Source: Pseudomonas sp. FP2196 (GTDB taxonomy: Bacteria; Pseudomonadota; Gammaproteobacteria; Pseudomonadales; Pseudomonadaceae). Taken from it: 64,000 bases of DNA. Shown piece after piece: positions 1 through 64,000 of this stretch. The stretch lies in the NCBI RefSeq assembly GCF_030687715.1, contig NZ_CP117445.1, positions 2,779,501 to 2,843,500 on the forward strand, read 5' to 3'. Below the pieces are notes generated by a model. The model saw only the letters and a list, made by a program, of their open reading frames with translations. It did not search any database and was not told the origin of the DNA. Numbering within the stretch: the first letter of the stretch is position 1; each line of letters starts with the position of its first letter. The position numbers and the translations under genes are program-made.

Positions 1-336
1 TCGCATCATCGGGTCGTCGGTTTTTTGTGGGCGCGCACGGGAAAACCTGTGCCTTATGCGTTGCATAACGACAGCGAAAGTCTGCAAATAAAGGGCCGCC
101 ATGTGCTGGCGGTCGATGACGGTAATGCCTACCTCGCGGCAGGCCTCGCCGGTATGGGTGTGCTGTGGTTGCCCAAATACATGTCCGATGCGCACGTGGC
201 TCAGGGCGAGTTAGTGCCCTTGTTCGAAGACTGGCAACTGGAACCGATGCCGCTCTACGTGGCCTATCCGCCGAACCGGCATGTCAGTCGCAAGTTGCGA
301 GTTTTTATTGACTGGATTGTTGAGTTGATGGCGTAG
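1..336 (+). CDS. LysR-type transcriptional regulator, C-terminal part (5' end outside window)
   Basis: The reading frame is open from the first base, so this is the 3' end of a gene starting upstream of the window. The visible ~111 residues look like the end of a LysR substrate-binding domain: an 'AVDDGNAYLAAGLAGMGVLWLPKYM' type segment (the effector-cleft region following the hinge, typical of the family) and an ending in 'FIDWIVELM', the usual final helix. The DNA-binding domain is not visible, so the target cannot be inferred. Family assignment is by pattern; the regulated gene probably lies to the left of the window. Confidence 0.85.
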   Translation, partial: SHHRVVGFLWARTGKPVPYALHNDSESLQIKGRHVLAVDDGNAYLAAGLAGMGVLWLPKYMSDAHVAQGELVPLFEDWQLEPMPLYVAYPPNRHVSRKLRVFIDWIVELMA

Positions 337-423
337 CGCAACGGGTGCAAGCAGCCACCGGCCGCAGGCGAGATTGACTCTGGCGCGGATCAGGCCAACT
401 ATCGGCGGATAACAACATCACCG

Positions 424-1446
424 ATGGACCCGACCTTGATCGAACGACGCCAATTCAGCGGAGGCATGAAGGGGAAAAACCTCCGCTATCTGAATGAGCA
501 ATCTGCTGAAACTCGCATCACGCGCACCGGTTTTCTGCTGCTCGAACATTTTTCGCTGCCGGCCTTCACCCAGGCGCTGGACACGATCATCACCAGCAAC
601 CTTTTGCGTCCGGGGCTTTTTGCTGCTCGTACGTTTGCATTAAGTGATGAAGAAGTCGTCAGTGATCTGGGCCTGATCATTCGCCCGGATGCGCGGATTG
701 ATCTGCCGGCGCTTCAGGAGCTGGATCTGCTGGTGGTGTGCGGTGGTTATCGCACCGAACTAAAGGCGACGGATGCGTTGATCCATCTGTTGCGTGCGGC
801 GGCGGAGCGGGGCGTCAGTCTGGCTGGCTTGTGGAATGGTGCGTGGTTTCTCGGGCGCGCCGGATTGCTCGACGGTTACCGCTGCGCGATCCACCCGGAG
901 CATCGTCCGGCGCTCACTGAAATTGCCAAGTCCACCCAAGTCAGCAGTGAACCTTACGTGATAGATCGCGACCGGCTCACGGCGTCCAGCCCCTCCGGGG
1001 CTTTCCATATGGCGCTGGACTGGATCAAAAGTTTGCACGGCAAGGCGCTGGTTGAAGGTATTGAGGACATTCTGGCGTTCGAAGAGTCGCGGTATCGGCG
1101 CATCAAACCCGATGAAAACATCTGCGTCAGTGCACCGTTGCGTGAAGTGGTGAAGCTGATGGATGCCAACCTGGAAGAACCGTTGGAGCTGGAGCAATTG
1201 GCGGTTTATGCCGGCCGCTCCCGGCGCCAGTTGGAGCGCTTGTTCAAAGAGCAACTCGGCACCACGCCGCAGCGCTATTACCTGGAACTGCGCATCACCG
1301 AAGCGCGGCGCTTGCTGCAACACACCGAGTTGTCGCAAGTGGAAGTGCTGGTGGCGTGTGGTTTCGTCTCGCCGAGCCATTTCAGTAAGTGCTACAGCTC
1401 ATACTTCGGCTATCGCCCCTCAAAAGAAAAACGCCTCGTCAAATAA
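424..1446 (+). CDS. GlxA-family (DJ-1/PfpI + AraC) transcriptional regulator
   Basis: A 340-residue protein with an N-terminal class-I glutamine-amidotransferase-like (DJ-1/PfpI) domain at about residues 35-200 and a C-terminal AraC double helix-turn-helix at about 240-335 ('LEQLAVYAGRSRRQLERLF', 'LSQVEVLVACGFVSPSHFSKCY'). Pseudomonas relatives such as GbdR, CdhR and SouR sense nitrogenous compounds (betaine, carnitine, sarcosine). At the nucleophile elbow, where PfpI enzymes have Cys, the sequence reads LWNGAW, so the domain is a ligand sensor and not an enzyme. The next gene downstream is a carbon-nitrogen hydrolase on the same strand, a plausible target. The inducer is unknown. Confidence 0.88.
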   Translation: MDPTLIERRQFSGGMKGKNLRYLNEQSAETRITRTGFLLLEHFSLPAFTQALDTIITSNLLRPGLFAARTFALSDEEVVSDLGLIIRPDARIDLPALQELDLLVVCGGYRTELKATDALIHLLRAAAERGVSLAGLWNGAWFLGRAGLLDGYRCAIHPEHRPALTEIAKSTQVSSEPYVIDRDRLTASSPSGAFHMALDWIKSLHGKALVEGIEDILAFEESRYRRIKPDENICVSAPLREVVKLMDANLEEPLELEQLAVYAGRSRRQLERLFKEQLGTTPQRYYLELRITEARRLLQHTELSQVEVLVACGFVSPSHFSKCYSSYFGYRPSKEKRLVK

Positions 1447-1630
1447 CCCAAACCGTTACCAGCCCGAGTTCACTTCGGTATTACCAGGCCGATGTTGTTT
1501 ACGGTTGACTGATCTGAGACGGCGCGGGTGGCTTGCCTGACATCCGGTAAGGAAATAGTCCAAACTTGACGCCGCCCAAGGCAAGATAATCCCGGGCCCA
1601 GATCCCTCCCCATAATGGTTGGAAGAATTC

Positions 1631-2425
1631 ATGCTGACCGCTTTTTTGCAGTACCCGGTTTCATTTGGCGACCCAGCAGCAAACTTCAATAAAATTCGCG
1701 ATGCTGTTGACTCGGCACAATTTGATCTCTTGGTAATGCCCGAGCTTTGCACCATTGGTTATTTTCACGAATCGCCTGAGGCATTGTTTCTTCATGCTGA
1801 ATCGGCGCTCGATGGGCCAACGGCGCAGTTTTTACTGCAGCTGTCGGCAGACAAGAATGCAACGCTGATTGCGGGTATCGCCGAGCGTGACGGCGATCAA
1901 ATCTTCAATACGGCGATTGTCGTATCGCGCGGACGCTGGCTGGGAAAACAGCGCAAGTGCCACCTGTCTCGTATAGAAAAGCTCATCTTCACCCCAGGCG
2001 ATTCATTAGCGTGTTTCGATGATGGAATCTGCCGTTTCGGCGTTCTTACCTGTTTCGACCTTTGGATGCCAGAAGCCGCTCGCCTGTTGGTGCGCCAAGG
2101 TGCGCAGTTACTGTGTTGTCCCGCCAACTATGGTGGGCCTTGGACAACCCAGCTTGCGCGCATTCGCGCGATGGAAAACGCCACTCCGCTGATTTGTGCC
2201 AATCGTACGGGTGTGGAAATGTATGCGGGCGCAGAGGCGACTTTCCGAGGTGAAAGCCAAATTGTCGGGCCTATGGGAGAAGTCTGGACTTGCGCCACAG
2301 AAGAGACGTCGCTGGGTTTGTCGATAATCGACCCGGCTGCACACGTCCTCAAGGCGAATCCTATGTGCGATGACTTGATGGCAGAGGCAAGCCGCTATGC
2401 TTTAGCAGGCCCACACTTAAAATGA
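1631..2425 (+). CDS. Carbon-nitrogen (nitrilase superfamily) hydrolase
   Basis: Predicted cytoplasmic amidase/nitrilase-fold enzyme of 264 residues. The catalytic triad is visible: Glu38 in VMPELC, Lys109 in KQRKCHL and Cys141 in LTCFDLW. The start is set at the ATG at 1631 because GGAAG ends 5 bases before it; an upstream TTG at 1619 would lack a ribosome site. Such enzymes hydrolyse amides or carbamoyl compounds. The neighbouring GlxA-type regulator suggests catabolism of a nitrogenous compound. The exact substrate cannot be read from the sequence. Confidence 0.88.
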   Translation: MLTAFLQYPVSFGDPAANFNKIRDAVDSAQFDLLVMPELCTIGYFHESPEALFLHAESALDGPTAQFLLQLSADKNATLIAGIAERDGDQIFNTAIVVSRGRWLGKQRKCHLSRIEKLIFTPGDSLACFDDGICRFGVLTCFDLWMPEAARLLVRQGAQLLCCPANYGGPWTTQLARIRAMENATPLICANRTGVEMYAGAEATFRGESQIVGPMGEVWTCATEETSLGLSIIDPAAHVLKANPMCDDLMAEASRYALAGPHLK

Positions 2426-2458
2426 ACCGACGCAAGTAACGCTATTTGGCCCAACGCT

Positions 2459-2617
2459 TTGCCAAGGCACCTCAGGACCAGGACCAGGGCATGCAGGCTG
2501 CTTAAACAACATTTCGCGCACACGTTTAACTTACACGCACTGTTACGCCATAACGGCTACAACACCTTGCGCCGTTACCTACGCGTACGCCAGAATCCGC
2601 CGGCTTACGCGCCTTGA
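2459..2617 (+). pseudogene. Possible decayed ORF between the hydrolase and the DUF6124 leader
   Basis: Two short protein-like stretches lie in different frames: one ending in FAKAPQDQDQGMQAA before a stop near 2505, and one ending in 'LLRHNGYNTLRRYLRV..PPAYAP' before the TGA at 2615-2617. Neither has a start and ribosome site of its own. This looks like a frameshifted remnant, but I do not recognise the family, and chance coding cannot be excluded. Confidence 0.25.
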
Positions 2618-2640
2618 GGCGGGCTGTATCGTTTCCCGGT

Positions 2641-2870
2641 CACTGCAAAACAGTGATCGGGTTTGGTAGCCCGCTTCATTTACAGTTATTGCGTCGCCAT
2701 TTGCAGCCTCGTTTTTTAAGGCTGAAATTTATATGGTGGCCATGCGTGGGGCTCCCTCGGGAGCGCCGGGTTTACTGTTTTGACCGGTCTACCAACCCAC
2801 AAATGGCCGCCACCCTTCGTTTGGTAGCGAGAGTGATGGCTCCTTTTATCTTTTAAAACAGGTGTCATCT
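2641..2870 (+). ncRNA. Putative structured leader RNA (switch-like) upstream of DUF6124 genes
   Basis: The ~230 bases before the first DUF6124 gene are dense in complementary segments. Visible hairpins are CACTG/CAGTG at 2641-2655, CGGG/CCCG at 2658-2673 with a TTTGGTAG loop, and GCTCCC/GGGAGC at 2751-2764. The 10-mer GTTTGGTAGC occurs at both 2661-2670 and 2819-2828, and CTACCAA at 2789-2795 is complementary to both copies, so the two pairings exclude each other. This is the architecture of a leader with alternative structures. I recall similar leaders before DUF6124/DUF3077 genes in other pseudomonads, but could not verify it. Confidence 0.5.
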
Positions 2871-3236
2871 ATGTTCAAAATTACGCCAAACCCACCAGAA
2901 ACCGATTCGATCCCCTACGATCCCGCCCTTGATGTGCAAAACATCAAAAAGGCAACAGAACACGCGATCAACTTCTACCTCAATCCTTCAGCACTGAAGA
3001 CTTCAGTGCCCACCCGCAAGACCGGCAAGGTCTACCTCATCGATCCCGCAGCGGATAACGAAACGCTGCTCGTCGAGGCGACTGAAACCTTGTCCTCCGC
3101 CAGTGACATGGCCCGTGAACTCGCCGATTCGATAGACCCTTCACAGCGCAAAAAGATGCTGATCCTGCAGCAGGTGATCATGCTCAGTGAGCTGGTGGTC
3201 GGTCGAGTCCTCGACAACCAGCGCTTGCCGCACTAG
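2871..3236 (+). CDS. DUF6124 family protein (copy 1)
   Basis: Small soluble protein of 121 residues with the DUF6124 pattern: the N-terminus MFKITPNPPE, a middle TGKVYLIDPAADNETLL segment and a C-terminal helical pair ending LSELVVGRVLDN. Function is unknown; the family is known to me only from Pseudomonas and relatives, often as paralogous sets. The ATG at 2871 is preferred over the GTG at 2862 because family members begin MFK. The next gene is a paralogue 16 bases downstream, and both sit behind a structured leader. Confidence 0.8.
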   Translation: MFKITPNPPETDSIPYDPALDVQNIKKATEHAINFYLNPSALKTSVPTRKTGKVYLIDPAADNETLLVEATETLSSASDMARELADSIDPSQRKKMLILQQVIMLSELVVGRVLDNQRLPH

Positions 3237-3252
3237 TGGGGAGTTTCAGCTG

Positions 3253-3549
3253 ATGTCCAAGACACCCGAACCACCGGTTACCGATCCGGACTGCCTGTCG
3301 CCGGCGGCCGTGATCATGGCCACTCCCTATACGCCCAGCACTCTATTTACGGTCAACCCGCAATCCGACACCGAATCCTTGCTGACCAATGCCAGCGGTT
3401 CCTTGGCGTCCGCCGCGGTCATGCTCGGTAATTTTGCAGGTGCGCTGGAGGGGTCAAACCGCAATACCCTGCTGGGCATTGCGCAAGTGGTCATGTTGGG
3501 GGAGTTGGCGGTGAACAAGGCGCTGGATAACGTTGTGCCAATCGATTAA
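3253..3549 (+). CDS. DUF6124 family protein (copy 2)
   Basis: A 98-residue paralogue of the preceding gene. The shared core is 'LFTVNPQSDTESLLTNAS', then an Ala/Leu-rich helix and 'VVMLGELAVNKALDN'. It is shorter at the N-terminus than copy 1. The ATG at 3253 is preceded by GGGGAG at 3237-3243. The pair is probably one transcript, closed by the terminator at 3569-3601. Function is unknown; similarity to copy 1 is strongest in the C-terminal helices, suggesting that part carries the shared role. Confidence 0.8.
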   Translation: MSKTPEPPVTDPDCLSPAAVIMATPYTPSTLFTVNPQSDTESLLTNASGSLASAAVMLGNFAGALEGSNRNTLLGIAQVVMLGELAVNKALDNVVPID

Positions 3550-3568
3550 TCACTCACGTTAATGATCA

Positions 3569-3601
3569 AGCAGTCAGCCTTTGCGGCTGACTGCTTTTTT
3601 G
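3569..3601 (+). terminator. Rho-independent terminator of the DUF6124 pair
   Basis: An 11-bp perfect stem (AGCAGTCAGCC / GGCTGACTGCT) with a TTTGC loop, followed by seven T. It lies 19 bases after the copy 2 stop codon. Confidence 0.92.
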
Positions 3602-3623
3602 TTTGCGCCAGGATAAGACGCCT

Positions 3624-4652
3624 TTACAGGTGATCCGCATCAATCACAGCCTTGGCAAACGCCTGCGGATCTTCCTGCGGCAAGTTGTGGCCAATGCCGC
3701 CGTTGATCAAGCGGAACTGGTACTTGCCCGTGAAGCGTTTGGCGTAATCCTCAGGCGCCGGGTGCGGTGCGCCGTTGGCGTCGCCCTCCAGCGTGATGGT
3801 CGGCACGCTGATCGACGGTGCGGTGGCCAGTTTTTGCTCCAGCGCCGCATATTTCGCTTCGCCCTGCACCAGGCCCAGACGCCAGCGGTAGTTGAACACG
3901 GTGATGTCGACGTGATCCGGGTTCTCCAGGGCTTTGGCAGAGCGGTCGAACGTGGCGTCATCAAACTCCCACTGCGGTGACGCCGTTTGCCAGATCAGCT
4001 TGGCGAAGTCGTGGGTGTTTTTTGCGTAGCCGGCGCGACCCCGGTCGGTAGCAAAGTAAAACTGATACCACCACTGCAATTCAGCCTTGGGCGGCAACGG
4101 ATTCTGGCCGGCGGCCTGATTGCCGATCAGGTAGCCGCTGACCGACACCAGTGCCTTGACCCGTTCCGGCCACAGCGCCGAGACGATACCCGCCGAACGT
4201 GCGCCCCAATCGTAGCCGCCGAGCACCGCTTGCTTGATCTTCAAGGCATCCATGAAGTCGATGACATCACTGGCCAGCGCCGCCGGTTGGCCGTTGCGCA
4301 GGGTGTCCTTGGAGAGGAACTGTGTATCGCCATAACCGCGCGCATAGGGCATCAATACCCGATAACCCTTGGCCGCGAGCAACGGCGCGACTTCGTCGTA
4401 GCTGTGAATGTCATACGGCCAACCGTGCAGCAGAATCACCACCGGGCCATTGGCCGGGCCGGTTTCGGCGTAGGCGACGTCGAGCACGCCGGCCTTCACA
4501 TGTTTCAACGGGCCGAAGGGCGAGGGTGCGGAATAGCTTACGGCTGCAGGTTCAGAGGTTTGCGCCTGAACTGTGCCAAAGGCACCGAACAACGACAGCG
4601 CCAGGATCGAAAGTCCGAATGCGGTTTTGCGGGTGTGCAGTGCCTTTTTCAT
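3624..4652 (-). CDS. Exported epoxide-hydrolase-like alpha/beta hydrolase
   Basis: A 342-residue alpha/beta hydrolase with an N-terminal signal peptide (MKKALHTRK, hydrophobic stretch, cleavage near VQA-QT). The oxyanion motif HGWPY is at 76-80. The nucleophile elbow GGYDWG carries Asp148, and the catalytic His322 is in GIGHNL. An Asp nucleophile places it with epoxide hydrolases and haloalkane/fluoroacetate dehalogenases, not serine esterases. The start at 4652 has AAGGAG upstream; the longer open frame to 4817 adds no family-like sequence. Predicted periplasmic. Substrate unknown; a Cif-like epoxide hydrolase is one possibility. Confidence 0.85.
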   Translation of the reverse strand: MKKALHTRKTAFGLSILALSLFGAFGTVQAQTSEPAAVSYSAPSPFGPLKHVKAGVLDVAYAETGPANGPVVILLHGWPYDIHSYDEVAPLLAAKGYRVLMPYARGYGDTQFLSKDTLRNGQPAALASDVIDFMDALKIKQAVLGGYDWGARSAGIVSALWPERVKALVSVSGYLIGNQAAGQNPLPPKAELQWWYQFYFATDRGRAGYAKNTHDFAKLIWQTASPQWEFDDATFDRSAKALENPDHVDITVFNYRWRLGLVQGEAKYAALEQKLATAPSISVPTITLEGDANGAPHPAPEDYAKRFTGKYQFRLINGGIGHNLPQEDPQAFAKAVIDADHL

Positions 4653-4970
4653 GATGACGTCTCCTTTGCGAGCTTTTGGCCTTGGGGGCTTTGTGAACCC
4701 TTGAAACCTTGCGTGCATTTGAGCGTAGGGACGTATCCGGCCTGTGTCGAAGAACGGCATTGTTGAAAGGTGATGTATCCCGGCGAAGGGCGTACACAGT
4801 GTGATACACAGCGTCAAACGGGCTGATCAACGGGCTGATTCGGGCCAAAATAATAAGTCGCTGTTTTAAAACAAAAAATATTTCATCTCAGGCTTCCCAA
4901 ACGTAACGAATGTTGTTAAATTGCGCCCCGTTCTTGCAGTGATCCTCACGGAGCCGCTGATAAGAACTGT

Positions 4971-5045
4971 AGGGGCGTCGCCAAGCGGTAAGGCAGCAGG
5001 TTTTGATCCTGCCATGCGTTGGTTCGAATCCAGCCGCCCCTGCCA
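4971..5045 (+). tRNA. tRNA-Gln (anticodon TTG)
   Basis: A 75-base cloverleaf with encoded CCA. The acceptor stem AGGGGCG pairs with CGCCCCT. The anticodon arm is GCAGG-TTTTGAT-CCTGC with TTG at 5003-5005, and the T-arm contains GGTTCGAATCC. It stands alone, between an upstream AT-rich stretch and a terminator. Confidence 0.98.
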
Positions 5046-5052
5046 TCTATCG

Positions 5053-5088
5053 AAAAACGCCAACTTCGCAAGAAGTTGGCGTTTTTTT
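5053..5088 (+). terminator. Terminator after tRNA-Gln
   Basis: AACGCCAACTTC / GAAGTTGGCGTT stem with a GCAA loop and a run of T. It follows the tRNA by 8 bases and may also act in the reverse direction. Confidence 0.9.
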
Positions 5089-5159
5089 ATGCCTGCGATT
5101 TGGCTTCGGCGCAGAAGGGCGGGCGAGTACGGCGCCGAAGCACCGTACTCGCCAACCAC

Positions 5160-7148
5160 TCAGTGCGGTGCGCGCGGGATGGTTTTCATCAGGTCTTCGG
5201 GGCTGATGTGGCCGACCACGCTGCCCGGTTGCGGCAGGTTGAGGATGTGGCCTTTCATCTTGCCGATGATGTGCATTTCGCACGGCTTGCAATCGAACTT
5301 CAGCGTCAGCACTTCATCGCCGTGGATCAACTGCATCGGCGCGACTTTGGTGCGTACGCCGGTCACGCCTTTGGCCTGTTTCGGGCACAGGTTGAAGGAA
5401 AAACGCAGGCAGTGCTTGGTGATCATCACTGGCACTTCGCCTGGCTCTTCGTGCGCTTCATACGCCGCGTCGATCAGCTTGACGCCGTGACGGTGATAGA
5501 AGTCGCGGGCCTTCTGGTTGTAGACGTTGGCCAAAAAGGTCAGATGCGAATCCGGGTACACCGGCGGCGGGCTGGTCTCGGCTTTGCGGCTGCCACGCGG
5601 GTGAGCGGCGACCCGGGCGGCGGTCAGGGCTTCAATCACTTCACGGCGCAGGGATTTGAGCTGCGAGTTAGGGATGAAGAAGGCCTGTGGCGCATCCAGT
5701 TTGATGTCGGTGGCGTGGTACTGCGTGGTGCCCAGTTGACCGAGCAGATCGCGCAGTTGCTCAAGTGCCTGTTCTGGTTTGTTGGCAACACCGAACGGGC
5801 CGTTGAGGGTCACGCTGGCGCTGATGCCTTCTTCGCTGGTGGCGGTGATTTCCAGCTGTTCTTCACGCAAGCGTGCGAACCAGCTCAACGCTACACGGCG
5901 TTCGGAAGAGGTCTTTTGCAGCGCCTGTTGCCAGTTGTGATCGAGGTTGCGATTCAACGGGTGGCTTGGACGCAGCTTGAACAGGCCTTCGGGCATTTCG
6001 TTCGGCTCGACGCGGTAGCGGTAGCGCTTCTCGCCGTCTTCCTCGAACTCGCCTTTTGGCTCAGCGATGTTGGCGCGGAAACCGACCACTTCACGCTTGA
6101 CCAACACGTTCAAACCGTCGCCATTGGACAGCGGTTCGTGGGTCACGACCTGCATGTCACGCTTGCCGACTTTCTCGACTGTGCCCACCGGCAGACCGGT
6201 GAAGGTCGGCGAGTCGAAGGCGCCGATGTCGATCTTGCGATCGGTCACGAAGTAATCGGTGCTGCCACGGTGGAAGGTTTTCTCCGGATCGGGCAGGAAG
6301 AAGTGCGCGGTGCGGCCGCTGGAAGCGCGGGCCAGGTCCGGGCGATCTTCAAGTACGTCGTCGAGGCGCTGGCGGTAATAGGCGGTGATGTTCTTCACGT
6401 AGCCCATGTCTTTGTAGCGGCCTTCGATCTTGAACGAACGCACACCGGCTTCAACCAGGGCGCGGATGTTGGCGCTCTGGTTGTTGTCTTTCATCGACAG
6501 CAAGTGTTTTTCGTAGGCGATCACGCCACCCTTTTCATCTTTGAGGGTGTACGGCAAACGGCAGGCCTGGGAGCAGTCGCCACGGTTGGCACTGCGCCCG
6601 GTCTGCGCGTGAGAAATATTGCACTGGCCGGAGAAAGCTACGCACAAGGCGCCATGGATGAAGAATTCGATGGCGGCGTCGGTTTCATCGGCGATCGCGC
6701 GGATTTCCTGCAGGTTCAGCTCGCGGGCCAGTACCAATTGCGAGAAACCGGCCTGATCGAGGAACTTGGCCCGCTCCAGCGTCCGAATGTCGGTCTGGGT
6801 CGAGGCGTGCAGCTCGATCGGCGGAATGTCCAGCTCCATCACGCCCAGATCCTGAACGATCAGCGCGTCGACCCCGGCGTCGTACAGCTGATGGATCAGC
6901 TTGCGCGCCGGCTCCAGTTCGTTGTCGTGCAGGATGGTGTTGATGGTGGTGAAGATTCGCGCGTGATACTTGCGGGCGAATTCCACCAGTTCGGCGATTT
7001 CGCTGACTTCGTTGCAGGCGTTGTGGCGCGCGCCGAAGCTCGGGCCGCCAATGTACACGGCGTCGGCGCCGTGCAGGATCGCCTCACGGGCGATGGCCAC
7101 ATCGCGGGCAGGGCTGAGCAATTCCAGGTGATGCTTGGGCAAGGACAT
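5160..7148 (-). CDS. rlhA: U32 family 23S rRNA hydroxylation protein RlhA (YdcP)
   Basis: A 662-residue peptidase-U32-family protein, the length of E. coli RlhA (about 650) and longer than its tRNA-modifying relative TrhP/YegQ (about 450). RlhA is needed for 5-hydroxycytidine at 23S rRNA C2501. The U32 signature is visible near residue 165-195 (FIHGALCVAFSGQCN, then GDCSQACRLPY), giving the conserved cysteines thought to hold an iron-sulfur cluster. Further Cys pairs lie near the C-terminus (KHCLRFSFNLCP, FDCKPCE). The start at 7148 gives the family N-terminus MSLPKHHLELLSPA; extension to 7298 is unlikely. It acts in the cytoplasm and appears monocistronic. Confidence 0.92.
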   Translation of the reverse strand: MSLPKHHLELLSPARDVAIAREAILHGADAVYIGGPSFGARHNACNEVSEIAELVEFARKYHARIFTTINTILHDNELEPARKLIHQLYDAGVDALIVQDLGVMELDIPPIELHASTQTDIRTLERAKFLDQAGFSQLVLARELNLQEIRAIADETDAAIEFFIHGALCVAFSGQCNISHAQTGRSANRGDCSQACRLPYTLKDEKGGVIAYEKHLLSMKDNNQSANIRALVEAGVRSFKIEGRYKDMGYVKNITAYYRQRLDDVLEDRPDLARASSGRTAHFFLPDPEKTFHRGSTDYFVTDRKIDIGAFDSPTFTGLPVGTVEKVGKRDMQVVTHEPLSNGDGLNVLVKREVVGFRANIAEPKGEFEEDGEKRYRYRVEPNEMPEGLFKLRPSHPLNRNLDHNWQQALQKTSSERRVALSWFARLREEQLEITATSEEGISASVTLNGPFGVANKPEQALEQLRDLLGQLGTTQYHATDIKLDAPQAFFIPNSQLKSLRREVIEALTAARVAAHPRGSRKAETSPPPVYPDSHLTFLANVYNQKARDFYHRHGVKLIDAAYEAHEEPGEVPVMITKHCLRFSFNLCPKQAKGVTGVRTKVAPMQLIHGDEVLTLKFDCKPCEMHIIGKMKGHILNLPQPGSVVGHISPEDLMKTIPRAPH

Positions 7149-7255
7149 AGTTTTTTTAGTCAGGCTGTCACGGTTAGGCGCGCATTCTACCCGTGAAACG
7201 CGCGCCCGGCACGCCTGTGCTGCCCGATGGCTATTGCAGGCCTGGTCTCGCTTTT

Positions 7256-7342
7256 GTAGGAGCTGCGGCACGCTGCGATCTTTTGATCTTGATTTCAAAG
7301 ATCAAAAGATCGCAGCCTCGTTCCACTCGACAGCGCCTACAG
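7256..7342. repeat. REP-like palindrome (GATCTTTTGATC family)
   Basis: Between RidA and rlhA. It contains a 19-bp perfect inverted repeat (7272-7290 and 7298-7316, core GCTGCGATCTTTTGATCTT), preceded by TAGGAGCTGCGGCA. Related copies lie at 56552-56596 and 60812-60881. This is a Pseudomonas extragenic palindrome; the stem could also stabilise or terminate the RidA transcript. Confidence 0.85.
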
Positions 7343-7359
7343 AGATTTATGTCGTCAGG

Positions 7360-7740
7360 TCAGGCCTTGGCGGCCATCGCGGTCACTTCCACACGCATGC
7401 CTTCGACGGCCAGCGAGGCAACGCCAACTGCCGCCCGAACCGGCCACGGCTTGGCGAAGAACCGCTTGTAAACCTCGTTGAACGCCGCGCGATCAGCCAT
7501 GTCGGTGAGGTAGATGGTCAGGTGCATCACCCGATCCATCGAACTGCCGGCACGTTCCAATGCGACTTTCAGCGCTTGCAGCGTGCATTCGCTTTGCTCG
7601 GTAATACCCCCCAGTTCCAGGCTGCCATCGGCACGGGTCGGAATTTGCGTGGAGACCATGATCCCGCCAAAGGTTGCGACGTCGGAGGAAATGGAGTCGG
7701 CGTCCGGGTCTGGAGTGAACGTGATGTCTTGGTTGGCCAT
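7360..7740 (-). CDS. RidA (YjgF/YER057c/UK114) family protein
   Basis: A 126-residue RidA-fold protein. The family signature near the C-terminus is clear (PVRAAVGVASLAVEGMRVEV), including the Arg that binds substrate carboxylates in enamine/imine deaminases. RidA proteins form trimers and hydrolyse reactive enamines such as 2-aminoacrylate released by PLP enzymes. Several paralogues are usual in Pseudomonas, so this need not be the housekeeping RidA. It lies upstream of rlhA on the same strand but is separated by a REP palindrome. Confidence 0.9.
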   Translation of the reverse strand: MANQDITFTPDPDADSISSDVATFGGIMVSTQIPTRADGSLELGGITEQSECTLQALKVALERAGSSMDRVMHLTIYLTDMADRAAFNEVYKRFFAKPWPVRAAVGVASLAVEGMRVEVTAMAAKA

Positions 7741-7825
7741 GCTGATCTCTTGTTTGAGTGAGTAAAAGATCGCGCCAGTTTACAGATTCAATGGCGACAT
7801 GGCCCGTTCACACAAACGACACGGA

Positions 7826-8437
7826 TCAGACTGGCTGTGTGGCGGCTTCTGCCGCCATCGCCAACTGCACACTTGGCCGGTCGGCGATGCGCTTCATGTA
7901 GGCGGCCAGCACCGGCCAGTTCTCAATATCGATGTTGAATGTCGGTAGCCAGGTGAGGACGGTAAACAGGTAGGCGTCGGCCACGCTGAAGGTACTCATC
8001 AGATAGTCCTGTGTGGCGAGCATCTGGCTCAATAACTCCAAACGCGAAAACAGTTTGTGTTTGAAGAGCGACTTGATCGATTCCGGAATCTGACTGTTAA
8101 ACAGCGGCGCACTGCCGCCATGCATTTCGCTGCTGATGAAGTTCAGATGTTCCTGCAAGCGCGAACGCTCCCACACGCCATTGGCCGGCGCCAGCGCACT
8201 CCCAGGAACCTGATCGGCAAGGAACTGCAGGATCGCCGGCCCCTCCGTCAACACCTCGCCGTTATCCAGCACCAGCGCTGCCACATACCCCTTGGGATTG
8301 ATCTCACGAAAATCACGCCCGTCGGCGGTGCGTTTGGTCTGGTTGTTGACGCGAATCAACTCGAACGGCATCCCCAGTTCCCGGAGCACAATGTGCGGTG
8401 ACAGAGAACAGGTCATCGGTGCGAAATACCGTTTCAT
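7826..8437 (-). CDS. Glutathione S-transferase, beta-class (GstA-like)
   Basis: A 203-residue GST. The N-terminal thioredoxin fold begins MKRYFAPMTCSLSPHI with Cys10, the residue that defines beta-class bacterial GSTs. 'GEVLTEGPAILQFLAD' is the glutathione gamma-Glu binding segment, and 'FSVADAYLFTVLTW' is the C-domain N-capping motif. The start at 8437 is supported by AAGGAA upstream. It is divergent from a GcvA-like LysR gene with 91 bp between them, suggesting that this regulator controls it. The substrate is unknown; detoxification of electrophiles is the family role. Confidence 0.92.
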   Translation of the reverse strand: MKRYFAPMTCSLSPHIVLRELGMPFELIRVNNQTKRTADGRDFREINPKGYVAALVLDNGEVLTEGPAILQFLADQVPGSALAPANGVWERSRLQEHLNFISSEMHGGSAPLFNSQIPESIKSLFKHKLFSRLELLSQMLATQDYLMSTFSVADAYLFTVLTWLPTFNIDIENWPVLAAYMKRIADRPSVQLAMAAEAATQPV

Positions 8438-8528
8438 GGCAGTTCCTTGTAGAGACAGGGCGCCAGAATCCAATGTCACTGAGCGTTTCGCAAAGGTCAT
8501 TTCGAGTGTTAGCGTATGACAAAATCTC

Positions 8529-9455
8529 ATGAGTATTGAGCGTCATATGGTTGCCAGATTGCCCTCCTTGAATGGCTTGAGAGCTTTCGAGTCCGCTGCT
8601 CGGCACATGAGCTTTACCTTGGCTGCACAGGAGCTGAACGTCACGCAAACCGCGATCAGTCATCAGATCCGTCGACTAGAAGATGAGCTTGGCGTGCCTC
8701 TGTTTCTGCGGTTGAAGGACGGTTTGGCGCTCACGGCAGACGGGCATGCCTACTTGCCCGGCATCCGTTCGGCGTTTCATGAATTGCGCTATTCAACAGA
8801 GCAATTGCTGGCGTCGCGCAGCCACAGTGTTCTCACCATCAGCACCTTGGTGTCGGTGGCGTCGAAGTGGTTGCTGCCGCGCTTGCCTTCATTTCAGCAG
8901 GCATTTCCTGAGATTGAAGTACGAGTCAGCGCTTCCACCGATCTGGTGGATTTTCGCAAGGGTGGCATCGATGCCGCGATTCGCTATGGTCGGGGCGACT
9001 GGAAGGGCCTGCGTGCCGATTTTTTGATGTCCGATGAGATTTTTCCCGTGTGCAGCCCCGCGTTACTCGCTGGGACAAAAGCCTTGAAAACGCCTGCTGA
9101 TTTGGCCAATCACACGATGCTGCAAGTTAGCGGTATGACCGGCGGCGACTGGAGCACTTGGTGCGGCGCAACGGGTCAGTCAGCGCAAATAGCCCAAGGG
9201 CCACGGTTAACCTTCGATCTTGCAATGATGGCAGTGCAGGCAGCGGTCGACGGGCAGGGGGTGTGCATCGGGCGCTCGACCTATGTCGACGACGACCTGC
9301 GTGCCGGCCGGCTGGTGGCACCTTTTGCGCTGCGATTGAAAGATGATCTGGGGTTCTATCTGGTCACGCCTCATGAAACGGCCGGGGCGAAAAAGATCGT
9401 CGCCTTGCGGACATGGTTGCTGGCGCAGCAGCAGAACAGCGATCTGTTTGTATAA
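8529..9455 (+). CDS. LysR-type regulator, GcvA-like
   Basis: A 308-residue LTTR. The winged helix is at about residues 10-70 (LPSLNGLRAFESAARHMSFT, then TQTAISHQIRRLEDELGVPLF), the typical GcvA-branch N-terminus. The effector domain is at about 95-300. It is divergent from the GST gene and shares its 91-bp promoter region, the classic layout for an LTTR and its target. The ATG at 8529 is used; one at 8547 is possible. The inducer is unknown. Confidence 0.9.
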   Translation: MSIERHMVARLPSLNGLRAFESAARHMSFTLAAQELNVTQTAISHQIRRLEDELGVPLFLRLKDGLALTADGHAYLPGIRSAFHELRYSTEQLLASRSHSVLTISTLVSVASKWLLPRLPSFQQAFPEIEVRVSASTDLVDFRKGGIDAAIRYGRGDWKGLRADFLMSDEIFPVCSPALLAGTKALKTPADLANHTMLQVSGMTGGDWSTWCGATGQSAQIAQGPRLTFDLAMMAVQAAVDGQGVCIGRSTYVDDDLRAGRLVAPFALRLKDDLGFYLVTPHETAGAKKIVALRTWLLAQQQNSDLFV

Positions 9456-9578
9456 ACATGTATCAATCCCGGCCGGGTACACAGATGAATAACAAACACC
9501 GGGTTTAAGACACATCAGCCATACATGCCCCGCGCACAGTAGCGGTCACCACACCACTACGTACAAGAGGGCAACACC

Positions 9579-9992
9579 ATGCGCCGTCCACTGTTTCTGG
9601 CCACCGCCGTAATACTCGCTTCGATGACCGCAATCGCACACGCCGCTGAGACGCAACCCAAGAGCTGGCAACAAGGCCTGAGCCGCACGGATCTGGTTCG
9701 CCAGGATCTCGGCGCCGATGACCGCGAAGTGATCCAGGCGCGGGTCGACTTCGAACCCGGCGTGACCTCGCCCAAGCATGCGCATCCAGGTGTGGAGGTT
9801 GCGTATGTGATTAGCGGCACGTTTGAATATCGACTTGAGGGCAGGGCGCCGGTGACGCTGAAGGCGGGGGATTCGCTGTTTATTCCGGCAGGTGTGGCGC
9901 ATGTCGCCAGTAACGTCGGCAAAGAGAAGGCTTCTGAACTGGCGACTTACATTGTGAAGAAGGGCGAGCCGCTGCTGATTCTTAAACCGTAG
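9579..9992 (+). CDS. Periplasmic cupin-domain protein
   Basis: A 137-residue protein with a signal peptide (MRRPLFLATAVILASMTAIAHA) and a single cupin barrel. Cupin motif 1 is visible as SPKHAHPGVEVAYVISG, with two His and one Glu as metal ligands, and motif 2 as GDSLFIPAGVAHVASN with the third His. A mononuclear-metal-binding periplasmic protein is predicted. Small exported cupins of this type have no common established reaction. It stands alone between the LysR gene and a small gene on the opposite strand. Confidence 0.85.
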   Translation: MRRPLFLATAVILASMTAIAHAAETQPKSWQQGLSRTDLVRQDLGADDREVIQARVDFEPGVTSPKHAHPGVEVAYVISGTFEYRLEGRAPVTLKAGDSLFIPAGVAHVASNVGKEKASELATYIVKKGEPLLILKP

Positions 9993-9993
9993 G

Positions 9994-10203
9994 TTAATGG
10001 AGCGTCACAACCCGGCGACTCTCGCCAATCCTGATCCGGTCGAGCGCCCGATTCAACGCATCAAGCGCATCGAGAAGGGCTTTGGCTTCTGCTTCTCGAC
10101 CATCACCCCACAGGCGTTCGGCCATTTTGTTCAACGCCTGAATGGAGCGCTCGATTTCTGCGGCGGTTGCGGCCTCTTTACTGAGCGGCGGTTTCTTGGG
10201 CAT
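9994..10203 (-). CDS. Small conserved-type hypothetical protein (69 aa)
   Basis: Begins MPKKPPLSKEAATAAEIERS and is predicted to be almost entirely helical and amphipathic (alternating Ala/Leu and charged residues up to DALNRALDRIRIGESRR). It is convergent with the cupin gene: the two stop codons are 1 base apart. The ATG at 10203 matches a natural protein start; the longer open frame to 10461 does not look coding. Function unknown. Confidence 0.55.
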   Translation of the reverse strand: MPKKPPLSKEAATAAEIERSIQALNKMAERLWGDGREAEAKALLDALDALNRALDRIRIGESRRVVTLH

Positions 10204-10330
10204 TGCGTGACTGTCCTGCGCGTTTTTGCGGGGTTGTGCCGTTTTAGCACGATGCCCGGTCGCCGGGAAGTTGAAAGCAATAGTGCTTAAATGCACTTTT
10301 AACTTTTTTACTTCAGTTACTGGGGGGGGG

Positions 10331-10561
10331 AAACTGCTGTTGCGTGAATACCCCGTTTCACAGGTGGCACCGTTGTCACTGTTGATCCCGGTGTTTGGCA
10401 TCTTCGGCTCAATGATCATCCTCGACCAATACCCGAGCGCCGCCCATTGGGCGCTGATCATGCTGGTGTTATCTGCGCTTGCGCCGGGCTCCGGGAGAGT
10501 TCAGGTGGTGCTGGTGCGGCGCTCAAAGTTAACGGATTACATCAAGGTCATTCATGAGTAG
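10331..10561 (+). pseudogene. C-terminal remnant of an EamA/DMT exporter
   Basis: The segment from about 10337 reads LREYPVSQVAPLSLLIPVFG, continues 'SMIILDQYPSAAHWALIMLVL', and matches the last two membrane helices of EamA (RhaT/YdcZ-like) exporters. The rest of the ~300-residue gene is absent. It starts just after a run of nine G at 10322-10330, which may mark the deletion junction. No start or ribosome site belongs to it. Confidence 0.7.
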
Positions 10562-10663
10562 ACGCCTTGCAATGGCCCTTTCTGAAAACGGTATGGCCAG
10601 GTGCGCAGCAACAGCATGGTCTACAGTTGCAGCCATGGAATTGATGACTTCAGCCGGTGAGAA

Positions 10664-10948
10664 ATGCTGAACAAGTATCCGAGTCAAACCAATAGCCGCA
10701 GAGTTCTGGCAGCGCTTGGCTGCGCCTTTATTGTTTTGGGTATCTTCCTGATGATCTTCGACGCGGTTGGCCAAGGCGTCGTGTTAGCTGTGCCCGGCAT
10801 TATGCTCGACGTGCTGTGTTTTTTTGCCAGCGAGAAGGGGTATGAAAGGGCGGAGCGATTTCTTTCCTGGTTTGCGTTCATTGCCATCGCCGTTCGCACC
10901 CAGGACATCATGCCCGGATTCGCCGCTGGCATGATGCATTTCCAGTAG
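10664..10948 (+). CDS. Small membrane protein, C-terminus apparently fused to a ZIP remnant
   Basis: A 94-residue frame with two predicted membrane segments (about 14-33 and 36-54) and a GGTGAG ribosome site before the ATG. The first ~70 residues are not recognised. The last part (VRTQDIMPGFAAGMM) resembles the first ZIP-transporter helix region, so the frame may run by chance into a decayed neighbour and may itself be truncated. Whether it is expressed is unclear. Confidence 0.4.
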   Translation: MLNKYPSQTNSRRVLAALGCAFIVLGIFLMIFDAVGQGVVLAVPGIMLDVLCFFASEKGYERAERFLSWFAFIAIAVRTQDIMPGFAAGMMHFQ

Positions 10949-11120
10949 TTTTGCGCTGGGCTATCCCTTCGTCCTGGGTCTGGTTGCTGGCGCGATGATT
11001 TTTGTGGTGTCCCCTGAAGTCGTTCCCGAGACCCACCGCAATGGTCACGAAACCCCGGCGACCCTCGGTTTGAGGATTGGATTCGGGGTAATGATGTTTC
11101 TCGACACGGCCTTGGGTTAA
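10889..11120 (+). pseudogene. Internally deleted ZIP-family metal transporter
   Basis: Two ZIP pieces lie close together in different frames. The first, at 10889-10942 (VRTQDIMPGFAAGMM), resembles the N-terminal helix motif of GufA/ZupT-type ZIPs. The second, at 10953-11120, reads 'LGLVAGAMIFVVSPEVVPETH', then RNGHETPATLGLRIGFGVMMF and a stop, which is the end of such transporters. The intervening core with the metal-binding helices is missing, so the gene is dead. Confidence 0.72.
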
Positions 11121-11223
11121 AACGCCGTGTATGCGCATCTGGTCGGCGTGTCGACTCAGGATCGACATGAATCGGCCGATAGCAACGAATGTCTCGATAC
11201 GTTGACTGGAAGTCAGGAAGGAT

Positions 11224-11634
11224 ATGGAGCCGGAGAATAAGGTTCTGGTTTTTTTAAAGCGCTTTCGTTACCTCATATTGGCGGTAATGGTCATAGCGTC
11301 TTTGGTAGGCGCCATTGCGCGCTCCAAAGGCGACGGGAGTCTGGTCTGGACGGTATTGGGAGCGCAGGCCTGGTTTACCCAAGCTGTTTTTGCCTACCTT
11401 CGCGGCGGTAATGTATTTATCGGACCTGGCGGCCTTTCCAAGGATGACAGCCCGATTGGCAGAGCATTGCTGGCGGTGGCAGCGTTTGGTTTCTACCTGT
11501 TGATGTTCAGCTATGACGCACCTCAGCATAATTCGATTTATGAAAAGCGACCGTCGGACTGGACGATGCCTGCGCGTGAGGAGATCGGGCGGTCTTCGGG
11601 CGTAGGCGGCACGTTGACGGTGCGCCCTGATTAG
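11224..11634 (+). CDS. Hypothetical membrane protein (136 aa)
   Basis: An AGGAAGG ribosome site precedes the ATG. Two or three hydrophobic segments are visible (about 13-31, 42-60 and 80-95), with a polar C-terminal tail rich in Arg and Gly. No family is recognised. It is convergent with the first universal stress protein gene and lies just downstream of the pseudogene zone. Confidence 0.6.
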   Translation: MEPENKVLVFLKRFRYLILAVMVIASLVGAIARSKGDGSLVWTVLGAQAWFTQAVFAYLRGGNVFIGPGGLSKDDSPIGRALLAVAAFGFYLLMFSYDAPQHNSIYEKRPSDWTMPAREEIGRSSGVGGTLTVRPD

Positions 11635-11658
11635 CACGCATTTGTCGGATAGCGCTCT

Positions 11659-12585
11659 TCAGAGGGTCAATGTTTCCGGCGCTATGACCCACACGCTGCA
11701 AGGCATCTTGTACAACAGATGCTCTACCGTACTGCCGACCAGGCGGCCTATCCCTCGATGGGCAATACGGCCCATCACGATCACGTCGACGTCGTACGCA
11801 TCGGCATAGCTGGCAAGCACCTTGGCTGGGTCTCCCATAATCATGTGCTGGTTTTCTGCCGGGATGTTGTTGCGTGCAGCCAGCGCCTGGAAGGCTTCAC
11901 CTTGGGCGTCGAACAGCTTCTTGGCGGCGCTTGAGGAAAAGAAGGCTGACGCGTTATCGAAGCCGAATTCGGCGGCGCTGATGGACGACAGGTCATGGGC
12001 ATAGATCACGTCCAGATCGGCGTTGCAGGTGCTTGCCAGTCTTGCTGCTTCGCGCAGTATCCGGTCGTTCAGGCCTTGGTATTGGCCATCGCGATGGAAC
12101 GGGTCGACCGCCGCGACGATTCTGCGTGGCAGGGCATGCTGAACATGGCTGACAAAATGCAGCGGCACAGGACATTCACGCAGCAGGTGGACGTCCAGCG
12201 GCGTGAACACAAGGCGTGACAGCAGCGATTCGTGCTCCAGTGCCTTGATCAGCGCGGCCATGGGTTGCTCCCTCAAGTGAATGAGGATTTCCTGCAAGGG
12301 CCTTTCGACCCACACCACTTCAGTGGTGACGTGTACGCCGAGTTTGCGCAGAGGCCGCGCCTGATCTTCCAGCCACTGGTGATGGCGCTCGACATAACCT
12401 ACTCGCATTTGCTCCAAGGCTTGCTCGTTAACCAGCCCGGCGGTGGCCAGGCCCTCCAGATAGTCGAACGCCACGATGTGCAGCGCGGCATCCGAGGCTT
12501 TAGCCAGCGCGGCAGCCCGGTCGAATGCCGGACTGTTTTTCATCAGCGGCGAGACGACCAGCATGAAGCGTGATTGCTCGGACAT
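11659..12585 (-). CDS. Universal stress protein, tandem UspA domains (Usp 1)
   Basis: A 308-residue protein of two UspA domains (about 1-150 and 155-305). The C-terminal domain carries the ATP-binding signature MGRIAHRGIGRLVGST (G-2X-G-9X-G-S/T); the N-terminal one is degenerate. The family protects non-growing or oxygen-starved cells, and several long Pseudomonas Usp genes are known Anr targets. GGGAG precedes the ATG at 12585. A perfect ANR palindrome lies 92 bp upstream, and a second one further up. It is paralogous to the Usp genes at 14684, 16446 and 25860. Confidence 0.92.
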   Translation of the reverse strand: MSEQSRFMLVVSPLMKNSPAFDRAAALAKASDAALHIVAFDYLEGLATAGLVNEQALEQMRVGYVERHHQWLEDQARPLRKLGVHVTTEVVWVERPLQEILIHLREQPMAALIKALEHESLLSRLVFTPLDVHLLRECPVPLHFVSHVQHALPRRIVAAVDPFHRDGQYQGLNDRILREAARLASTCNADLDVIYAHDLSSISAAEFGFDNASAFFSSSAAKKLFDAQGEAFQALAARNNIPAENQHMIMGDPAKVLASYADAYDVDVIVMGRIAHRGIGRLVGSTVEHLLYKMPCSVWVIAPETLTL

Positions 12586-12676
12586 GACAGAACTCCCGTG
12601 GATCAACACACAAGCACTGCGCTGTGAAAGGGCAGTGGGACGTGTGCTCATTCTGGCGCGGGCTGGCCAGGCGGGC

Positions 12677-12690
12677 TTGATATTTGTCAA
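12677..12690. promoter_or_regulatory. ANR/FNR box
   Basis: TTGATATTTGTCAA, full match to TTGAY-N4-RTCAA, 92 bp upstream of Usp 1 (minus strand). Confidence 0.8.
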
Positions 12691-12755
12691 CTGGATGGCA
12701 GGACGAATCGTGTGGGCGGATATACGGTTGGGCAATGCGGTTCATCCACCGATTG

Positions 12756-12769
12756 TTGACCATTATCAA
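12756..12769. promoter_or_regulatory. ANR/FNR box
   Basis: TTGACCATTATCAA, full match to TTGAY-N4-RTCAA, between Usp 1 and the small gene at 12955. It could serve either direction. Confidence 0.7.
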
Positions 12770-12954
12770 CTACCGGCCCGAAGTGTCGGCGCAAGCTTTT
12801 GTCCTGTGCTGAGCGCACAGGCCAATCTGTGTCCGATTCCGGCCTGGATGATTACAGCATCGTCTCCACACGGTGCCCCGGCGGCAAGGGGCGTAATGAA
12901 AGTAGCCATCACCCTTGAACGCAGATGGGTCTGCCGTTTCGACCGAGGTTTACC

Positions 12955-13170
12955 ATGAACATCGAGATCAGTGAGAGACAGGCACCCCACGGCTGGGTCG
13001 TGCATCTGGATGACTGGAACGTGAACTTCAAGCACCTGCAAGCGGCGCAAGACTTCGTCAGTCTGCTTCAGGCCCGCATCGATGCACCGCATGTCTGGCC
13101 GAGCACCTTCGGTGAGTCGTTACGCACGGCGCCAGTGCCTCGTCGTTTGGGCGTCGCGAGCGTTGAATGA
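12955..13170 (+). CDS. Small hypothetical protein (71 aa)
   Basis: Starts MNIEISERQAPHGWVVHLDD and continues with a helical segment (HLQAAQDFVSLLQARIDAP). It looks like a small alpha/beta fold, but no family is recognised. CGAGG lies upstream of the ATG at 12955. It is the first gene rightward after two ANR palindromes and precedes the DUF4010 membrane protein by 56 bp on the same strand, so the two may be one low-oxygen-induced transcript. Confidence 0.6.
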   Translation: MNIEISERQAPHGWVVHLDDWNVNFKHLQAAQDFVSLLQARIDAPHVWPSTFGESLRTAPVPRRLGVASVE

Positions 13171-13226
13171 TCCCGCTGAGTCAAGCACAGGGCAGGGCGT
13201 GAAAGCCCTGCGGGATGCGATAAATC

Positions 13227-14468
13227 ATGAATGAGATGTTCGATCTTTCGGGTGCTGCGGCGGCGTTGGGGATCGGCATGCTCATCGGGCTTGAGCGTGA
13301 ACGGCACAAGGGTACCGGCGATGCGCGACACTGCGCCGGCTTGCGCACATTTGCCATTACCGCGCTGCTGGGGTACGTCGCGCTGCAGATAGGCGGTGCC
13401 CTGCTGCTGGGGATCATGGCTGTCTGTGTGACGTTGCTGGTGAGCATCGCTTATTGGCGCAGCTTGAGTGATGACCCCGGCGTGACCAGCGAAGTGGCGT
13501 TACTCGCGGTGTTGCTGCTGGGAGCGTTGTGCGGTGGTGCGCCGGCCCTGGCGATTGCCCTGGGCGTGGTGATCGCCGGGTTGCTGACGTATCGCGAGAA
13601 GCTGCATCATTTTGCCAACAGCCAGTTGACCGACACGGAGATGCGCGACGGCCTGGTCTTGCTGATCGCGGCGCTGGTGGTGCTGCCATTGGCGCCGGAC
13701 CGTTACATCGGCCCTTATGCCGCGATCAACCCGCGCACCATTTGTACCCTGACGGTGTTGCTGATGCTGGTAGGGGCGATCGGCCATATCGCCGTGCGTG
13801 CGCTGGGCACCCGCTATGGCTATGTCATCAGCGCGATAGCCTCCGGGTTTGCCTCCAGTACCGTGACGATCGCCACCATGGGCCAACGGGTAGCCCATGA
13901 ACCGGGCAACATCAGAATCCTCAGCGCTGCCGCCATTCTGTCCAATCTTGCCACCGTGGTTCAGGCCGGCCTGATCCTCGCCACGGTTGATCCGGGCCTG
14001 CTGCGCAGCCTGTGGGCGCCGCTGTGTTTCGGCCTGGTGGCGACAGCGTTGTATGGCGCCTGCCTGATGTTTCCCGACCCGACGCGAGGTACTCGCAGCG
14101 AGCCGATCAAAACGGCGGGGGCGTTCAACCTCAAACTCGCATTGGTCGTGACCCTGACCCTCACCGGCATCACACTGCTGTCATCGGCAATGCTCCACCA
14201 CTTCGGACAGGTGGGTGTGATGCTCACGGCGACACTGACAGGCTTTGCCGATGCGCATTCCGCCACAGCCTCTGTGGCGAATCTGGCCAAGGCGGGGCAT
14301 CTGCCATATGACGCCATCGCCGCGCCCGCGCTGATTGCCGTCAGCAGTAACTCGGTGAGTAAATGTGTGGTGGCCTGGGTCAGCGGCGGCAGGCGCTTCG
14401 CCGCCTATGTGATCCCGGGCCAGCTATTGTTGACGCTGGCAATGTGGACGGGCAACGTGTTGGTTTAA
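13227..14468 (+). CDS. MgtC/SapB-DUF4010 family membrane protein
   Basis: A 413-residue integral membrane protein with about 11-12 predicted helices. The N-terminal third is MgtC/SapB-like (GIGMLIGLERERHKG, then GLRTFAITALLGYVAL), and the C-terminal two-thirds is DUF4010 (GYVISAIASGFASSTVTI, 'LTGFADAHSATASVANLA'). MgtC-type proteins are linked to low Mg2+, acid and phosphate homeostasis; the role of the DUF4010 form is unknown. The ribosome site is weak; an in-frame ATG at 13236 is an alternative start. It sits inside the ANR-box island. Confidence 0.85.
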   Translation: MNEMFDLSGAAAALGIGMLIGLERERHKGTGDARHCAGLRTFAITALLGYVALQIGGALLLGIMAVCVTLLVSIAYWRSLSDDPGVTSEVALLAVLLLGALCGGAPALAIALGVVIAGLLTYREKLHHFANSQLTDTEMRDGLVLLIAALVVLPLAPDRYIGPYAAINPRTICTLTVLLMLVGAIGHIAVRALGTRYGYVISAIASGFASSTVTIATMGQRVAHEPGNIRILSAAAILSNLATVVQAGLILATVDPGLLRSLWAPLCFGLVATALYGACLMFPDPTRGTRSEPIKTAGAFNLKLALVVTLTLTGITLLSSAMLHHFGQVGVMLTATLTGFADAHSATASVANLAKAGHLPYDAIAAPALIAVSSNSVSKCVVAWVSGGRRFAAYVIPGQLLLTLAMWTGNVLV

Positions 14469-14600
14469 TCTCAAGCTGACTGAACTCGTCACCGCTCAGA
14501 TCGATGAACATCAACGCCTGGGGCGACCGATGAGTGTGAGCGCCGTTGATTACCTGATCTTTTGCTCGAGTGATACCCCGCGTCAAAATCCGTGCAGTTG

Positions 14601-14614
14601 CTGATAAAGATCAA
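14601..14614. promoter_or_regulatory. ANR/FNR box
   Basis: CTGATAAAGATCAA, one mismatch to TTGAT-N4-ATCAA, ending 69 bp before the Usp 2 start. The same 14-mer recurs at 19968. Confidence 0.7.
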
Positions 14615-14683
14615 AGTGCTGGCGGCCGCAGCGTTCACGCTGAATGTCTATTCCTTCTGGCTGGCCGCGTGCCGAGGTATCCC

Positions 14684-15607
14684 ATGTCGCAAACTCAGCG
14701 TTTACTGTTGATCGCTCCTCCCGCCATGGAGCGCACGCCGGCGTTCGAGCGCGCCGCTGTGCTGGCCCAGGCCATGCAACTGCCGCTGCACATCGTGGCC
14801 TTCGATTATGTGCAGGCGCTGGCGGTGGCGGGGTTGTTTGCCCCTGAGCAAATTCGCCTGGCCCGCGATGGTTATCTGCGCACCCATCGTCAGTGGCTCA
14901 CAGAGCAGGCGTCATTGCTGGCCAGGCATCACATCGAGGTCACCACCGAGGTGGTCTGGGTTCAGGATCTCTTTGCCGAGATCCTCCAGTTCGTCAACGA
15001 GATGCCCGTCATATTGATCATCAAGGATGCCCAGCACGAATCCGCGTTGGAGCGGGTTTTCTACACACCGCTGGATTGGCAACTGTTACGCGACTGCCCC
15101 GTGCCGGTTCATCTGGTGACCGACGACATGCATCCACGCCCGCGCAATGTAATGGCCATCGTCGATGTCTTGCGCAGCGAAGAACAGGATTGCCTGTTCA
15201 ACGACCAGATCATTGATGCAGCCACCCGGCTGGCTGAGCAATGTGATGCCGGGCTTGAACTGGTGCATGTCTATGACTGGACGTCGGTTTACGCCACGGA
15301 CATGGGGTTCGGTGCATTGCCATTGGCCACCGGGATCTATGAAATGCTGGGCAGTGCGCAGCATGAGGCGTTTGCGGCCCTGGCCGAGCGTCACGGCGTA
15401 CCGGTCTCGTGCCGGCATTTCATCGAGGGCGCGCCGGTACCGAGTATCTGCGAGTTCGCCCTCAAGAAGCAGATTGACGTCATTGTGATGGGAACGGTGC
15501 AGCACCACGGCTTGAGCAAGTTGTTAGGCACCACCGCCGAACAGTTGCTGCATCGCGCACCTTGCAGTGTGTTGGCGATCAAGCCGCAACAAACACTGCA
15601 ATCCTGA
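14684..15607 (+). CDS. Universal stress protein, tandem UspA domains (Usp 2)
   Basis: A 307-residue two-domain Usp. The signature in the second domain is MGTVQHHGLSKLLGTTAE. It is closest by eye to Usp 4 (both begin with a RxLLIAPxxMxRTPAF pattern and share HIVAFDYVQ and a VTTEVVW segment), indicating local duplication. GAGG lies before the ATG at 14684, and an ANR-like palindrome is at 14601. Terminated by the hairpin at 15614-15661. Predicted cytoplasmic, low-oxygen survival role by family. Confidence 0.92.
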   Translation: MSQTQRLLLIAPPAMERTPAFERAAVLAQAMQLPLHIVAFDYVQALAVAGLFAPEQIRLARDGYLRTHRQWLTEQASLLARHHIEVTTEVVWVQDLFAEILQFVNEMPVILIIKDAQHESALERVFYTPLDWQLLRDCPVPVHLVTDDMHPRPRNVMAIVDVLRSEEQDCLFNDQIIDAATRLAEQCDAGLELVHVYDWTSVYATDMGFGALPLATGIYEMLGSAQHEAFAALAERHGVPVSCRHFIEGAPVPSICEFALKKQIDVIVMGTVQHHGLSKLLGTTAEQLLHRAPCSVLAIKPQQTLQS

Positions 15608-15613
15608 AACGAG

Positions 15614-15661
15614 ATCGCCCCGGGGGGAGTCGTTGGCCGACACCTCATGGGGCGATTTTTT
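15614..15661 (+). terminator. Terminator between Usp 2 and the convergent GNAT gene
   Basis: ATCGCCCC pairs with GGGGCGAT across a 27-base loop, followed by six T. It ends at the GNAT stop codon, so it probably works for both convergent transcripts. Confidence 0.7.
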
Positions 15662-16223
15662 ACAGGTAAAGACGATGAATGACCTGGCGCGGATCGTCAG
15701 GATCATTGTGGGTCTCGAAGCCCAAGTGCTTGGCCAGATCGCGCATCGAGGCGTTACTTGAGGCATCGACCGAATACATCTGGCGAAAACCGTTGTGGCG
15801 AGCCGCTTTGATCAAGTGCTCCATCAGCAATGTGCCCAGGCCCAAGTGCTGCCATTGATCGGCGACCGTCACGGCACATTCGCATTGATGTTCGCCGGTG
15901 CCGGCATAGCGGCTGATGCCGATTTCGATCAACTTGCCGTCCTCGTGAACCATTGCGATGAATGCCGTGCGCTGTTGGTTATCAGTGTCCATCAACTGGT
16001 CGAGCAGAGCGGTGCCGGGCTCGCTGATCTGGGCGAGAAAGCGCATGTGCCTGGATTCGGGGGACAGGCGCTTGATGAAGTTGTGTTCGCGCTCACGATC
16101 TTTTCCCATGAGAGGGCGGATCAACACATGGCGGCCGTCCTTGATCGGCTCGATCCAGTATTGTCCGGAGACTGCCGCATAGGCGGCGACGGCCTGATCG
16201 TTGTGGTCTTTAACGGTGAGCAT
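15660..16223 (-). CDS. GNAT family N-acetyltransferase
   Basis: A 187-residue single GNAT domain. Motif A (acetyl-CoA pyrophosphate loop) is QHLGLGTLL near 130, and 'FIKRLSPESRHMRF' near the N-terminus resembles the acetyltransferase domain of Pat-type protein lysine acetyltransferases. GGAGG lies before the ATG at 16223, and a palindrome CTGAT-N4-ATCAG is 89 bp upstream. Given the neighbouring phosphoketolase (acetyl phosphate), a role in protein acetylation during oxygen limitation is conceivable, but this is inference. Confidence 0.85.
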   Translation of the reverse strand: MLTVKDHNDQAVAAYAAVSGQYWIEPIKDGRHVLIRPLMGKDREREHNFIKRLSPESRHMRFLAQISEPGTALLDQLMDTDNQQRTAFIAMVHEDGKLIEIGISRYAGTGEHQCECAVTVADQWQHLGLGTLLMEHLIKAARHNGFRQMYSVDASSNASMRDLAKHLGFETHNDPDDPRQVIHRLYL

Positions 16224-16311
16224 GGTTCATCCTCCATCCAGTTTGAAAGGCTGGCGGGCGGTGAAAAAACGTCCGCTTGGCATCCTTCTACACCGTTGGC
16301 CACGGTGGCAT

Positions 16312-16325
16312 CTGATCTAAATCAG
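16312..16325. promoter_or_regulatory. Degenerate ANR/FNR box
   Basis: CTGATCTAAATCAG keeps the TGAT-N4-ATCA core but lacks both outer bases. It is 89 bp upstream of the GNAT start and 34 bp from the perfect box at 16360. Confidence 0.55.
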
Positions 16326-16359
16326 ACACTGGCCATGGCGATTTTTCATTGGCATCGGT

Positions 16360-16373
16360 TTGATGTAAATCAA
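16360..16373. promoter_or_regulatory. ANR/FNR box
   Basis: TTGATGTAAATCAA, perfect FNR consensus, 72 bp before Usp 3. The identical 14-mer lies upstream of xfp at 22188. Confidence 0.85.
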
Positions 16374-16445
16374 CATCAGGCAGGGAGGCAGGTGCAGTCT
16401 TGAACCCTGCCAGGCCACAACGCCGGTGCCGAGCGGAGGTGTGTA

Positions 16446-17357
16446 ATGGGCCAATATCAACGTCTTTTGCTGGTCGCCGACCCGACACTGCATCAATCTG
16501 CGGCAATGATGCGTGCTATCGCGTTGGCGAAGGCGAGCGGCGCGGCGCTGGATGTGCGGGCCTTCGTCGAGCCGGTGCCGGTCACTCATGTGTGGGAAGA
16601 GAGAATCGATGAGGTGGATGCGCAGCGCTATCAGCGCCGCTACCGTCGCTGGGTGGCCGACGAGGTCGAGCAGCTCAACGCCCATGGCCTGGACGTGACG
16701 GTGGACGTGGTCTTCACCAGTCATCCGTTGCTGGATATCCTGAAATCTGTCAAAGCGCTCAAACCCGATCTTTTGATCAAGGATGTGACGCTGGAACCCG
16801 CACTCAAACGCGTTTTCATCACGCCGCTCGATTGTCACTTGCTGCGTGAGTGTCCTGTTCCCGTGCACCTGGTCAATCAAATCCGCTACGCGTTGCCTCA
16901 TCGCGTCGTGGCGGCAGTGGACCCGTTTGATCCAGGCACACAAATCAGTGGATTGAATGACGCGATCATTCAGACCGCGAATGCGTTGGCGTTGCAATGC
17001 GATGTGCCGTTGCATCTGCTGTACGCCTACGATTTGTCAGCGGCGTTCAACGGTGATGCGCCAATGGACACGGGTGGCTGGAACGAAGATTTTGCAAGCG
17101 AGCTGCGCGAGTCCCAGCACCAGACCTTTGTCGCACTTGCGGATCGCCACGGTGTGCCTGCGGAGCGCCGGCACTTCGTCATGGGCCATCCGGTGCCGGT
17201 GATCACTGAGTTTGTCGAGCAGTATCTGGCCGACGTGGTGGTGATGGGCTCGGTTCATCGAGTAGGCATTGATCGCTTGATCGGCAGCACCACCGAGCGT
17301 GCGCTGTATTCGGTGCCGGGGAGTATTCTGGCCGTCAGGCAAGGGGGCACGGTATGA
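16446..17357 (+). CDS. Universal stress protein, tandem UspA domains (Usp 3)
   Basis: A 303-residue two-domain Usp with signature MGSVHRVGIDRLIGSTTE in the second domain. It has a GGAGG ribosome site and a perfect ANR palindrome 72 bp upstream. It is divergent from the GNAT gene. The sequence is more distant from Usp 2 and Usp 4 (different N-domain, 'VDAQRYQRRYRRWVADE'), so it is an older paralogue. Predicted nucleotide-binding cytoplasmic stress protein. Confidence 0.92.
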   Translation: MGQYQRLLLVADPTLHQSAAMMRAIALAKASGAALDVRAFVEPVPVTHVWEERIDEVDAQRYQRRYRRWVADEVEQLNAHGLDVTVDVVFTSHPLLDILKSVKALKPDLLIKDVTLEPALKRVFITPLDCHLLRECPVPVHLVNQIRYALPHRVVAAVDPFDPGTQISGLNDAIIQTANALALQCDVPLHLLYAYDLSAAFNGDAPMDTGGWNEDFASELRESQHQTFVALADRHGVPAERRHFVMGHPVPVITEFVEQYLADVVVMGSVHRVGIDRLIGSTTERALYSVPGSILAVRQGGTV

Positions 17358-17511
17358 GCACAATCGCTCCGTTGAATTGCCCCGGCCGTAAACCGTCAAG
17401 ATGACAACCGGTGAACCGCACCTGATCGCAGGAATTCTCTCGATTGCAAGTCCAATCGCTTAACTGCAGAGGCATTCTGGGCTGATTGAACTCGACATTT
17501 CTGACATGTCG

Positions 17512-18417
17512 CTATGGTATTGCATAGATCTTGAATAGCTTTTTGGCCGCACTGTCGGCTCCGCCCAGGTGTTTTTCGAATGCCTGTTCAATGTCGCCGG
17601 ATCGATACATTTCACTCAGGGCAGTGTCGACCAGCAGACGGAAGTCTTCATCCTCTCGATCCACTGCCATTGCAGTCGGTGCGTACTCAAAAATCCGCTT
17701 TAGCAGTACCAGGTTTCCTGAAGGGTAATTCCGGGTCAGCAGATGCTCGAGCATCATGCGTTCAGCGAAGAACGCATCGGCTTTGCCATTGGCAACCAGC
17801 TTGAGACCTGCTTCTGCGTTCTCCACTGTGACGAGAGTGGCTACAACCCCCAGCAATCGCATTTGCTGATGTATCCACGCCTCGGTGACACCGCCAGCGA
17901 TGGCGGCGAACGTCTGATTGGATAGACCAAGGTTCACAGTGGCTCGCCATGTTGGCCCTGTATGAGCCACCTTGCCACCCAGCACATTGAGCAAGGGTTC
18001 GGCGGCATCCTGGCGCACCACTGCCGACAGACCGGCGGTGTAAATCGGCACCGAGTAACTGACGATCTTGCGCCGCGCCAGTGTGGGTGGGGTCGGCGTA
18101 CAAAGAATGTCGATCTTCCCCGAACTGACGGCATTCATCTCGTCGTTGAATGAGACAGGCTGGTACTGAATGTTCAACTCAGGCAAATGCAAATCGGTTT
18201 TGACCTTCTCGGCTATTTTCAGACAAAGATCGATGGCATAACCGCTGGCTTTATCGGCTGCTTGATCACTGAAAGGCGCGAAGTCGGGTAAGTAGCCCAG
18301 GGTGAAAGCATGACTCGCGCGTATGCGTTCAAGCGTATTGCCATGGGCCATTACCGGTAGCAGCGCCAGTATGCAGACGAGCAGCAGGTTGTTGGCTTTG
18401 GTCAGTTTGACGTTCAT
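17512..18417 (-). CDS. Periplasmic solute-binding protein, family 3 (amino-acid type)
   Basis: A 301-residue protein with a signal peptide (MNVKLTKANNLLLVCILALL...AHG) and a type-II periplasmic-binding fold. 'LGYLPDFAPFSD' and 'GYAIDLCLKIAEKV' are the usual first-lobe motifs, and a GKIDILCTPTPPT segment follows. GAGGAAA precedes the ATG. It lies 49 bp downstream of potE on the same strand with no ABC permease or ATPase nearby, so it is an orphan receptor or works with another transporter. The ligand is probably an amino acid or amine; not determinable here. Confidence 0.85.
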   Translation of the reverse strand: MNVKLTKANNLLLVCILALLPVMAHGNTLERIRASHAFTLGYLPDFAPFSDQAADKASGYAIDLCLKIAEKVKTDLHLPELNIQYQPVSFNDEMNAVSSGKIDILCTPTPPTLARRKIVSYSVPIYTAGLSAVVRQDAAEPLLNVLGGKVAHTGPTWRATVNLGLSNQTFAAIAGGVTEAWIHQQMRLLGVVATLVTVENAEAGLKLVANGKADAFFAERMMLEHLLTRNYPSGNLVLLKRIFEYAPTAMAVDREDEDFRLLVDTALSEMYRSGDIEQAFEKHLGGADSAAKKLFKIYAIP

Positions 18418-18466
18418 GCGCAGGTTTCCTCGAATTCAGTTATGTGTGCTGTACCGAAGACTTCGA

Positions 18467-19807
18467 TCAAGGGTTATCAGCCCGGGGGCTAACAGGCGCA
18501 GGGGCGTCGACAAAACGTTTAGCGAGGAAACCGTAGAGCAGGTAGCCGAATACCAGAACAAGGATGCCGCCGAACACGGCGTCTTTGCCGCAGGCATACA
18601 GCGCATACAAGGAATAGGCCACGGCAACCACTAACAGCAGGGTATTGCGCGTGTATACGCCTGCGCTGACTTTGGCTTTGTACATCATGACCAGCAGCCC
18701 GGTGGCTGCCGTCACGTAGGGGATCAGGTTGGTCACCGCGGCGAGGCTGACGAGTTTTCCGAACTGCGCGCTCGCGTTCGGCGAAATGGTCGACAGCGCC
18801 ATCAAGGTCTGCAGCACGCCGCAGACCAGCATCCCGACGATGGGGGCGTTGCGTGCGCTGACCTTGCTGAACAGTTTCGGGAACATGCCCTGATCAGCGG
18901 TCACCTTGGCGGTTTGCGCCAACGTGAACTGCCAGCCCAGGAGCGAACCCACACAGGCCATCACCGCGAGCGCCATGATGATGTTGCCGACCAGAGGGTT
19001 GAACATATGCGCATAAACGAGTGCGAAAGGTGCGGATGAGTTGGCCAGTTCGGCATTGGGAATGATGCCCTGAATGACCGTCGTCGATAGCACATAAACT
19101 ACCGCTGCCCCCAATGTCCCGAACAGACAGGCCAGCGGTACGGTGCGCGTGGGATTTTCCACCGCATCTGAGGCCTGGGCAGCCGACTCCATGCCGAGAA
19201 ACGCCCAGAGGGTCAGAGGAATCGCTTTGCTGATCGCTTCGGATATCGGTAGTTGATTCGGGTTCCAGGCGGCGATGATCAGATCAGGTTTGAACCAGAA
19301 CCAACCGATGATGCTCAAGCCCGCTACCGGGATGATCACCCCCCACACCGTAACCGCACCAATCCTGCCCGTGATGCCAGGGCCGCCAAAATTAGCCACG
19401 GTGGTTAACCAGAGCAAGCCGACCGTTCCGATGAACAAGGGAATGGCCCCGCTTCCCAGCCAAGGCATGAACGATGTCATGTATCCCACTGCGGAGATGG
19501 CCACCGCCACGTTGGCGATGGCCAACGACAGGAAATACAGATACGAGCAGAGGAAAAAACCTGATTTTGCGTGCGCTTCTTCGGTGTAGGCGGATAACCC
19601 ACCTGAGCGCAGACAGAAGATGCCACATTGGGAAAAACAATACGCGATGGCCATGGAGCCGACAGCGGTGACGATCCATGACAACAATGAAACAGCGCCG
19701 AGTTGGGCCATGCTCGTCGGCAACATAATGATGCCTGACCCCATCATGTTTACCGTCACCAGTGTGGTGAGCCCCATGAGATTCATTTTCTTGCTTGAGT
19801 CGGTCAT
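18467..19807 (-). CDS. potE: Putrescine-ornithine antiporter PotE-like APC transporter
   Basis: A 446-residue APC-superfamily transporter with 12 predicted helices. It matches E. coli PotE closely from memory: VNMMGSGIIMLPT in helix 1, 'SWIVTAVGSMAIAYCFSQCG', 'TVANFGGPGITGRIG', 'AFLGMESAAQASDAVENP', and GSLLGWQFTLAQTAK. PotE exchanges putrescine for ornithine across the inner membrane and supports acid/anaerobic amino-acid decarboxylation. No ornithine decarboxylase is next to it here. A CTGATAAAGATCAA palindrome is 161 bp upstream, placing it in the putative ANR regulon. Operon with the solute-binding protein is likely. Confidence 0.88.
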   Translation of the reverse strand: MTDSSKKMNLMGLTTLVTVNMMGSGIIMLPTSMAQLGAVSLLSWIVTAVGSMAIAYCFSQCGIFCLRSGGLSAYTEEAHAKSGFFLCSYLYFLSLAIANVAVAISAVGYMTSFMPWLGSGAIPLFIGTVGLLWLTTVANFGGPGITGRIGAVTVWGVIIPVAGLSIIGWFWFKPDLIIAAWNPNQLPISEAISKAIPLTLWAFLGMESAAQASDAVENPTRTVPLACLFGTLGAAVVYVLSTTVIQGIIPNAELANSSAPFALVYAHMFNPLVGNIIMALAVMACVGSLLGWQFTLAQTAKVTADQGMFPKLFSKVSARNAPIVGMLVCGVLQTLMALSTISPNASAQFGKLVSLAAVTNLIPYVTAATGLLVMMYKAKVSAGVYTRNTLLLVVAVAYSLYALYACGKDAVFGGILVLVFGYLLYGFLAKRFVDAPAPVSPRADNP

Positions 19808-19967
19808 CGGAATCCCCTCGATCTACGAAACGCATCACCGCTCAGCCATCGAATGCACTTGGAAGCAGGCTCAGGCTCCTGCCCATACTTTGCTAGATGC
19901 GAGTTGTTCGGACAGACGCTTAGGCACGCTCTCGTCGCAACACTAGTACCGGCGGACGGTGGCATTT

Positions 19968-19981
19968 CTGATAAAGATCAA
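19968..19981. promoter_or_regulatory. ANR/FNR box
   Basis: CTGATAAAGATCAA, identical to the site before Usp 2. It lies 161 bp upstream of potE and overlaps the stop codon region of the CPA1 antiporter. Confidence 0.65.
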
Positions 19982-21168
19982 TCAACACGGTTTGCCAGCC
20001 GTGAGACCCATGGATTGGCACTCAAGCCATGTAGCAGCACGCTGAGTAAAACGGTACAGGCCGCTACAGCGACCAACGTACGACTGGCTTGCAGAGGGTA
20101 GTCCAATATCATTACGGCGAAGACGATACTTGCCAGACCTCGTGGGCCGAACCAGCCGATGAACAGGCGGGTTTCGAAATCGAAGCCGGTTCCTGCCAGG
20201 CTGATGAGTACCGGCAGTATGCGAACAAGGGTCAGACTGAGCACTGCATACAGCCAGATATTCAGAGTGAAACTGCTCCAGGCCCAAGGGATCACCAGCG
20301 CGCCGAATACGATCCAGGTAATGACCGATAGCAGGCTGGCGAACTCTTCGCTGGCCTTGAGCAGATCGTGCTTTTGTTCAGTAAACAGGTAGCTGGCGAG
20401 CAGCCCTCCAACGAACGCGGCGATAAACCCGCTACCGCCTAGAGCTTGTGCGGTGGCAAAGCAAAGCAGGGCCAGCCCGGGCAGCGTCAGCTGCGACCAC
20501 ATGGGTGTTTGCCAATGATGTTTTCGAGAATAACGCTGCAACAGCCAGGCAAAGAAGGTAAGGGTGGCGCCGATGAGTGCGCCGATTCCAAGCGCCTCTA
20601 CAACCAGCTCTACCGCCAGCGAGATGGGAGACTGCGTCTGCTCTTCGATCAACAGGGCCAGGAACATCAACAACACCGGAACGCAGATGCCGTCATTGAG
20701 CCCGCTCTCCACGTTCAATCCCTCACGCACGGACGCCGCCACCTTGGGGTTGCTCACTACCGCTTTACCCAGTGCTGCGTCGGTGGGCGCCAGAAGGGTT
20801 GCCAGTATTGCCAATTCTATCGAGGGTATCTGCGGGAACAGCCAGATGCCGATCAGCCAGCCACTTAGCATGGTCAGCGGCAGTCCGATCAACAACAAGC
20901 GCAGCGGTAATCCTTCGTGCACTTTCAGAACCTTGAGGTCGGCGCTGGCTGCATCACTGAAAAGAACAATCGCCAATGTAAGTTCTGCCAGAATTTTGAG
21001 ACCTTCCCTGTCAATCCGTGGCTGCAGAATGCCCAGAAACGCGGGGCCGAGAATCAGCCCGGCCAGCATGAACATCAGAGGTCCATTGAGCAGGCGGGAT
21101 TCGAAACGCCCCGCAAATATGCTGTAGGTCAGAAGGAAAGCGGCAAGCAGGGCTAAGTTCTGATACAT
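19978..21168 (-). CDS. CPA1-type cation:proton antiporter
   Basis: A 396-residue transporter with about 12 helices. The CPA1 signatures are TLLAPTDAALGKAVVSN in the core and ESGLNDG just after, which carry the ion-binding acidic residues, plus GWFGPRGLASIVF near the end. It exchanges Na+ or K+ for protons at the inner membrane. The ATG at 21168 is chosen over the GTG at 21174. It is on the same strand as the upstream FNR-type regulator and the downstream potE. Confidence 0.88.
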   Translation of the reverse strand: MYQNLALLAAFLLTYSIFAGRFESRLLNGPLMFMLAGLILGPAFLGILQPRIDREGLKILAELTLAIVLFSDAASADLKVLKVHEGLPLRLLLIGLPLTMLSGWLIGIWLFPQIPSIELAILATLLAPTDAALGKAVVSNPKVAASVREGLNVESGLNDGICVPVLLMFLALLIEEQTQSPISLAVELVVEALGIGALIGATLTFFAWLLQRYSRKHHWQTPMWSQLTLPGLALLCFATAQALGGSGFIAAFVGGLLASYLFTEQKHDLLKASEEFASLLSVITWIVFGALVIPWAWSSFTLNIWLYAVLSLTLVRILPVLISLAGTGFDFETRLFIGWFGPRGLASIVFAVMILDYPLQASRTLVAVAACTVLLSVLLHGLSANPWVSRLANRVD

Positions 21169-21288
21169 GATCACTTGCCTGTTCTGATTGATGCCACAGC
21201 AATGGCAGGGTCGGCCGTCTCACGCGATGTTAAAAGCGCAGGACAAAACCAGGCGGGCACGCATGATCAATCTCCGTGACGGACGGGG

Positions 21289-22029
21289 TCAGTGAGTCTG
21301 GCGATTGCAGCCGGACACCATCTGCTTGAGGCCGTCCATGTTCTGGATTTTCACGTCGCGCCCGGCGATTTCCACCAATCCCTGATCGCGCAAGTGGGCG
21401 ATGCCCCGACAGATGGTCTCCAGACGCAGCCCAAGGTAGGAGCCGATTTCTTCGCGGCGCATTTTCAGCACGAATTCCTTGGCGGAATAGCCTCGGGAGC
21501 TCAGGCGTTGCGAGAGGTTGAGCAGGAATGCCGCCAGGCGTTCATCGGAGTTCATGTTGCCCATCAGCACCAACATGCTGTGGTCACGCACAATTTCCCG
21601 GCTCAGCAGTTTGTTGAGGTTGTGCTGCAGGGAGGGGAGGCTCTGCGCCAGTTTTTCCAGTTGCGCAAAGTGAATCGGGCAGACTTCGCTGTCTTCCAGG
21701 GCATACGCAGTGCAAGCATGCTGATCGGCACTGATGGCGTCCAGGCCGAGCATTTCGCCGGGGATGTGAAAACCGGTCACTTGTTCGCGGCCGTCGACGG
21801 ACAACACGCTGGTCTTGAACGAGCCTATGCGCACAGCGTACAGCGAGCGTAGCGGGTCCCCCGTCCGGTAAAGAGCGGCGCCTTTCTTCACCTTGTATCG
21901 CTGCACGATCAGCGTATCGAGTCGCTCGACCTCCGATCCAGTCAGGCCGATCGGCAGGCATAACTCCACAACGCTGCAGTTGGAACAGGCAGCCTTGAGA
22001 AGCGGCGGTGGGGACGGAGCTTCAAGCAT
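21289..22029 (-). CDS. CRP/FNR-family oxygen-sensing regulator (ANR paralogue)
   Basis: A 246-residue protein with the FNR layout. The N-terminal Cys15-X2-Cys18-X5-Cys24 and Cys117 match the four [4Fe-4S] ligands. A cNMP-like beta-roll covers about 35-150, and a C-terminal helix-turn-helix 183-225. The recognition helix reads LETICR: Glu204 and Arg208 match FNR Glu209 and Arg213, but the Ser of FNR/ANR (Ser212) is Cys207. The start at 22029 has GGAGG 10 bases upstream and gives ANR-like length; longer starts to 22104 exist. It is divergent from xfp across a perfect ANR box, so auto-regulation is likely. A second, canonical anr is expected elsewhere in the genome. Confidence 0.88.
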
Positions 22030-22187
22030 GGGAAAGGTGCCTCCAAGGGGTGCCATAAGCATAGGTGTCGTAGCGGCGCACGTGCTTTTCATTTGGCCTT
22101 TCACCGTGGTTGCGGACGAGCGGGGTGCCCGTATTACCGAGGCGCTGGCAGCTTCGCCTTTATTAGCTTCAAGGTTGATGTTGAAAC

Positions 22188-22201
22188 TTGATGTAAATCA
22201 A
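22188..22201. promoter_or_regulatory. ANR/FNR box
   Basis: TTGATGTAAATCAA, perfect consensus, 69 bp before xfp and 158 bp before the regulator start. Inner flanks extend the palindrome (CTTGATGTAAATCAAG). Confidence 0.88.
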
Positions 22202-22270
22202 GCGTTGCGCTTTGCAGGCTTCCAGAATCAACGGATGACAAGGATTCATCGGTCTTTTGCGGAGCGCTCC

Positions 22271-24640
22271 ATGAGTGATTTTCTGAATGCAGAGCAACTG
22301 GCAGGGCTGGACGCCTATTGGCGGGCCTCCAACTACCTCGCCGTGGGGCAGATTTACCTGAAGGACAACCCGCTGTTGCGTCAGACATTGACTCTGGCCC
22401 ATATCAAACCGCGATTGCTGGGGCATTGGGGGACGACGCCGGGGCTGAACCTGATCTATACCCACCTCAATCGTGTGATCAATCAATACGATTTGAACAT
22501 GCTGTTCGTCGCAGGCCCCGGGCATGGTGGGCCAGCGGTGGTTGCACAGACCTATCTGGAAGGTACTTACACCGAGTGCTATCCCTCGGTGGAGCGCAAT
22601 ATCAACGGTCTGCAACGCCTGTTTCGGCAGTTTTCCTGGCCTTACGGGATCTCCAGCCATGTGTCGGCGCAGGTGCCGGGGTCAATCCACGAAGGCGGCG
22701 AGTTGGGGTACAGCCTGGCCCATGCCTACGGTGCGGCGTTCGATAATCCGGATTTGATCGTGGCCTGTGTGATTGGCGATGGCGAGGCCGAAACCGGCAC
22801 ACTGGCCGCCAGTTGGCATTCCAATAAATTTCTCGATCCTGCGCGTGACGGCGCGGTGCTGCCGATATTGCACCTGAACGGCTACAAGATCGCCAATCCG
22901 ACGATCCTGTCCTGCATTAGCGAGGACGAGCTGTCGGCACTGATGTATGGCTATGGCTACGATCCTTACTTTGTCGAAGGCGATGAGCCGCTGCGAGTGC
23001 ATCAAGACCTGGCCAGAACCCTGGACATCATCACTCGCAAGATCCGCGACATCCAGCATCAGGCGCGTCAGCCATCGGCCACCGCGGTGCGACCGCGATG
23101 GCCCATGTTAGTGCTGCGCACGCCTAAAGGCTGGACCGGTCCTGAGTTCGTCGACGGCCATCGTGTCGAGGGGACCTGGCGCGCCCATCAAGTGCCATTG
23201 GCGGATTTCCAGCAACCGCTGCACATACGGCAACTGGAAGACTGGATGAACAGCTACCGTCCTGACGAACTGTTTGACGACAGCGGCGCCTTACTCCCGG
23301 AACTGGCAGCACTGGCGCCAACCGGTCAGCGGCGCATGAGTGCCAACCCCCAGGGCAACGGCGGTCTGCTGTTGCAACCACTGAACTTGCCACGCTTTAG
23401 CGACTATGCCGTCACTCTGTCCGCGCCGGGTGCCTTGCGCGCCGAAGCGACCCGAGTGCTCGGTACGTACTTGCGCGATGTGATGAAGGGCAACCGACAG
23501 TCGAGCAACTTTCGATTGTTCGGTCCTGACGAAACCGCCTCCAACCGACTGGACGCAGTGTACGAGGTCACCGCCAAGGCCTGGATGGAGCCTCTGCAAG
23601 CGGAGGACATCAACCTGGCCCCTGACGGCCGGGTCATGGAAATTCTCAGCGAGCAAGTGTGTGAAGGTTGGCTTGAGGGCTATCTACTGACCGGTCGCCA
23701 CGGCTTGCTGTCGTGTTATGAGGCCTTTATCCATATCGTCGATTCGATGGTCAATCAGCATGCCAAATGGCTGAAAACCGCTGCCGAAGTGCCTTGGCGA
23801 AAACCCGTCGCATCGTTGAATTTTCTGCTCACATCACACGTTTGGCGCCAGGATCACAACGGTTTTTCTCATCAGGATCCGGGGTTCATCGATCTGGTGG
23901 CGAACAAAAAATCCGACATCGTTCGTGTCTACCTGCCGCCCGATGCCAATTGTCTGTTGTCAGTGGTCGAGCATTGCCTCAAGAGCCGTGACTACATCAA
24001 TGTCATCGTCGCCGGCAAACAGCCGGAATGGCAGTGGCTGGAAGTCGATGCAGCGTTGCGTCATTGCCAGGCCGGGATTGGCCGCTGGGAATGGGCCTGT
24101 CACAACGACGAACAACCTGATGTAGTCATGGCCTGCGCTGGCGACGTGCCCACCCTGGAAACCCTGGCTGCCGTGACGCTGTTGCGCAGCTATGCCCCGG
24201 ACTTGCGGGTGAGGGTGGTCAACGTCGTGGATCTGATGGTGCTGCAGCCTGGATACCAACACCCCCATGGCCTGTCGGACAGCGCGTTCGATGAATTGTT
24301 TACGCTCGACACGCCCGTGATCTTTGCCTTCCACGGTTACCCGGCGTTGATCCATCGCCTGCTGTACAAACGCAGCAACCACGATAATTTCCACGTGCGC
24401 GGTTTCAAGGAGGAGGGCGCCACCACCACGCCGTTCGACATGGCGGTCATCAACAATCTGGACCGCTACCAATTGGCGCTGGATGTGATTGAACGCGTTC
24501 CTCGGCTGCACGAGCAAGTGCAGGTTGCGAGGGCGCGCTATTGGTCAATGATGGAGAAACACAAGCTGTACCTCATTGAGCATGGCGAGGATCTGCCGGA
24601 AGTCCGAAACTGGCAGTGGACCCCGCCGATTGTCCACTGA
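22271..24640 (+). CDS. xfp: Xylulose-5-phosphate/fructose-6-phosphate phosphoketolase
   Basis: A 789-residue TPP enzyme of full family length. Phosphoketolase motifs are visible: '[19 protein letters not shown]' and '[28 protein letters not shown]'-type segments in the N-domain, the TPP/Mg motif GDGEAETG near 169, and [11 protein letters not shown] in the middle domain. It cleaves X5P or F6P with phosphate to acetyl phosphate plus G3P or E4P, a route to ATP without respiration if acetate kinase is present. The ATG at 22271 follows GGAG; earlier in-frame starts would overlap the regulator. The ANR box upstream predicts low-oxygen induction. Confidence 0.95.
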
Positions 24641-24687
24641 ATGCTTATTTGCTCATCCAGTTAGCCTGGATGATCGGCAACTTGAAC

Positions 24688-25335
24688 TCACGCCAGCAGC
24701 AAATGATCTTCGACTTTCGTCACGCCTGGCACCGACCAGGCCGCCCGTTCTGCGATCTGGCGCTCACGCCACAAGTGGACCCGGCCTTCAAGCGTCACTA
24801 CGTCGCCTTCGACTTTGACGCGAATCTCGTGGGCGTGTACTTCGGCATTGCGTTTGAGCGCTGCCTCGATGCGCTCCTGAATATCGAAGACGTCTAGCCG
24901 TGGACGCAAAACCAGGCGATTGTCGACGCCGATTACGCCGGACAGCTTACGCACCGAGCGATCCACGGTTTCCTTCTGGTATTGCCAGTCCACCTCACCT
25001 TCCAGCGTGACCCGCCCGTGCTGCACCGTGACTTTGACATCGCCTTCGGGTACGTCGGAACTCCAGAGGATGATTTTCAAGGCACGGTTGGCGATGATGT
25101 CGTCCCCTGTTCCGCCATGGTTGTTGAGCCTGACCTCTAATTCTTCGGCCAGCGCTCGCACTCCCTTGATACTTTTTACCGCCCGCTCCGCACTGACCTT
25201 TTGTGCGAGGGTGTTGACGTGACCGGACAGCGTGACCACTCCGTTATCCACGCTGACACCGATGTTGGCGGCGTTGATGTCTGGCTGGAATTCAAGTTCT
25301 TCCAAAATGGCTTTGCGCAGATCCAAATCACTCAT
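24688..25335 (-). CDS. Triple BON-domain protein
   Basis: A 215-residue protein made of three BON domains (about 2-70, 77-145, 147-214), each with the core pattern V-x-V-x-x-G-x-V-T-L-x-G (VSVDNGVVTLSG, VTVQHGRVTLEG, VKVEGDVVTLEG). No signal peptide is seen, so it differs from periplasmic OsmY and is likely cytoplasmic or membrane-attached. BON domains bind phospholipid or associate with envelope stress. An ANR-like palindrome is 83 bp upstream. It is convergent with xfp. Confidence 0.88.
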   Translation of the reverse strand: MSDLDLRKAILEELEFQPDINAANIGVSVDNGVVTLSGHVNTLAQKVSAERAVKSIKGVRALAEELEVRLNNHGGTGDDIIANRALKIILWSSDVPEGDVKVTVQHGRVTLEGEVDWQYQKETVDRSVRKLSGVIGVDNRLVLRPRLDVFDIQERIEAALKRNAEVHAHEIRVKVEGDVVTLEGRVHLWRERQIAERAAWSVPGVTKVEDHLLLA

Positions 25336-25417
25336 GACGGCGGTCTCTCTTCGGATGGGGGGCACGTTCGGCGATTGCCTGATCAGTCTTTTTCTACGCC
25401 CGAGCGGCGCAAATACA

Positions 25418-25431
25418 TTGAGATAGATCAA
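25418..25431. promoter_or_regulatory. ANR/FNR box
   Basis: TTGAGATAGATCAA, one mismatch, 83 bp upstream of the BON gene (minus strand). Confidence 0.65.
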
Positions 25432-25472
25432 CAACATCCATTTGCACGGCCACCCATCGATGGCGTCATTAA

Positions 25473-25486
25473 TTGACAAAAATCAG
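25473..25486. promoter_or_regulatory. ANR/FNR box
   Basis: TTGACAAAAATCAG, one mismatch at the last base, 65 bp upstream of the OprI-like lipoprotein (plus strand). Confidence 0.6.
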
Positions 25487-25550
25487 AGTCGGTCGCAGAC
25501 ATCGCCAGATACTCAGATCATCGATTTAGCCGAGCCACCCAGGGGAAACC

Positions 25551-25781
25551 ATGAACATGCGCTTGCTCATCATTGTGCTGAGTATCCTGTTGACCACCAC
25601 CGGATGCAGCCACCGCCATGCCCAGGAAATCGAAGCGCGACTGGAGTCCGCCGAAGACAACGCGGCAACGGCACGTTTGCGCGCCGACGAAGCGCTATTG
25701 AAAGCTGAACAGGCACAGCGTGCGGCTGATGAAGCCAATGAGCGCGCCAAGCGGACGACCGAAAAGGCAACGCGCAAGTAG
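25551..25781 (+). CDS. OprI/Lpp-like outer-membrane lipoprotein paralogue
   Basis: A 76-residue lipoprotein. The signal peptide ends in the lipobox LTTTGCS. The mature part is a single alanine-rich coiled-coil helix ending ADEANERAKRTTEKATRK. The Pseudomonas major lipoprotein OprI has the same design and nearly the same C-terminus, including the final Lys used for covalent peptidoglycan linkage in Lpp. An ANR-like box lies upstream, so this may be a low-oxygen-specific Lpp variant. Usp 4 follows 79 bp downstream without its own box, so they are probably cotranscribed. Confidence 0.82.
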   Translation: MNMRLLIIVLSILLTTTGCSHRHAQEIEARLESAEDNAATARLRADEALLKAEQAQRAADEANERAKRTTEKATRK

Positions 25782-25859
25782 TTGGCGATCACCTCAAAAC
25801 CGGACACGGACGTCGGGCTGGCAAACGGGCCGGCAAAGCATTGCCAGGAGAAATACGTG

Positions 25860-26780
25860 ATGTTCAAGCTCAAGCGAATTCTGTTGATCGCACCCGCCGA
25901 AATGACCCGAACCCCGGCGTTTGCCCGCGCCCAGGCGTTAGCCAGAGCCAGCGGTGCGTTGTTGCATATCGTGGCGTTCGATTATGTCCAGCCCCTGGCG
26001 CTGGCCGGTTTGTTTGACCACAGTGCCATGGCGCAAGCGCGTGAAGGCTACTTGCAGATGCATCGCCAATGGCTGGAACAGCAAGCCCGGTTTCAGCGCA
26101 GTGCTGGGGTGCAAGTCACCACCGAAGTGGTCTGGGCCCGGGCCACGCCAGCGCATGTGCTTGAGTACGTAAATGACTTTCATGCTGACCTGGTGATCAA
26201 AGACGCGCACCATGTTCCCACCCTCAATCGAGCGTTTCATCATCCATTGGACTGGGAATTGTTGCGTGATTGCCCGGCCTGCGTGCACCTGGTTACCGAA
26301 GCCGCAAATCCCAAACCCTTGAAAATCCTGGCGGCCATTGACCTGTCACACCTTGAGGACCTGACACATGGCCTCAACGACCGGATACTCGACCTGGCAT
26401 CGACACTGGCATCAACGTGCGATGCGTCGTTGCATTTGTTGAACGTGAGCAATTGGTCTGTGGTGGGTGATGCCGCGATGAGTGTGCCGAACCTGAGTCT
26501 GGATCACAGTTTGCGCGATGCGATCAACGATACTCAGCAAGAGGCGTTTCACACACTAGCGGAGCGCTATGGTGTCGATGAAAAGCATAGACACGTGTTG
26601 ACCGGCATTCCTTACCGGGTGGTCGAGTTGTTTGCCCGACAAAATGCTTTCGACCTGGTGGTGCTGGGGACCACCTACCACCATGGGTTTGACGGCTTTA
26701 TCGGTGGCACCGCCGAATGTCTGGTGAACCGTGCCCCGTGTAGCCTGATGATGGTCAAACCAGCACCTTCTGCAGTTTGA
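25860..26780 (+). CDS. Universal stress protein, tandem UspA domains (Usp 4)
   Basis: A 306-residue two-domain Usp. The second domain carries LGTTYHHGFDGFIGGTAE, the G-2X-G-9X-G motif with Gly-Gly-Thr at the end. An AGGAG ribosome site precedes the ATG at 25860. It is very similar in the N-domain to Usp 2 (RTPAFARAQALARASGALL, HIVAFDYVQPLALAGLF), pointing to duplication. It follows the OprI-like gene and ends the low-oxygen island. Confidence 0.92.
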   Translation: MFKLKRILLIAPAEMTRTPAFARAQALARASGALLHIVAFDYVQPLALAGLFDHSAMAQAREGYLQMHRQWLEQQARFQRSAGVQVTTEVVWARATPAHVLEYVNDFHADLVIKDAHHVPTLNRAFHHPLDWELLRDCPACVHLVTEAANPKPLKILAAIDLSHLEDLTHGLNDRILDLASTLASTCDASLHLLNVSNWSVVGDAAMSVPNLSLDHSLRDAINDTQQEAFHTLAERYGVDEKHRHVLTGIPYRVVELFARQNAFDLVVLGTTYHHGFDGFIGGTAECLVNRAPCSLMMVKPAPSAV

Positions 26781-27013
26781 CCAGCCACCGCCGCAGTCAA
26801 TTGACGTCCGCTTTTTTCTCCGGCACCTGAGTGTTTATCGTTGAATCGCTGATCAGGGCACTGATTGAGGACCGCGTGCGCGTTTTGCCACATGCGCAAG
26901 ATTGCGCAAAACCGGAAGGGCTCAGAGAAGACGATGGGTGTCAGGCGGGAAATGCTTGCTCATTCACGCAGCCGCTGGTCGTTCGGTCAGTCGAAGCTTC
27001 CAATCCCCTGAAC

Positions 27014-27092
27014 GTGGCGGAAATAGCTGAAAAGAGGTGGAACCGATCCGAAAAGACAGAATAAAAATCGTAAACCCCAGAAACGACAAAGC
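27014..27092 (+). repeat. Left copy of a 79-bp imperfect direct repeat flanking the sensor-kinase module
   Basis: Aligns with 33009-33087: GCGGAAAT near the start, a 25-bp block with 20 identities (GAAAAG..GGAA..CGATCC), and a final exact 16-mer CCAGAAACGACAAAGC at 27077-27092. It lies in the ~500-bp gap 26781-27282, where I see no convincing gene. Confidence 0.65.
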
Positions 27093-27282
27093 GAAAAGGG
27101 GACGCATTTTTTTATAGAGCAGGCAGTCTGCTATTGGCCATTTGTACACATTTTATTCATTGCTTGATGAAGCCCGCCTACCAATTTCCACCTAGCGATT
27201 ACCGTTTTTCTAGCTACGCTTGCCAGCAAGAATGGCGTAACTGCGCCCGTTCATTAATTGTCTGGCAAGGGAGCCAACATCC

Positions 27283-28440
27283 ATGGACAGCCTGCAGGGC
27301 GTTTATCCATCAGCAACCGTTCTGGTGGTCGATGACACCCCCGACAACCTGATGCTTATCGCCGAGTTGCTCAAGGACAAATATCGGGTCAAGGCAGCCA
27401 ACAGCGGAGAGAAAGCCTTGCGCCTTCTGCAGGCGGCCCCCCTTCCTGACCTGATCCTGCTGGACATCATGATGCCGGGCCTGTCCGGTTATGACGTTGC
27501 CGAGCAGCTCAAGCTTGACGCTCGCACTCGCCATATACCGATCATTTTCCTGACCTCGATGACGGCCACAGAGGACGAAATTCGAGGGTTGAGCCTTGGC
27601 GCTGCGGACTACATCACCAAGCCGATCATCCCCCCGGTGCTGATGGCCAGGGTCGAGACGCAAATCAAGCTCAAGGCCGTTGCCGATTTCCTGCGCAATC
27701 AGAACGAATTTCTCGAGCAGGAAGTGCAACGCCGCACCCGTGAGGTGATCGCGATACAGGATGTCACGATTCACGCCATGGCCTCACTGGCGGAAACCCG
27801 CGACAACGAAACCGGCAACCACATTCGTCGTACCCAGCACTATGTGAAACGGCTGGCTGAACTGTTGCGCAATCACACGCGCTTCCGACACTTTCTAGAC
27901 GAAGACACCATCAAACTGCTCTTCAAATCGGCGCCGCTGCACGATATCGGCAAGATCGGCATCCCCGATCGCATCCTGCTCAAGCCGGGACGGCTCACTC
28001 CGGAAGAGTTCGAGATCATGAAGACCCACACCACACTGGGACGCGATGCCATCCAGCACGCCGAGGATCAGTTGGGCATAGACGTGGATTTCCTTCATCT
28101 GGCCAAGGAAATTGCCTACGGCCATCAAGAAAAGTGGGATGGCAGCGGCTACCCGCAAGGAGTGGCCACCGACGACATCCCGATCAGCGCCCGGTTGATG
28201 GCCGTGGCCGATGTCTACGACGCGTTGATCAGCCGTCGCGTGTACAAGCCCGGCATGTCCCATGAGCAGGCAGTGCAAATCATCCGCGAAGGCCGGGGTT
28301 CGCATTTCGACCCGGACATCTGCGACGCGTTTCTCGCCAATGCGGAGCAGTTCCGGGAAATTGCCGCACGCTTCGCCGACAGTGACCAGGACATGGCCAG
28401 GCAGTTGGCCTTGCATGAGCCGATCGCTGACCATCTCTGA
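27283..28440 (+). CDS. Two-component response regulator with HD-GYP c-di-GMP phosphodiesterase domain
   Basis: A 385-residue protein: receiver domain 1-125 (acidic DD at 17-18, phospho-acceptor Asp61 in LLDIMMPG, Lys in TKP), a short coiled linker, and an HD-GYP domain at about 165-370. The active-site HD is His220-Asp221 (LHDIGKIGIPD) and the GYP motif is 289-291 (WDGSGYPQG), both complete, so cyclic-di-GMP hydrolysis is expected. It is followed 43 bp later by a hybrid histidine kinase, its likely partner. By layout it resembles PA4781-type regulators of P. aeruginosa. Phosphorylation would tune c-di-GMP and hence biofilm or motility. Confidence 0.92.
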   Translation: MDSLQGVYPSATVLVVDDTPDNLMLIAELLKDKYRVKAANSGEKALRLLQAAPLPDLILLDIMMPGLSGYDVAEQLKLDARTRHIPIIFLTSMTATEDEIRGLSLGAADYITKPIIPPVLMARVETQIKLKAVADFLRNQNEFLEQEVQRRTREVIAIQDVTIHAMASLAETRDNETGNHIRRTQHYVKRLAELLRNHTRFRHFLDEDTIKLLFKSAPLHDIGKIGIPDRILLKPGRLTPEEFEIMKTHTTLGRDAIQHAEDQLGIDVDFLHLAKEIAYGHQEKWDGSGYPQGVATDDIPISARLMAVADVYDALISRRVYKPGMSHEQAVQIIREGRGSHFDPDICDAFLANAEQFREIAARFADSDQDMARQLALHEPIADHL

Positions 28441-28483
28441 GCCCTTTGTGCCACCCAGCACTTGCAGTTGAACGAGGCCATTT

Positions 28484-31400
28484 ATGAACAGACTGTTCGA
28501 GCTGCTCGAGCGCCTGTCCCTGCGCAGTAAATTGATTATCGGCTTCGCTGCGTTGATGACATTGATCCTGATACTCGGCGTGCAAAGCCTGCGCACCCAG
28601 TATTCGCTCAGGCATGAAATGCAGCAGTTGTACCAACAGGATCTGGCCGGTATCCAGCATGTGCAGGAAGTTCGGGTGCAACTGCCGCATCTGTTGCTGG
28701 CCATGCAACGCGCGGTCGCGACCAATAACGCCGATATCCGCATCAGCGCCAGAGCGCAGATGGACCGCGCCCATGAGCGTCTCCACGAAGCTTTGGAGCA
28801 GGTGCGACCAACGCTGCGGCGCCAGAGCAGTCTCAATAGCTTGCTGGAATTCGAAGTGGTCCTGCGGCGTCTGCAAAAAGACGGTGACGACGCACTGGAA
28901 CTGGCCGGCAAAGGCTCTCTGGGTCAGGCCTTGACGTTGCTCAACAGCAAGGACTTTCTCGCCTTGGAACAGGGCAGCGACGGGCTGCTCAACCAGATAG
29001 AGAACAACAAGGAAGCCGATATCCACGATACGGCGAAGAACCTCGCTGAGTACGCCCAGCGCAGCAGCACGATCACCTATGTCTTGCTGTTGGGCGGTTC
29101 GACGCTGGCTTTGCTCTTGACCTGGCTGGTCAGTTATTCCATTCGTGTGCCGCTCAACCGCGTCCGCGTGGCGGTTGATGAATTGGCGTCGGGCAAGCTG
29201 GACGGCCAGATACCCCACACCGATCTGCGCAACGAAACCGGCGACCTGGCGCGGGCCATTGCCACGCTGCAGGTGGAGGCTCGTCAACTTGAACGCCAGC
29301 GTTGGGTGAAAGGTCATGCCTCGCTCCTGCAAGTGGATCTGCAACAGGCAGAGACGCCACAGCAGTTGGCCCAGGCTTTTTTCAGCCGCATCGCGCCCCG
29401 CTTGGGCATGTGCCAGGGGGCGCTTTACGTGCTCTATGAAGGCGCGTCACGCCTGCAATTAGTCGGCGGTTACGCGCTGGACAGCAAGCACCCGTTGCCT
29501 GTCGAGCTTGAACTCGGCGAGGGGGTGCTTGGCCAATGCGCACTGGATCGCCAACCCCGCCTGCTTGAAGATCTGCCCGAATCGTTCTGGCACGTGCGCA
29601 CGCAGTTAGGCGCAGCTGCTGCCAGCCATTTGATGGTGCAACCGTTGCTGCGTGGCGAGCGCCTGCTCGGGGTTGTCGAAATGGCGGGGTTCCGGTCGCT
29701 GGAGGAAAACGAAGCGTTGCTTTTGCAAGAAGTCCTGCCGAGGCTCGCCGGGGCCATGGCCATCATGGAACGCAGCGAGGCGGCCCAGGCGCTGCTGCAG
29801 GAAACCCGTCGTCAGGCGGACGAAATGGGCGCACAAACCTTGCTGCTGGAACACCAGGCCAGTGAGTTGGAGGCTCAGCAGGCGGCACTGCGCGCCACCG
29901 AAGCGTGGTATCGCGGCATCATCGAGGCGGCGCCGGACGGCATGCTGGTGCTAGGGGCCGATGGCAACATCCTGATGACCAATCCGCAAATGGACAACCT
30001 GTTTGGCTATGCACCCGGAGAGTTGATTGGCGCCAGCATTGAGCGTCTGGTGCCTCAGGCTGCCCGCGAGCGGCATGTCCGGTTGCGCGACGGTTTCATT
30101 GCCAGCGGCGGAACCCGGCAGATGGGGGGCGATCTGGATGATCTGAGCGGGGTGCGCAAGGACGGCAGTCTGTTCTCTGTGGAAATCGGCCTGTCCCATC
30201 TGCCGCGTCTGGAGGGGCGGGGTGTCTGCGTCTGCGCCTCGGTGCGCGACGTCAGTGATCGCCGGGCGATGGAGGCCCGGCTGCGTACCGCCAGCGATCG
30301 CCTGAACCTGGCGCAAGAGTCCGGTGACATCGGCTTGTTCGACGTTGATCTGGTCACCGGCACAAACTACTGGACACCCCAGCTCGAAACCCTGTTCGGG
30401 CTGGAGCCCGGCGGGTTCGGCGGCACGTTGGCGCACTGGCAGGCGCTGGTGCATCCCGAGGATGTGGCGCGGGTCAGCAGTACGTTTGAAAGTGCCGTGC
30501 AAAGTGATGATGATCGCGTCGAATTCGACTTTCGCATCGTGCGCAAAAACGATGGGCAGGTGCGCACGTTTCGCTCGCTCAACCGGTTTTCACGCACAGC
30601 GGACGGCAAGCCATTGCGCGCAACCGGCATCAACATCGACGTGACGGCATTGGCAGAGGCCAGGGCGACGGCCGAAGAAGCCACTCAGGCCAAGAGCGAG
30701 TTTCTCGCCAACATGAGCCATGAGATCCGCACGCCAATGAACGCAATCATCGGCATGAGCCATCTGGCGCTGCGGACTGAACTGGACAATCGCCAGCGCA
30801 ACTACATAGAAAAGGTACACCGTTCGGCGGAGAACCTGCTGGGGATCATCAACGACATCCTCGACTTCTCCAAGATCGAGGCCGGCCGGATGAGCCTTGA
30901 ACAGGTGCCTTTCCGTCTGGAAGACGTGCTCGACAGCTTCGCCGCCATGATTGGCCTGAAGACCGAGGGCAAGGGCCTGGAGTTGCTGTTCCAGATCCCG
31001 TCCGACTTGCCCACGGCCCTGCTCGGCGATCCCCTGCGATTGGGGCAGGTGCTGATCAACCTCGGCAACAACGCGACCAAGTTCACCGAGCACGGCGACA
31101 TCGTCGTCGGTGTGGAAGAAATCGGCACGCACACCGATAGCGTGCAGCTGCATTTCTGGGTGCGCGACACCGGCATCGGCATGACCGTCGAACAGTGTTC
31201 ACGTATGTTCCAGTCATTCAGTCAGGCGGACACTTCGATCACTCGCAAGTACGGCGGCACCGGGTTGGGACTGTCGATCTCGAAGACGCTGGTAGAACTG
31301 ATGGCCGGCCGGATCTGGGTCGAGAGCGAGCCGGGCGTTGGCTCCACGTTCCATTTCCAGGTACAGCTCGGCGTGCAGCAAGACGTTCAGCCGCGTCGTA

Positions 31401-32863
31401 TGTTCAAGGCGGGCGAACTGTCAGGGATGCGCGTGCTGGTCGTGGATGACAACGCAAGTGCCCGTGAAATCCTCTCGGGCATGGCGCGCAGTTTTGGCCT
31501 GGAAGTGGATGTCGCGCAGAGCGGCAGTCTGGCGCTGCGCATGTTGGCCGACGCCGAGCAAAAGGCGCTGCCTTACGATTTGGTCTTGATGGACTGGCGG
31601 ATGCCCGGCATGGATGGCATGGAAGCCGTGAGCAGAATGCATTCTGCCAGCCTGATGCATACACCGTCGGTCATCATGGTCACCGCGTTTGGCCGCGAAG
31701 AGGCGCGCGAGGAAGCCGAGCGCCAGGGCATCCGCCTGCCGGTGGTGCTGACCAAACCGGTCACACCGTCCGCTCTCCTCGAAGCCATTGGTGGGGTGCT
31801 GGGCAAAGGGCTGCTGGGCGATTCCCGGGCCGGCGAGCGCTCCCAACACAATGCCAGTACCCTCGCCAGCCTTAATGGCGCGCGGTTGCTGCTGGTGGAA
31901 GACAACGAGCTGAATCGGGAACTGGCCTGCGAACTGCTGGAGAGTGTCGGAATCAGCCTGCGATTGGCGTGGCACGGCCAAGAGGCCCTGGACATCCTCG
32001 CCGAGGATACGAACTTCGATGGCGTGCTGATGGATTGCCAGATGCCGGTGCTGGACGGCTACTCCGCCACCCGGCGGATTCGCCAGCAGCCGCGCTTCAA
32101 CGCCTTGCCGGTGATCGCCATGACCGCCAACGCCATGGAGGGTGACCGCGAGAAAGCGCTGAGCAGTGGCATGAACGACCACATCTCCAAGCCACTCAAC
32201 GTCGAGGCCATGTTCGCCACCCTGGCGAAATGGATCAAGCCACGGCCGGCCCAAGCATCGCTGAATGCAGGCCCGCCAGATGGGATGCCTGATCGTCTCG
32301 AAGGCATTGAAATGGAGGCCGGCCTCACCACTTGCATGGGCCGTCGTGATCTCTATTTACGCTTGCTCTGCAAGTTTCGCGACACGCAGGCAGGCTTTGC
32401 CGAGCAATTCCAGGCCGCACTGTTCGATCCGGATGCTGGCGCCGCCGGACGGCTGGCGCACAGTTTGCGCGGCACCGCCGGCAACATCGGCGCCAAGGCA
32501 GTGGCGCAGGCCTGCGCTTTGCTGGAGCAGGCCTGCCAGGACGGCGAACCGGCTGCGATGCTGCAAGCGCTAGCGATACAGGTCGAGCTTTGCTTGCTCC
32601 CGACCTTGGCGGCTCTGGCCGACCTCAACATAGACGCACCGGCCGCCACAGAGGATGACCTGCTGGACGACGCGGCATTCAGCGAGCAACTGAACAGGCT
32701 CATGGGTCTTTTGGACGAAGGTGACACGGCGGCGCTGGACGCGCTTGCAGAACTGCGCAACATGCCACTTGATCCGGCGTTGGCAGAACGCCTGGCATTG
32801 GTCGCGGTGCAGGTGGAACTCTTCGACTTTGATCGTGCCTTGAAGCTTCTGCAGGATGAATAA
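28484..32863 (+). CDS. Hybrid sensor histidine kinase (TM-HAMP-GAF-PAS-PAS-HK-REC-REC-HPt)
   Basis: A 1459-residue membrane kinase. TM1 is at about 14-38 and TM2 about 202-222, enclosing a helical periplasmic sensor. Next come HAMP (about 222-275), GAF (about 285-425), a coiled coil, PAS 1 (about 475-600), PAS 2 (about 610-725), HisKA with His746 in [11 protein letters not shown], and an ATPase domain ([15 protein letters not shown]). Two receivers follow (Asp1037 in LMDWRMPG, Asp1184 in LMDCQMPV) and a C-terminal HPt with His1326 in [11 protein letters not shown]. All phosphorelay residues are present. The neighbouring HD-GYP regulator is the likely output. The input signal is unknown; the GAF and PAS domains could sense ligands or redox. 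Confidence 0.93.
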
Positions 32864-33008
32864 GTTGAGGTAATGAGGTGGCTGCTGACCCTTCCTGCAG
32901 CTGACCTCTACTGGCCGAAAGCTGCCAACCGACCGCATTCAACGCAACAACAAGCTCTGCTTGGTGTGATTTGACTAGCGCAAATCCAGCGGTGTCAGAA
33001 GGGCAGGG

Positions 33009-33087
33009 GTGCGGAAATGGCCGAAAAGATGCGGAAACGATCCATAGGGAGAGGAGCAAATTTCACGAATGCCAGAAACGACAAAGC
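33009..33087 (+). repeat. Right copy of the 79-bp direct repeat, abutting the tRNA-Ser terminator
   Basis: See the left copy at 27014-27092. This copy contains GTGCGGAAAT and AGATGCGGAAACGATCC, then the shared 16-mer CCAGAAACGACAAAGC at 33072-33087, whose last part is one arm of the tRNA-Ser terminator. The intervening 5.9 kb holds the HD-GYP and hybrid kinase genes. Confidence 0.65.
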
Positions 33088-33111
33088 CCTGAATAATCAG
33101 GGCTTTGTCGT
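33078..33111 (-). terminator. Terminator of tRNA-Ser
   Basis: A 15-bp perfect inverted repeat (arms ACGACAAAGCCCTGA and its complement, ATAA between them) just 3' of the tRNA on the minus strand, followed by a modest T-rich tract. Confidence 0.8.
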
Positions 33112-33119
33112 ACATAAGA

Positions 33120-33207
33120 TGGCGGAGGCGATGGGATTCGAACTCATGGACCTGTTACAGTCGACGGTTTTCAAGACCGTTGCCTTAAACCACTCGGCCA
33201 CACCTCC
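33120..33207 (-). tRNA. tRNA-Ser (anticodon TGA)
   Basis: An 88-base class-II tRNA with encoded CCA. The acceptor is GGAGGTG / CGCCTCC, the anticodon arm CGGTC-TTGAAAA-CCG with TGA, and a long variable arm (CGACTGTAACAGGTC region) precedes the GTTCGAATCCC T-arm. tRNA-Ser genes are common integration sites, relevant to the repeat just 3' of it. Confidence 0.97.
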
Positions 33208-33329
33208 GTTGCGTTGCGGGCGCCATAATACCTGAATGAAACACACTGTCAAACTCTCTGCATGGCTTGTTACAGAGCGTCTGTTATGATCTTTGCGACT
33301 GAACGTTTCAAACCAACAGGAGTGTCGCC

Positions 33330-34001
33330 ATGCGCGAACAGGATTACGCAGTTAATAACGGCGTGCAGGCTGAGCAGCTAGAGGTTAGCCGCGTCCTGCG
33401 CAACACATACGGTCTACTGGCTCTCACCCTCGCATTCAGTGGCGTGATGGCTTTCGTGGCTCAGCAGATGCGTGTTGGCTACCCGAACATTTTCGTGGTG
33501 CTGATCGGCTTCTACGGGCTGTTCTTCCTCACCAACAAACTCCGTGATTCCGCGTGGGGCCTGGTGTCGGCGTTTGCCCTGACTGGTTTCATGGGTTTCC
33601 TGCTCGGCCCGATCCTCAACCGTTACCTGGGCATGCAGGGCGGCGCTGAAGTGGTCAGCTCCGCGTTCGCGATGACGGCACTGGTGTTCGGTGGTCTGTC
33701 GGCCTATGTGCTGATCACCCGTAAGGACATGAGCTTCCTGGGTGGTTTCATCACCGCCGGTTTCTTCGTCCTGCTGGGTGCAACGCTGGCGAGCTTCTTC
33801 TTCCAGATCAGCGGCCTGCAACTGGCGATCAGCGCAGGTTTCGTGCTGTTCTCGTCGGTCTGCATCCTGTTCCAGACCAGCGCCATCATTCACGGCGGCG
33901 AGCGTAACTACATCATGGCGACCATCAGCCTGTATGTATCGATCTACAACCTGTTCGTCAGCTTGTTGCAGATCTTTGGCATCATGAGCCGCGACGACTG
34001 A
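33330..34001 (+). CDS. yccA: Bax inhibitor-1 family protein YccA (FtsH modulator)
   Basis: A 223-residue inner-membrane protein with seven predicted helices after a short cytoplasmic N-terminus (MREQDYAVNN). It ends with 'YIMATISLYVSIYNLFVSLLQ', the conserved BI-1/YccA end. YccA is a substrate and inhibitor of the membrane protease FtsH and protects the Sec translocon. AGGAG lies before the ATG. It is monocistronic, closed by the terminator at 34022-34046. Length and sequence are typical of the Pseudomonas protein. Confidence 0.93.
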   Translation: MREQDYAVNNGVQAEQLEVSRVLRNTYGLLALTLAFSGVMAFVAQQMRVGYPNIFVVLIGFYGLFFLTNKLRDSAWGLVSAFALTGFMGFLLGPILNRYLGMQGGAEVVSSAFAMTALVFGGLSAYVLITRKDMSFLGGFITAGFFVLLGATLASFFFQISGLQLAISAGFVLFSSVCILFQTSAIIHGGERNYIMATISLYVSIYNLFVSLLQIFGIMSRDD

Positions 34002-34021
34002 TTGCAGTCGGTGAAATAACG

Positions 34022-34046
34022 AAAAACCCGCCTAGGCGGGTTTTTT
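34022..34046 (+). terminator. Rho-independent terminator of yccA
   Basis: AAAAACCCGCC / GGCGGGTTTTT stem with a TA loop and T-run, 21 bases after the stop codon. The symmetric A/T flanks allow bidirectional action with the convergent lipoprotein gene. Confidence 0.93.
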
Positions 34047-34066
34047 GTTGTCTGCAGAAATGCGGG

Positions 34067-34393
34067 TCAATTGATCACGATACTGCCATCGGCCTGTTGC
34101 TTGTAGATCGTATAAGGCAACAGCAACGTGTCGAGCACCCCTGACAATGCAGCATCTACCAGTACGCCGGGTGTTGCGTTGTCGTAATTGAACGCATCGA
34201 CATCATCCGGCCGCTCTGCGTGCAGCAAGCAGAAGTCGTAGGTCACGCCGCTATAGATTCGCGGAACAGCGCCGCAATGGGATTTTTTCTCTTTCAGGTA
34301 GGCCGCCGCGTCCTGATCGCTATGCACCACCGTCTGCACCGTCCCACACCCGCCAAGCATCAAAGCTGCCAGGATCACTGCCTGAATTCTCAT
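34067..34393 (-). CDS. YceK/YidQ-like lipoprotein
   Basis: A 108-residue lipoprotein. The signal peptide MRIQAVILAALMLGGC ends in a clear lipobox (LGGC). The mature part contains the YceK/YidQ pattern: RIYSGVTYD..., then ALSGVLDTLLLPYTIYKQ, where a conserved S-x-x-x-D-T-x-x-L-P-x-T segment is the family hallmark. Function is unknown; predicted outer-membrane or periplasmic attachment. The start at 34393 is used because upstream sequence is Arg-rich and not signal-like. Confidence 0.82.
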   Translation of the reverse strand: MRIQAVILAALMLGGCGTVQTVVHSDQDAAAYLKEKKSHCGAVPRIYSGVTYDFCLLHAERPDDVDAFNYDNATPGVLVDAALSGVLDTLLLPYTIYKQQADGSIVIN

Positions 34394-34450
34394 ACCGCCA
34401 ATCCTTCGCCGGAAAAACCCTAATCTACGCCGAAAGCGCAGAAAAAACAC

Positions 34451-34888
34451 TTATTCCATCGGCGGCAAACGGCGCTTGACCGGGGTTTTCTTGACGATTG
34501 CGGTATTGGTTTCGGCCAAGGTATTGAGGCGGTCGAGCAGGGTGTCCAGCTGTTCCATCGAGCGCACGTGCAGGCGTGCGATAAAACAGTCCTCGCCGGT
34601 AACCTTGTCGCACTCGGTGAATTCCGGGATCGACAGGATCTGCCGCTCCACCTCCTGCAATTGCCCCGGCAGCGGCCGTACCCTGACGATCGCCTGCAAT
34701 TGATAGCCGAAGCACTTGGGGTCGATCTCGACGGTGTAGCCCTTGAGCACACCGCGTTCCTCCAGTCTGCGCAAACGCTCGGCCACGCTCGGCGACGACA
34801 ATCCGCTGATTTGAGCCAGCGCCTTGAGCGAGCGCCGCGAATCCTCCATCAAGGCGCTGATGAGGATCTGGTCGATATCGTCGGTCAT
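34451..34888 (-). CDS. Lrp/AsnC family transcriptional regulator
   Basis: A 145-residue protein with N-terminal HTH (about 3-60: 'ISGLSSPSVAERLRRLEERGVLKGY') and a C-terminal RAM effector domain ('GEDCFIARLHVRSMEQLDTLL'). The ATG at 34888 follows GGGAG. It is divergent from an EamA exporter with 146 bp between them; Lrp-type regulators often control amino-acid exporters placed this way. The effector is probably an amino acid, which one is not evident. Confidence 0.92.
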   Translation of the reverse strand: MTDDIDQILISALMEDSRRSLKALAQISGLSSPSVAERLRRLEERGVLKGYTVEIDPKCFGYQLQAIVRVRPLPGQLQEVERQILSIPEFTECDKVTGEDCFIARLHVRSMEQLDTLLDRLNTLAETNTAIVKKTPVKRRLPPME

Positions 34889-35034
34889 GAACAAACTCCC
34901 GCATTAGGCGATTGGTGAAAACTACCCTCGATAAAAAAGGTAGAAAGCAAGTTTAGCCTGCTTTCTGCGCTGGAGTGCTCGCGTGCCGGCTTGGCATACT
35001 TTTGCCACGCTTCTATCAAACGCTGAGGACATTG

Positions 35035-35931
35035 ATGATGGACAACACACTGCGTCGCGGCTCATTTGAAATGACCGCTGCCATGCTGATATCCGGGACG
35101 ATCGGCTGGTTTGTACTGGTATCCGGGCAACCGGTGCTGGACGTGGTGTTCTGGCGCTGCGTGTTCGGTGCCGGCACCTTGCTGCTGATCTGCGCCGCAT
35201 TCGGCTTTCTGCGCCCGGGTATTCTGACCCGCACGACATTTTTGCTGGCCGTGCTTAGTGGCGTGGCGATTGTCGGCAACTGGGTGCTGTTGTTCGCCTC
35301 GTACTCCCGGGCTTCGATCGCCATTGGCACGGCGGTATACAACGTGCAGCCGTTCATGCTGGTCGGTTTGGCGGCGCTGTTTCTCGGCGAGAAGATCACC
35401 GTGCAGAAGCTGTTCTGGCTGGCGATTTCATTTTTGGGGATGTTGGCGATCGTCAGTGCCCATGGCCAGCAAGGTGAGGGCGGAAACGACTATCTGGTGG
35501 GTATTGCCCTGGCGTTGGGCGCGGCGTTTCTCTATGCGATTGCGGCGCTGATCATCAAGCGCCTGACTGGCACTCCACCGCATCTGATCGCGTTGATTCA
35601 GGTCTGCACCGGCGTGCTGTTGCTTGCGCCGTTCGCGCATTTTTCCGCACTGCCACAGGCGCCGAGCGAGTGGGGCAGTCTGGTCACGTTGGGCATCGTC
35701 CACACCGGCCTGATGTACGTCCTGCTGTACGGCGCGATCCAGAAGCTGCCGACGGCATTGACTGGCGCACTGTCCTTCATTTACCCGATTGCCGCGATCT
35801 TCGTCGACTGGTTCGCCTTCGGTCATCGCCTGGAAATCCTGCAATGGGTTGGCGTTGCGGCGATTCTGCTGGCGGCGGCCGGCATGCAACAGGGCTGGGG
35901 TTTCAAGGCACGGCGGCTGGCCGCGCAGTAA
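35035..35931 (+). CDS. EamA/DMT family exporter
   Basis: A 298-residue inner-membrane protein with ten predicted helices in two EamA halves (about 10-140 and 150-285; 'FWRCVFGAGTLLL', 'YNVQPFMLVGLAALFLGE', 'LSFIYPIAAIFVDWFAFGH'). GAGG precedes the tandem ATGs at 35035/35038. DMT members export amino acids and other metabolites. It is divergent from an Lrp-type gene, suggesting amino-acid-responsive export. Confidence 0.9.
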   Translation: MMDNTLRRGSFEMTAAMLISGTIGWFVLVSGQPVLDVVFWRCVFGAGTLLLICAAFGFLRPGILTRTTFLLAVLSGVAIVGNWVLLFASYSRASIAIGTAVYNVQPFMLVGLAALFLGEKITVQKLFWLAISFLGMLAIVSAHGQQGEGGNDYLVGIALALGAAFLYAIAALIIKRLTGTPPHLIALIQVCTGVLLLAPFAHFSALPQAPSEWGSLVTLGIVHTGLMYVLLYGAIQKLPTALTGALSFIYPIAAIFVDWFAFGHRLEILQWVGVAAILLAAAGMQQGWGFKARRLAAQ

Positions 35932-35934
35932 ACC

Positions 35935-36972
35935 TCAGATGTTCCAGCGCGGTGCGGTTTTTGCCAGGCGCTGGCGCATCTCGCCGATGTTCGCGGCGAG
36001 TTGTCGGGTCAACAAACGATAGCCATCGAGCGCGCTGTAGACAGGTGCGTCAAGGCTGGTCTCGTGCAGCTCCAATGGCCGATCCAATCGCTGCGCCGCG
36101 CCAGATTTCAGGGCACGGGCCATGCCGATCAACTGCACGCGAATGACCCGATGCTCGGCCTTCAGCGCCGATTGCAGATGAGCCATGGCTTCTGGATCGT
36201 TGGCATCCGGGCGAGTGTTACCGAGGATCTCCAGTGTGCTGATGCACATGCGCAGGTTGCGCTGGATGGCATCGAGTTCGGTCATGGAGATTTTCACTTC
36301 CTTGGACACCGACGGCATCAGCGAGCGCAATTGCACCATCACTGCGCCCAGGCGCCCCATCAATTTCAGATGTTCATCAGCAGCGACGGGTTGGCCGCTG
36401 ATGATTCGTCCGTACACCGTGGCGCAGTCGCGCAAGGCATCGGCGAGGTTGTAGCGCCACGAGTACACCGCGTACAGCGGCAGCGCGAAGGAGAAGGCCA
36501 ATGCGAGTGCAATGCCGATCAGAATATCCACCCCACGCCACAAGCCATCGGTGATCGGGTTGTCGCCATGCCCGGCGACAATGAATACGGTGATCGCCGA
36601 AAGCAGGGCGGTGTAGCCGCCCTTGCCAATGGCGTGATAGGAGAAAAAGCCGCAGACCACGGCCATGGCGAAGTAGGTCAGCCACGGCATGCCGAGCCAC
36701 GCCTGCTGCGCCACCAGCAATAATCCGACGCCGGCACCGATCAAGGTGCCAGTGGCGCGTTCGGCGGCTTTTTTGCCGATGTTGCCGTGGTGCTGCAATC
36801 CGCCGATCACTACCAGCATAGTCACCGACGCCCACTCGCCGTGGGGCAGGTTGATGCCGGTGGTCAGCAGAATCGTTGCCAGCAACCCCAATGCCACCCG
36901 CACCGCGTGGATCAATCGGGCGTGTCGGTAGCGCCGGTACGGGTCCAGCAGCGGACGCAGGATCCGGCGCAA
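35935..36972 (-). CDS. FUSC-family membrane protein (YccS-like)
   Basis: A FUSC-type protein: six N-terminal helices (about 25-165, 'GEWASVTMLVVIGGLQHHGNIGKKAAERATGTLIGAGVG'-type signature) and a soluble helical C-terminal half. Family members export aromatic acids or similar toxic solutes. The annotated TTG start at 36972 has no ribosome site. An in-frame CTG at 37008 has GAGGG 7 bases upstream, begins after the aldehyde dehydrogenase stop and extends the protein by 12 residues, so it may be the true start. Probably cotranscribed with the dehydrogenase 49 bp upstream. Confidence 0.87.
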   Translation of the reverse strand: MRRILRPLLDPYRRYRHARLIHAVRVALGLLATILLTTGINLPHGEWASVTMLVVIGGLQHHGNIGKKAAERATGTLIGAGVGLLLVAQQAWLGMPWLTYFAMAVVCGFFSYHAIGKGGYTALLSAITVFIVAGHGDNPITDGLWRGVDILIGIALALAFSFALPLYAVYSWRYNLADALRDCATVYGRIISGQPVAADEHLKLMGRLGAVMVQLRSLMPSVSKEVKISMTELDAIQRNLRMCISTLEILGNTRPDANDPEAMAHLQSALKAEHRVIRVQLIGMARALKSGAAQRLDRPLELHETSLDAPVYSALDGYRLLTRQLAANIGEMRQRLAKTAPRWNI

Positions 36973-37021
36973 CAGCGGTGGCAGTCGGTGGGAGCTGAAC
37001 GTACTCAGTGCAAGGCCCTCG

Positions 37022-38647
37022 TCAGAAGATGTAGTCGGTGGTCAGGAAGCTCGAATCGCGCCCGCGAATGATCTCGCTGATCAGATCCTTGTTGCTGTCC
37101 TGGAATTTGGTCGCCACCAGCGTGCGGATCGAAAACACCCGCAACGCATCGTGTACCGACAGCGTGCCTTCGGCAGAGTTCTTGCGGCCGTTGAACGGAT
37201 AGGTGTCCGGGCCGCGCTGGCACTGGGCGTTGAGGTTGATCCGGCCGACCTGGTTGGCGAAGGTGTCGACCAGTCGGCCGACCGCCACCGGGTTGGTACC
37301 GAAGATGCTCAACTGTTGGCCGAAGTCCGATTCCAGCACGTAATCGATCACGGTATCGAGGTGACGGTACGGCACGATCGGCACGACCGGGCCGAACTGT
37401 TCTTCTTGATAGACGCGCATTTGCGGATTCACCGGGTACAGCACCGCCGGGTAGAAGAACGACTCGCGGGATTCACCGCCATTCGGGTTGACCACCTCGG
37501 CGCCCTTGCTGCGCGCGTCCGCCACCAGCCCATGCAGATAATCGACCTTGCCCGATTCCGGCAGCGGCGTCAGCGACACGCCGCTGTCCCAAGGCATGCC
37601 CGGTTTCAGCGTGGCCAGTTTGGCGTTGAATTTATCGATGAAACTGTCGACCACGTCTTCATGCACGAAGAGGATCTTCAGGGCAGTGCAGCGCTGGCCG
37701 TTGAACGACAGCGAACCGGTGACGGCTTCGCTGACGGCGTTGTCCAGATCGACTTCCGGCAGGACGATGCCGGGGTTCTTCGCGTCCAGGCCCAGCGCCG
37801 CGCGCAAGCGGTGTGGTTTGGGGTGCAGCTTCTTCAGGTCGCTGGCGGCCTTGTTGGTGCCAATGAAGGCGAAGATGTCGATCTTGCCGCTGGCCATCAG
37901 TGCGCTGACGGTTTCGCGGCCGCTGCCGTAGATCACGTTGATCACACCCGTCGGGAAGCTGTCGCGGAACGCTTCGAGCAACGGGCGGATCAGCAGCACG
38001 CCGAGCTTGGCCGGTTTGAACACCACGGTGTTGCCCATGATCAGTGCTGGGATCAGCGTGGTGAAGGTCTCGTTCAGCGGATAGTTGTAAGGGCCCATGC
38101 ACAGCGCGACGCCGAGCGGTACGCGGCGTATCTGGCCGAGCGTGTCCTGTTCCAGCTCGAAACGGCTTGAGCGGCGGTCGAGTTCCTTGAGGGCGTTAAT
38201 GGTGTCGACGATGTAATCGCAGGTGCGGTCGAACTCTTTTTCCGAGTCCTTCAGGTTCTTGCCGATTTCCCACATCAGCAGCTTCACCACAGCGTCGCGT
38301 TGCTGACGCATGCGGCCAAGGAAGGCTTCGACGTGCTGGATGCGCTCGGCCACGCGCATGGTTGGCCACAAGCCCTGGCCACGGTCATAGGCGCGAACGG
38401 CGGCATCGAGGGCGGTGAGGGCGGTGTCGGCGTCGAGCAGCGGCGTGCTGCCGAGAATCACTTGTTCGTCGCCTTTGTCACCTCGCAAGTAGACCGGGCT
38501 GCGCACTGTGGCGAGCGGGCCGTCCCAGCGCCGCAACTGGCCGTCGACGAGGTATTCGCGTTGCTCGACCGGAGCGCCTGGGCGGTATTTTTCCGGGATG
38601 TCGCTGACAGAAGGGAACAGGTTGCCAAGGATGTTTGCTGTGGTCAT
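37022..38647 (-). CDS. GapN-like NADP-dependent aldehyde dehydrogenase
   Basis: A 541-residue aldehyde dehydrogenase resembling non-phosphorylating glyceraldehyde-3-phosphate dehydrogenases and, from memory, PA2323. The Rossmann domain has the oxyanion Asn188 (GPYNYPLN), and the nucleophile is Cys320 (FNGQRC). The motif that holds the general-base Glu (ELGG-K-N-P) reads ALGLDAKNP, so that Glu appears replaced by Ala284, with two extra residues. The N-terminus is longer than usual for ALDH. The start at 38647 gives MTTANILGNLFPS; the open frame beyond it is not protein-like. It precedes the FUSC gene. Substrate uncertain. Confidence 0.85.
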   Translation of the reverse strand: MTTANILGNLFPSVSDIPEKYRPGAPVEQREYLVDGQLRRWDGPLATVRSPVYLRGDKGDEQVILGSTPLLDADTALTALDAAVRAYDRGQGLWPTMRVAERIQHVEAFLGRMRQQRDAVVKLLMWEIGKNLKDSEKEFDRTCDYIVDTINALKELDRRSSRFELEQDTLGQIRRVPLGVALCMGPYNYPLNETFTTLIPALIMGNTVVFKPAKLGVLLIRPLLEAFRDSFPTGVINVIYGSGRETVSALMASGKIDIFAFIGTNKAASDLKKLHPKPHRLRAALGLDAKNPGIVLPEVDLDNAVSEAVTGSLSFNGQRCTALKILFVHEDVVDSFIDKFNAKLATLKPGMPWDSGVSLTPLPESGKVDYLHGLVADARSKGAEVVNPNGGESRESFFYPAVLYPVNPQMRVYQEEQFGPVVPIVPYRHLDTVIDYVLESDFGQQLSIFGTNPVAVGRLVDTFANQVGRINLNAQCQRGPDTYPFNGRKNSAEGTLSVHDALRVFSIRTLVATKFQDSNKDLISEIIRGRDSSFLTTDYIF

Positions 38648-38796
38648 GTCGCTACCCCGTGTTGGATGTCCGCGTGCAATCAAAAAGTCTGTACAGGTTA
38701 TACGCCTGAATGCGCCGAAATTTAAACCCGGGAATGTCACACGAATGTCACGCAAAGGCGCAGAACAGAGAGGCTGGCAACGCCGCGAACCCTGTG

Positions 38797-38812
38797 GCAA
38801 GCCAGCTCCCAC
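38797..38812. repeat. Solitary REP half-copy
   Basis: GCAAGCCAGCTCCCAC, one arm of the palindrome found complete at 51262-51351. Confidence 0.6.
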
Positions 38813-38958
38813 GGGTTTTTGTGTTATGCCCGACTCCAAGGTGAATCCCGGCTGGCCCCGTTTGCCCCCCTTACTGTCCCGCAATGCCCTCAGCCGTCTG
38901 GTGCGGCTGTCTTAAGGTGTGATCACAACAATCAGCGGCACCCCACGCGAGGATCGTT

Positions 38959-39312
38959 ATGCGGGTAATCCGATTCACTCTACTGCTGGCTCTGGCCGCT
39001 GCGATGGTGGGCTGTGACGACGAAGCCAAACCATCTGCGGTATCCAGCAACGGCATCCCGTCTGACCCGGCACTGGCGCAGATCTACACCAACAGTTGCC
39101 AGCTCTGTCATGCCAACCCAGCGGCAAACGCGCCGCTGACCGGTGATCGCCAAGCCTGGGCGCCACGCATCCAGCAGGGCACTGACACGCTGCTCGACCA
39201 CGCCATCAACGGTTACAACGGCATGCCGCCGATGGGCCAGTGCGTCGAGTGTTCACAAGAGCAGTTCCTGCAATTGATCGGCTTCATGGCCGACCAGCCT
39301 CTCCCTCAATAA
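38959..39312 (+). CDS. Lipoprotein c5-type cytochrome c
   Basis: A 117-residue exported monoheme cytochrome. The lipoprotein signal has lipobox AMVGC (Cys19). The heme site is CQLCH, the axial Met is in YNGMPPMG, and a C-terminal Cys pair (GQCVECS) matches the disulfide of cytochrome c5. Acts as a periplasmic one-electron carrier. It is followed 9 bp later by a lactone oxidase, so it could be that enzyme's electron acceptor. AGGA precedes the ATG. Confidence 0.88.
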   Translation: MRVIRFTLLLALAAAMVGCDDEAKPSAVSSNGIPSDPALAQIYTNSCQLCHANPAANAPLTGDRQAWAPRIQQGTDTLLDHAINGYNGMPPMGQCVECSQEQFLQLIGFMADQPLPQ

Positions 39313-39321
39313 GGTGCGCGC

Positions 39322-40716
39322 ATGACGATGGATCTGACACGGCGTCAGTTGTTGCAACGGGCAAGTATCGTCGGCGCGTTCAGTGCCTTGGCGAGTCACC
39401 CGGCACTGGGGCAGTTGATGCGCGCGCCACGGCTGATTCCCTGGCGCAACTGGTCGGGCGGGCAGAGTTGCTTACCCGCGGCGCGGCTCGCGCCGAAAAA
39501 CCTGGATGAACTGACGACAGTGATTCGTCAGGCCCAAGGCAAGATTCGTCCGGTCGGTTCAGCGCACTCTTTCAGCGCCTTGGTGCCCACCGACGGCACG
39601 CTTTTATCCCTGAGCTATTTCAGCGGTCTGCTCGAACACGACGCGAAAACCCTGCAAGCCGAATTCGCCGCCGGCACGCCGATGTCACGCATGGGCGTGC
39701 CGCTCAAAGACGTCGGCCAGGCCTTGCTAAACATGGCGGATATCGACTACCAGACCCTCGCCGGAGCAATCGCGACCTCGACCCACGGCACCGGCAAAAA
39801 CTTCCAGTCCTACTCGGCCCACGTTTGCGGCATGCAACTGGTCACGGCCAATGGCGAGGTGCTCGACTGCGATAGCCGACGCCATCCCGAGGTGTTCAAC
39901 GCTGCGCGCGTCTCCCTCGGCGCGCTTGGCGTAGCGACGAAAATACGTCTGCAAAACCGCCCGGCCTATCGCCTGCGCGAACGCCAATGGATCGCCAAGA
40001 CCGAAGAACTGCTCGAAGACCTCGATAAAAACACCCGCGAAAACCAGCACTGGGAAATGCTCGTCGTCACCCATTCAGACTACGCGCTGTCCATCGCCCT
40101 CAACGAAACCACTGACCCGGCCACGCCGCCGATCAGCCCCGAAGAGGAGGGCGGCAACGAGTTCGTCAACCTGATCGAAAAGATCGACAAGTACGGCAGC
40201 GACTTTCCTGACCTGCGCCGCACGATGCTCAACAGCTTGCGCCATCTGGCGAGTTTCGATGACCGCGTTGGCGACTCGTTCGACATCTACGCCAACGTGC
40301 GCACGGTGCGCTTCAACGAGATGGAATATTCGGTGCCCGCCGAATACGGCCCGGCCTGTCTGCGCGAAATCCTCAAGCTGATTCAGGACAAGGACCTGCG
40401 CACCTGGTTTCCCATCGAGTACCGCTACGTCAAGGCTGACGACATTGTGCTGAGCATGTTCGAGGGGCGCGACAGCTGTTCGATATCGGTGCACCAGCAT
40501 TACCAGATGGACCATCACAACTTTTTCGCTGCGGTCGAACCGATCTTCTGGAAGTACAACGGCCGGCCGCATTGGGGCAAGTTGCACACGCTCAATGCGC
40601 GAACCTTGCAACCGTTGTATCCGCGCTGGCGCGAGTTTGTCGATGTGCGCCAGGCGCTTGATCCGAGCGGGCGGTTTCTCAATGCGCACCTGTCGTCGAT
40701 TCTGGGGGTGAACTGA
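39322..40716 (+). CDS. FAD-dependent sugar-1,4-lactone oxidase/dehydrogenase (ALO family), Tat-type signal
   Basis: A 464-residue flavoprotein: an N-terminal twin-Arg leader (TRRQLLQRAS, hydrophobic stretch, ALG), a PCMH-type FAD domain at about 40-210 ('GKIRPVGSAHSFSALV', 'GAIATSTHGTGKNF'), and a D-arabinono-lactone oxidase C-domain ending HWGKLHTLNA...DPSGRFLNAHLSS. In the family, aldono-1,4-lactones are oxidised to ascorbate-type products with O2 or a cytochrome as acceptor. The adjacent cytochrome suggests a periplasmic dehydrogenase. Its stop overlaps the start of the next gene (TGATG), indicating translational coupling. Confidence 0.87.
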   Translation: MTMDLTRRQLLQRASIVGAFSALASHPALGQLMRAPRLIPWRNWSGGQSCLPAARLAPKNLDELTTVIRQAQGKIRPVGSAHSFSALVPTDGTLLSLSYFSGLLEHDAKTLQAEFAAGTPMSRMGVPLKDVGQALLNMADIDYQTLAGAIATSTHGTGKNFQSYSAHVCGMQLVTANGEVLDCDSRRHPEVFNAARVSLGALGVATKIRLQNRPAYRLRERQWIAKTEELLEDLDKNTRENQHWEMLVVTHSDYALSIALNETTDPATPPISPEEEGGNEFVNLIEKIDKYGSDFPDLRRTMLNSLRHLASFDDRVGDSFDIYANVRTVRFNEMEYSVPAEYGPACLREILKLIQDKDLRTWFPIEYRYVKADDIVLSMFEGRDSCSISVHQHYQMDHHNFFAAVEPIFWKYNGRPHWGKLHTLNARTLQPLYPRWREFVDVRQALDPSGRFLNAHLSSILGVN

Positions 40717-41999
40717 TGGCGGTCAATCGACGTAATTTTCTGCTCGGCACGCTTGGGGTTGGCGCATTACTGGTGGGCGTTGGCGCCTGGCTAAGGCCGG
40801 GGGATCGCGGCGCACCGTACAGCGATTATTTCCGCGCTCTGAACCGTGAGCTCAAAGACAAAGGCCCGATGCGTCCGGTGCTGCTGATCGATCTGGATCG
40901 ACTCGATCACAACATTGATGTGGTGATGCAGTCGGTGAGACGCGGTGGCAAGCAGTTGCGCTTGGTAGAGAAGTCTCTGCCGTCGCCGGGGTTGTTGAGC
41001 TACATCGCGCAACGTGCCGGGACGCAACGGCTGATGTCGTTCCATCAGCCATTTCTCAATCACGATGCGGTGACGTTCCCGCAGTCGGATATTTTGCTCG
41101 GCAAACCATTGCCAGTGCGTTCGGCGGAGCTGTTCTATCAAACCCACAAAGGTTCGTTCGATCCCGCAAAGCAACTGCAATGGCTGCTCGACGGCCCCGA
41201 ACGTTTGCAGCAATACCTGCAACTCGCACAGAGTTTAGGTGCGCGGATGCGTATCAACATCGAACTTGATGTGGGTCTGCATCGTGGCGGCGTCAGTGAT
41301 GTGAATGAGCTGGGGCAGATGCTCACGCTGATCAGCGCCCACCCTCAGCACCTGGAATTCGCCGGCTTCATGGGCTACGACCCGTTCGTGGGCATGGGGG
41401 TGCCGGGCGTCCTCGGCTCGCCGGAGGAACTGTTCGCCAAGGTCATGGTGATTTATCAGCGTTGCGTCGATTTCACCCGGCAGCAGTTTCCCGCGTTGTG
41501 GCATGACGGTTTGTGCCTGAACACCGCCGGCAGTCCGAGTTATCGCATGCATGAAAACGAGAAGTTGAGCACGGAAGTGTCGGTGGGCACCGCGATGCTG
41601 AAGCCGACTCACTATGATTTGCCGTCACTGGTTGATCATGTGCCGGCCACCTACATCGCCACGCCCGTTCTGAAAAGCACCGGCGCGGTGAACATCCCGG
41701 CGCTGGATGACAAGTCGAAACTGTTTTCCTGGTGGGATCAAAATCAGCGCCAGACGTTTTTCATCTACGGGGGCAACTGGATGGCGGAGTTCGAGTCACC
41801 GCCTGGGTTGCAGAGTAACGGGGTGTATGGCCGTAGCTCGAATCAGGAGATGGTCAATGGCTCGAAAAATGTGGGCTTGAACGTGGAGGATCAAGTTTTC
41901 CTGCGCCCGACCCAGACTGAAGCGGTGCTGCTGCAATTTGGTGATTTGCTGGCGGTGCGCGGCGGCAAGATTGTCGACACCTGGCCGGTTTACACCTGA
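40716..41999 (+). CDS. PLP-dependent alanine-racemase-fold (DSD1-like) enzyme, Tat-type signal
   Basis: A 427-residue fold-type III PLP protein. It starts NRRNFLLGTLGVGALLVG, a twin-Arg leader, so export is predicted. The PLP lysine is probably in RLVEKSLPSP near residue 89, after the strand 'VLLIDLDRLDHNID'. The C-terminal beta domain is D-threonine aldolase/D-serine dehydratase-like. Exported PLP racemases exist (broad-specificity racemases), but coupling to a lactone oxidase and cytochrome is unusual. The substrate is unknown; a D-amino acid or amino-sugar derivative is a guess. Confidence 0.82.
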   Translation: MAVNRRNFLLGTLGVGALLVGVGAWLRPGDRGAPYSDYFRALNRELKDKGPMRPVLLIDLDRLDHNIDVVMQSVRRGGKQLRLVEKSLPSPGLLSYIAQRAGTQRLMSFHQPFLNHDAVTFPQSDILLGKPLPVRSAELFYQTHKGSFDPAKQLQWLLDGPERLQQYLQLAQSLGARMRINIELDVGLHRGGVSDVNELGQMLTLISAHPQHLEFAGFMGYDPFVGMGVPGVLGSPEELFAKVMVIYQRCVDFTRQQFPALWHDGLCLNTAGSPSYRMHENEKLSTEVSVGTAMLKPTHYDLPSLVDHVPATYIATPVLKSTGAVNIPALDDKSKLFSWWDQNQRQTFFIYGGNWMAEFESPPGLQSNGVYGRSSNQEMVNGSKNVGLNVEDQVFLRPTQTEAVLLQFGDLLAVRGGKIVDTWPVYT

Positions 42000-42019
42000 A
42001 ATCATATTTCACCCAAACA

Positions 42020-42035
42020 GCAAGCCAGCTCCCAC
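42020..42035. repeat. Solitary REP half-copy
   Basis: GCAAGCCAGCTCCCAC, same arm as at 38797 and within 51327-51351. Confidence 0.55.
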
Positions 42036-42079
42036 AGGGCGCGTGGTGTGTTTCAGACTCCATTCCCAACCATTGAGTA

Positions 42080-42097
42080 ATGAAGCTTTTATGACAA
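42080..42097. promoter_or_regulatory. Degenerate Pho-box-like site upstream of phdA
   Basis: ATGAAGCTTTTATGACAA compares with the reverse Pho box (ATGACAG-N4-ATGACAG): 6/7 in one half and 4/7 in the other, with an AT-rich spacer, 104 bp before phdA. The related P. aeruginosa locus responds to low phosphate. Weak evidence from sequence alone. Confidence 0.3.
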
Positions 42098-42201
42098 AAG
42101 TTCGGTAGCACATCGCCAGTCCGGTCATGCCTATGTAACGCGCTTGAGGGGCCCAACGGGGCGCTTTTCACAAGCCGAGGCGGGACGCCGGGAGTGAGGC
42201 A

Positions 42202-42813
42202 ATGGGGACTATGGAACGCTACTCGAAAGTGGGCATGCAGGAACTCGATCAACGCCTGTCGAAGATCGTCGAAGCCGCGCGCAAGAAGCCGGTTTCGGTG
42301 TATCGCTACGGCGCGCCGTGGGTCTGGATTGTCTCGCAGGATGACTGGCAGGGCGCCTTGAAAGAGGTCTCCAGCTACATTCCGCCAGGTCATTCGCTGG
42401 TCTTGCTACGCCCGCAGATCGACGATTTGCTCGACGCCCATCGCGACCTTCTGCACGACCTCAATGCCGAGCCCGGCCGGCTGATCCCCGCGCAAACGGT
42501 CATGCACATCCTGCTCCTGCAACTGCTGTATTCGGTGCCCAGCGAGCAGCAGCTCTACGAACAGCTCAGTTACAACCTGTTGTTCCGCTGGTTCGTCGGT
42601 CTTGGCCTGCAACAGAAAGTCTGGAGCTTCAATGCCCTCAGTCGCGACATCGCCACGCTGCTCAACAACCCGCAGGCGGTGCAACTCATTCAAAAAATCA
42701 TCGGCGAAGTGTTCTGCGGTGCCTTGCTGCAAATGCCCGAGTTCTCCTTGAACTTCGCGCTGCTGCACACATGGCTCGCTAAACACGCAAGCGTTGCTAC
42801 AGCCAGCAATTGA
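42202..42813 (+). CDS. phdA: PhdA-like protein: Phd/YefM antitoxin domain fused to a transposase DUF772-like domain
   Basis: A 203-residue protein. Residues 4-50 (YSKVGMQELDQRLSKIVEAA, then 'VYRYGAPWVWIVSQDDW') are a Phd/YefM-type antitoxin N-domain. Residues about 100-150 contain LYEQLSYNLLFRWFVGLGL and 'VWSFNALSRDIATLL', the N-terminal DUF772 signature of IS5/IS1182 transposases, without any DDE catalytic domain. No Doc-type toxin gene is adjacent. Its position before pdtB-exbB-exbD matches P. aeruginosa phdA (PA0691), reported under BfmR control and protective against phage-mediated lysis in biofilms. Recognition is from memory; the DNA-binding role is inferred. Confidence 0.72.
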   Translation: MGTMERYSKVGMQELDQRLSKIVEAARKKPVSVYRYGAPWVWIVSQDDWQGALKEVSSYIPPGHSLVLLRPQIDDLLDAHRDLLHDLNAEPGRLIPAQTVMHILLLQLLYSVPSEQQLYEQLSYNLLFRWFVGLGLQQKVWSFNALSRDIATLLNNPQAVQLIQKIIGEVFCGALLQMPEFSLNFALLHTWLAKHASVATASN

Positions 42814-42868
42814 CGCAACACACAAGGTGCACGAGCGCCAACAGGTCAACGCGAATTCAGGGGGTAGT

Positions 42869-44467
42869 GTGGAACAGATTTTCACGTCACGGCTGGCGCT
42901 GTGGGGCTGGCTGCTGGTGACGGTCGGCGCGCAGCCGGCGTTGGCCGAAGAGGCCACCGAAACCGCCGCCGCGCAGCGTCTGGTCGACGTCAACGAATAC
43001 TTCGTGCGTGGCAATACCGTGCTCGATGCAAGGGCGATCGAAGAGGCGGTATACCCGTTTCTCGGCCCGCAAAAAGCCCTGAGCGATATCGAAGGTGCGC
43101 GCGACGCGTTGCAGAAGACCTATCAGGAGCGCGGCTATCAATCGGTGTTCGTCGAACTGCCAGAGCAAGCCGTGGCGGACGGCATCGTCTATCTGCAAGT
43201 CAGCGAAACCAAGGTCGGCCGCGTGCGTGTGGTCGGCGCCAAACACTATTCTCCGCTGGACATCCGCGACGACGTGCCGGCGCTGAAAGAAGGCGAGGTG
43301 CCGGACTTTGCGAAGGTTCAGGGCGAACTGGCGCAACTCAACAAAACCCCGGGCCGCCAGGTCATGCCGCTGGTTCGCGAAGGTCAGCGCCCCGGCACCA
43401 TGGACGTCGATTTGCAGGTCGAAGACCAGAACCCTTGGACGGCCAGCGTCGGCCTCAACAACGACTACAGCGCTGACACCGAAAAACTGCGGGCCGTCAC
43501 CAGCCTCGGCTACAACAACCTCTGGCAACTCGGCCACAGCATCTCGCTGACCTACTTCACTGCGCCGCAGGACACCGACAACGCCAAGGTCTGGTCCGGC
43601 TCGTATACCGCGCCGCTGACTGATCGCTGGAGCGTGCAGTTCTCCGGTTACCAGTCCGACAGCAACGTCGCCACCATCGGCGGCAGCAACGTGCTGGGCA
43701 AGGGCCATTCCTACGGCGTGTCGGCGATCTACACGCTGCCGTCCAGCGGCAGTTGGTCGAACTCGCTGTCAGCGGGTATCGACTTCAAAGACTTCGACGA
43801 GCGCCTGACGCTGTCCGGCGAGAGCGACAAGGTCCCGCTGCAATACGCGCCGTTCACCTTCGCCTACAACGGCTATCGCTACACCGAAAAGAGCCAGCTC
43901 GGCCTCGGCCTGAGCCTGGTCGCGGCCACCCGCAGCGTCTTCGGTTATGGCAGCTCCGACGAAGACTTCGACTACAAACGCTACCGCGCCAACCCGAGTT
44001 TCGCCGTACTCAAGGGCGACACCAGTTTCACCTGGACCTTCGCCAACGACTGGCAGAGCGCGAGCAAAGCGGCGTTCCAGCTGGCTTCGGGGCCGCTGGT
44101 TTCCAACGAGCAATTCTCCGCTGGCGGCGCGACCTCGGTGCGCGGCTATCTGGCCGCCGAGCGCACGGCGGATGACGGTTACCTGCTGAGCCAGGAACTG
44201 CGCACACCGTCGCTCGCCAAGTACACCGGCACCTGGATGCAGGATTGGCGCTTCTACGCCTTCGCCGAAGGCGCGCAACTGTACCTGCGCGACGAACTGC
44301 CGGATCAGGACGCCAATTACGCCCTGGCCAGTGTCGGCCTCGGCACCCGCGCCAGCCTGAGCAAATGGCTGTCCGGCAGCCTCGACTGGGGTTATCCGCT
44401 ACTCGAAGGGCCGAACACCTCGAAACAGGAATCGCGCCTGCACTTCAACCTTCAAGCCACTTTCTAA
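42869..44467 (+). CDS. pdtB: Two-partner secretion TpsB transporter (ShlB/FhaC/HecB family), PdtB-like
   Basis: About 532 residues: signal peptide (LWGWLLVTVGAQPALA), two POTRA domains (about 40-190; 'VNEYFVRGNTVLD', 'VRVVGAKHYSPLDIRDDV') and a 16-strand barrel with the conserved tip motif VRGY near 415 and an aromatic C-terminus (NLQATF). TpsB proteins move TpsA exoproteins across the outer membrane. No TpsA gene is present in this window, whereas P. aeruginosa has pdtA beside its homologue. The GTG at 42869 behind GGGGG is chosen; GTG 42827 or TTG 42794 are alternatives. Confidence 0.87.
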   Translation: MEQIFTSRLALWGWLLVTVGAQPALAEEATETAAAQRLVDVNEYFVRGNTVLDARAIEEAVYPFLGPQKALSDIEGARDALQKTYQERGYQSVFVELPEQAVADGIVYLQVSETKVGRVRVVGAKHYSPLDIRDDVPALKEGEVPDFAKVQGELAQLNKTPGRQVMPLVREGQRPGTMDVDLQVEDQNPWTASVGLNNDYSADTEKLRAVTSLGYNNLWQLGHSISLTYFTAPQDTDNAKVWSGSYTAPLTDRWSVQFSGYQSDSNVATIGGSNVLGKGHSYGVSAIYTLPSSGSWSNSLSAGIDFKDFDERLTLSGESDKVPLQYAPFTFAYNGYRYTEKSQLGLGLSLVAATRSVFGYGSSDEDFDYKRYRANPSFAVLKGDTSFTWTFANDWQSASKAAFQLASGPLVSNEQFSAGGATSVRGYLAAERTADDGYLLSQELRTPSLAKYTGTWMQDWRFYAFAEGAQLYLRDELPDQDANYALASVGLGTRASLSKWLSGSLDWGYPLLEGPNTSKQESRLHFNLQATF

Positions 44468-44479
44468 AGGAGCACGTAC

Positions 44480-46279
44480 ATGCAGCGCCTCTTCCTTTCG
44501 TTGTTGATCTGCCTGGGCTTCGTGCTCCCGGCCACGGCTCAGGCCTGGTGGCAGGACGACTGGCACTACCGCAAACAGATCGCCGTCGACACCACGCCGC
44601 AGGGCGCGGCGATCAATCAGGCGCTCGGCCGCACTGCGCTGCTGGTGCGCCTGCACACGGGCAATTTCACCTTCGATGGCGTTAAAGAGGACGGTTCGGA
44701 TCTGCGCTTTGTCGGCGCCGATGACAAGACCGTGCTCAACCACCAGATCGAAAGCTTCGATGCGCTGATGGGCATGGCGCTGATCTGGGTTGATGTGCCG
44801 AATGTCGAGGGTGGCCAGCGTCAGGACATCTGGATGTATTACGGCAACCAGAAGGCCCCGGCCACTGGCAACGGACAACTGACTTTCGATCCGAATTACA
44901 CCGCGCTCTATCACTTTGACGGCGCCACCGGCACCCCGGCCAAAGACACCACCGCCTACGGCAACACCGCGCAAAGTGCGACCGGTGCGGCGATTGACGG
45001 CGTAGTGGGGCGTGCCTTGCAGTTCAGCGGCCAGCCATTGCTGCTGCCTGCAAGCCCTTCGTTGCAACACAACGCCGGCAGCGCGTTTACCTTCAGTGCC
45101 TGGCTGCGCCTGGATCAGGCCAATGACGAGCAACTGATTCTGGCCCGCCGTGAAGGTGCCAACAGTCTGTTGGTCGGTGTGAATCAGGGCGTGCCGTTCG
45201 TGGAAATTGACGGCCAACGTGCAATCGCTACGCAACCACTGAATCCGGGTCAATGGCAGCACGTCGCGCTGACTGCCGAAGGCTCGAAAGTCACGCTGTA
45301 CATCAATGGCCGCGAAGGCACGACACTGGCGGTAGCGATGCCGGCGTTCAACTCGGTCATGGCTATCGGTGCTGATCTTTCCGCCAGCGCCTTGCAGCCA
45401 TTCGTGGGCGCTATCGACGAGCTGCGCCTGTCGAAAGTTGCGCGTCCTGCGCCGTTGTTGCTGGCCGACGCTACCTCGCAAGGCGCCGAGTCGAAACTGG
45501 TGGCCTACGGCGTTGATGAAGAACAGTCCGGTTACGGTTTCGGCAGCCTCGGATTCCTGCTCAATGCGGTGCCGGTCGACGCTTGGGTGATCATCGCTGT
45601 GTTGGTACTGATGATGTTCCAGTCGTGGATCATCATGCTGCGCAAAAACCGTACCCTCGGCCGCGTCAGCAAGGCCAACGAAGACTTCCGCGAGCAGTTT
45701 GCCAAGGTCGGCACGCGTCTGGAGATGTTTGCCGACGACGCGCAACTCGCTCAGCGTTTGCAGCATTCATCGCTGTGGCGCCTGTATCTGGTGGCGGTCA
45801 AAGAAATCCGTACCCGCCGCGAGCAGGGCGCCGACACCTCTTCGGTTTCCGCTGCAACCATCGAAGCGATCCGTTGCTCGATGGACGGCGTGCGCACCCG
45901 GGAAAACCAGGCCCTCAGCTCGAAACTCTCGACCCTGTCCAACGCCATCGCCGGCGGCCCTTACATCGGCCTGCTCGGTACTGTGCTGGGGATCATGGTG
46001 GTGTTCCTCGGCACGGCGATGGCCGGCGACGTCAACATCAATGCGATCGCCCCAGGTATGGCGGCGGCGTTGCTGGCCACCGCCATGGGGCTGTTTGTCG
46101 CGATCCCGGCGCTGTTTGGCTACAACCGCCTGATCACGCGCAACAAGGAAGTCAGCGCCGACATGCGCGTGTTCGTCGACGAGTTCATCACCCGTCTGGC
46201 CGAGATGCACGGCGAAAGCCAGTTCAGTGAGGCGTCGCACGCACGCGGCCATCACGCCAACCACTCCGTACCGGCCTGA
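44480..46279 (+). CDS. exbB: ExbB/TolQ proton-channel protein with DUF2341-LamG periplasmic domain
   Basis: A 599-residue protein, more than twice a normal ExbB. Signal peptide (about 1-22), DUF2341 (about 24-130, WQDDWHYRKQIAVD), LamG/concanavalin-like domain (about 135-325, 'FTFSAWLRLDQANDEQLILARREG'-type core and GQWQHVALTAEGSKVTLYINGR), then TM1 near 370-390 and the ExbB core with TM2/TM3 at about 490-550 (GGPYIGLLGTVLGIMVVF). The canonical core forms the proton channel that energises TonB; the ectodomain could bind peptidoglycan or saccharide. AAAGGAG precedes the ATG. It is cotranscribed with exbD and tonB. Confidence 0.9.
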   Translation: MQRLFLSLLICLGFVLPATAQAWWQDDWHYRKQIAVDTTPQGAAINQALGRTALLVRLHTGNFTFDGVKEDGSDLRFVGADDKTVLNHQIESFDALMGMALIWVDVPNVEGGQRQDIWMYYGNQKAPATGNGQLTFDPNYTALYHFDGATGTPAKDTTAYGNTAQSATGAAIDGVVGRALQFSGQPLLLPASPSLQHNAGSAFTFSAWLRLDQANDEQLILARREGANSLLVGVNQGVPFVEIDGQRAIATQPLNPGQWQHVALTAEGSKVTLYINGREGTTLAVAMPAFNSVMAIGADLSASALQPFVGAIDELRLSKVARPAPLLLADATSQGAESKLVAYGVDEEQSGYGFGSLGFLLNAVPVDAWVIIAVLVLMMFQSWIIMLRKNRTLGRVSKANEDFREQFAKVGTRLEMFADDAQLAQRLQHSSLWRLYLVAVKEIRTRREQGADTSSVSAATIEAIRCSMDGVRTRENQALSSKLSTLSNAIAGGPYIGLLGTVLGIMVVFLGTAMAGDVNINAIAPGMAAALLATAMGLFVAIPALFGYNRLITRNKEVSADMRVFVDEFITRLAEMHGESQFSEASHARGHHANHSVPA

Positions 46280-46290
46280 GGAACACTGAC

Positions 46291-46716
46291 ATGGCGTCCG
46301 TAAATGCCTCCCACGATGATGACGAAGATGCTGCGGTGGACAGCATCAACATCACCCCGCTGGTTGACGTGCTGATGGTGGTGCTGGTGATGTTCATCCT
46401 CACCGCCACCGCGCAGGTTTCCGGCATCCAGATCAATCTGCCCAAGGCCAGTGCTTCAGTGTCCTTGTCCGAAGCCAAGACCAAGGCAATTTCGGTCAAC
46501 GATGGCGGTCAGGTGTTCCTCGATGCCTACCCGGTGACGCTCGCCGAGCTGGAAGAACGCCTGCGCATCGAAAAGGCACAGAGCCCGGACTTCCCGGTGA
46601 TCGTGCGCGGTGACGCGACTGTGCAGTACCAGAAGGTCATCGAAGTGCTGGATCTGCTGCGCCGGCTCGAACTGTCCCAGGTCGGTCTTGTGACCGGCAA
46701 ACCGAGTCAGGGCTGA
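46291..46716 (+). CDS. exbD: Biopolymer transport protein ExbD
   Basis: A 141-residue single-pass protein. The membrane helix (about 22-42) contains NITPLVDVLMVVLVMF with the proton-carrying Asp. The periplasmic domain has the ExbD/TolR fold ('VNDGGQVFLDAYPVTLAEL'). It works with the upstream ExbB and the downstream TonB as an inner-membrane energy transducer. GAGGAA precedes the ATG. Confidence 0.93.
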   Translation: MASVNASHDDDEDAAVDSINITPLVDVLMVVLVMFILTATAQVSGIQINLPKASASVSLSEAKTKAISVNDGGQVFLDAYPVTLAELEERLRIEKAQSPDFPVIVRGDATVQYQKVIEVLDLLRRLELSQVGLVTGKPSQG

Positions 46717-46719
46717 GTC

Positions 46720-47424
46720 ATGACCGCACAACTCCCGATCGAGCCGCTCCCGGTGAAAAAGTCGCCGATGCGCTTTGTGAAGTGGGGCGCCGGGCTATTG
46801 GTCGGCGCGCTCGCCGCATGGTTCCTGTGGCAGTGGGCCAACGATATGAGTGGCATCCGCCGCGAAGCGCCAAAGGTGCCGACGATCATTCCGTTGCCGC
46901 CACCGCCACCACCGCCGCCAGAGAAACCACCCGAGCCGGAAACCCCGGTGGAAGAAAAAGTCGTCGAGCCCGAGCCGACGCCCGAGCCCGAAGAGGTCAA
47001 GCCTGAAGAAGAGGCGCCGCCATCGCCAGCGGACGATCTGGCCAACCCGATGCAAATGGACGGCGATGCACAGTCGGGCAACGACGCCTTCAACATCGGC
47101 GCGGGCAAGGGCGGCGGCATGGCCGGCGCCGGTGGCGGGCGCTTGGGTAACGGCACTTACAGCCAGTTCCTCGCGTTCACCTTTCAGAAGCTGCTGCGCG
47201 AGAACCCCGAGTTGCGCAACCTCGCTTTCACCTTGCAGGCCGATGTCTGGCTGAGCAGCGTCGGCGAGATCACCCGGGTCGAGCTGATCAAATCCAGCGG
47301 CAATCCCGAGATTGATACCCAGGTTTTGGCGGCGTTGCGTAACGCGCCGCACTTAAGCGAAAGGCCACCGGCCTCCATGACTTTGCCTGTGCGCCTGTCC
47401 CTGCAAGGGCGGCGTCCGGGTTAA
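46720..47424 (+). CDS. tonB: TonB-like energy transducer
   Basis: A 234-residue protein: short cytoplasmic tail, one membrane helix (about 22-42), a Pro/Glu-rich periplasmic spacer (IPLPPPPPPPPEKPPEP, then VEPEPTPEPEEVKPEEE), a Gly-rich stretch, and a C-terminal TonB/TolA-like domain (about 145-234; 'LSSVGEITRVELIKSSGNPEID'). It starts 4 bases after exbD. TonB domains normally contact the TonB box of outer-membrane receptors; no such receptor is seen in the operon, so the partner may be the TpsB or the porin, by inference. Confidence 0.9.
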   Translation: MTAQLPIEPLPVKKSPMRFVKWGAGLLVGALAAWFLWQWANDMSGIRREAPKVPTIIPLPPPPPPPPEKPPEPETPVEEKVVEPEPTPEPEEVKPEEEAPPSPADDLANPMQMDGDAQSGNDAFNIGAGKGGGMAGAGGGRLGNGTYSQFLAFTFQKLLRENPELRNLAFTLQADVWLSSVGEITRVELIKSSGNPEIDTQVLAALRNAPHLSERPPASMTLPVRLSLQGRRPG

Positions 47425-47463
47425 ACGAATTCTTAGAGTTTTGCCAAAAGGAGTTGTGTGCAG

Positions 47464-49161
47464 ATGATTTCCAACGTGAATCGATTGTCCCTGGCGGTCG
47501 GCATGGTCATCGCGACCCTGGTCGGACAGGCCGCAGCGGCGCCTGCGCCCTCGGAAAACGCCACGATCAATCTGATCCGCTTGCTGGTCGAGCAGGGCAT
47601 TCTGAAGCAGGACAAGGCCGACGCCCTGATCGCTCAGGCGCAGAACGAAGCGGCGCAGGCGAAACAGGCTGCCACCACCACGGCAGTGGCGGCAGGGCCT
47701 GTTGCCGCCCCGGGGGATGTGCGTGTGCAATACGTGCCGGCGGCGGTGCGCGACCAGATCCGCGATCAGGTCAAAGCCGAAGTCATGGCCACCGCCAAGC
47801 AGGAAAACTGGGCCGCGCCCAACACCTTCCCGGACTGGGCTTCGCGCATCAGCTTCGACGGCGACATTCGCCTGCGTGACGAATCGCGCTACTACTCGGA
47901 CAGCAACAGCAACGAGATCGTCGACTTCGCCAAGCTCAACAACAATGGCCCATACGACGTTAACCCGAACAGCAGCACCAACCTGCCGCCGCTGCTCAAC
48001 ACCCGCGAAGACCGCACCAATCAATTCCGCATTCGTGCTCGGCTGGGCATGAAAGCGGTGATCTCGCCGGAATGGACCGCCGGCATCCGCATCGGCACCG
48101 GCTCCGACAACAACCCGGTCTCGACCACGCAAAGCCTCGGCGGCGGTTTCGCCAAGAAAGACATCTGGCTCGATCAGGGTTACCTGAACTGGAAGCCGAC
48201 GGAAGACTTGACCCTCACCGGTGGCCGCTTCGCCAACCCGTTCATGTCCACCGACATGCTCTATTCCAATGACCTCAACTTCGACGGTGTGGCGGCGATC
48301 TTCGATCACAAGCTCAACCGTGATTGGGGCGTGTTCGGTACCGTTGGCGCGTTCCCGGTGGACTACACCAACGACACCTCCAGCAGTAATGGTTTCGACA
48401 AGGAAGAGAGCGACAACAAATGGCTGTACGGCGCGCAGATCGGCGCCAAATGGGCAATCAACAGCAACAACCGCTTGAAGGGCGCACTGGCTTATTACCG
48501 CTTCGACGACATCGAAGGCCAGCGCTCCGGCCCCTGCGAGCCGTGGGCCGGCGCACCGGGCTGCGACAGCGATGGCAGCCGCGCGGCGTTCATGCAGAAG
48601 GGCAACAGCGTGTTCCTGCTGCGCGACATCACGCCGAACCCGCTCAACCCGACCACCACGCCGCAACCGCAATTCGTCGGTCTGGCGTCCGAGTTCAACC
48701 TGCTCGACTTGAACATGGTCTGGGACGCCGATCTGCCGCAAGACTTCAAACTGCGCAGCCAGGGCAACTACATCCACAACCTCAGCTACGACGAAGGCGA
48801 CATGCGCAAGCGTTCGGCCGGGCAGATCGTCAACAACCTCGACAGCAATGGCGACATCGAAAGCGGCGCCAACGCGTGGATGGTCCAGTTCACCCTCGGC
48901 AACGCGCTGGACCTGAAGAGGCAGGGCGACTGGAATATGTTCGCCGGCTACAAATACATCCAGCCGGATGCCTTGCCGGACGGCTTCAACGACTCGTCGT
49001 TCCACCTCGGCGGCACCAATGCCAAGGGCTATTTCATCGGTGGCAATTACGGCTTGGCGAAGAACGTCTACGCCACCGGTCGCTGGATGAGCACCGAGGC
49101 GGTGTACGGCGCGCCGTTCGACATCGACGTCTTGCAGCTTGAGATCAACACGCGCTTCTAA
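47464..49161 (+). CDS. Putative outer-membrane porin with N-terminal coiled coil
   Basis: A 565-residue outer-membrane protein: signal peptide (SRLAVGMVIATLVGQAAAA-like region, cleavage after AAA), a periplasmic helical segment at about 28-72 (LIRLLVEQGILKQDKADALI, Ala/Gln-rich), and a long beta-barrel (from ~125: ISFDGDIRLRDESRYY) ending LEINTRF with the terminal Phe used for BAM-dependent assembly. The ATG at 47464 has AAAGGAG upstream; GTG 47458 is possible. It belongs to the DUF3373/putative-porin type. It lies in the TonB operon, suggesting a function with that complex. Confidence 0.87.
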   Translation: MISNVNRLSLAVGMVIATLVGQAAAAPAPSENATINLIRLLVEQGILKQDKADALIAQAQNEAAQAKQAATTTAVAAGPVAAPGDVRVQYVPAAVRDQIRDQVKAEVMATAKQENWAAPNTFPDWASRISFDGDIRLRDESRYYSDSNSNEIVDFAKLNNNGPYDVNPNSSTNLPPLLNTREDRTNQFRIRARLGMKAVISPEWTAGIRIGTGSDNNPVSTTQSLGGGFAKKDIWLDQGYLNWKPTEDLTLTGGRFANPFMSTDMLYSNDLNFDGVAAIFDHKLNRDWGVFGTVGAFPVDYTNDTSSSNGFDKEESDNKWLYGAQIGAKWAINSNNRLKGALAYYRFDDIEGQRSGPCEPWAGAPGCDSDGSRAAFMQKGNSVFLLRDITPNPLNPTTTPQPQFVGLASEFNLLDLNMVWDADLPQDFKLRSQGNYIHNLSYDEGDMRKRSAGQIVNNLDSNGDIESGANAWMVQFTLGNALDLKRQGDWNMFAGYKYIQPDALPDGFNDSSFHLGGTNAKGYFIGGNYGLAKNVYATGRWMSTEAVYGAPFDIDVLQLEINTRF

Positions 49162-49178
49162 GGCGCCGGAGAACGATC

Positions 49179-49808
49179 ATGCACGCACGAGTTTTACTGC
49201 TGGGGCTGAGTTTTTTCATTGCGCACGGAGCCAGCGCCGAAGGCATGGAAGAGCGCCTGCGCACTCAGTTGCGCAGCACCACCCAGCAGTTGCAGACCCT
49301 GCAAAGTCAGCAGGCGCAGGCCAGCGCCGCGCAACTGGCGGCGCAGAACGAGGCCAAGGCTGCGCAGGCGCAAATCAGGCAGTTGAGCGCCGAACTGGCC
49401 AAGGCCAAAGGCGTCGCCGAGCAACTCGCCGGGCAGCAGCAAAGCCTGCACAGCCAGGCCCAAGCGCAAGTTGCGGCCAGTAACGAGCAAACCGGCAAGT
49501 TCAAGAAGGCCTATGACGAGCTATTGGTCATGGCCCGTGCCAAAGAGACAGAACGGTCTAAGCTTCAAGCGCAATTGGCTGAACGTGACACACAAGTGCA
49601 GCAATGTTCAGTCAAGAATCAGCAGATGTACGGCGTCGCCAAACAGATCCTCACTGCCTACGAAAACATCGACGTGGCCGAGGTGATGAAGATCCGCCAG
49701 CCCTTCGCGGGCAGCGCCCGGGTCAAGTTCGATGAACTGGCCCAGGGGTTGGGTGACGAGCTCTACAAGACTCAATTCGACGCGCCGCAAGCCGCGCTCG
49801 CACACTGA
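49179..49808 (+). CDS. Periplasmic coiled-coil protein
   Basis: A 209-residue protein with a signal peptide (MHARVLLLGLSFFIAHGASA) followed by a long coiled coil (about 25-140, Gln/Ala-rich, e.g. LQTLQSQQAQASAAQLAAQN) and a small C-terminal domain (about 140-205, 'YGVAKQILTAYENIDVAEVMK'). The design resembles periplasmic adaptor or spacer proteins. No family is recognised. It is 18 bp after the porin and probably part of the same envelope machine. Confidence 0.75.
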   Translation: MHARVLLLGLSFFIAHGASAEGMEERLRTQLRSTTQQLQTLQSQQAQASAAQLAAQNEAKAAQAQIRQLSAELAKAKGVAEQLAGQQQSLHSQAQAQVAASNEQTGKFKKAYDELLVMARAKETERSKLQAQLAERDTQVQQCSVKNQQMYGVAKQILTAYENIDVAEVMKIRQPFAGSARVKFDELAQGLGDELYKTQFDAPQAALAH

Positions 49809-49825
49809 TAAACAAGGAAGAAGTA

Positions 49826-50296
49826 ATGACTCAATTGATCAGCCATGTTTCCCCGCAATCCCTGACCGACGTCCTGCAAGCGGCCGGTTATCGCGTCAAC
49901 CAGACCGAACAGAACGGCATCGTCCAATTGCTCAGCGCCAGCCAGGGCATCGGTTACGCCGTGCGCTTCGGCAACCCGGCGGCGGAGCAGGGTAGCTATG
50001 TCGATTTCACTTTCAGCTGTGCGCTGCGGGTGCAGGGTGAGTTGCCAGTCGGTGTGGCCGAGCAGTGGAACGCGACTCGACGTTTTGCCCGCTTGTCGTT
50101 GCAGGGCGAGTTTCTGGTGATGGAAATGGACGTGGTGCTGGCCGCCGGTGTCAGCAACGATCACTTGCGCGGCAATCTGGAATTGTGGGATCGCCTGTTG
50201 CAGGAGTTCATCGTTTACCTGCGTGACTTCAGTCAGGCTGCTCAAGCATCGGCTGCAAAAGTGGCCGTCGCCGAGCAAGAGGAAGTCGCCCTGTGA
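49826..50296 (+). CDS. YbjN-domain protein
   Basis: A 156-residue cytoplasmic protein of the YbjN/T3SS-chaperone-like fold. The family core is visible as AEQWNATRRFARLSLQGEFL, then MEMDVVLAAGVSNDHL, and a Gln/Ala-rich C-terminal tail. YbjN-type domains resemble secretion chaperones, which would fit an operon with a TpsB transporter, but no role is established. GGAAGAAG lies before the ATG, and the stop overlaps the next start by 4 bases (GTGA). Confidence 0.75.
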   Translation: MTQLISHVSPQSLTDVLQAAGYRVNQTEQNGIVQLLSASQGIGYAVRFGNPAAEQGSYVDFTFSCALRVQGELPVGVAEQWNATRRFARLSLQGEFLVMEMDVVLAAGVSNDHLRGNLELWDRLLQEFIVYLRDFSQAAQASAAKVAVAEQEEVAL

Positions 50297-51240
50297 AAAA
50301 GCCTGCCATGGTGATCGGCGCCGGAGCAGTGGCGCTGTTGGTGGTGGCCGTGGCGCTGGTGGTGCGACCGGGCAGTGACCCGGTCGCCGCCCAGCAATCG
50401 TCGCCGGTGTCGGCGACTGCCACGGGGCCGGCGGTGGCGCGGTTGGGTAATCAGCAGGTGTCGCCGCAGGAATTGCAGACATTGCTGGCCACTGTCCCGC
50501 CTGAAACCCGTGAACAACTGCGCGGCAATCGTGAAGCGCTGGAACGCTGGATTCGTGCGCGTCTGGCCGAGAAAGCGGTGCTGGAACAGGCCGATGCCCA
50601 GGGTTGGGCGCAGCGGCCAGACGTCGCGCGACAGACCCGCGCGGCGACTGAACAGATCGTCTTTCGCGATTATTTGCGTTCGGTCAGCGAAGTGCCGGCG
50701 GATTACCCGAGTACGGCCGATTTGCAGAAAGCCTATGACGCGGGCAAGGCGAACTGGCAGACCCCGGCTTTGTATCGGGTCAGCCAGATTTTCCTTGGGG
50801 TTAACGATCCGCAGAACCTTGAAGCCGTACGCAAGCAGGCAGTGGATTTGAGCAAAAAGGCGCAGGCCACACCGGGGGACTTTGCCGCACTGGCGAGCCA
50901 GTATTCGCAGGATCGTGTGACTGCCGAGCGCGGCGGCGATACCGGTCTGCAACCTTTGCAGCAACTGGTACCGGAAGTGCGCGGTGCGGTGGCGCGACTG
51001 AAGGTTGGTGCGATTTCCGATCCGGTGCAAAGCGCGGCCGGGTTTCATGTGATCAAACTCACGGAGCAGCAACCGGCGCGTACCGCGACCCTGGACGAAC
51101 TGCGCGATCAACTGACTCAGGCGTTACGCGCCCAGCGTCAGGAACAGATTGCCCAGGCGTATCTGGACGGGATGCTCAATACCGCAACGCTGAGTATCGA
51201 TGGGGCGGAACTCAATAAAGTCCTTGAGGAAGAACACTGA
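50293..51240 (+). CDS. Membrane-anchored parvulin-type peptidyl-prolyl isomerase (PpiC/SurA-like)
   Basis: A 315-residue protein with an uncleaved-type N-terminal membrane anchor (about 4-24), a SurA-like helical N-domain (about 50-150) and a parvulin domain at about 155-260 ('YRVSQIFLGVNDPQNLEAV', 'GDFAALASQYSQD', GFHVIKLTE). Such periplasmic foldases assist outer-membrane or secreted proteins; here the barrel of PdtB, the porin or an unseen TpsA would be clients. The GTG start overlaps the YbjN stop, so it is translationally coupled. Confidence 0.88.
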   Translation: MKKPAMVIGAGAVALLVVAVALVVRPGSDPVAAQQSSPVSATATGPAVARLGNQQVSPQELQTLLATVPPETREQLRGNREALERWIRARLAEKAVLEQADAQGWAQRPDVARQTRAATEQIVFRDYLRSVSEVPADYPSTADLQKAYDAGKANWQTPALYRVSQIFLGVNDPQNLEAVRKQAVDLSKKAQATPGDFAALASQYSQDRVTAERGGDTGLQPLQQLVPEVRGAVARLKVGAISDPVQSAAGFHVIKLTEQQPARTATLDELRDQLTQALRAQRQEQIAQAYLDGMLNTATLSIDGAELNKVLEEEH

Positions 51241-51261
51241 TTGTTTATCCCATACAAAACC

Positions 51262-51351
51262 TGTGGGAGCTGGCTTGCCAGCGATGGCGGAGTGTCAGTC
51301 ACCGGTGATGTTGGATGTACCTGCCTCATCGCTGGCAAGCCAGCTCCCACA
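51262..51351. repeat. REP palindrome (GTGGGAGCTGGC family)
   Basis: A 25-bp perfect inverted repeat: arms at 51262-51286 and 51327-51351, core GAGCTGGCTTGCCAGCGATG. It follows the operon's last gene and may protect or terminate the transcript. Confidence 0.9.
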
Positions 51352-51426
51352 AGGTTTTCATTGGGTTCAGACATTTTTCACAGTGCTGAAAGCCAATAAA
51401 ATACAAAGATCGACAGGGAGTCATCG

Positions 51427-52407
51427 ATGTCATTCACCGAACCCGCAGGACGACAGGGCAGCGCCGAATTTCGCTGGGCGCAGGACGAGAGTGAACCCTG
51501 GCTGGCGCAAGCCGCGATGATCGACACCGAAATCGCTCAATACTTTCTGGTCAGCGCCCGCTGCGGTTGCTTTATGCAAGCGGCGCGCAGCCTTAACGTT
51601 CGATCAACCCTGCTGCGCAAACAACTGGCGCAACTTGAGCAGGAACTCCAGCATTCGCTGTTCAGCTTTCAGGGCAGCGCCTTGAGCCTGACCCGCGAAG
51701 GCCAGCAATTGCAGGCGAAACTGGTCGCACTGGCCAATGAGCGCAAACTGCCGGTGGTCGAACAACCGCTGATTCGTCTGGCGGTTGCCGAATCGATCCT
51801 TCACGACATCCTCGGCCGCGACCTGATTGCGCTGCTGCGGCGCAACGCCAGCGTGCGTCTGGAAATCATCGCCCTGGACAGCGAATTGTCTCTGCGTGCA
51901 GTCAGTGCCGACGTCGTCCTCTGGCTGGCCCACGGCGAGACGCCGCTTCCAGGTCCGACCTTCGCCACCAACCCACCGCAGCCCCTGGCGAATCTTCACT
52001 ACTTGCCGCACATCGCCAAACGCTACTCCCGCGTCACCGCGCGTCCGGACAGCCCCGAAGATCTTGCGGATTTCATGCTGGTGCAATGGCAACACGACCG
52101 GCAGATCGACAGCTTCCGCCCGTGGAACGAACTGGTCGAGCAACGTCTGGCGGGCGTAGTGCAGATGCAATCCTACGAACTGATGCTGGAGATGATCCGG
52201 TGCAGTGCGTGCATCGGTTTGCTGCCGGCGTACATGAGCCGCTACGACCGTGGGCTGGTAGCGTTGCCGGGGTTGTTCAACGAACCGATGCAACTGACAG
52301 CGTGGCTGGCAGTGAATGCCGATTCGCAAGACATCGTTGAAGTGCAAACCCTGGTCGAACTCATCCACCATACCTTCAACGAGCGCCACGAGTGGTTTCA
52401 GGATTGA
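51427..52407 (+). CDS. LysR-type regulator beside the TonB/TpsB operon
   Basis: A 326-residue LTTR with an extra ~30 residues before the HTH. The winged helix at about 32-95 is atypical: 'SARCGCFMQAARSLNVRSTLLRKQLAQLEQELQHSLF' keeps the spacing but has several substitutions. The effector domain (about 115-320) is recognisable. GGGAG precedes the ATG at 51427. The position at the end of the pdt-like locus matches PA0701 in P. aeruginosa (from memory), so it may regulate that operon. Confidence 0.8.
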   Translation: MSFTEPAGRQGSAEFRWAQDESEPWLAQAAMIDTEIAQYFLVSARCGCFMQAARSLNVRSTLLRKQLAQLEQELQHSLFSFQGSALSLTREGQQLQAKLVALANERKLPVVEQPLIRLAVAESILHDILGRDLIALLRRNASVRLEIIALDSELSLRAVSADVVLWLAHGETPLPGPTFATNPPQPLANLHYLPHIAKRYSRVTARPDSPEDLADFMLVQWQHDRQIDSFRPWNELVEQRLAGVVQMQSYELMLEMIRCSACIGLLPAYMSRYDRGLVALPGLFNEPMQLTAWLAVNADSQDIVEVQTLVELIHHTFNERHEWFQD

Positions 52408-52487
52408 CGCAATCCCCTACGGTTTGTGCGTGTCGGACTTTGCGGTTTAGAGTGGTCAGCCACACATCGATCCAGGAAGGATCCGCC

Positions 52488-53006
52488 ATGCCCGACCACA
52501 ACCCCGCCATCCATATCGAACGCTTCAACGAATCACACGTCGAGGCTGTCACCGCGCTGTACAACGATCCAGCCGTGGCCCGCCAAGTGCTGCAGATGCC
52601 GTTTCAGTCTGTCGAGATCTGGCGTCAAAGGGTGATGGCGGATAACGAGCGGGCGGTGAAACTGGTGGCGTTGCATAAGGGCGAGGTGATCGGCCATTTG
52701 GGCCTGGAACACTATTCGCGGATCCGCCGCAGCCACGCCGGCAGCATCGGCATGGGCGTGGCGTTGGCCTGGCAGGGCAAGGGAGTGGGCTCTACGTTGC
52801 TGGCGGCGGCGCTGGACGTCGCCGACAACTGGATGAACCTGCACCGCGTCGAATTGACGGTGTACGCCGATAACGAAGCGGCTATCGGGCTCTATCGCAA
52901 GTTCGGCTTTGAAAATGAAGGCTTGTTCCGCGATTACGCGGTGCGCGACGGGCAATGGGTGGACACCCTGAGCATGGCCCGTCTGCGCAATCGTCCTAAA
53001 GGCTGA
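52488..53006 (+). CDS. GNAT family N-acetyltransferase (RimJ/RimL-like)
   Basis: A 172-residue GNAT domain. The acetyl-CoA loop is QGKGVGSTLLAAAL, and the C-terminal motif is 'LTVYADNEAAIGLYRKFGFENEG'. AGGAAGG precedes the ATG at 52488. It resembles YhhY-type amino-acid acetyltransferases. It is convergent with the racemase gene: the two stops are 1 base apart. The substrate is not evident, probably an amino acid or amine. Confidence 0.9.
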   Translation: MPDHNPAIHIERFNESHVEAVTALYNDPAVARQVLQMPFQSVEIWRQRVMADNERAVKLVALHKGEVIGHLGLEHYSRIRRSHAGSIGMGVALAWQGKGVGSTLLAAALDVADNWMNLHRVELTVYADNEAAIGLYRKFGFENEGLFRDYAVRDGQWVDTLSMARLRNRPKG

Positions 53007-53007
53007 T

Positions 53008-53700
53008 TCAGTCGCCCAACGCGAACGCCACCGCCGAATGCGCATGCAGTTCGGTGGTGTCGAGCAGGGGCAGGGCGCTGTGTTCGGCTTTGATCAGCAG
53101 GCCGATTTCCGTGCAGCCGAGGATGATCGCCTGGGCGCCGCGAGCGGTTAGCGATTCAATCACCCGTTGGTATATCTGGCGCGAAGCCTCACTGATCACC
53201 CCGACACACAATTCGTCATAAATGATCCGGTGCACCTCTTTGCGCTCGGCCTCGTCCGGCACCAACACCGTCAAACCCTGAGCAATCAGCCGTTGCTTGA
53301 GGAAATCCTGCTCCATGGTGAACGCCGTGCCGAGCAGCCCGACGGTGCGCACATCAATCGCCAACGCCGCTTGCGCCGCCGGTTCGGCAATGTGCAAAAA
53401 CGGAATGCTGATGGCCGCCTGAATCTGCTCCGCCACCTTGTGCATGGTGTTGGTACACAGCACCACGCATTCGGCGCCGCCGGCCTCGAGCCTGCGCGCC
53501 GCCTCCACCAGAATCACTGCGGCATCGTCCCAGCGCCCGGCGTGCTGGGCTTGTTCAACCGGGCCGAAATCGACGCTGTACATCAGCAATTGTGCCGATC
53601 GCAAGGGGCCGAGACGATCACGAACCTGTTGATTGATGAGTCGATAGTATTCGGCGCTGGACTCCCAGCTCATGCCGCCGATCAGGCCGATGGTGCGCAT
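53008..53700 (-). CDS. Aspartate/glutamate racemase family protein
   Basis: A 230-residue two-domain cofactor-independent racemase. The family N-terminus is MRTIGLIGGMSWESSAEYY. The two catalytic cysteines are visible in VLCTNTMH and ILGCTEIGLL. YgeA-type enzymes racemise amino acids such as homoserine or aspartate. GGAG lies before the ATG. It may supply D-amino acids to the cell wall or biofilm; substrate not determinable. Confidence 0.92.
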   Translation of the reverse strand: MRTIGLIGGMSWESSAEYYRLINQQVRDRLGPLRSAQLLMYSVDFGPVEQAQHAGRWDDAAVILVEAARRLEAGGAECVVLCTNTMHKVAEQIQAAISIPFLHIAEPAAQAALAIDVRTVGLLGTAFTMEQDFLKQRLIAQGLTVLVPDEAERKEVHRIIYDELCVGVISEASRQIYQRVIESLTARGAQAIILGCTEIGLLIKAEHSALPLLDTTELHAHSAVAFALGD

Positions 53701-53802
53701 TGAAACTCCTCAGGCAATGGCCTGGATCGACCCAGGCCTGCTCCGAGTTTCCGTTGGTTCAATGACGGATACCAGCGTCAAATCAACTGTATCGCTCATC
53801 TA

Positions 53803-54105
53803 TCACACAGGTGTCATGGTGCCTTTTCCGGCAGTGGGGCGACATGATTGCATCCGGCTTCCAGCGTTTTGGCATACCCCACATCCGGGCGCCACGGCTC
53901 CAGATGCCATTGTGGTTTGTCGCGAGCGGTGGCCAGGTGGCAAATCAACGGGTGACGCATCCATGGGTGTTTTGCCTATAGCGACTACGATGCTGTCAAC
54001 GGGCGCAGCAGCTTGCGCAGGGGCAGTAAAAACGCTGAGCGTAGTCAGACTGGCGCCTGCCAGTAAACACGGGAGGAGGTTCGAGTACGCGTTGAGCACG
54101 CTCAT
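53803..54105 (-). CDS. Possible small exported protein, likely frameshifted
   Basis: Begins MSVLNAYSNLLPCLLAGASL with a signal-peptide-like N-terminus ending APAQAAA. The second half is Pro/Ser/Arg-rich and unconvincing. An alternative frame (53814-53960) reads more protein-like (PQWHLEPWRPDVGYAKTLEA), suggesting a frameshift. The start overlaps the stop of a 37-codon ORF (ATGA). Not recognised. Confidence 0.3.
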   Translation of the reverse strand: MSVLNAYSNLLPCLLAGASLTTLSVFTAPAQAAAPVDSIVVAIGKTPMDASPVDLPPGHRSRQTTMASGAVAPGCGVCQNAGSRMQSCRPTAGKGTMTPV

Positions 54106-54215
54106 CGGGTGATTCCCTGCTCTGCTGCAAAGTAGGTGAATGTAGCCTTACCGGTTACGACGGTGGGTAGGGCAACACGAAGGATGATCAGGATTGAGGC
54201 TATCAGGTGGCGCAT
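54102..54215 (-). CDS. Possible 37-aa leader-like peptide
   Basis: MRHLIASILIILRVALPTVV, then TGKATFTYFAAEQGITR and a stop overlapping the next ATG. AAGGA lies 7 bases before the ATG. It is a hydrophobic N-terminus followed by a short polar tail. Together with the next ORF it may be the remains of one exported protein. Intergenic sequence 53701-54286 otherwise shows nothing clear. Confidence 0.3.
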   Translation of the reverse strand: MRHLIASILIILRVALPTVVTGKATFTYFAAEQGITR

Positions 54216-54286
54216 AACGCGGTCCTTGCTGCCATCAGTAGACTCAATCCGTTAATGGGTGACGGTTGTGCTGTGTTCTGACCTGC

Positions 54287-55672
54287 TCAGAGGGTCACGC
54301 GTAAGTACCAGGAAAAGATGATCGGCTCGTTTGTGCCGGTTCTTTTAAGGGTGTAGTTGAACAGGCCCTGCTTGCCGATGTTCGGTGTTATCCAACTCGA
54401 TGGAACAGAAACATTGGTATAGGACGGTTGCGTAATGTCGAACTCCGCACTGTCGTAGCGATTCGTTCCAACGGTCAAAGAGATCCGGACTTTGTACGCG
54501 GCTTCAAGCGTGGGGTAGTAAACCCTCAGGTTGTTCTTGGCAGTGTTCAGCGTCGGTTCGGGCAGATGGTGTTTTTGTCCTGTAACGGTCAGGTCCAGAT
54601 CTCGTGATGGGATGTTTTCATCGGTACCAGGTAACCGCACGGTATAAGACACCTCTGCGCCGCTGCTGAGGGTGTCCACCACTTCCAAGCGCGGCACATG
54701 AAACTGTAAGGTCTGGCCGGCACTCGTCACGGTCTGAACCTCGCTGTCATACGTGTTGTTACGGCCCAACCAGTACACCTTCACGCTCTGCCCTATATCA
54801 GAACCCGTGTAGTTCACCTCGACGGTGGCATGCTGGGCGGAATAAAAGTCGCGTCCAAAATTCAATACCGTGCCGTTGGCGTCCTTGGCTTCCAGGACTT
54901 TGGGCGCAAGCAGATCCAGCTCAGTTTTGCGGATGTGTACGTCAACCAGCGTGGTCTTCGACCAGATTGCCTGCGGACCCGAGCTATTACCGAGCTGGTC
55001 GACCACCCTGAAACGCAGGGCGAACTTCGGGTTGTCTTGCCAAAAGTTGGCGGTGGTGAGCGTCAATACCACACGGCGGGCGGTAACTTGGGCAGCGGTC
55101 ACCTTATGCGATATGTTTCGACCGTCACAATCGAGCGTGATGACGTCGTGTTCTCGCATGTAAACGTAACTGAGGGTGATGTCCACTCCGATTGCTGCCC
55201 GGTCGGCATCAATACCATTGGCGATCACATCGGCCGGAAGGGTCATGAGCAGATTCGGGTTGTCGCCGGTGCCGGTGATCTCGCCGGCCGGTCGGGGGGT
55301 GTGGTAAAGCACAACCAGTGGCTCAGAGGTTTCCTCGTTACCGCTGATCCGCTTTACCCGTAAGCGAAGCTGATTGATACCTTCATTCAAAAGATCCGCG
55401 GGCAATTGCAAATCGAATCGCTGGTTCTCTTCACCCGGCTGAATTGTTTTATGGGCCGCCGAGCTATTGGAGTTGTTGAGCAATACATCGGCGAAGTCAT
55501 AAGCGGATTGAGTGTCCCAGGGGTCGATGACCAGTTGGATGTGTCCATCCGAGATCAAGGAAAGTGGCACGCCACAGTGCGGATTCTCCGGGTGCTCCAC
55601 TGTCCAAATGCAGCCGGGAATATTGACCCGGTCGATTTGTAACGTTGTTTCATCGTCAATATGTTGCGTCAT
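54287..55672 (-). CDS. Large hypothetical protein with Ig-like beta repeats
   Basis: A 461-residue protein of repeated beta-sandwich-like segments: alternating strands rich in Thr/Val, e.g. 'VDITLSYVYMREHDVITLDCDG', 'ALRFRVVDQLGNSSGP', 'YTVRLPGTDENIPSRDLDLTV'. It looks like bacterial Ig-like or fibronectin-type modules. No signal peptide is seen, so any export would be non-Sec or it is cytoplasmic. The ATG at 55672 follows GGAG. I recall large Ig-like proteins without signal in P. fluorescens but know of no function. It is divergent from the gene at 55888. Confidence 0.7.
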   Translation of the reverse strand: MTQHIDDETTLQIDRVNIPGCIWTVEHPENPHCGVPLSLISDGHIQLVIDPWDTQSAYDFADVLLNNSNSSAAHKTIQPGEENQRFDLQLPADLLNEGINQLRLRVKRISGNEETSEPLVVLYHTPRPAGEITGTGDNPNLLMTLPADVIANGIDADRAAIGVDITLSYVYMREHDVITLDCDGRNISHKVTAAQVTARRVVLTLTTANFWQDNPKFALRFRVVDQLGNSSGPQAIWSKTTLVDVHIRKTELDLLAPKVLEAKDANGTVLNFGRDFYSAQHATVEVNYTGSDIGQSVKVYWLGRNNTYDSEVQTVTSAGQTLQFHVPRLEVVDTLSSGAEVSYTVRLPGTDENIPSRDLDLTVTGQKHHLPEPTLNTAKNNLRVYYPTLEAAYKVRISLTVGTNRYDSAEFDITQPSYTNVSVPSSWITPNIGKQGLFNYTLKRTGTNEPIIFSWYLRVTL

Positions 55673-55887
55673 CTCGAATGCTCCGATCCGCGTCATTAAT
55701 GGATAGAGGTATTTAGAACCTTTGGGGGGGCGGATGCCTACTGTCAGATCTGACAGGTGAATGCGGCTAATACCTACCGTTCGTCGCATCAAGACGTGGT
55801 AGAGGACTACGAAACCGGCGATTGCCGTACGCGCAGACTTCGATCTGCCACTATCGAACTTCGCAGGCTCCTCCGAGGAATGCAGCA

Positions 55888-56379
55888 ATGAACGACGTAC
55901 AACAATTGGGCGAAATGCTTCGTCATTACGCCGAAAGCGAAGCGCACAAGAAGCAACTGTTCGAGACGCAATCTGCGGCATGGTCTACGCGAATTACCGA
56001 GCTGTTCGGCAACATCGAGCAATGGCTCGAGCCGGTGCAGACACCGCATCTGCTGGAGGTCAGCCGTGAGGCGTACGTGGCGTTCGGGCCGAGCACTCCG
56101 GTCGAAACTTCTACCTTCAAGACAGAGAAGCTAACGATCCTGATTGCTGGCAAACCGGTGGAGTTCGTGCCGGATGTGATGGGCAGCGCGGGGCAGATTT
56201 CCCTGGCGGTGATGGGATTGACAGCGGCGCGTTACGGCAGCATTTCGCTGGCAGGATTGCCGGGGGGAGAGTGGCAGTGGCGCAAAACCAATGGTTTGAA
56301 GGACCCGGACACGTTTGTGTTCGATGCAGACTTTCTGGCGCTTCAATTGCAAAGTCTGATCCCCCGCGATCGCGCCTGA
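55888..56379 (+). CDS. Hypothetical protein (163 aa)
   Basis: Starts MNDVQQLGEMLRHYAESEAHKK-like, with a helical N-terminal third (to about residue 50) and a beta-rich C-terminal part ('KLTILIAGKPVEFVPDVMG', 'ISLAGLPGGEWQWRKTN'). GAGGAA lies before the ATG. No membrane segments or signal peptide. No family recognised. It is divergent from the Ig-like gene with 215 bp between them. Confidence 0.65.
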   Translation: MNDVQQLGEMLRHYAESEAHKKQLFETQSAAWSTRITELFGNIEQWLEPVQTPHLLEVSREAYVAFGPSTPVETSTFKTEKLTILIAGKPVEFVPDVMGSAGQISLAVMGLTAARYGSISLAGLPGGEWQWRKTNGLKDPDTFVFDADFLALQLQSLIPRDRA

Positions 56380-56551
56380 GCGCATCTCTTCTATGTTGCT
56401 GCCGCAGGCTGCGACCTTTGATCATGTTGCTGAAGACACGACCAGGAATCGTACCGGCAACCTGAGCTATTTGACTTGGTCAGCCGCGGTGTCAATAAAC
56501 TGGGCGTCGGTGGGTGGGCTGGTTGGCCGCAAACACTAGCACTGTCGCAGA

Positions 56552-56596
56552 TTGCGATCTTTTCACTTCGGTTTTAGCAAGATCAGAAGATCGCAA
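56552..56596. repeat. REP-like palindrome, degenerate
   Basis: TTGCGATCTT at 56552-56561 and its complement AAGATCGCAA at 56587-56596; related to the 7256 and 60812 elements. The rest of 56380-56640 shows nothing further. Confidence 0.65.
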
Positions 56597-56640
56597 CCTC
56601 GCGTCACTCCACAACACTTCGTTTCTACAGGGATGAGGGC

Positions 56641-56862
56641 TCACATATCGAGGTTGATCCAGCCCGGTCTGGTTTCTTCCGGCGCGACTGCTTTTACCGT
56701 CTTGCCAGTCGCGAGTTCGACCCGCCGCGCCACCTCCGGATCATCGGCAAATGGCGTCAGGCTCGCATCATCCAGGCTCTCGGCAGTCTCATGATGCAAG
56801 CAGTACTCCACCGCCAGCCACAAAAAAACCATCCCCAACACATTCAGGAAAATATCGAACAT
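56641..56862 (-). CDS. ccoQ: CcoQ-like small subunit (orphan cbb3 accessory)
   Basis: A 73-residue protein with one N-terminal membrane helix (MFDIFLNVLGMVFLWLAVEY) and a soluble tail. It lies 15 bp downstream of an orphan ccoN. CcoQ/FixQ subunits are single-helix and 60-75 residues long, and P. aeruginosa has such a gene beside ccoN4. The sequence itself is weakly conserved, so the call rests mainly on position and topology. Confidence 0.6.
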   Translation of the reverse strand: MFDIFLNVLGMVFLWLAVEYCLHHETAESLDDASLTPFADDPEVARRVELATGKTVKAVAPEETRPGWINLDM

Positions 56863-56877
56863 GACCGGCTCCCTGCT

Positions 56878-58305
56878 TCAGGCGATCTGCGCTTCACTGC
56901 GCGCCAGTGCCACGTCGGCAACCCGTACCGTGCGCCACACGTTGTAAGCCATCAACAACATGCCGCTGAGGAAAAACACCCCGCCGGCAAAGCGCACAAT
57001 GAACCCCGGATGGCTGGCTTGCAGCGCCTCGACAAACGAGTAAGTCAGCGTGCCGTCCTCGTTGATCGCCCGCCACATCAGGCCTTGGGTGATACCGTTG
57101 ACCCACATCGATGCGATGTACAACACGGTGCCGATGGTCGCCAGCCAGAAGTGCAGGTTGATCAGCGGCGTGCTGTACATCTGCTCGCGGCCGAAGACTT
57201 TCGGCACCATGTGATAGGTCGCGCCGAAAGTAATCATCGCCACCCAGCCCAACGCCCCGGCGTGAACGTGGCCGATGGTCCAGTCGGTATAGTGGGAGAG
57301 GGCGTTAACGGTTTTGATCGCCATCATCGGCCCTTCGAAGGTCGACATGCCGTAGAACGCCAGCGACAGCACCAGGAAGCGTAAAATCGGGTCGGTGCGC
57401 AACTTATGCCAGGCCCCCGAGAGCGTCATCATGCCGTTGATCATCCCGCCCCAACTCGGCGCCAGCAGGATCAGTGACATCGCCATGCCCAGCGACTGCG
57501 CCCAGTCCGGCAGTGCGGTGTAGTGCAAATGGTGCGGGCCGGCCCAGATGTACAGAGTGATCAGCGCCCAGAAATGCACGATCGATAACCGGTACGAATA
57601 GACCGGCCGGTTGACCTGCTTCGGCACGAAGTAATACATCATCCCGAGGAACCCGGTGGTCAGGAAGAAACCCACCGCGTTATGCCCGTACCACCACTGC
57701 ACCATGGCGTCGGTGGCGCCGGAATACACCGGGTAGGACTTGAACCAGTCCACCGGAATCGACAGATGATTGACCACGTGGAGCATGGCGATCACCAGAA
57801 TGAACGCGCCAAAGAACCAGTTGCCGACGTAGATGTGTCTGGTCTTGCGCTGCACCACCGTGGTGAAGAACACCACGGCGTAAGCGACCCAGACCACGGC
57901 CATCCACACCGCACCGGAGAACTCGATCTCCGCGTATTCCTTGGTGGTGGTGTAACCCATTGGCAGGGTGATCAGCATGATCACGATCACCGATTGCCAG
58001 CCCCAGAAAGTGAACGCCGCCAGTTTGTCTGAATACAGTCGCACCTGGCAGGTGCGCTGCACCGCGTAGTAGCTGGCGGCGAATTGTGCGCTGCCGGCAA
58101 AACCGAAAATCACCAGGCTGGTGTGCAACGGTCGCAAGCGGCCGAAGGTAGTCCACGGCAAGTCCAGATTCATCTCTGGCCAAACCAGTTGCGAGGCGAT
58201 CCATACCCCCATCGCCATCCCGACGACACCCCAGAAAACTGTCGCGATAACGAATTGGCGGACGACCTTGTAGTTATATGCCTGTCCGATTGTTGCTGTG
58301 CTCAT
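56878..58305 (-). CDS. ccoN: cbb3-type cytochrome c oxidase catalytic subunit I, orphan (CcoN4-like)
   Basis: A 475-residue heme-copper oxidase subunit I with 12 predicted helices. The conserved His ligands appear in '[16 protein letters not shown]' (low-spin heme), '[13 protein letters not shown]' (CuB), '[13 protein letters not shown]' and '[13 protein letters not shown]'. No ccoO or ccoP is adjacent, so this is an isosubunit that would pair with CcoOP from a main operon. Orphan CcoN4 in P. aeruginosa supports respiration in the presence of phenazine or cyanide. The start at 58305 gives [13 protein letters not shown]. It is divergent from a siroheme reductase, as in PA4133/PA4130. Confidence 0.9.
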
Positions 58306-58530
58306 GGTCAGTTCATCCACGGTTGCAAAGTCTTGCCAGGCCACCCGGTCTGGCATGGACTGCACTGTAGGAACACTGCCGGAAACAAAACAGGCTCAGG
58401 AATCTTTCATTTATGCGGATCAGATTGAAGTGCTGCCTGCGGCGTTCTGCCGCGTCCTGATATGGTTTTTATCGCTTCAGGTGAATCTGTAACGAACTGC
58501 GCTGCTCCGTCATAGTGCTCTTAAGAAAAC

Positions 58531-58620
58531 TGTAGGAGTGAGCCTGCTCGCGATAGCGATGTGTCAGTCAACATCTCAGTTGCCTGACACATCGCTATCG
58601 CGAGCAGGCTCACTCCTACA
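58531..58620. repeat. REP palindrome (TGTAGGAGTGAGCCTGCTCGCGAT family)
   Basis: A 37-bp perfect inverted repeat (58531-58567 and 58584-58620) with a 16-base loop, in the ~350-bp intergenic region 58306-58655, just upstream of the siroheme reductase. Sister copy at 62027-62119. Confidence 0.92.
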
Positions 58621-58655
58621 GGTATTGCGCACAATTCTGATGGGGTAGCTGCTGT

Positions 58656-60329
58656 ATGTATCAATACGACGATTACGACCGCGCACTGGTGTTTGAGCGC
58701 GTTGCGCAATTTCGCGATCAGGTCGAGCGCTTTATGGCCGGGGAGTTGAGTGAAGATGAGTTCCTACCGCTGCGTCTGCAAAACGGCCTGTACATGCAAA
58801 AGCACGCGTACATGCTGCGCGTGGCGATTCCCTACGGCACCTTGAGCGCCGAGCAGATGCGCACGCTGGCTAGCATCGCCACTGACTATGATCGCGGCTA
58901 CGGGCACTTCACAACGCGGCAGAACATGCAATTCAACTGGATCGAACTGGCCCAGGTGCCGGACATCCTCGAACGTCTTGCGCAGGTCAACATGCATGCG
59001 ATCCAGACCTCCGGCAACTGCGTGCGCAACATCACCACCGAGGCGTTCGCGGGGGTGGCGGCGGATGAGATGATCGACCCGCGCCCACTCGCAGAGATCC
59101 TGCGGCAGTGGTCGACGATCAACCCGGAGTTCCTGTTCCTGCCGCGCAAATTCAAGATCGCCATCTGCTCGGCCAGGCAGGATCGCGCGGCGATCATGAT
59201 GCATGACATCGGCCTCTACCTTTATCCCGGCCGTGACGGACAAATGCTGTTGCGGGTGATCGTCGGCGGAGGGTTGGGGCGCACGCCGATCCTTGGTTTG
59301 CAGATCCGCGAAGGTTTGCCGTGGCAGCATCTGCTGTCCTACGTCGAGGCGGTGCTGCGGGTGTACAACCGCCATGGCCGGCGCGACAACAAGTACAAGG
59401 CGCGGATCAAGATTCTGGTCAAGGCGCTGGGCATCGAGGCGTTCGCCAAAGAAGTCGAAGAGGAATGGCAACACCTTAAGGACGGCCCGGCGCAGCTGAC
59501 CGACGCCGAGTATCAACGGGTGGCCAGCGCTTTTGCGCCGCCGACCTATCACACGCTGGCCGATACCGATCTGGATTTCGGCACGCACCTGGCCGAAAGC
59601 CCGGCGTTCGCCCGTTGGGTCGCGCGTAACGTGCAGCCGCACAAAGTGGCGGGTTACACCAGCGTCGTGCTGTCGACCAAGCCAGGCCTGGCTGCGCCGC
59701 CGGGAGACGTCACTGGCTTGCAGATGCTGGCGGTCGCTGACTGGTCTGAGCGTTTCGGTTTCGGCGAGATTCGCATCGCCCATGAACAGAACATCGTCCT
59801 GCCCGATGTGCCGAAAGCCAATCTGTATGCGCTGTGGAAATTAGCGTGTGAGCTAAACCTGGGAACGGCCAACGTCGGCTTGTTGACCGACATCATTGCC
59901 TGCCCGGGAGGCGATTTCTGTGCCTTGGCCAACGCCAAGTCGATCCCGATTACCCAGGCAATTCAGGCGCGCTTCGACAATCTCGATTACCTGCATGACC
60001 TGGGCGACATCAGTCTGAACATCTCCGGCTGCATGAATGCTTGCGGTCATCACCACATTGGCAATATCGGCATTCTCGGCGTCGATAAGAATGGCAGCGA
60101 GTGGTACCAGATCACCCTCGGTGGCGCGCAGGGCAAGCACAGCGCGCTGGGCAAGGTCATCGGCCCGTCCTTCAGCGCCGCCGAAGTGCCGCAGGTGATC
60201 GAGCGGATCATCGGCACCTTCGTGCGCTATCGCGAGAGCGAGGAATTGTTTGTCGATACGTTGGCGCGTATCGGGCTGGAGCCTTTCAAGGAGCGTGTCT
60301 ATCTCAAGGCGCCGGAGGTGTCGGCATGA
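58656..60329 (+). CDS. Siroheme [4Fe-4S] nitrite/sulfite reductase hemoprotein
   Basis: A 557-residue reductase with the two-fold sulfite/nitrite reductase repeat. The C-terminal cluster/siroheme motif is complete: IACPGGDFCALA and SGCMNACGHHH (four Cys). The substrate Arg/Lys region is 'GHFTTRQNMQFNWI' in the first half. In Pseudomonas, such proteins followed by DUF934 act in assimilatory sulfite reduction (CysI-like, PA1838) or are the PA4130 type; the ccoN neighbour favours PA4130. A reduced ferredoxin or flavoprotein partner is required and not present nearby. Stop overlaps the next start (ATGA). Confidence 0.9.
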   Translation: MYQYDDYDRALVFERVAQFRDQVERFMAGELSEDEFLPLRLQNGLYMQKHAYMLRVAIPYGTLSAEQMRTLASIATDYDRGYGHFTTRQNMQFNWIELAQVPDILERLAQVNMHAIQTSGNCVRNITTEAFAGVAADEMIDPRPLAEILRQWSTINPEFLFLPRKFKIAICSARQDRAAIMMHDIGLYLYPGRDGQMLLRVIVGGGLGRTPILGLQIREGLPWQHLLSYVEAVLRVYNRHGRRDNKYKARIKILVKALGIEAFAKEVEEEWQHLKDGPAQLTDAEYQRVASAFAPPTYHTLADTDLDFGTHLAESPAFARWVARNVQPHKVAGYTSVVLSTKPGLAAPPGDVTGLQMLAVADWSERFGFGEIRIAHEQNIVLPDVPKANLYALWKLACELNLGTANVGLLTDIIACPGGDFCALANAKSIPITQAIQARFDNLDYLHDLGDISLNISGCMNACGHHHIGNIGILGVDKNGSEWYQITLGGAQGKHSALGKVIGPSFSAAEVPQVIERIIGTFVRYRESEELFVDTLARIGLEPFKERVYLKAPEVSA

Positions 60330-60805
60330 ACAATCTGCTGCGACTTGAGCAGGGCGTGGCGCGGATTGAAAGCGATGACCCGTGGAAGCTGGTGCGCGAG
60401 CCGTCGACGCCAAGGCCCTCAGGATTGTTGATACTGCCGCTGGCCCATTGGCTGGAGTCACCGTCGACCCATGCGGTGTGGCTGGGGCCGGACGATGAGG
60501 TGGAAAGCCTGGTTCCGTGGCTGGCATCGCTGCCGCTGATCGCGCTGGACTTCCCGAGTTTTCGCGACGGCCGTGCGTACAGTCAGGCGTATCTGCTGCG
60601 CAGTCGTTTCGGTTGGGCAGGGGAGTTGCGCGCGATTGGTGATGTGTTGCGTGATCAGCTCAGCCATATGCGCCAGTGTGGTTTTGACAGTTTCGCGGTG
60701 CGTGAGGACAAGTCGGCGGAGGATGCGTTGAAGGGGCTGGCCGGGATGAGCGTGCTCTACGGCCGCTCGGTCATCGAACCGCGCCCGCTGTTCCGTCGGC
60801 GCTGA
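60326..60805 (+). CDS. DUF934 family protein
   Basis: A 159-residue protein that follows siroheme reductases in many proteobacteria, here translationally coupled to it. The family pattern is visible: 'IALDFPSFRDGRAYSQAYLLRSRFGWAGELRAIGDVLRDQL' (split across 80-125) and CGFDSFAVRED. Predicted accessory or regulatory factor for sulfite/nitrite reduction; no reaction is established. The gene is followed by a REP palindrome. Confidence 0.9.
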   Translation: MNNLLRLEQGVARIESDDPWKLVREPSTPRPSGLLILPLAHWLESPSTHAVWLGPDDEVESLVPWLASLPLIALDFPSFRDGRAYSQAYLLRSRFGWAGELRAIGDVLRDQLSHMRQCGFDSFAVREDKSAEDALKGLAGMSVLYGRSVIEPRPLFRRR

Positions 60806-60811
60806 CGTTTG

Positions 60812-60881
60812 AAAAGATCGCAGCCTGCGGCAGCTCCTACAGTGGATCGCGTTTAGGAGCTGCCGCAGGCTGCGATCTTTT
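60812..60881. repeat. REP palindrome (GATCGCAGCCTGCGGCAGCTCC family)
   Basis: A 28-bp perfect inverted repeat (60812-60839 and 60854-60881), a loop of 14 bases and a trailing TTTGATCTT. Related to 7256 and 56552. Confidence 0.9.
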
Positions 60882-61024
60882 GATCTTCGATGTACACCGG
60901 GGAAACCCCTAGAAACCTCATGAATCGGGCATTTTCCCTTGGGTCAGTGGTGGCCTTTTGGTAGAGTCCACGTCGCCAGCGGGTTTTCGGCTGGCCGATG
61001 GAACCGAAGAAGGGAGTCTGATCA

Positions 61025-61999
61025 GTGAGTCCGGGCAAGAAAATCCTGGGCCTCACCGCGTTGCTTTTGATGCTGACGCTGTGGGCCAGTTACTTTTATG
61101 TATTCAAGGAAAACCGTGACGGCCAACTTGGCGGCGTTGGCGAAAGCACCGCGTGGTGCGGCACGCCGCCGACCAGCGAAGCGGCGTTGCTGGGCAAGGA
61201 TCAACTGACCTTGCGCGTCACCAACAACCTGCGCGGCGAGTTCATGCTCAGCGGTTCGCTGGTGGTCTCCGAACGCACCTTCAACCGTTATGACCTGAGC
61301 CGCAACGAATTGCGCCTGCGTCTGGAGCCGTTGCAATGGTCTTACGGCGTTACGCCGATCTTCCTTGAGCAGGTGAAGGTCCAGCCACTGAGCCGCAACC
61401 TCTCTGCCACCAACAAAAGTGCCTACGCGGAACTGGAACCCCGTCCGATCGGGGTTCAGGGCCAGGTCGCCGAGTTTCCGTTCGACACTTACCGCTATGG
61501 CTACAAACCGGTGCTCTATTACCTCAAGGGCAGCGAGCGCATCGACCTGCGCTTCAAGAACATCACCACGTTGATGGAGATGTCCAACACCTTCACACCG
61601 ATCCAGAAATACAACCGCGTCGATTACATCAACGAGAAAACCTCGATGATCCGCGACGAAGACTACAAGGCCTACGGTCCGCACGAATGCGCGTTCAGCG
61701 TCGAGCGCAAGGGGTCGTTCAAGGTGGTCGTGCTGTTGCTGCTGTTGGTGTTATGCCTGCCGTTGCTGCTGGTGTTTTATCGTAATGAACCGGGGATCGA
61801 CTTCCTCGCCACGCTCTTGGGCGCTGCGATCGTGCGGGTGTTGCTGATCGGGCCGGTGCAGGACTTCAAGCTGTACAACATCGATTTCCTGTTGGGTGCG
61901 GCTATTTTGCTGGTGGGCACGGTGTCGCTGATCAAGGCGATGCGGATCAACAGTCGGCGTGAGATGGCGTTGCGCAGTGGTGAGACTTCGTCCTGGTAA
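61025..61999 (+). CDS. Hypothetical inner-membrane protein (324 aa)
   Basis: GTG start at 61025. One N-terminal helix (about 7-27), a large periplasmic domain (about 28-225; contains CGTPPTSEAAL and an 'EFPFDTYRYGYKPVLYYL' segment), then three or four C-terminal helices (about 228-310). The E-F-P-F-D-x-Y pattern recalls DUF4436-type membrane proteins, but I am not certain. Two Cys (near 45 and 219) could form a disulfide. No operon partner. Function unknown. Confidence 0.75.
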   Translation: MSPGKKILGLTALLLMLTLWASYFYVFKENRDGQLGGVGESTAWCGTPPTSEAALLGKDQLTLRVTNNLRGEFMLSGSLVVSERTFNRYDLSRNELRLRLEPLQWSYGVTPIFLEQVKVQPLSRNLSATNKSAYAELEPRPIGVQGQVAEFPFDTYRYGYKPVLYYLKGSERIDLRFKNITTLMEMSNTFTPIQKYNRVDYINEKTSMIRDEDYKAYGPHECAFSVERKGSFKVVVLLLLLVLCLPLLLVFYRNEPGIDFLATLLGAAIVRVLLIGPVQDFKLYNIDFLLGAAILLVGTVSLIKAMRINSRREMALRSGETSSW

Positions 62000-62026
62000 T
62001 TCCAGGAGCTTGAGTCCGGCACCGAT

Positions 62027-62119
62027 CCTGTAGGAGTGAGCCTGCTCGCGATGGCGGTGTATCAGTCAGCATTGATGTAGCTGACACACCGCCATCGCGA
62101 GCAGGCTCACTCCTACAGG
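62027..62119. repeat. REP palindrome (TGTAGGAGTGAGCCTGCTCGCGAT family)
   Basis: A 34-bp perfect inverted repeat (62027-62060 and 62086-62119) between convergent genes; sister of 58531-58620. Confidence 0.92.
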
Positions 62120-62141
62120 GAATTGTGTTCAGCCCGAGCGG

Positions 62142-64000
62142 TTATTTCAGCGCCGGATCCCCCATATTCATCTTCCTCCACCCCTGCAACAGCACCTGCG
62201 CCTTGGGCTCCTGGCCACTGGCGAGGTAGTACTGAATCAGCGACAACCGCGCATTGCGGTTCGCCGGTTGTACCTTGAGCAATCCCTCCAGCACCTCGCA
62301 CGCCTCGTCGACCTTGCCAGTATCGTGCAGCGCCACGGCCAGTACATAACCGTACTGCGCGTTCTGCGGCTCCAGCAGTGCGGCTTTTTTCAGCGGTGAC
62401 ATGGCTTCGGCGGTCTTGCCGGCGCGGATCAGCGAAAGGCCGTGAGTGTGCTGTAACAACGCGGCGTCCGGGTGCTGCTTGAGGCTGTCATCCAACAACT
62501 TTTGCGCCTCGGGGACGCGACCATTGGCCTCCAGCCATTGCACCAGCGTGACCAGTGCCGGGTAGAAATCCGGGTCGCGTTTGAGCGCCGTGCGCAGCAA
62601 GCCTTCCACCTCCGAACCGCGACCACTGGCCTGATAGAGCATCGCCAGATTCAGATTGGCCTCGGCGCGTTCCGCCAGGCTTTTCTGTACCGCCTCGTAT
62701 TCGGCAATCGCCGCGTCCCAATGGGCCTGCGCCGCGCCCAGACCCTGCTTAAGGGCGACACTCAGCAGATCCCGTGCAGCAACAATGCGCACGGCTTTCA
62801 CCGGATCAGCCAATAGCGGCGACAACAGCTTCGCGCGCTGCTCTGGCGGCAAAAACGCGCTGATCACGCGCGTGGCACTTTCACGAACCTGCGGCGCCGG
62901 ATTTTTCAGGTCCTGCGTCGCCAGTTTCAACGCCTGCTCACTCGGGTACAGCGGCAATTCCGCGAGCAGCGTCGCCCGTTGTATCGCCGGCAGGTTGGCG
63001 CGCTGCAACTGTTCAAACAGCGCGCTGGCCGCACCGGGCTGGCCGTTGCGGATCAGCCACAGACTTTCGTCATAACGCGGTGGCTGCGGTTCGCTGGACG
63101 CGTTCCACAACTTGAACTGCGCGGTGACCTTGTCACCTGCCTTGCCTTGATGACAGGTCAGACAGGCATCCGGCGTACCGAGTTTCAGCGCCCGCACCGG
63201 GTTGGGAATGCTGAAGCTGTGGTCATGGCGGAAGTCGTTGCCCATGTAGAACTTGCCCGGCATGTGGCAATCCACGCACTGCGACCCCGGCTGGCCTAGG
63301 GTGTGGCGGGTGTGCTCGGTGGCATCGTAGTTCTTCGCTTGCAGGCCTTTACCTTCGACACCCTCGACCGAGGTTTTGCCGGCCGTGTTGTGGCATTGCA
63401 GGCACACCTTGTTACCCGGTGCTTTCAGTTCCGTGCTGTGCGGGTTATGGCAATTGCTGCAACGCACGCCTTTGTCGAACATCTTGCTTTGTAGGAATGA
63501 GCCGTGTTCGAACACTTCATCCTTGATTTTGCCGTCCAGCGCATAGAGTTCGCGGGTGAGGGGGCTCGGCAGGTAATCGTCCATCAAGCGCTTGCCGACA
63601 CTGTAGCCATCGCCCAGCGGTGCACGGCGGGCATGGCACCGCGCGCAGGTTTCAATTTCGACGGTGGCGTTCTTGTCCTTGAGGTCGACGTCGAAGCCCC
63701 GATGAATCAGATCACCTTTTTTCTGCGTCCACTCCAGGTGATTCGAGGCCGGGCCGTGACACGCCTGGCAACCGACGCCGAGGCTGCTCCAGTGGCTGTT
63801 GAACGTGTTGCTGGACGCATCGAAATTGCGTTTGAAACCGGTAGTGTGGCACTCGACGCACATGAAGTTGGCGTTCTGGCTCGGCTTGCTCCAGTGCAGC
63901 GGATTCTTGAAGTTCACGCCCTGGCCGGGGTAAAGGTGGAACCAGCGGTTTTTCTCGGTATCCCACGCCACACCTAGCGCTTGCAAACGACCTTCGCCGA
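62142..64000 (-). CDS. Multiheme cytochrome c with TPR domain (5' end outside window)
   Basis: At least 619 residues; the frame stays open to the window end. Seven CXXCH heme sites are visible: CVECH, CQACH, CARCH, CSNCH, CLQCH, CVDCH and CLTCH. They are followed by a HEAT-like helical stretch and C-terminal TPR repeats ('LAERAEANLNLAMLYQASGRG', 'PALVTLVQWLEANGRVPEAQKLL', 'NAQYGYVLAVALHDTGKVDEA'). Predicted periplasmic electron carrier or octaheme-type cytochrome (cytochrome c554/NrfA-like region) with a protein-binding tail. More heme sites may lie upstream of 64000. Reaction unknown. Confidence 0.9.
   Translation of the reverse strand, partial: GEGRLQALGVAWDTEKNRWFHLYPGQGVNFKNPLHWSKPSQNANFMCVECHTTGFKRNFDASSNTFNSHWSSLGVGCQACHGPASNHLEWTQKKGDLIHRGFDVDLKDKNATVEIETCARCHARRAPLGDGYSVGKRLMDDYLPSPLTRELYALDGKIKDEVFEHGSFLQSKMFDKGVRCSNCHNPHSTELKAPGNKVCLQCHNTAGKTSVEGVEGKGLQAKNYDATEHTRHTLGQPGSQCVDCHMPGKFYMGNDFRHDHSFSIPNPVRALKLGTPDACLTCHQGKAGDKVTAQFKLWNASSEPQPPRYDESLWLIRNGQPGAASALFEQLQRANLPAIQRATLLAELPLYPSEQALKLATQDLKNPAPQVRESATRVISAFLPPEQRAKLLSPLLADPVKAVRIVAARDLLSVALKQGLGAAQAHWDAAIAEYEAVQKSLAERAEANLNLAMLYQASGRGSEVEGLLRTALKRDPDFYPALVTLVQWLEANGRVPEAQKLLDDSLKQHPDAALLQHTHGLSLIRAGKTAEAMSPLKKAALLEPQNAQYGYVLAVALHDTGKVDEACEVLEGLLKVQPANRNARLSLIQYYLASGQEPKAQVLLQGWRKMNMGDPALK

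Follow-up and report, generated by a model that had tools for sequence, protein, structure and literature searches.

The 64,000-nucleotide window of Pseudomonas sp. FP2196 analysed here contains, between positions 42202 and 52407, ten genes that are all open, all on the plus strand and arranged head to tail, as judged by an open reading frame check and Pfam family matches. The first is a phdA-like gene (42202..42813), the counterpart of P. aeruginosa PA0691, whose product matches DUF772 and, weakly and below its cut-off, Phd/YefM. It is followed by pdtB (42794..44467), encoding a TpsB outer-membrane transporter with POTRA_2 and ShlB matches and the sequence SVRGY; the TTG start of the open reading frame list is doubtful, and the true start probably lies near 42869. 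Three genes for an inner-membrane motor come next: exbB2 (44480..46279), in which DUF2341 and a laminin-G-like part are fused to a MotA/TolQ/ExbB proton channel, exbD2 (46291..46716), with an ExbD family match, and tonB4 (46720..47424), whose product has a transmembrane segment, a proline-rich linker and a TonB C-terminal domain. The remaining genes encode an outer-membrane porin of the Porin_5 family (47458..49161; PA0696 counterpart, E 3.9e-207), a coiled-coil protein with a signal-peptide-like start and no Pfam family (49179..49808; PA0697 counterpart) and, each with its family match, a YbjN-family protein (49826..50296), a PpiC-type parvulin foldase (50293..51240) and a LysR-type regulator (51427..52407; PA0701 counterpart). 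From pdtB to ppiC the intergenic spacing ranges from a 4-bp overlap up to 33 bp, and a gap of 186 bp precedes lysR.

The reading frames and family matches thus confirmed the set of TpsB, ExbB-ExbD-TonB, porin, coiled-coil, YbjN and parvulin genes, in head-to-tail order, that an earlier note on this DNA had listed. That note overlooked the fusion of ExbB with DUF2341 and a laminin-G-like domain, as well as the nature of the two outermost genes: the one at 42202 is phdA-like and not the TpsB gene, and the last one is the LysR regulator. When gene content was compared among 80 named loci, exbB2, exbD2 and tonB4 were present in all 80, the porin, coiled-coil and YbjN genes in 79, ppiC in 78, lysR in 77 and phdA in 75, some of the absences being truncated loci.

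PdtB and its motor

PdtB is 72-74% identical, at 93-97% coverage, to P. aeruginosa homologues. Its structural model, of medium confidence (mean pLDDT 71, pTM 0.62), resembled CdiB and FhaC in a structure search with 6wim, 4ql0 and 4qky as top PDB matches, which confirmed the TpsB fold only. FhaC is known to carry an N-terminal plug helix, H1, which is not found in every member of two-partner secretion. In 10 PdtB orthologues only about 5-20 residues, judged by eye, separate the signal peptide from the POTRA domain, which leaves little space for H1. A link between the missing helix and TonB gating, which would explain the presence of the motor, was considered and rejected: four TpsBs from motor-less loci (the second copy of G139, G115, G022 and G438) also lack it, and the distant PdtBs of G412, G399 and G345 have about 22-35 low-complexity residues in this stretch, so the feature is not diagnostic.

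The channel threonines of ExbB and the transmembrane aspartate of ExbD are invariant in 87/87 loci. For the ExbB part, the score against TolQ (154.7 bits) exceeds that against ExbB (77.9 bits). In published work, a 2025 article lists the DUF2341-ExbB fusion with domains whose function is unknown (PMC12505986), and the TonB system of this locus is called still uncharacterized in a 2020 paper (PMC7035377). A mutant in a tonB homologue of P. aeruginosa is described as being as virulent as the wild type in zebrafish (PMC2729926), a result that does not decide the role of the motor because the same source describes wild-type virulence for the tpsA and tpsB mutants.

A TpsA without a neighbour lies 670 kb away

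No match to the TPS domain (PF05860) was detected within the 64-kb window. A search of the whole genome, as proposed in the earlier note, revealed three TPS-domain proteins, all located elsewhere, and four POTRA_2 transporters. Two of the TpsAs form adjacent pairs with a TpsB each; of the other two transporters, one stands next to a collagen-like protein and the second is PdtB, and a single TpsA has no such neighbour. This TpsA, the only TPS-domain protein of the genome without an adjacent TpsB, carries DUF3739 and is encoded by a 4193-residue frame on the minus strand (G000:C1, about 3493560-3506138), 670 kb from the operon. Its middle is far less conserved than both ends. The gene adjoins type II secretion genes and a gene for a PBP_like_2 protein, and a vreAIR-like cluster encoding an STN plus TonB_2 protein, an ECF sigma factor and a FecR protein, in that order (L195:13757-16025), is found about 35 kb beyond it. 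The pdtA gene of P. aeruginosa likewise follows the hxc type II secretion genes (PMC7035377). This DUF3739 TpsA, hereafter PdtA, is most likely the cargo of PdtB.

Both halves share a promoter element

Comparison of the two upstream regions by eye first revealed a shared element, ATGAA-N7-TGACA-N3-GTTCGGT, located at 42080..42106 on the plus strand in front of the phdA-like gene. It consists of a pho box read in reverse, with its two 7-bp repeats 11 bp apart, and of a -35-like GTTCGGT behind it. Allowing up to 2 mismatches, only two sites were found in the whole genome, one before the phdA-like gene and the other before the unlinked pdtA. Among 149 same-genus genomes the element precedes both genes in all 48 carriers, whether linked or unlinked, and no exact match was found in the 101 non-carriers. 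The pho box consensus of the E. coli type scored only 10 of 14 at both promoters, compared to 34 such sites in the window, and on its own would carry no weight. The predicted pho box and VreI-type -35 before pdtA and phdA are spaced in a way that fits the mutational map in PMC4971064, and the P. aeruginosa pdtA-pdtB pair is described in the literature as a functional two-partner secretion system under PhoB/VreI control. By analogy, PhoB and VreI would act on both promoters here.

Exporter, cargo and motor are inherited together

DUF3739, PdtB (counted at at least 70% identity) and DUF2341 were each detected in 48 of the 149 same-genus genomes, and these were the identical 48, which as relatives do not amount to 48 independent cases. 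In every carrier, 226-273 bp separate DUF2341 from the PdtB match. According to the earlier note, a tpsA gene co-inherited just outside the locus in close relatives would speak against its picture of a transporter without substrate, and this is what relatives show: among the 35 carriers with both genes on one contig, 16 have the DUF3739 match within 20 kb of PdtB, at a distance of 0.6-7.8 kb. Where no TpsA stands beside a TpsB, the locus can thus simply be a split one. The lack of a TpsA substrate that the note had proposed finds no support, the unlinked DUF3739 TpsA being the likely substrate, whereas its other proposal, that the cargo is elsewhere, is strongly supported by the partnerless TpsA 670 kb away, its co-inheritance with pdtB in 48/48 carriers and the common promoter element.

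In a wider set of 299 genomes of the phylum, DUF3739 was found in 9, DUF2341 in 8 and a PdtB-like protein (E<1e-100) in 8, all three coinciding in the same 8 (DUF3739 vs. DUF2341, Fisher p 6e-15, a test that rests on few positive genomes). In the ninth DUF3739 genome (G428) DUF3739 alone was present and no POTRA_2 transporter was found; both of its TpsAs stop close to a contig end, 0.3 and 3.1 kb short of it. ExbB, ExbD, TonB and Porin_5 were present in all six distant genomes that were read, the coiled coil in 3/6, YbjN in 2/6 and the PpiC parvulin in 1/6. ExbB, ExbD, TonB and Porin_5 were all absent from seven control TpsB loci, while both positive-control loci were detected.

As DUF3739 TpsA, PdtB and DUF2341-ExbB are inherited together and with ExbD, TonB and Porin_5, the locus is, on genomic grounds, a motor-linked two-partner secretion system, split in this lineage. 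The term TonB-energised used in the earlier note gains support from the genomes insofar as DUF2341-ExbB was found only where the DUF3739 cargo and the PdtB exporter also occur; energisation itself is presumed.

A motor-linked branch of two-partner secretion

The reading that we favour, with a probability of about two in three, is that the operon provides a PdtA/PdtB system with its exporter and motor and is switched on together with the DUF3739 cargo, and that the dedicated motor acts on export or surface anchoring. Phosphate starvation would induce both halves through PhoB and a VreI-type ECF sigma factor. PdtA would then cross the inner membrane, be kept unfolded with the help of the parvulin and coiled-coil proteins and be threaded through PdtB, with the proton channel of DUF2341-ExbB/ExbD and TonB4 serving as motor either for PdtA export or for anchoring the finished molecule on the surface, and the co-inherited porin may work together with this motor. 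What we infer is that PdtB secretes this particular PdtA, that PhoB and VreI are at work here, that PdtA or PdtB is the target of the motor, which may thus drive export, and the roles given to porin, foldase and coiled coil.

The porin and TonB encoded in one operon, with Porin_5 in 6/6 distant genomes, and the pho-box-type promoter would also suit an uptake system in which PdtB displays PdtA, PdtA binds a ligand that contains phosphorus, and this ligand is driven in through the Porin_5 channel by the TonB motor. HxuA-HxuB-HxuC provides a precedent, in which TpsB, surface TpsA and TonB are joined in one haem uptake pathway (PMC5422565), but the ten operon proteins gave no Pfam match to the plug family of TonB-dependent receptors, so an HxuC-type receptor is absent, and the motor is here encoded with the exporter. 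That PdtA is so much less conserved in its middle than at its ends is also more in keeping with a signal for export or anchoring than with a fixed site for binding. Such a system is thus improbable, and the role in import suggested by the earlier note was not supported. About as improbable is that the motor is a TolQRA-like module, co-inherited because it steadies the outer membrane during export of a giant protein and without action on PdtB or PdtA. The higher TolQ score of the ExbB part agrees with this, and the laminin-G-like domain fused to it might bind glycan; however, no such module is present at the loci of the other TpsAs of the genome, which have frames of 2853 and 1533 aa. Finally, the lack of tpsA within the window could mean that PdtB in this lineage has no partner at all or works for one of those two TpsAs, but both have adjacent TpsBs and the DUF3739 TpsA coincides with PdtB in 48/48 carriers, which makes this very unlikely.

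Compared to known systems, the proposed export system is closest to PdtA/PdtB of P. aeruginosa (PUMA3/VreI regulon, PA0690-PA0701), with which it shares the order phdA-pdtB-exbB2-exbD2-tonB4-porin-PA0697-YbjN-PpiC-LysR (PMC4971064, PMC7035377), the closely similar PdtB, a giant TpsA, type II secretion genes near pdtA, a vreAIR-like cluster, and the pho box and conserved -35 block before both genes. It differs in that no pdtA lies beside pdtB and each of the distant halves has retained a promoter element of its own. With classical two-partner secretion (FhaC/FhaB, CdiB/CdiA) it has in common a TPS-domain cargo and a POTRA plus barrel transporter of the CdiB/FhaC fold, but here an ExbBD-TonB motor and Porin_5 are co-inherited and the Pseudomonas members have little or no space for H1. 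The proton channel, the ExbD aspartate and the TonB C-terminal domain are those of Ton (ExbB-ExbD-TonB) and Tol (TolQ-TolR-TolA) motors, and ExbB, ExbD and TonB are all present in the operon, although its ExbB bears the DUF2341 and laminin-G-like domains and no TonB-dependent receptor accompanies it. The GldLM motor of type 9 secretion would be a precedent for a proton-driven motor that exports proteins across the outer membrane, with an unrelated translocon and cargo.

According to a 2017 review, type V secretion requires no source of energy at the outer membrane. In the branch outlined here one class of cargo is accompanied by a porin and a proton-channel/TonB motor, in 48 genomes of the Pseudomonas group and in six of the phylum that are more distant, making the energy question of two-partner secretion testable and giving a functional context to the DUF2341-ExbB fusion, DUF3739 and this TonB system.

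A candidate TonB docking site in the tail of PdtA

The C-terminal tail of the DUF3739 TpsAs, which is modelled as disordered, contains a short and conserved strand-like motif, P-S-[VI]-[IF]-x-V-[EQR]-V-L-[GS]-[YF]-G (PSVIxVEVLGYG). A first count with a stricter anchor and pattern found it in 37/148 tails; a recount with no anchor, in which one row was dropped (G345, identical to P0241), gave 145/147, a fitted count for which the pattern had been loosened after inspection of the misses. A search whose score covered the tail along with its surroundings supplied 120 of the 147 tails (the best 120 of 1335), which favours tails that are kept. The same pattern matched 1/1656 windows elsewhere in these proteins and 23/7350 shuffled tails, and 0/5 proteins from motor-less loci (four TpsAs and a collagen-like protein). 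In a model of the C-terminal 500-residue piece of a PdtA (locus L097; pLDDT 66), strands and helices give way at residue 399 to a tail with pLDDT below 50, which fits disorder but also the thin alignment of 18 rows.

TonB boxes follow the pattern [ST]-[VIL]-x-V. The tail motif resembles it and is thus a candidate docking site for TonB. A tentative extension, which we regard as unlikely, is that the cargo has its own TonB box, so that TonB4, driven by DUF2341-ExbB/ExbD, would grip the PdtA tail in the periplasm and either draw the final stretch of the chain through PdtB or hold the giant fibre on the surface. Such a grip would amount to a proton-powered, cargo-coupled form of two-partner secretion.

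Organization of the pdtB operon

The open reading frames and families described for the operon in the earlier note (window 42202..52407, + strand) were recovered by ORF reading and family profile search, and that description stands. In full, a phdA-like gene is followed by pdtB, exbB2, exbD2, tonB4, Porin_5, coiled-coil, YbjN and parvulin genes and, after 186 bp, lysR. The locus corresponds to a P. aeruginosa transcript comprising phdA, pdtB, exbB2D2, tonB4 and PA0696-PA0701, as far as it is described in the accessible parts of the reports (PMC4971064; PMC7035377; PMC2729926), and P. aeruginosa entries share 72-74% identity with PdtB across 93-97% of its length.

The ExbB protein is a fusion in which a signal-peptide-like N-terminus precedes DUF2341, a laminin-G-like domain and the proton channel. 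One Asp of ExbD and two Thr in the channel of ExbB, positions chosen after E. coli ExbBD, were invariant in 87/87 loci; therefore, the channel looks functional, judging from these residues. The ExbB position presumed to correspond to E. coli Glu176 was Ala in all 87 loci (window 44480-46279 and relatives). The phdA-like protein (window 42202-42813) combines a weak Phd/YefM match and a DUF772 transposase-type domain in one chain, and phdA was found in none of the stretches fetched from six distant genomes (0/6).

A candidate substrate for PdtB

Following a check proposed in the earlier note, TPS-domain proteins were searched for in the whole genome (6.24 Mb, a single contig, with the window at 2779501-2843500), revealing three of them and four POTRA_2 transporters. 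Two TpsAs (2853-aa and 1533-aa frames) adjoin TpsBs, and one TpsB adjoins a collagen-like protein, leaving PdtB and one TpsA without an adjacent TpsB. This third TpsA, a 4193-residue frame with a TPS domain and a C-terminal DUF3739, is encoded on the minus strand at about 3493560-3506138, 670 kb from pdtB, and is most likely the missing substrate (PdtA). Upstream of pdtA are genes for a PBP_like_2 protein and for T2SS F, E, D and G, and about 35 kb from it lies a cluster (fetched locus L195:13757-16025) encoding STN+TonB_2, ECF sigma and FecR proteins, which by its family content is of vreAIR make-up. This resembles the surroundings of P. aeruginosa pdtA, near which vreAIR and hxc T2SS genes are described in the accessible literature. 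The fourth TpsB (560 aa) adjoins a 552-aa Collagen_mid protein (L013:8822-12284, at about 0.76 Mb of the same genome); no TPS-domain partner was found nearby, and its cargo is possibly an unusual one.

Co-inheritance of cargo, exporter and motor

Among 149 same-genus genomes, DUF3739, PdtB at ≥70% identity and DUF2341 were each detected in 48, and the three sets of genomes were identical. Two genomes and one second copy with matches at 31-32% identity were left out of the PdtB count; these are other TpsBs, each with its own small adjacent TpsA. In all 48 carriers DUF2341 started 226-273 bp from the PdtB match.

In 35 of the 48 carriers the DUF3739 and PdtB matches shared a contig, within 20 kb in 16 and at least 36 kb apart in 19; the other 13, with the two on separate contigs, were left out of the distance count. 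Among 80 named loci (kept of 172 found, all Pseudomonas), the retrieved upstream sequence of up to 10 kb contained pdtA in 25. Where PdtB is at least 87% identical to that of the window (19 genomes, the window's own included), all 14 decidable cases were at least 120 kb apart. The split is probably a derived state, because more distant genomes also hold cargo and exporter on one contig, although in differing order, and it is likely to have occurred repeatedly, cargo and exporter being also apart in G102, G104, G110 and G061.

A shared promoter element

The element ATGAA-N7-TGACA-N3-GTTCGGT precedes both phdA (at 42080-42106) and the unlinked pdtA, and these were its only sites genome-wide at ≤2 mismatches; the reversed pattern, used as a control, gave none in the whole genome. 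As the pattern was derived from these same two sites, the independent test lies in other genomes. There, 48/48 carriers had it on the right strand, at 105-890 bp upstream of the PdtB match and 11.5-12.1 kb upstream of DUF3739. Some match was seen in 25 of the 101 non-carriers, in none exactly and in one at a single mismatch. In the named loci, it preceded the PdtB match by 101-835 bp in 79/80, being absent from L046.

Read in reverse, the element is a pho box of 7-bp repeats 11 bp apart, then GTTCGGT, about 16 bp past which a GTC- or GCC-type block was picked by eye as a candidate -10. The spacing fits that mapped at P. aeruginosa PpdtA, where, according to the accessible part of the report, the pho repeats occupy about -40 to -45 and -50 to -56 and the -35 region spans -30 to -34 (PMC4971064).

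The association beyond the genus

A set of 299 genomes from the phylum contained DUF3739 in nine, DUF2341 in eight and PdtB-profile matches below 1e-100 in eight, all three coinciding in the same eight genomes; two of these belong to the same genus and six do not. The remaining DUF3739 genome, G428, encodes two such TpsAs (4121-aa and 4572-aa frames; contigs C24 and C32, loci L162 and L163), which stop 0.3 and 3.1 kb short of a contig end, and no POTRA_2 match or DUF2341 was found in it. Five more genomes had weaker PdtB-profile matches (3e-75 to 1e-21) and neither DUF3739 nor DUF2341.

For the six distant genomes, the retrieved stretches contained ExbB, ExbD, TonB and Porin_5 in 6/6, a coiled-coil gene in 3/6, YbjN in 2/6 and parvulin in 1/6; thus, the core is TpsA-DUF3739, PdtB, DUF2341-ExbB, ExbD, TonB and Porin_5. 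In G412 the ExbBD-TonB genes are on a different contig from pdtB and the porin, so the motor genes are kept even when apart. No ExbB, ExbD, TonB or Porin_5 was found in seven control loci with other TpsBs, and all four were detected in two positive-control loci of the same run.

This three-way inheritance suggests that the motor serves the PdtB exporter and its DUF3739 cargo, where it might gate PdtB, drive the chain or anchor the product. The hypothesis of energised secretion is thereby raised from a curiosity of one locus to a phylum-wide association. That PUMA3 clusters are associated with tps, exbBD and PA0696 homologues was already noted by Llamas (2009; PMC2729926), the accessible part of which also places tpsA at different PUMA3 clusters from tpsB in Rhodopseudomonas and Janthinobacterium. 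A literature search, with most subscription journals outside its coverage, returned no paper naming DUF3739 and, in titles and abstracts among the matches listed, no test of TonB-dependent TPS.

In G345 (contigs C105 and C124; L154 holds one), three DUF3739 matches accompany one PdtB, which suggests one motor-linked exporter serving several cargos; a protein of this genome matches a Bradyrhizobium sp. CSA112 entry at 100% identity across the region used in the search.

A conserved motif in the PdtA tail

Conservation along PdtA is highest at the TPS domain and around DUF3739, C-terminal to which the tail is modelled as disordered. In this tail the motif P-S-[VI]-[IF]-x-V-[EQR]-V-L-[GS]-[YF]-G was present, by a looser counting pattern, in 145/147 cases (120 proteins, the best 120 of 1335, 18 of the 25 pdtA-bearing named loci and 9 others). 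The same looser pattern matched 1/1656 windows elsewhere in these proteins and 23/7350 shuffled tails, and it matched 0/5 proteins of motor-free loci. The motif resembles a TonB box and is a candidate docking site for TonB; a strand docking to PdtB, to the laminin-G-like domain or to the porin would account for it equally well. The motif ends 33-72 residues from the C-terminus in 141/145 tails, the two tails scored as misses carry near variants of it, and in G167 it lies almost at the very end of the protein.
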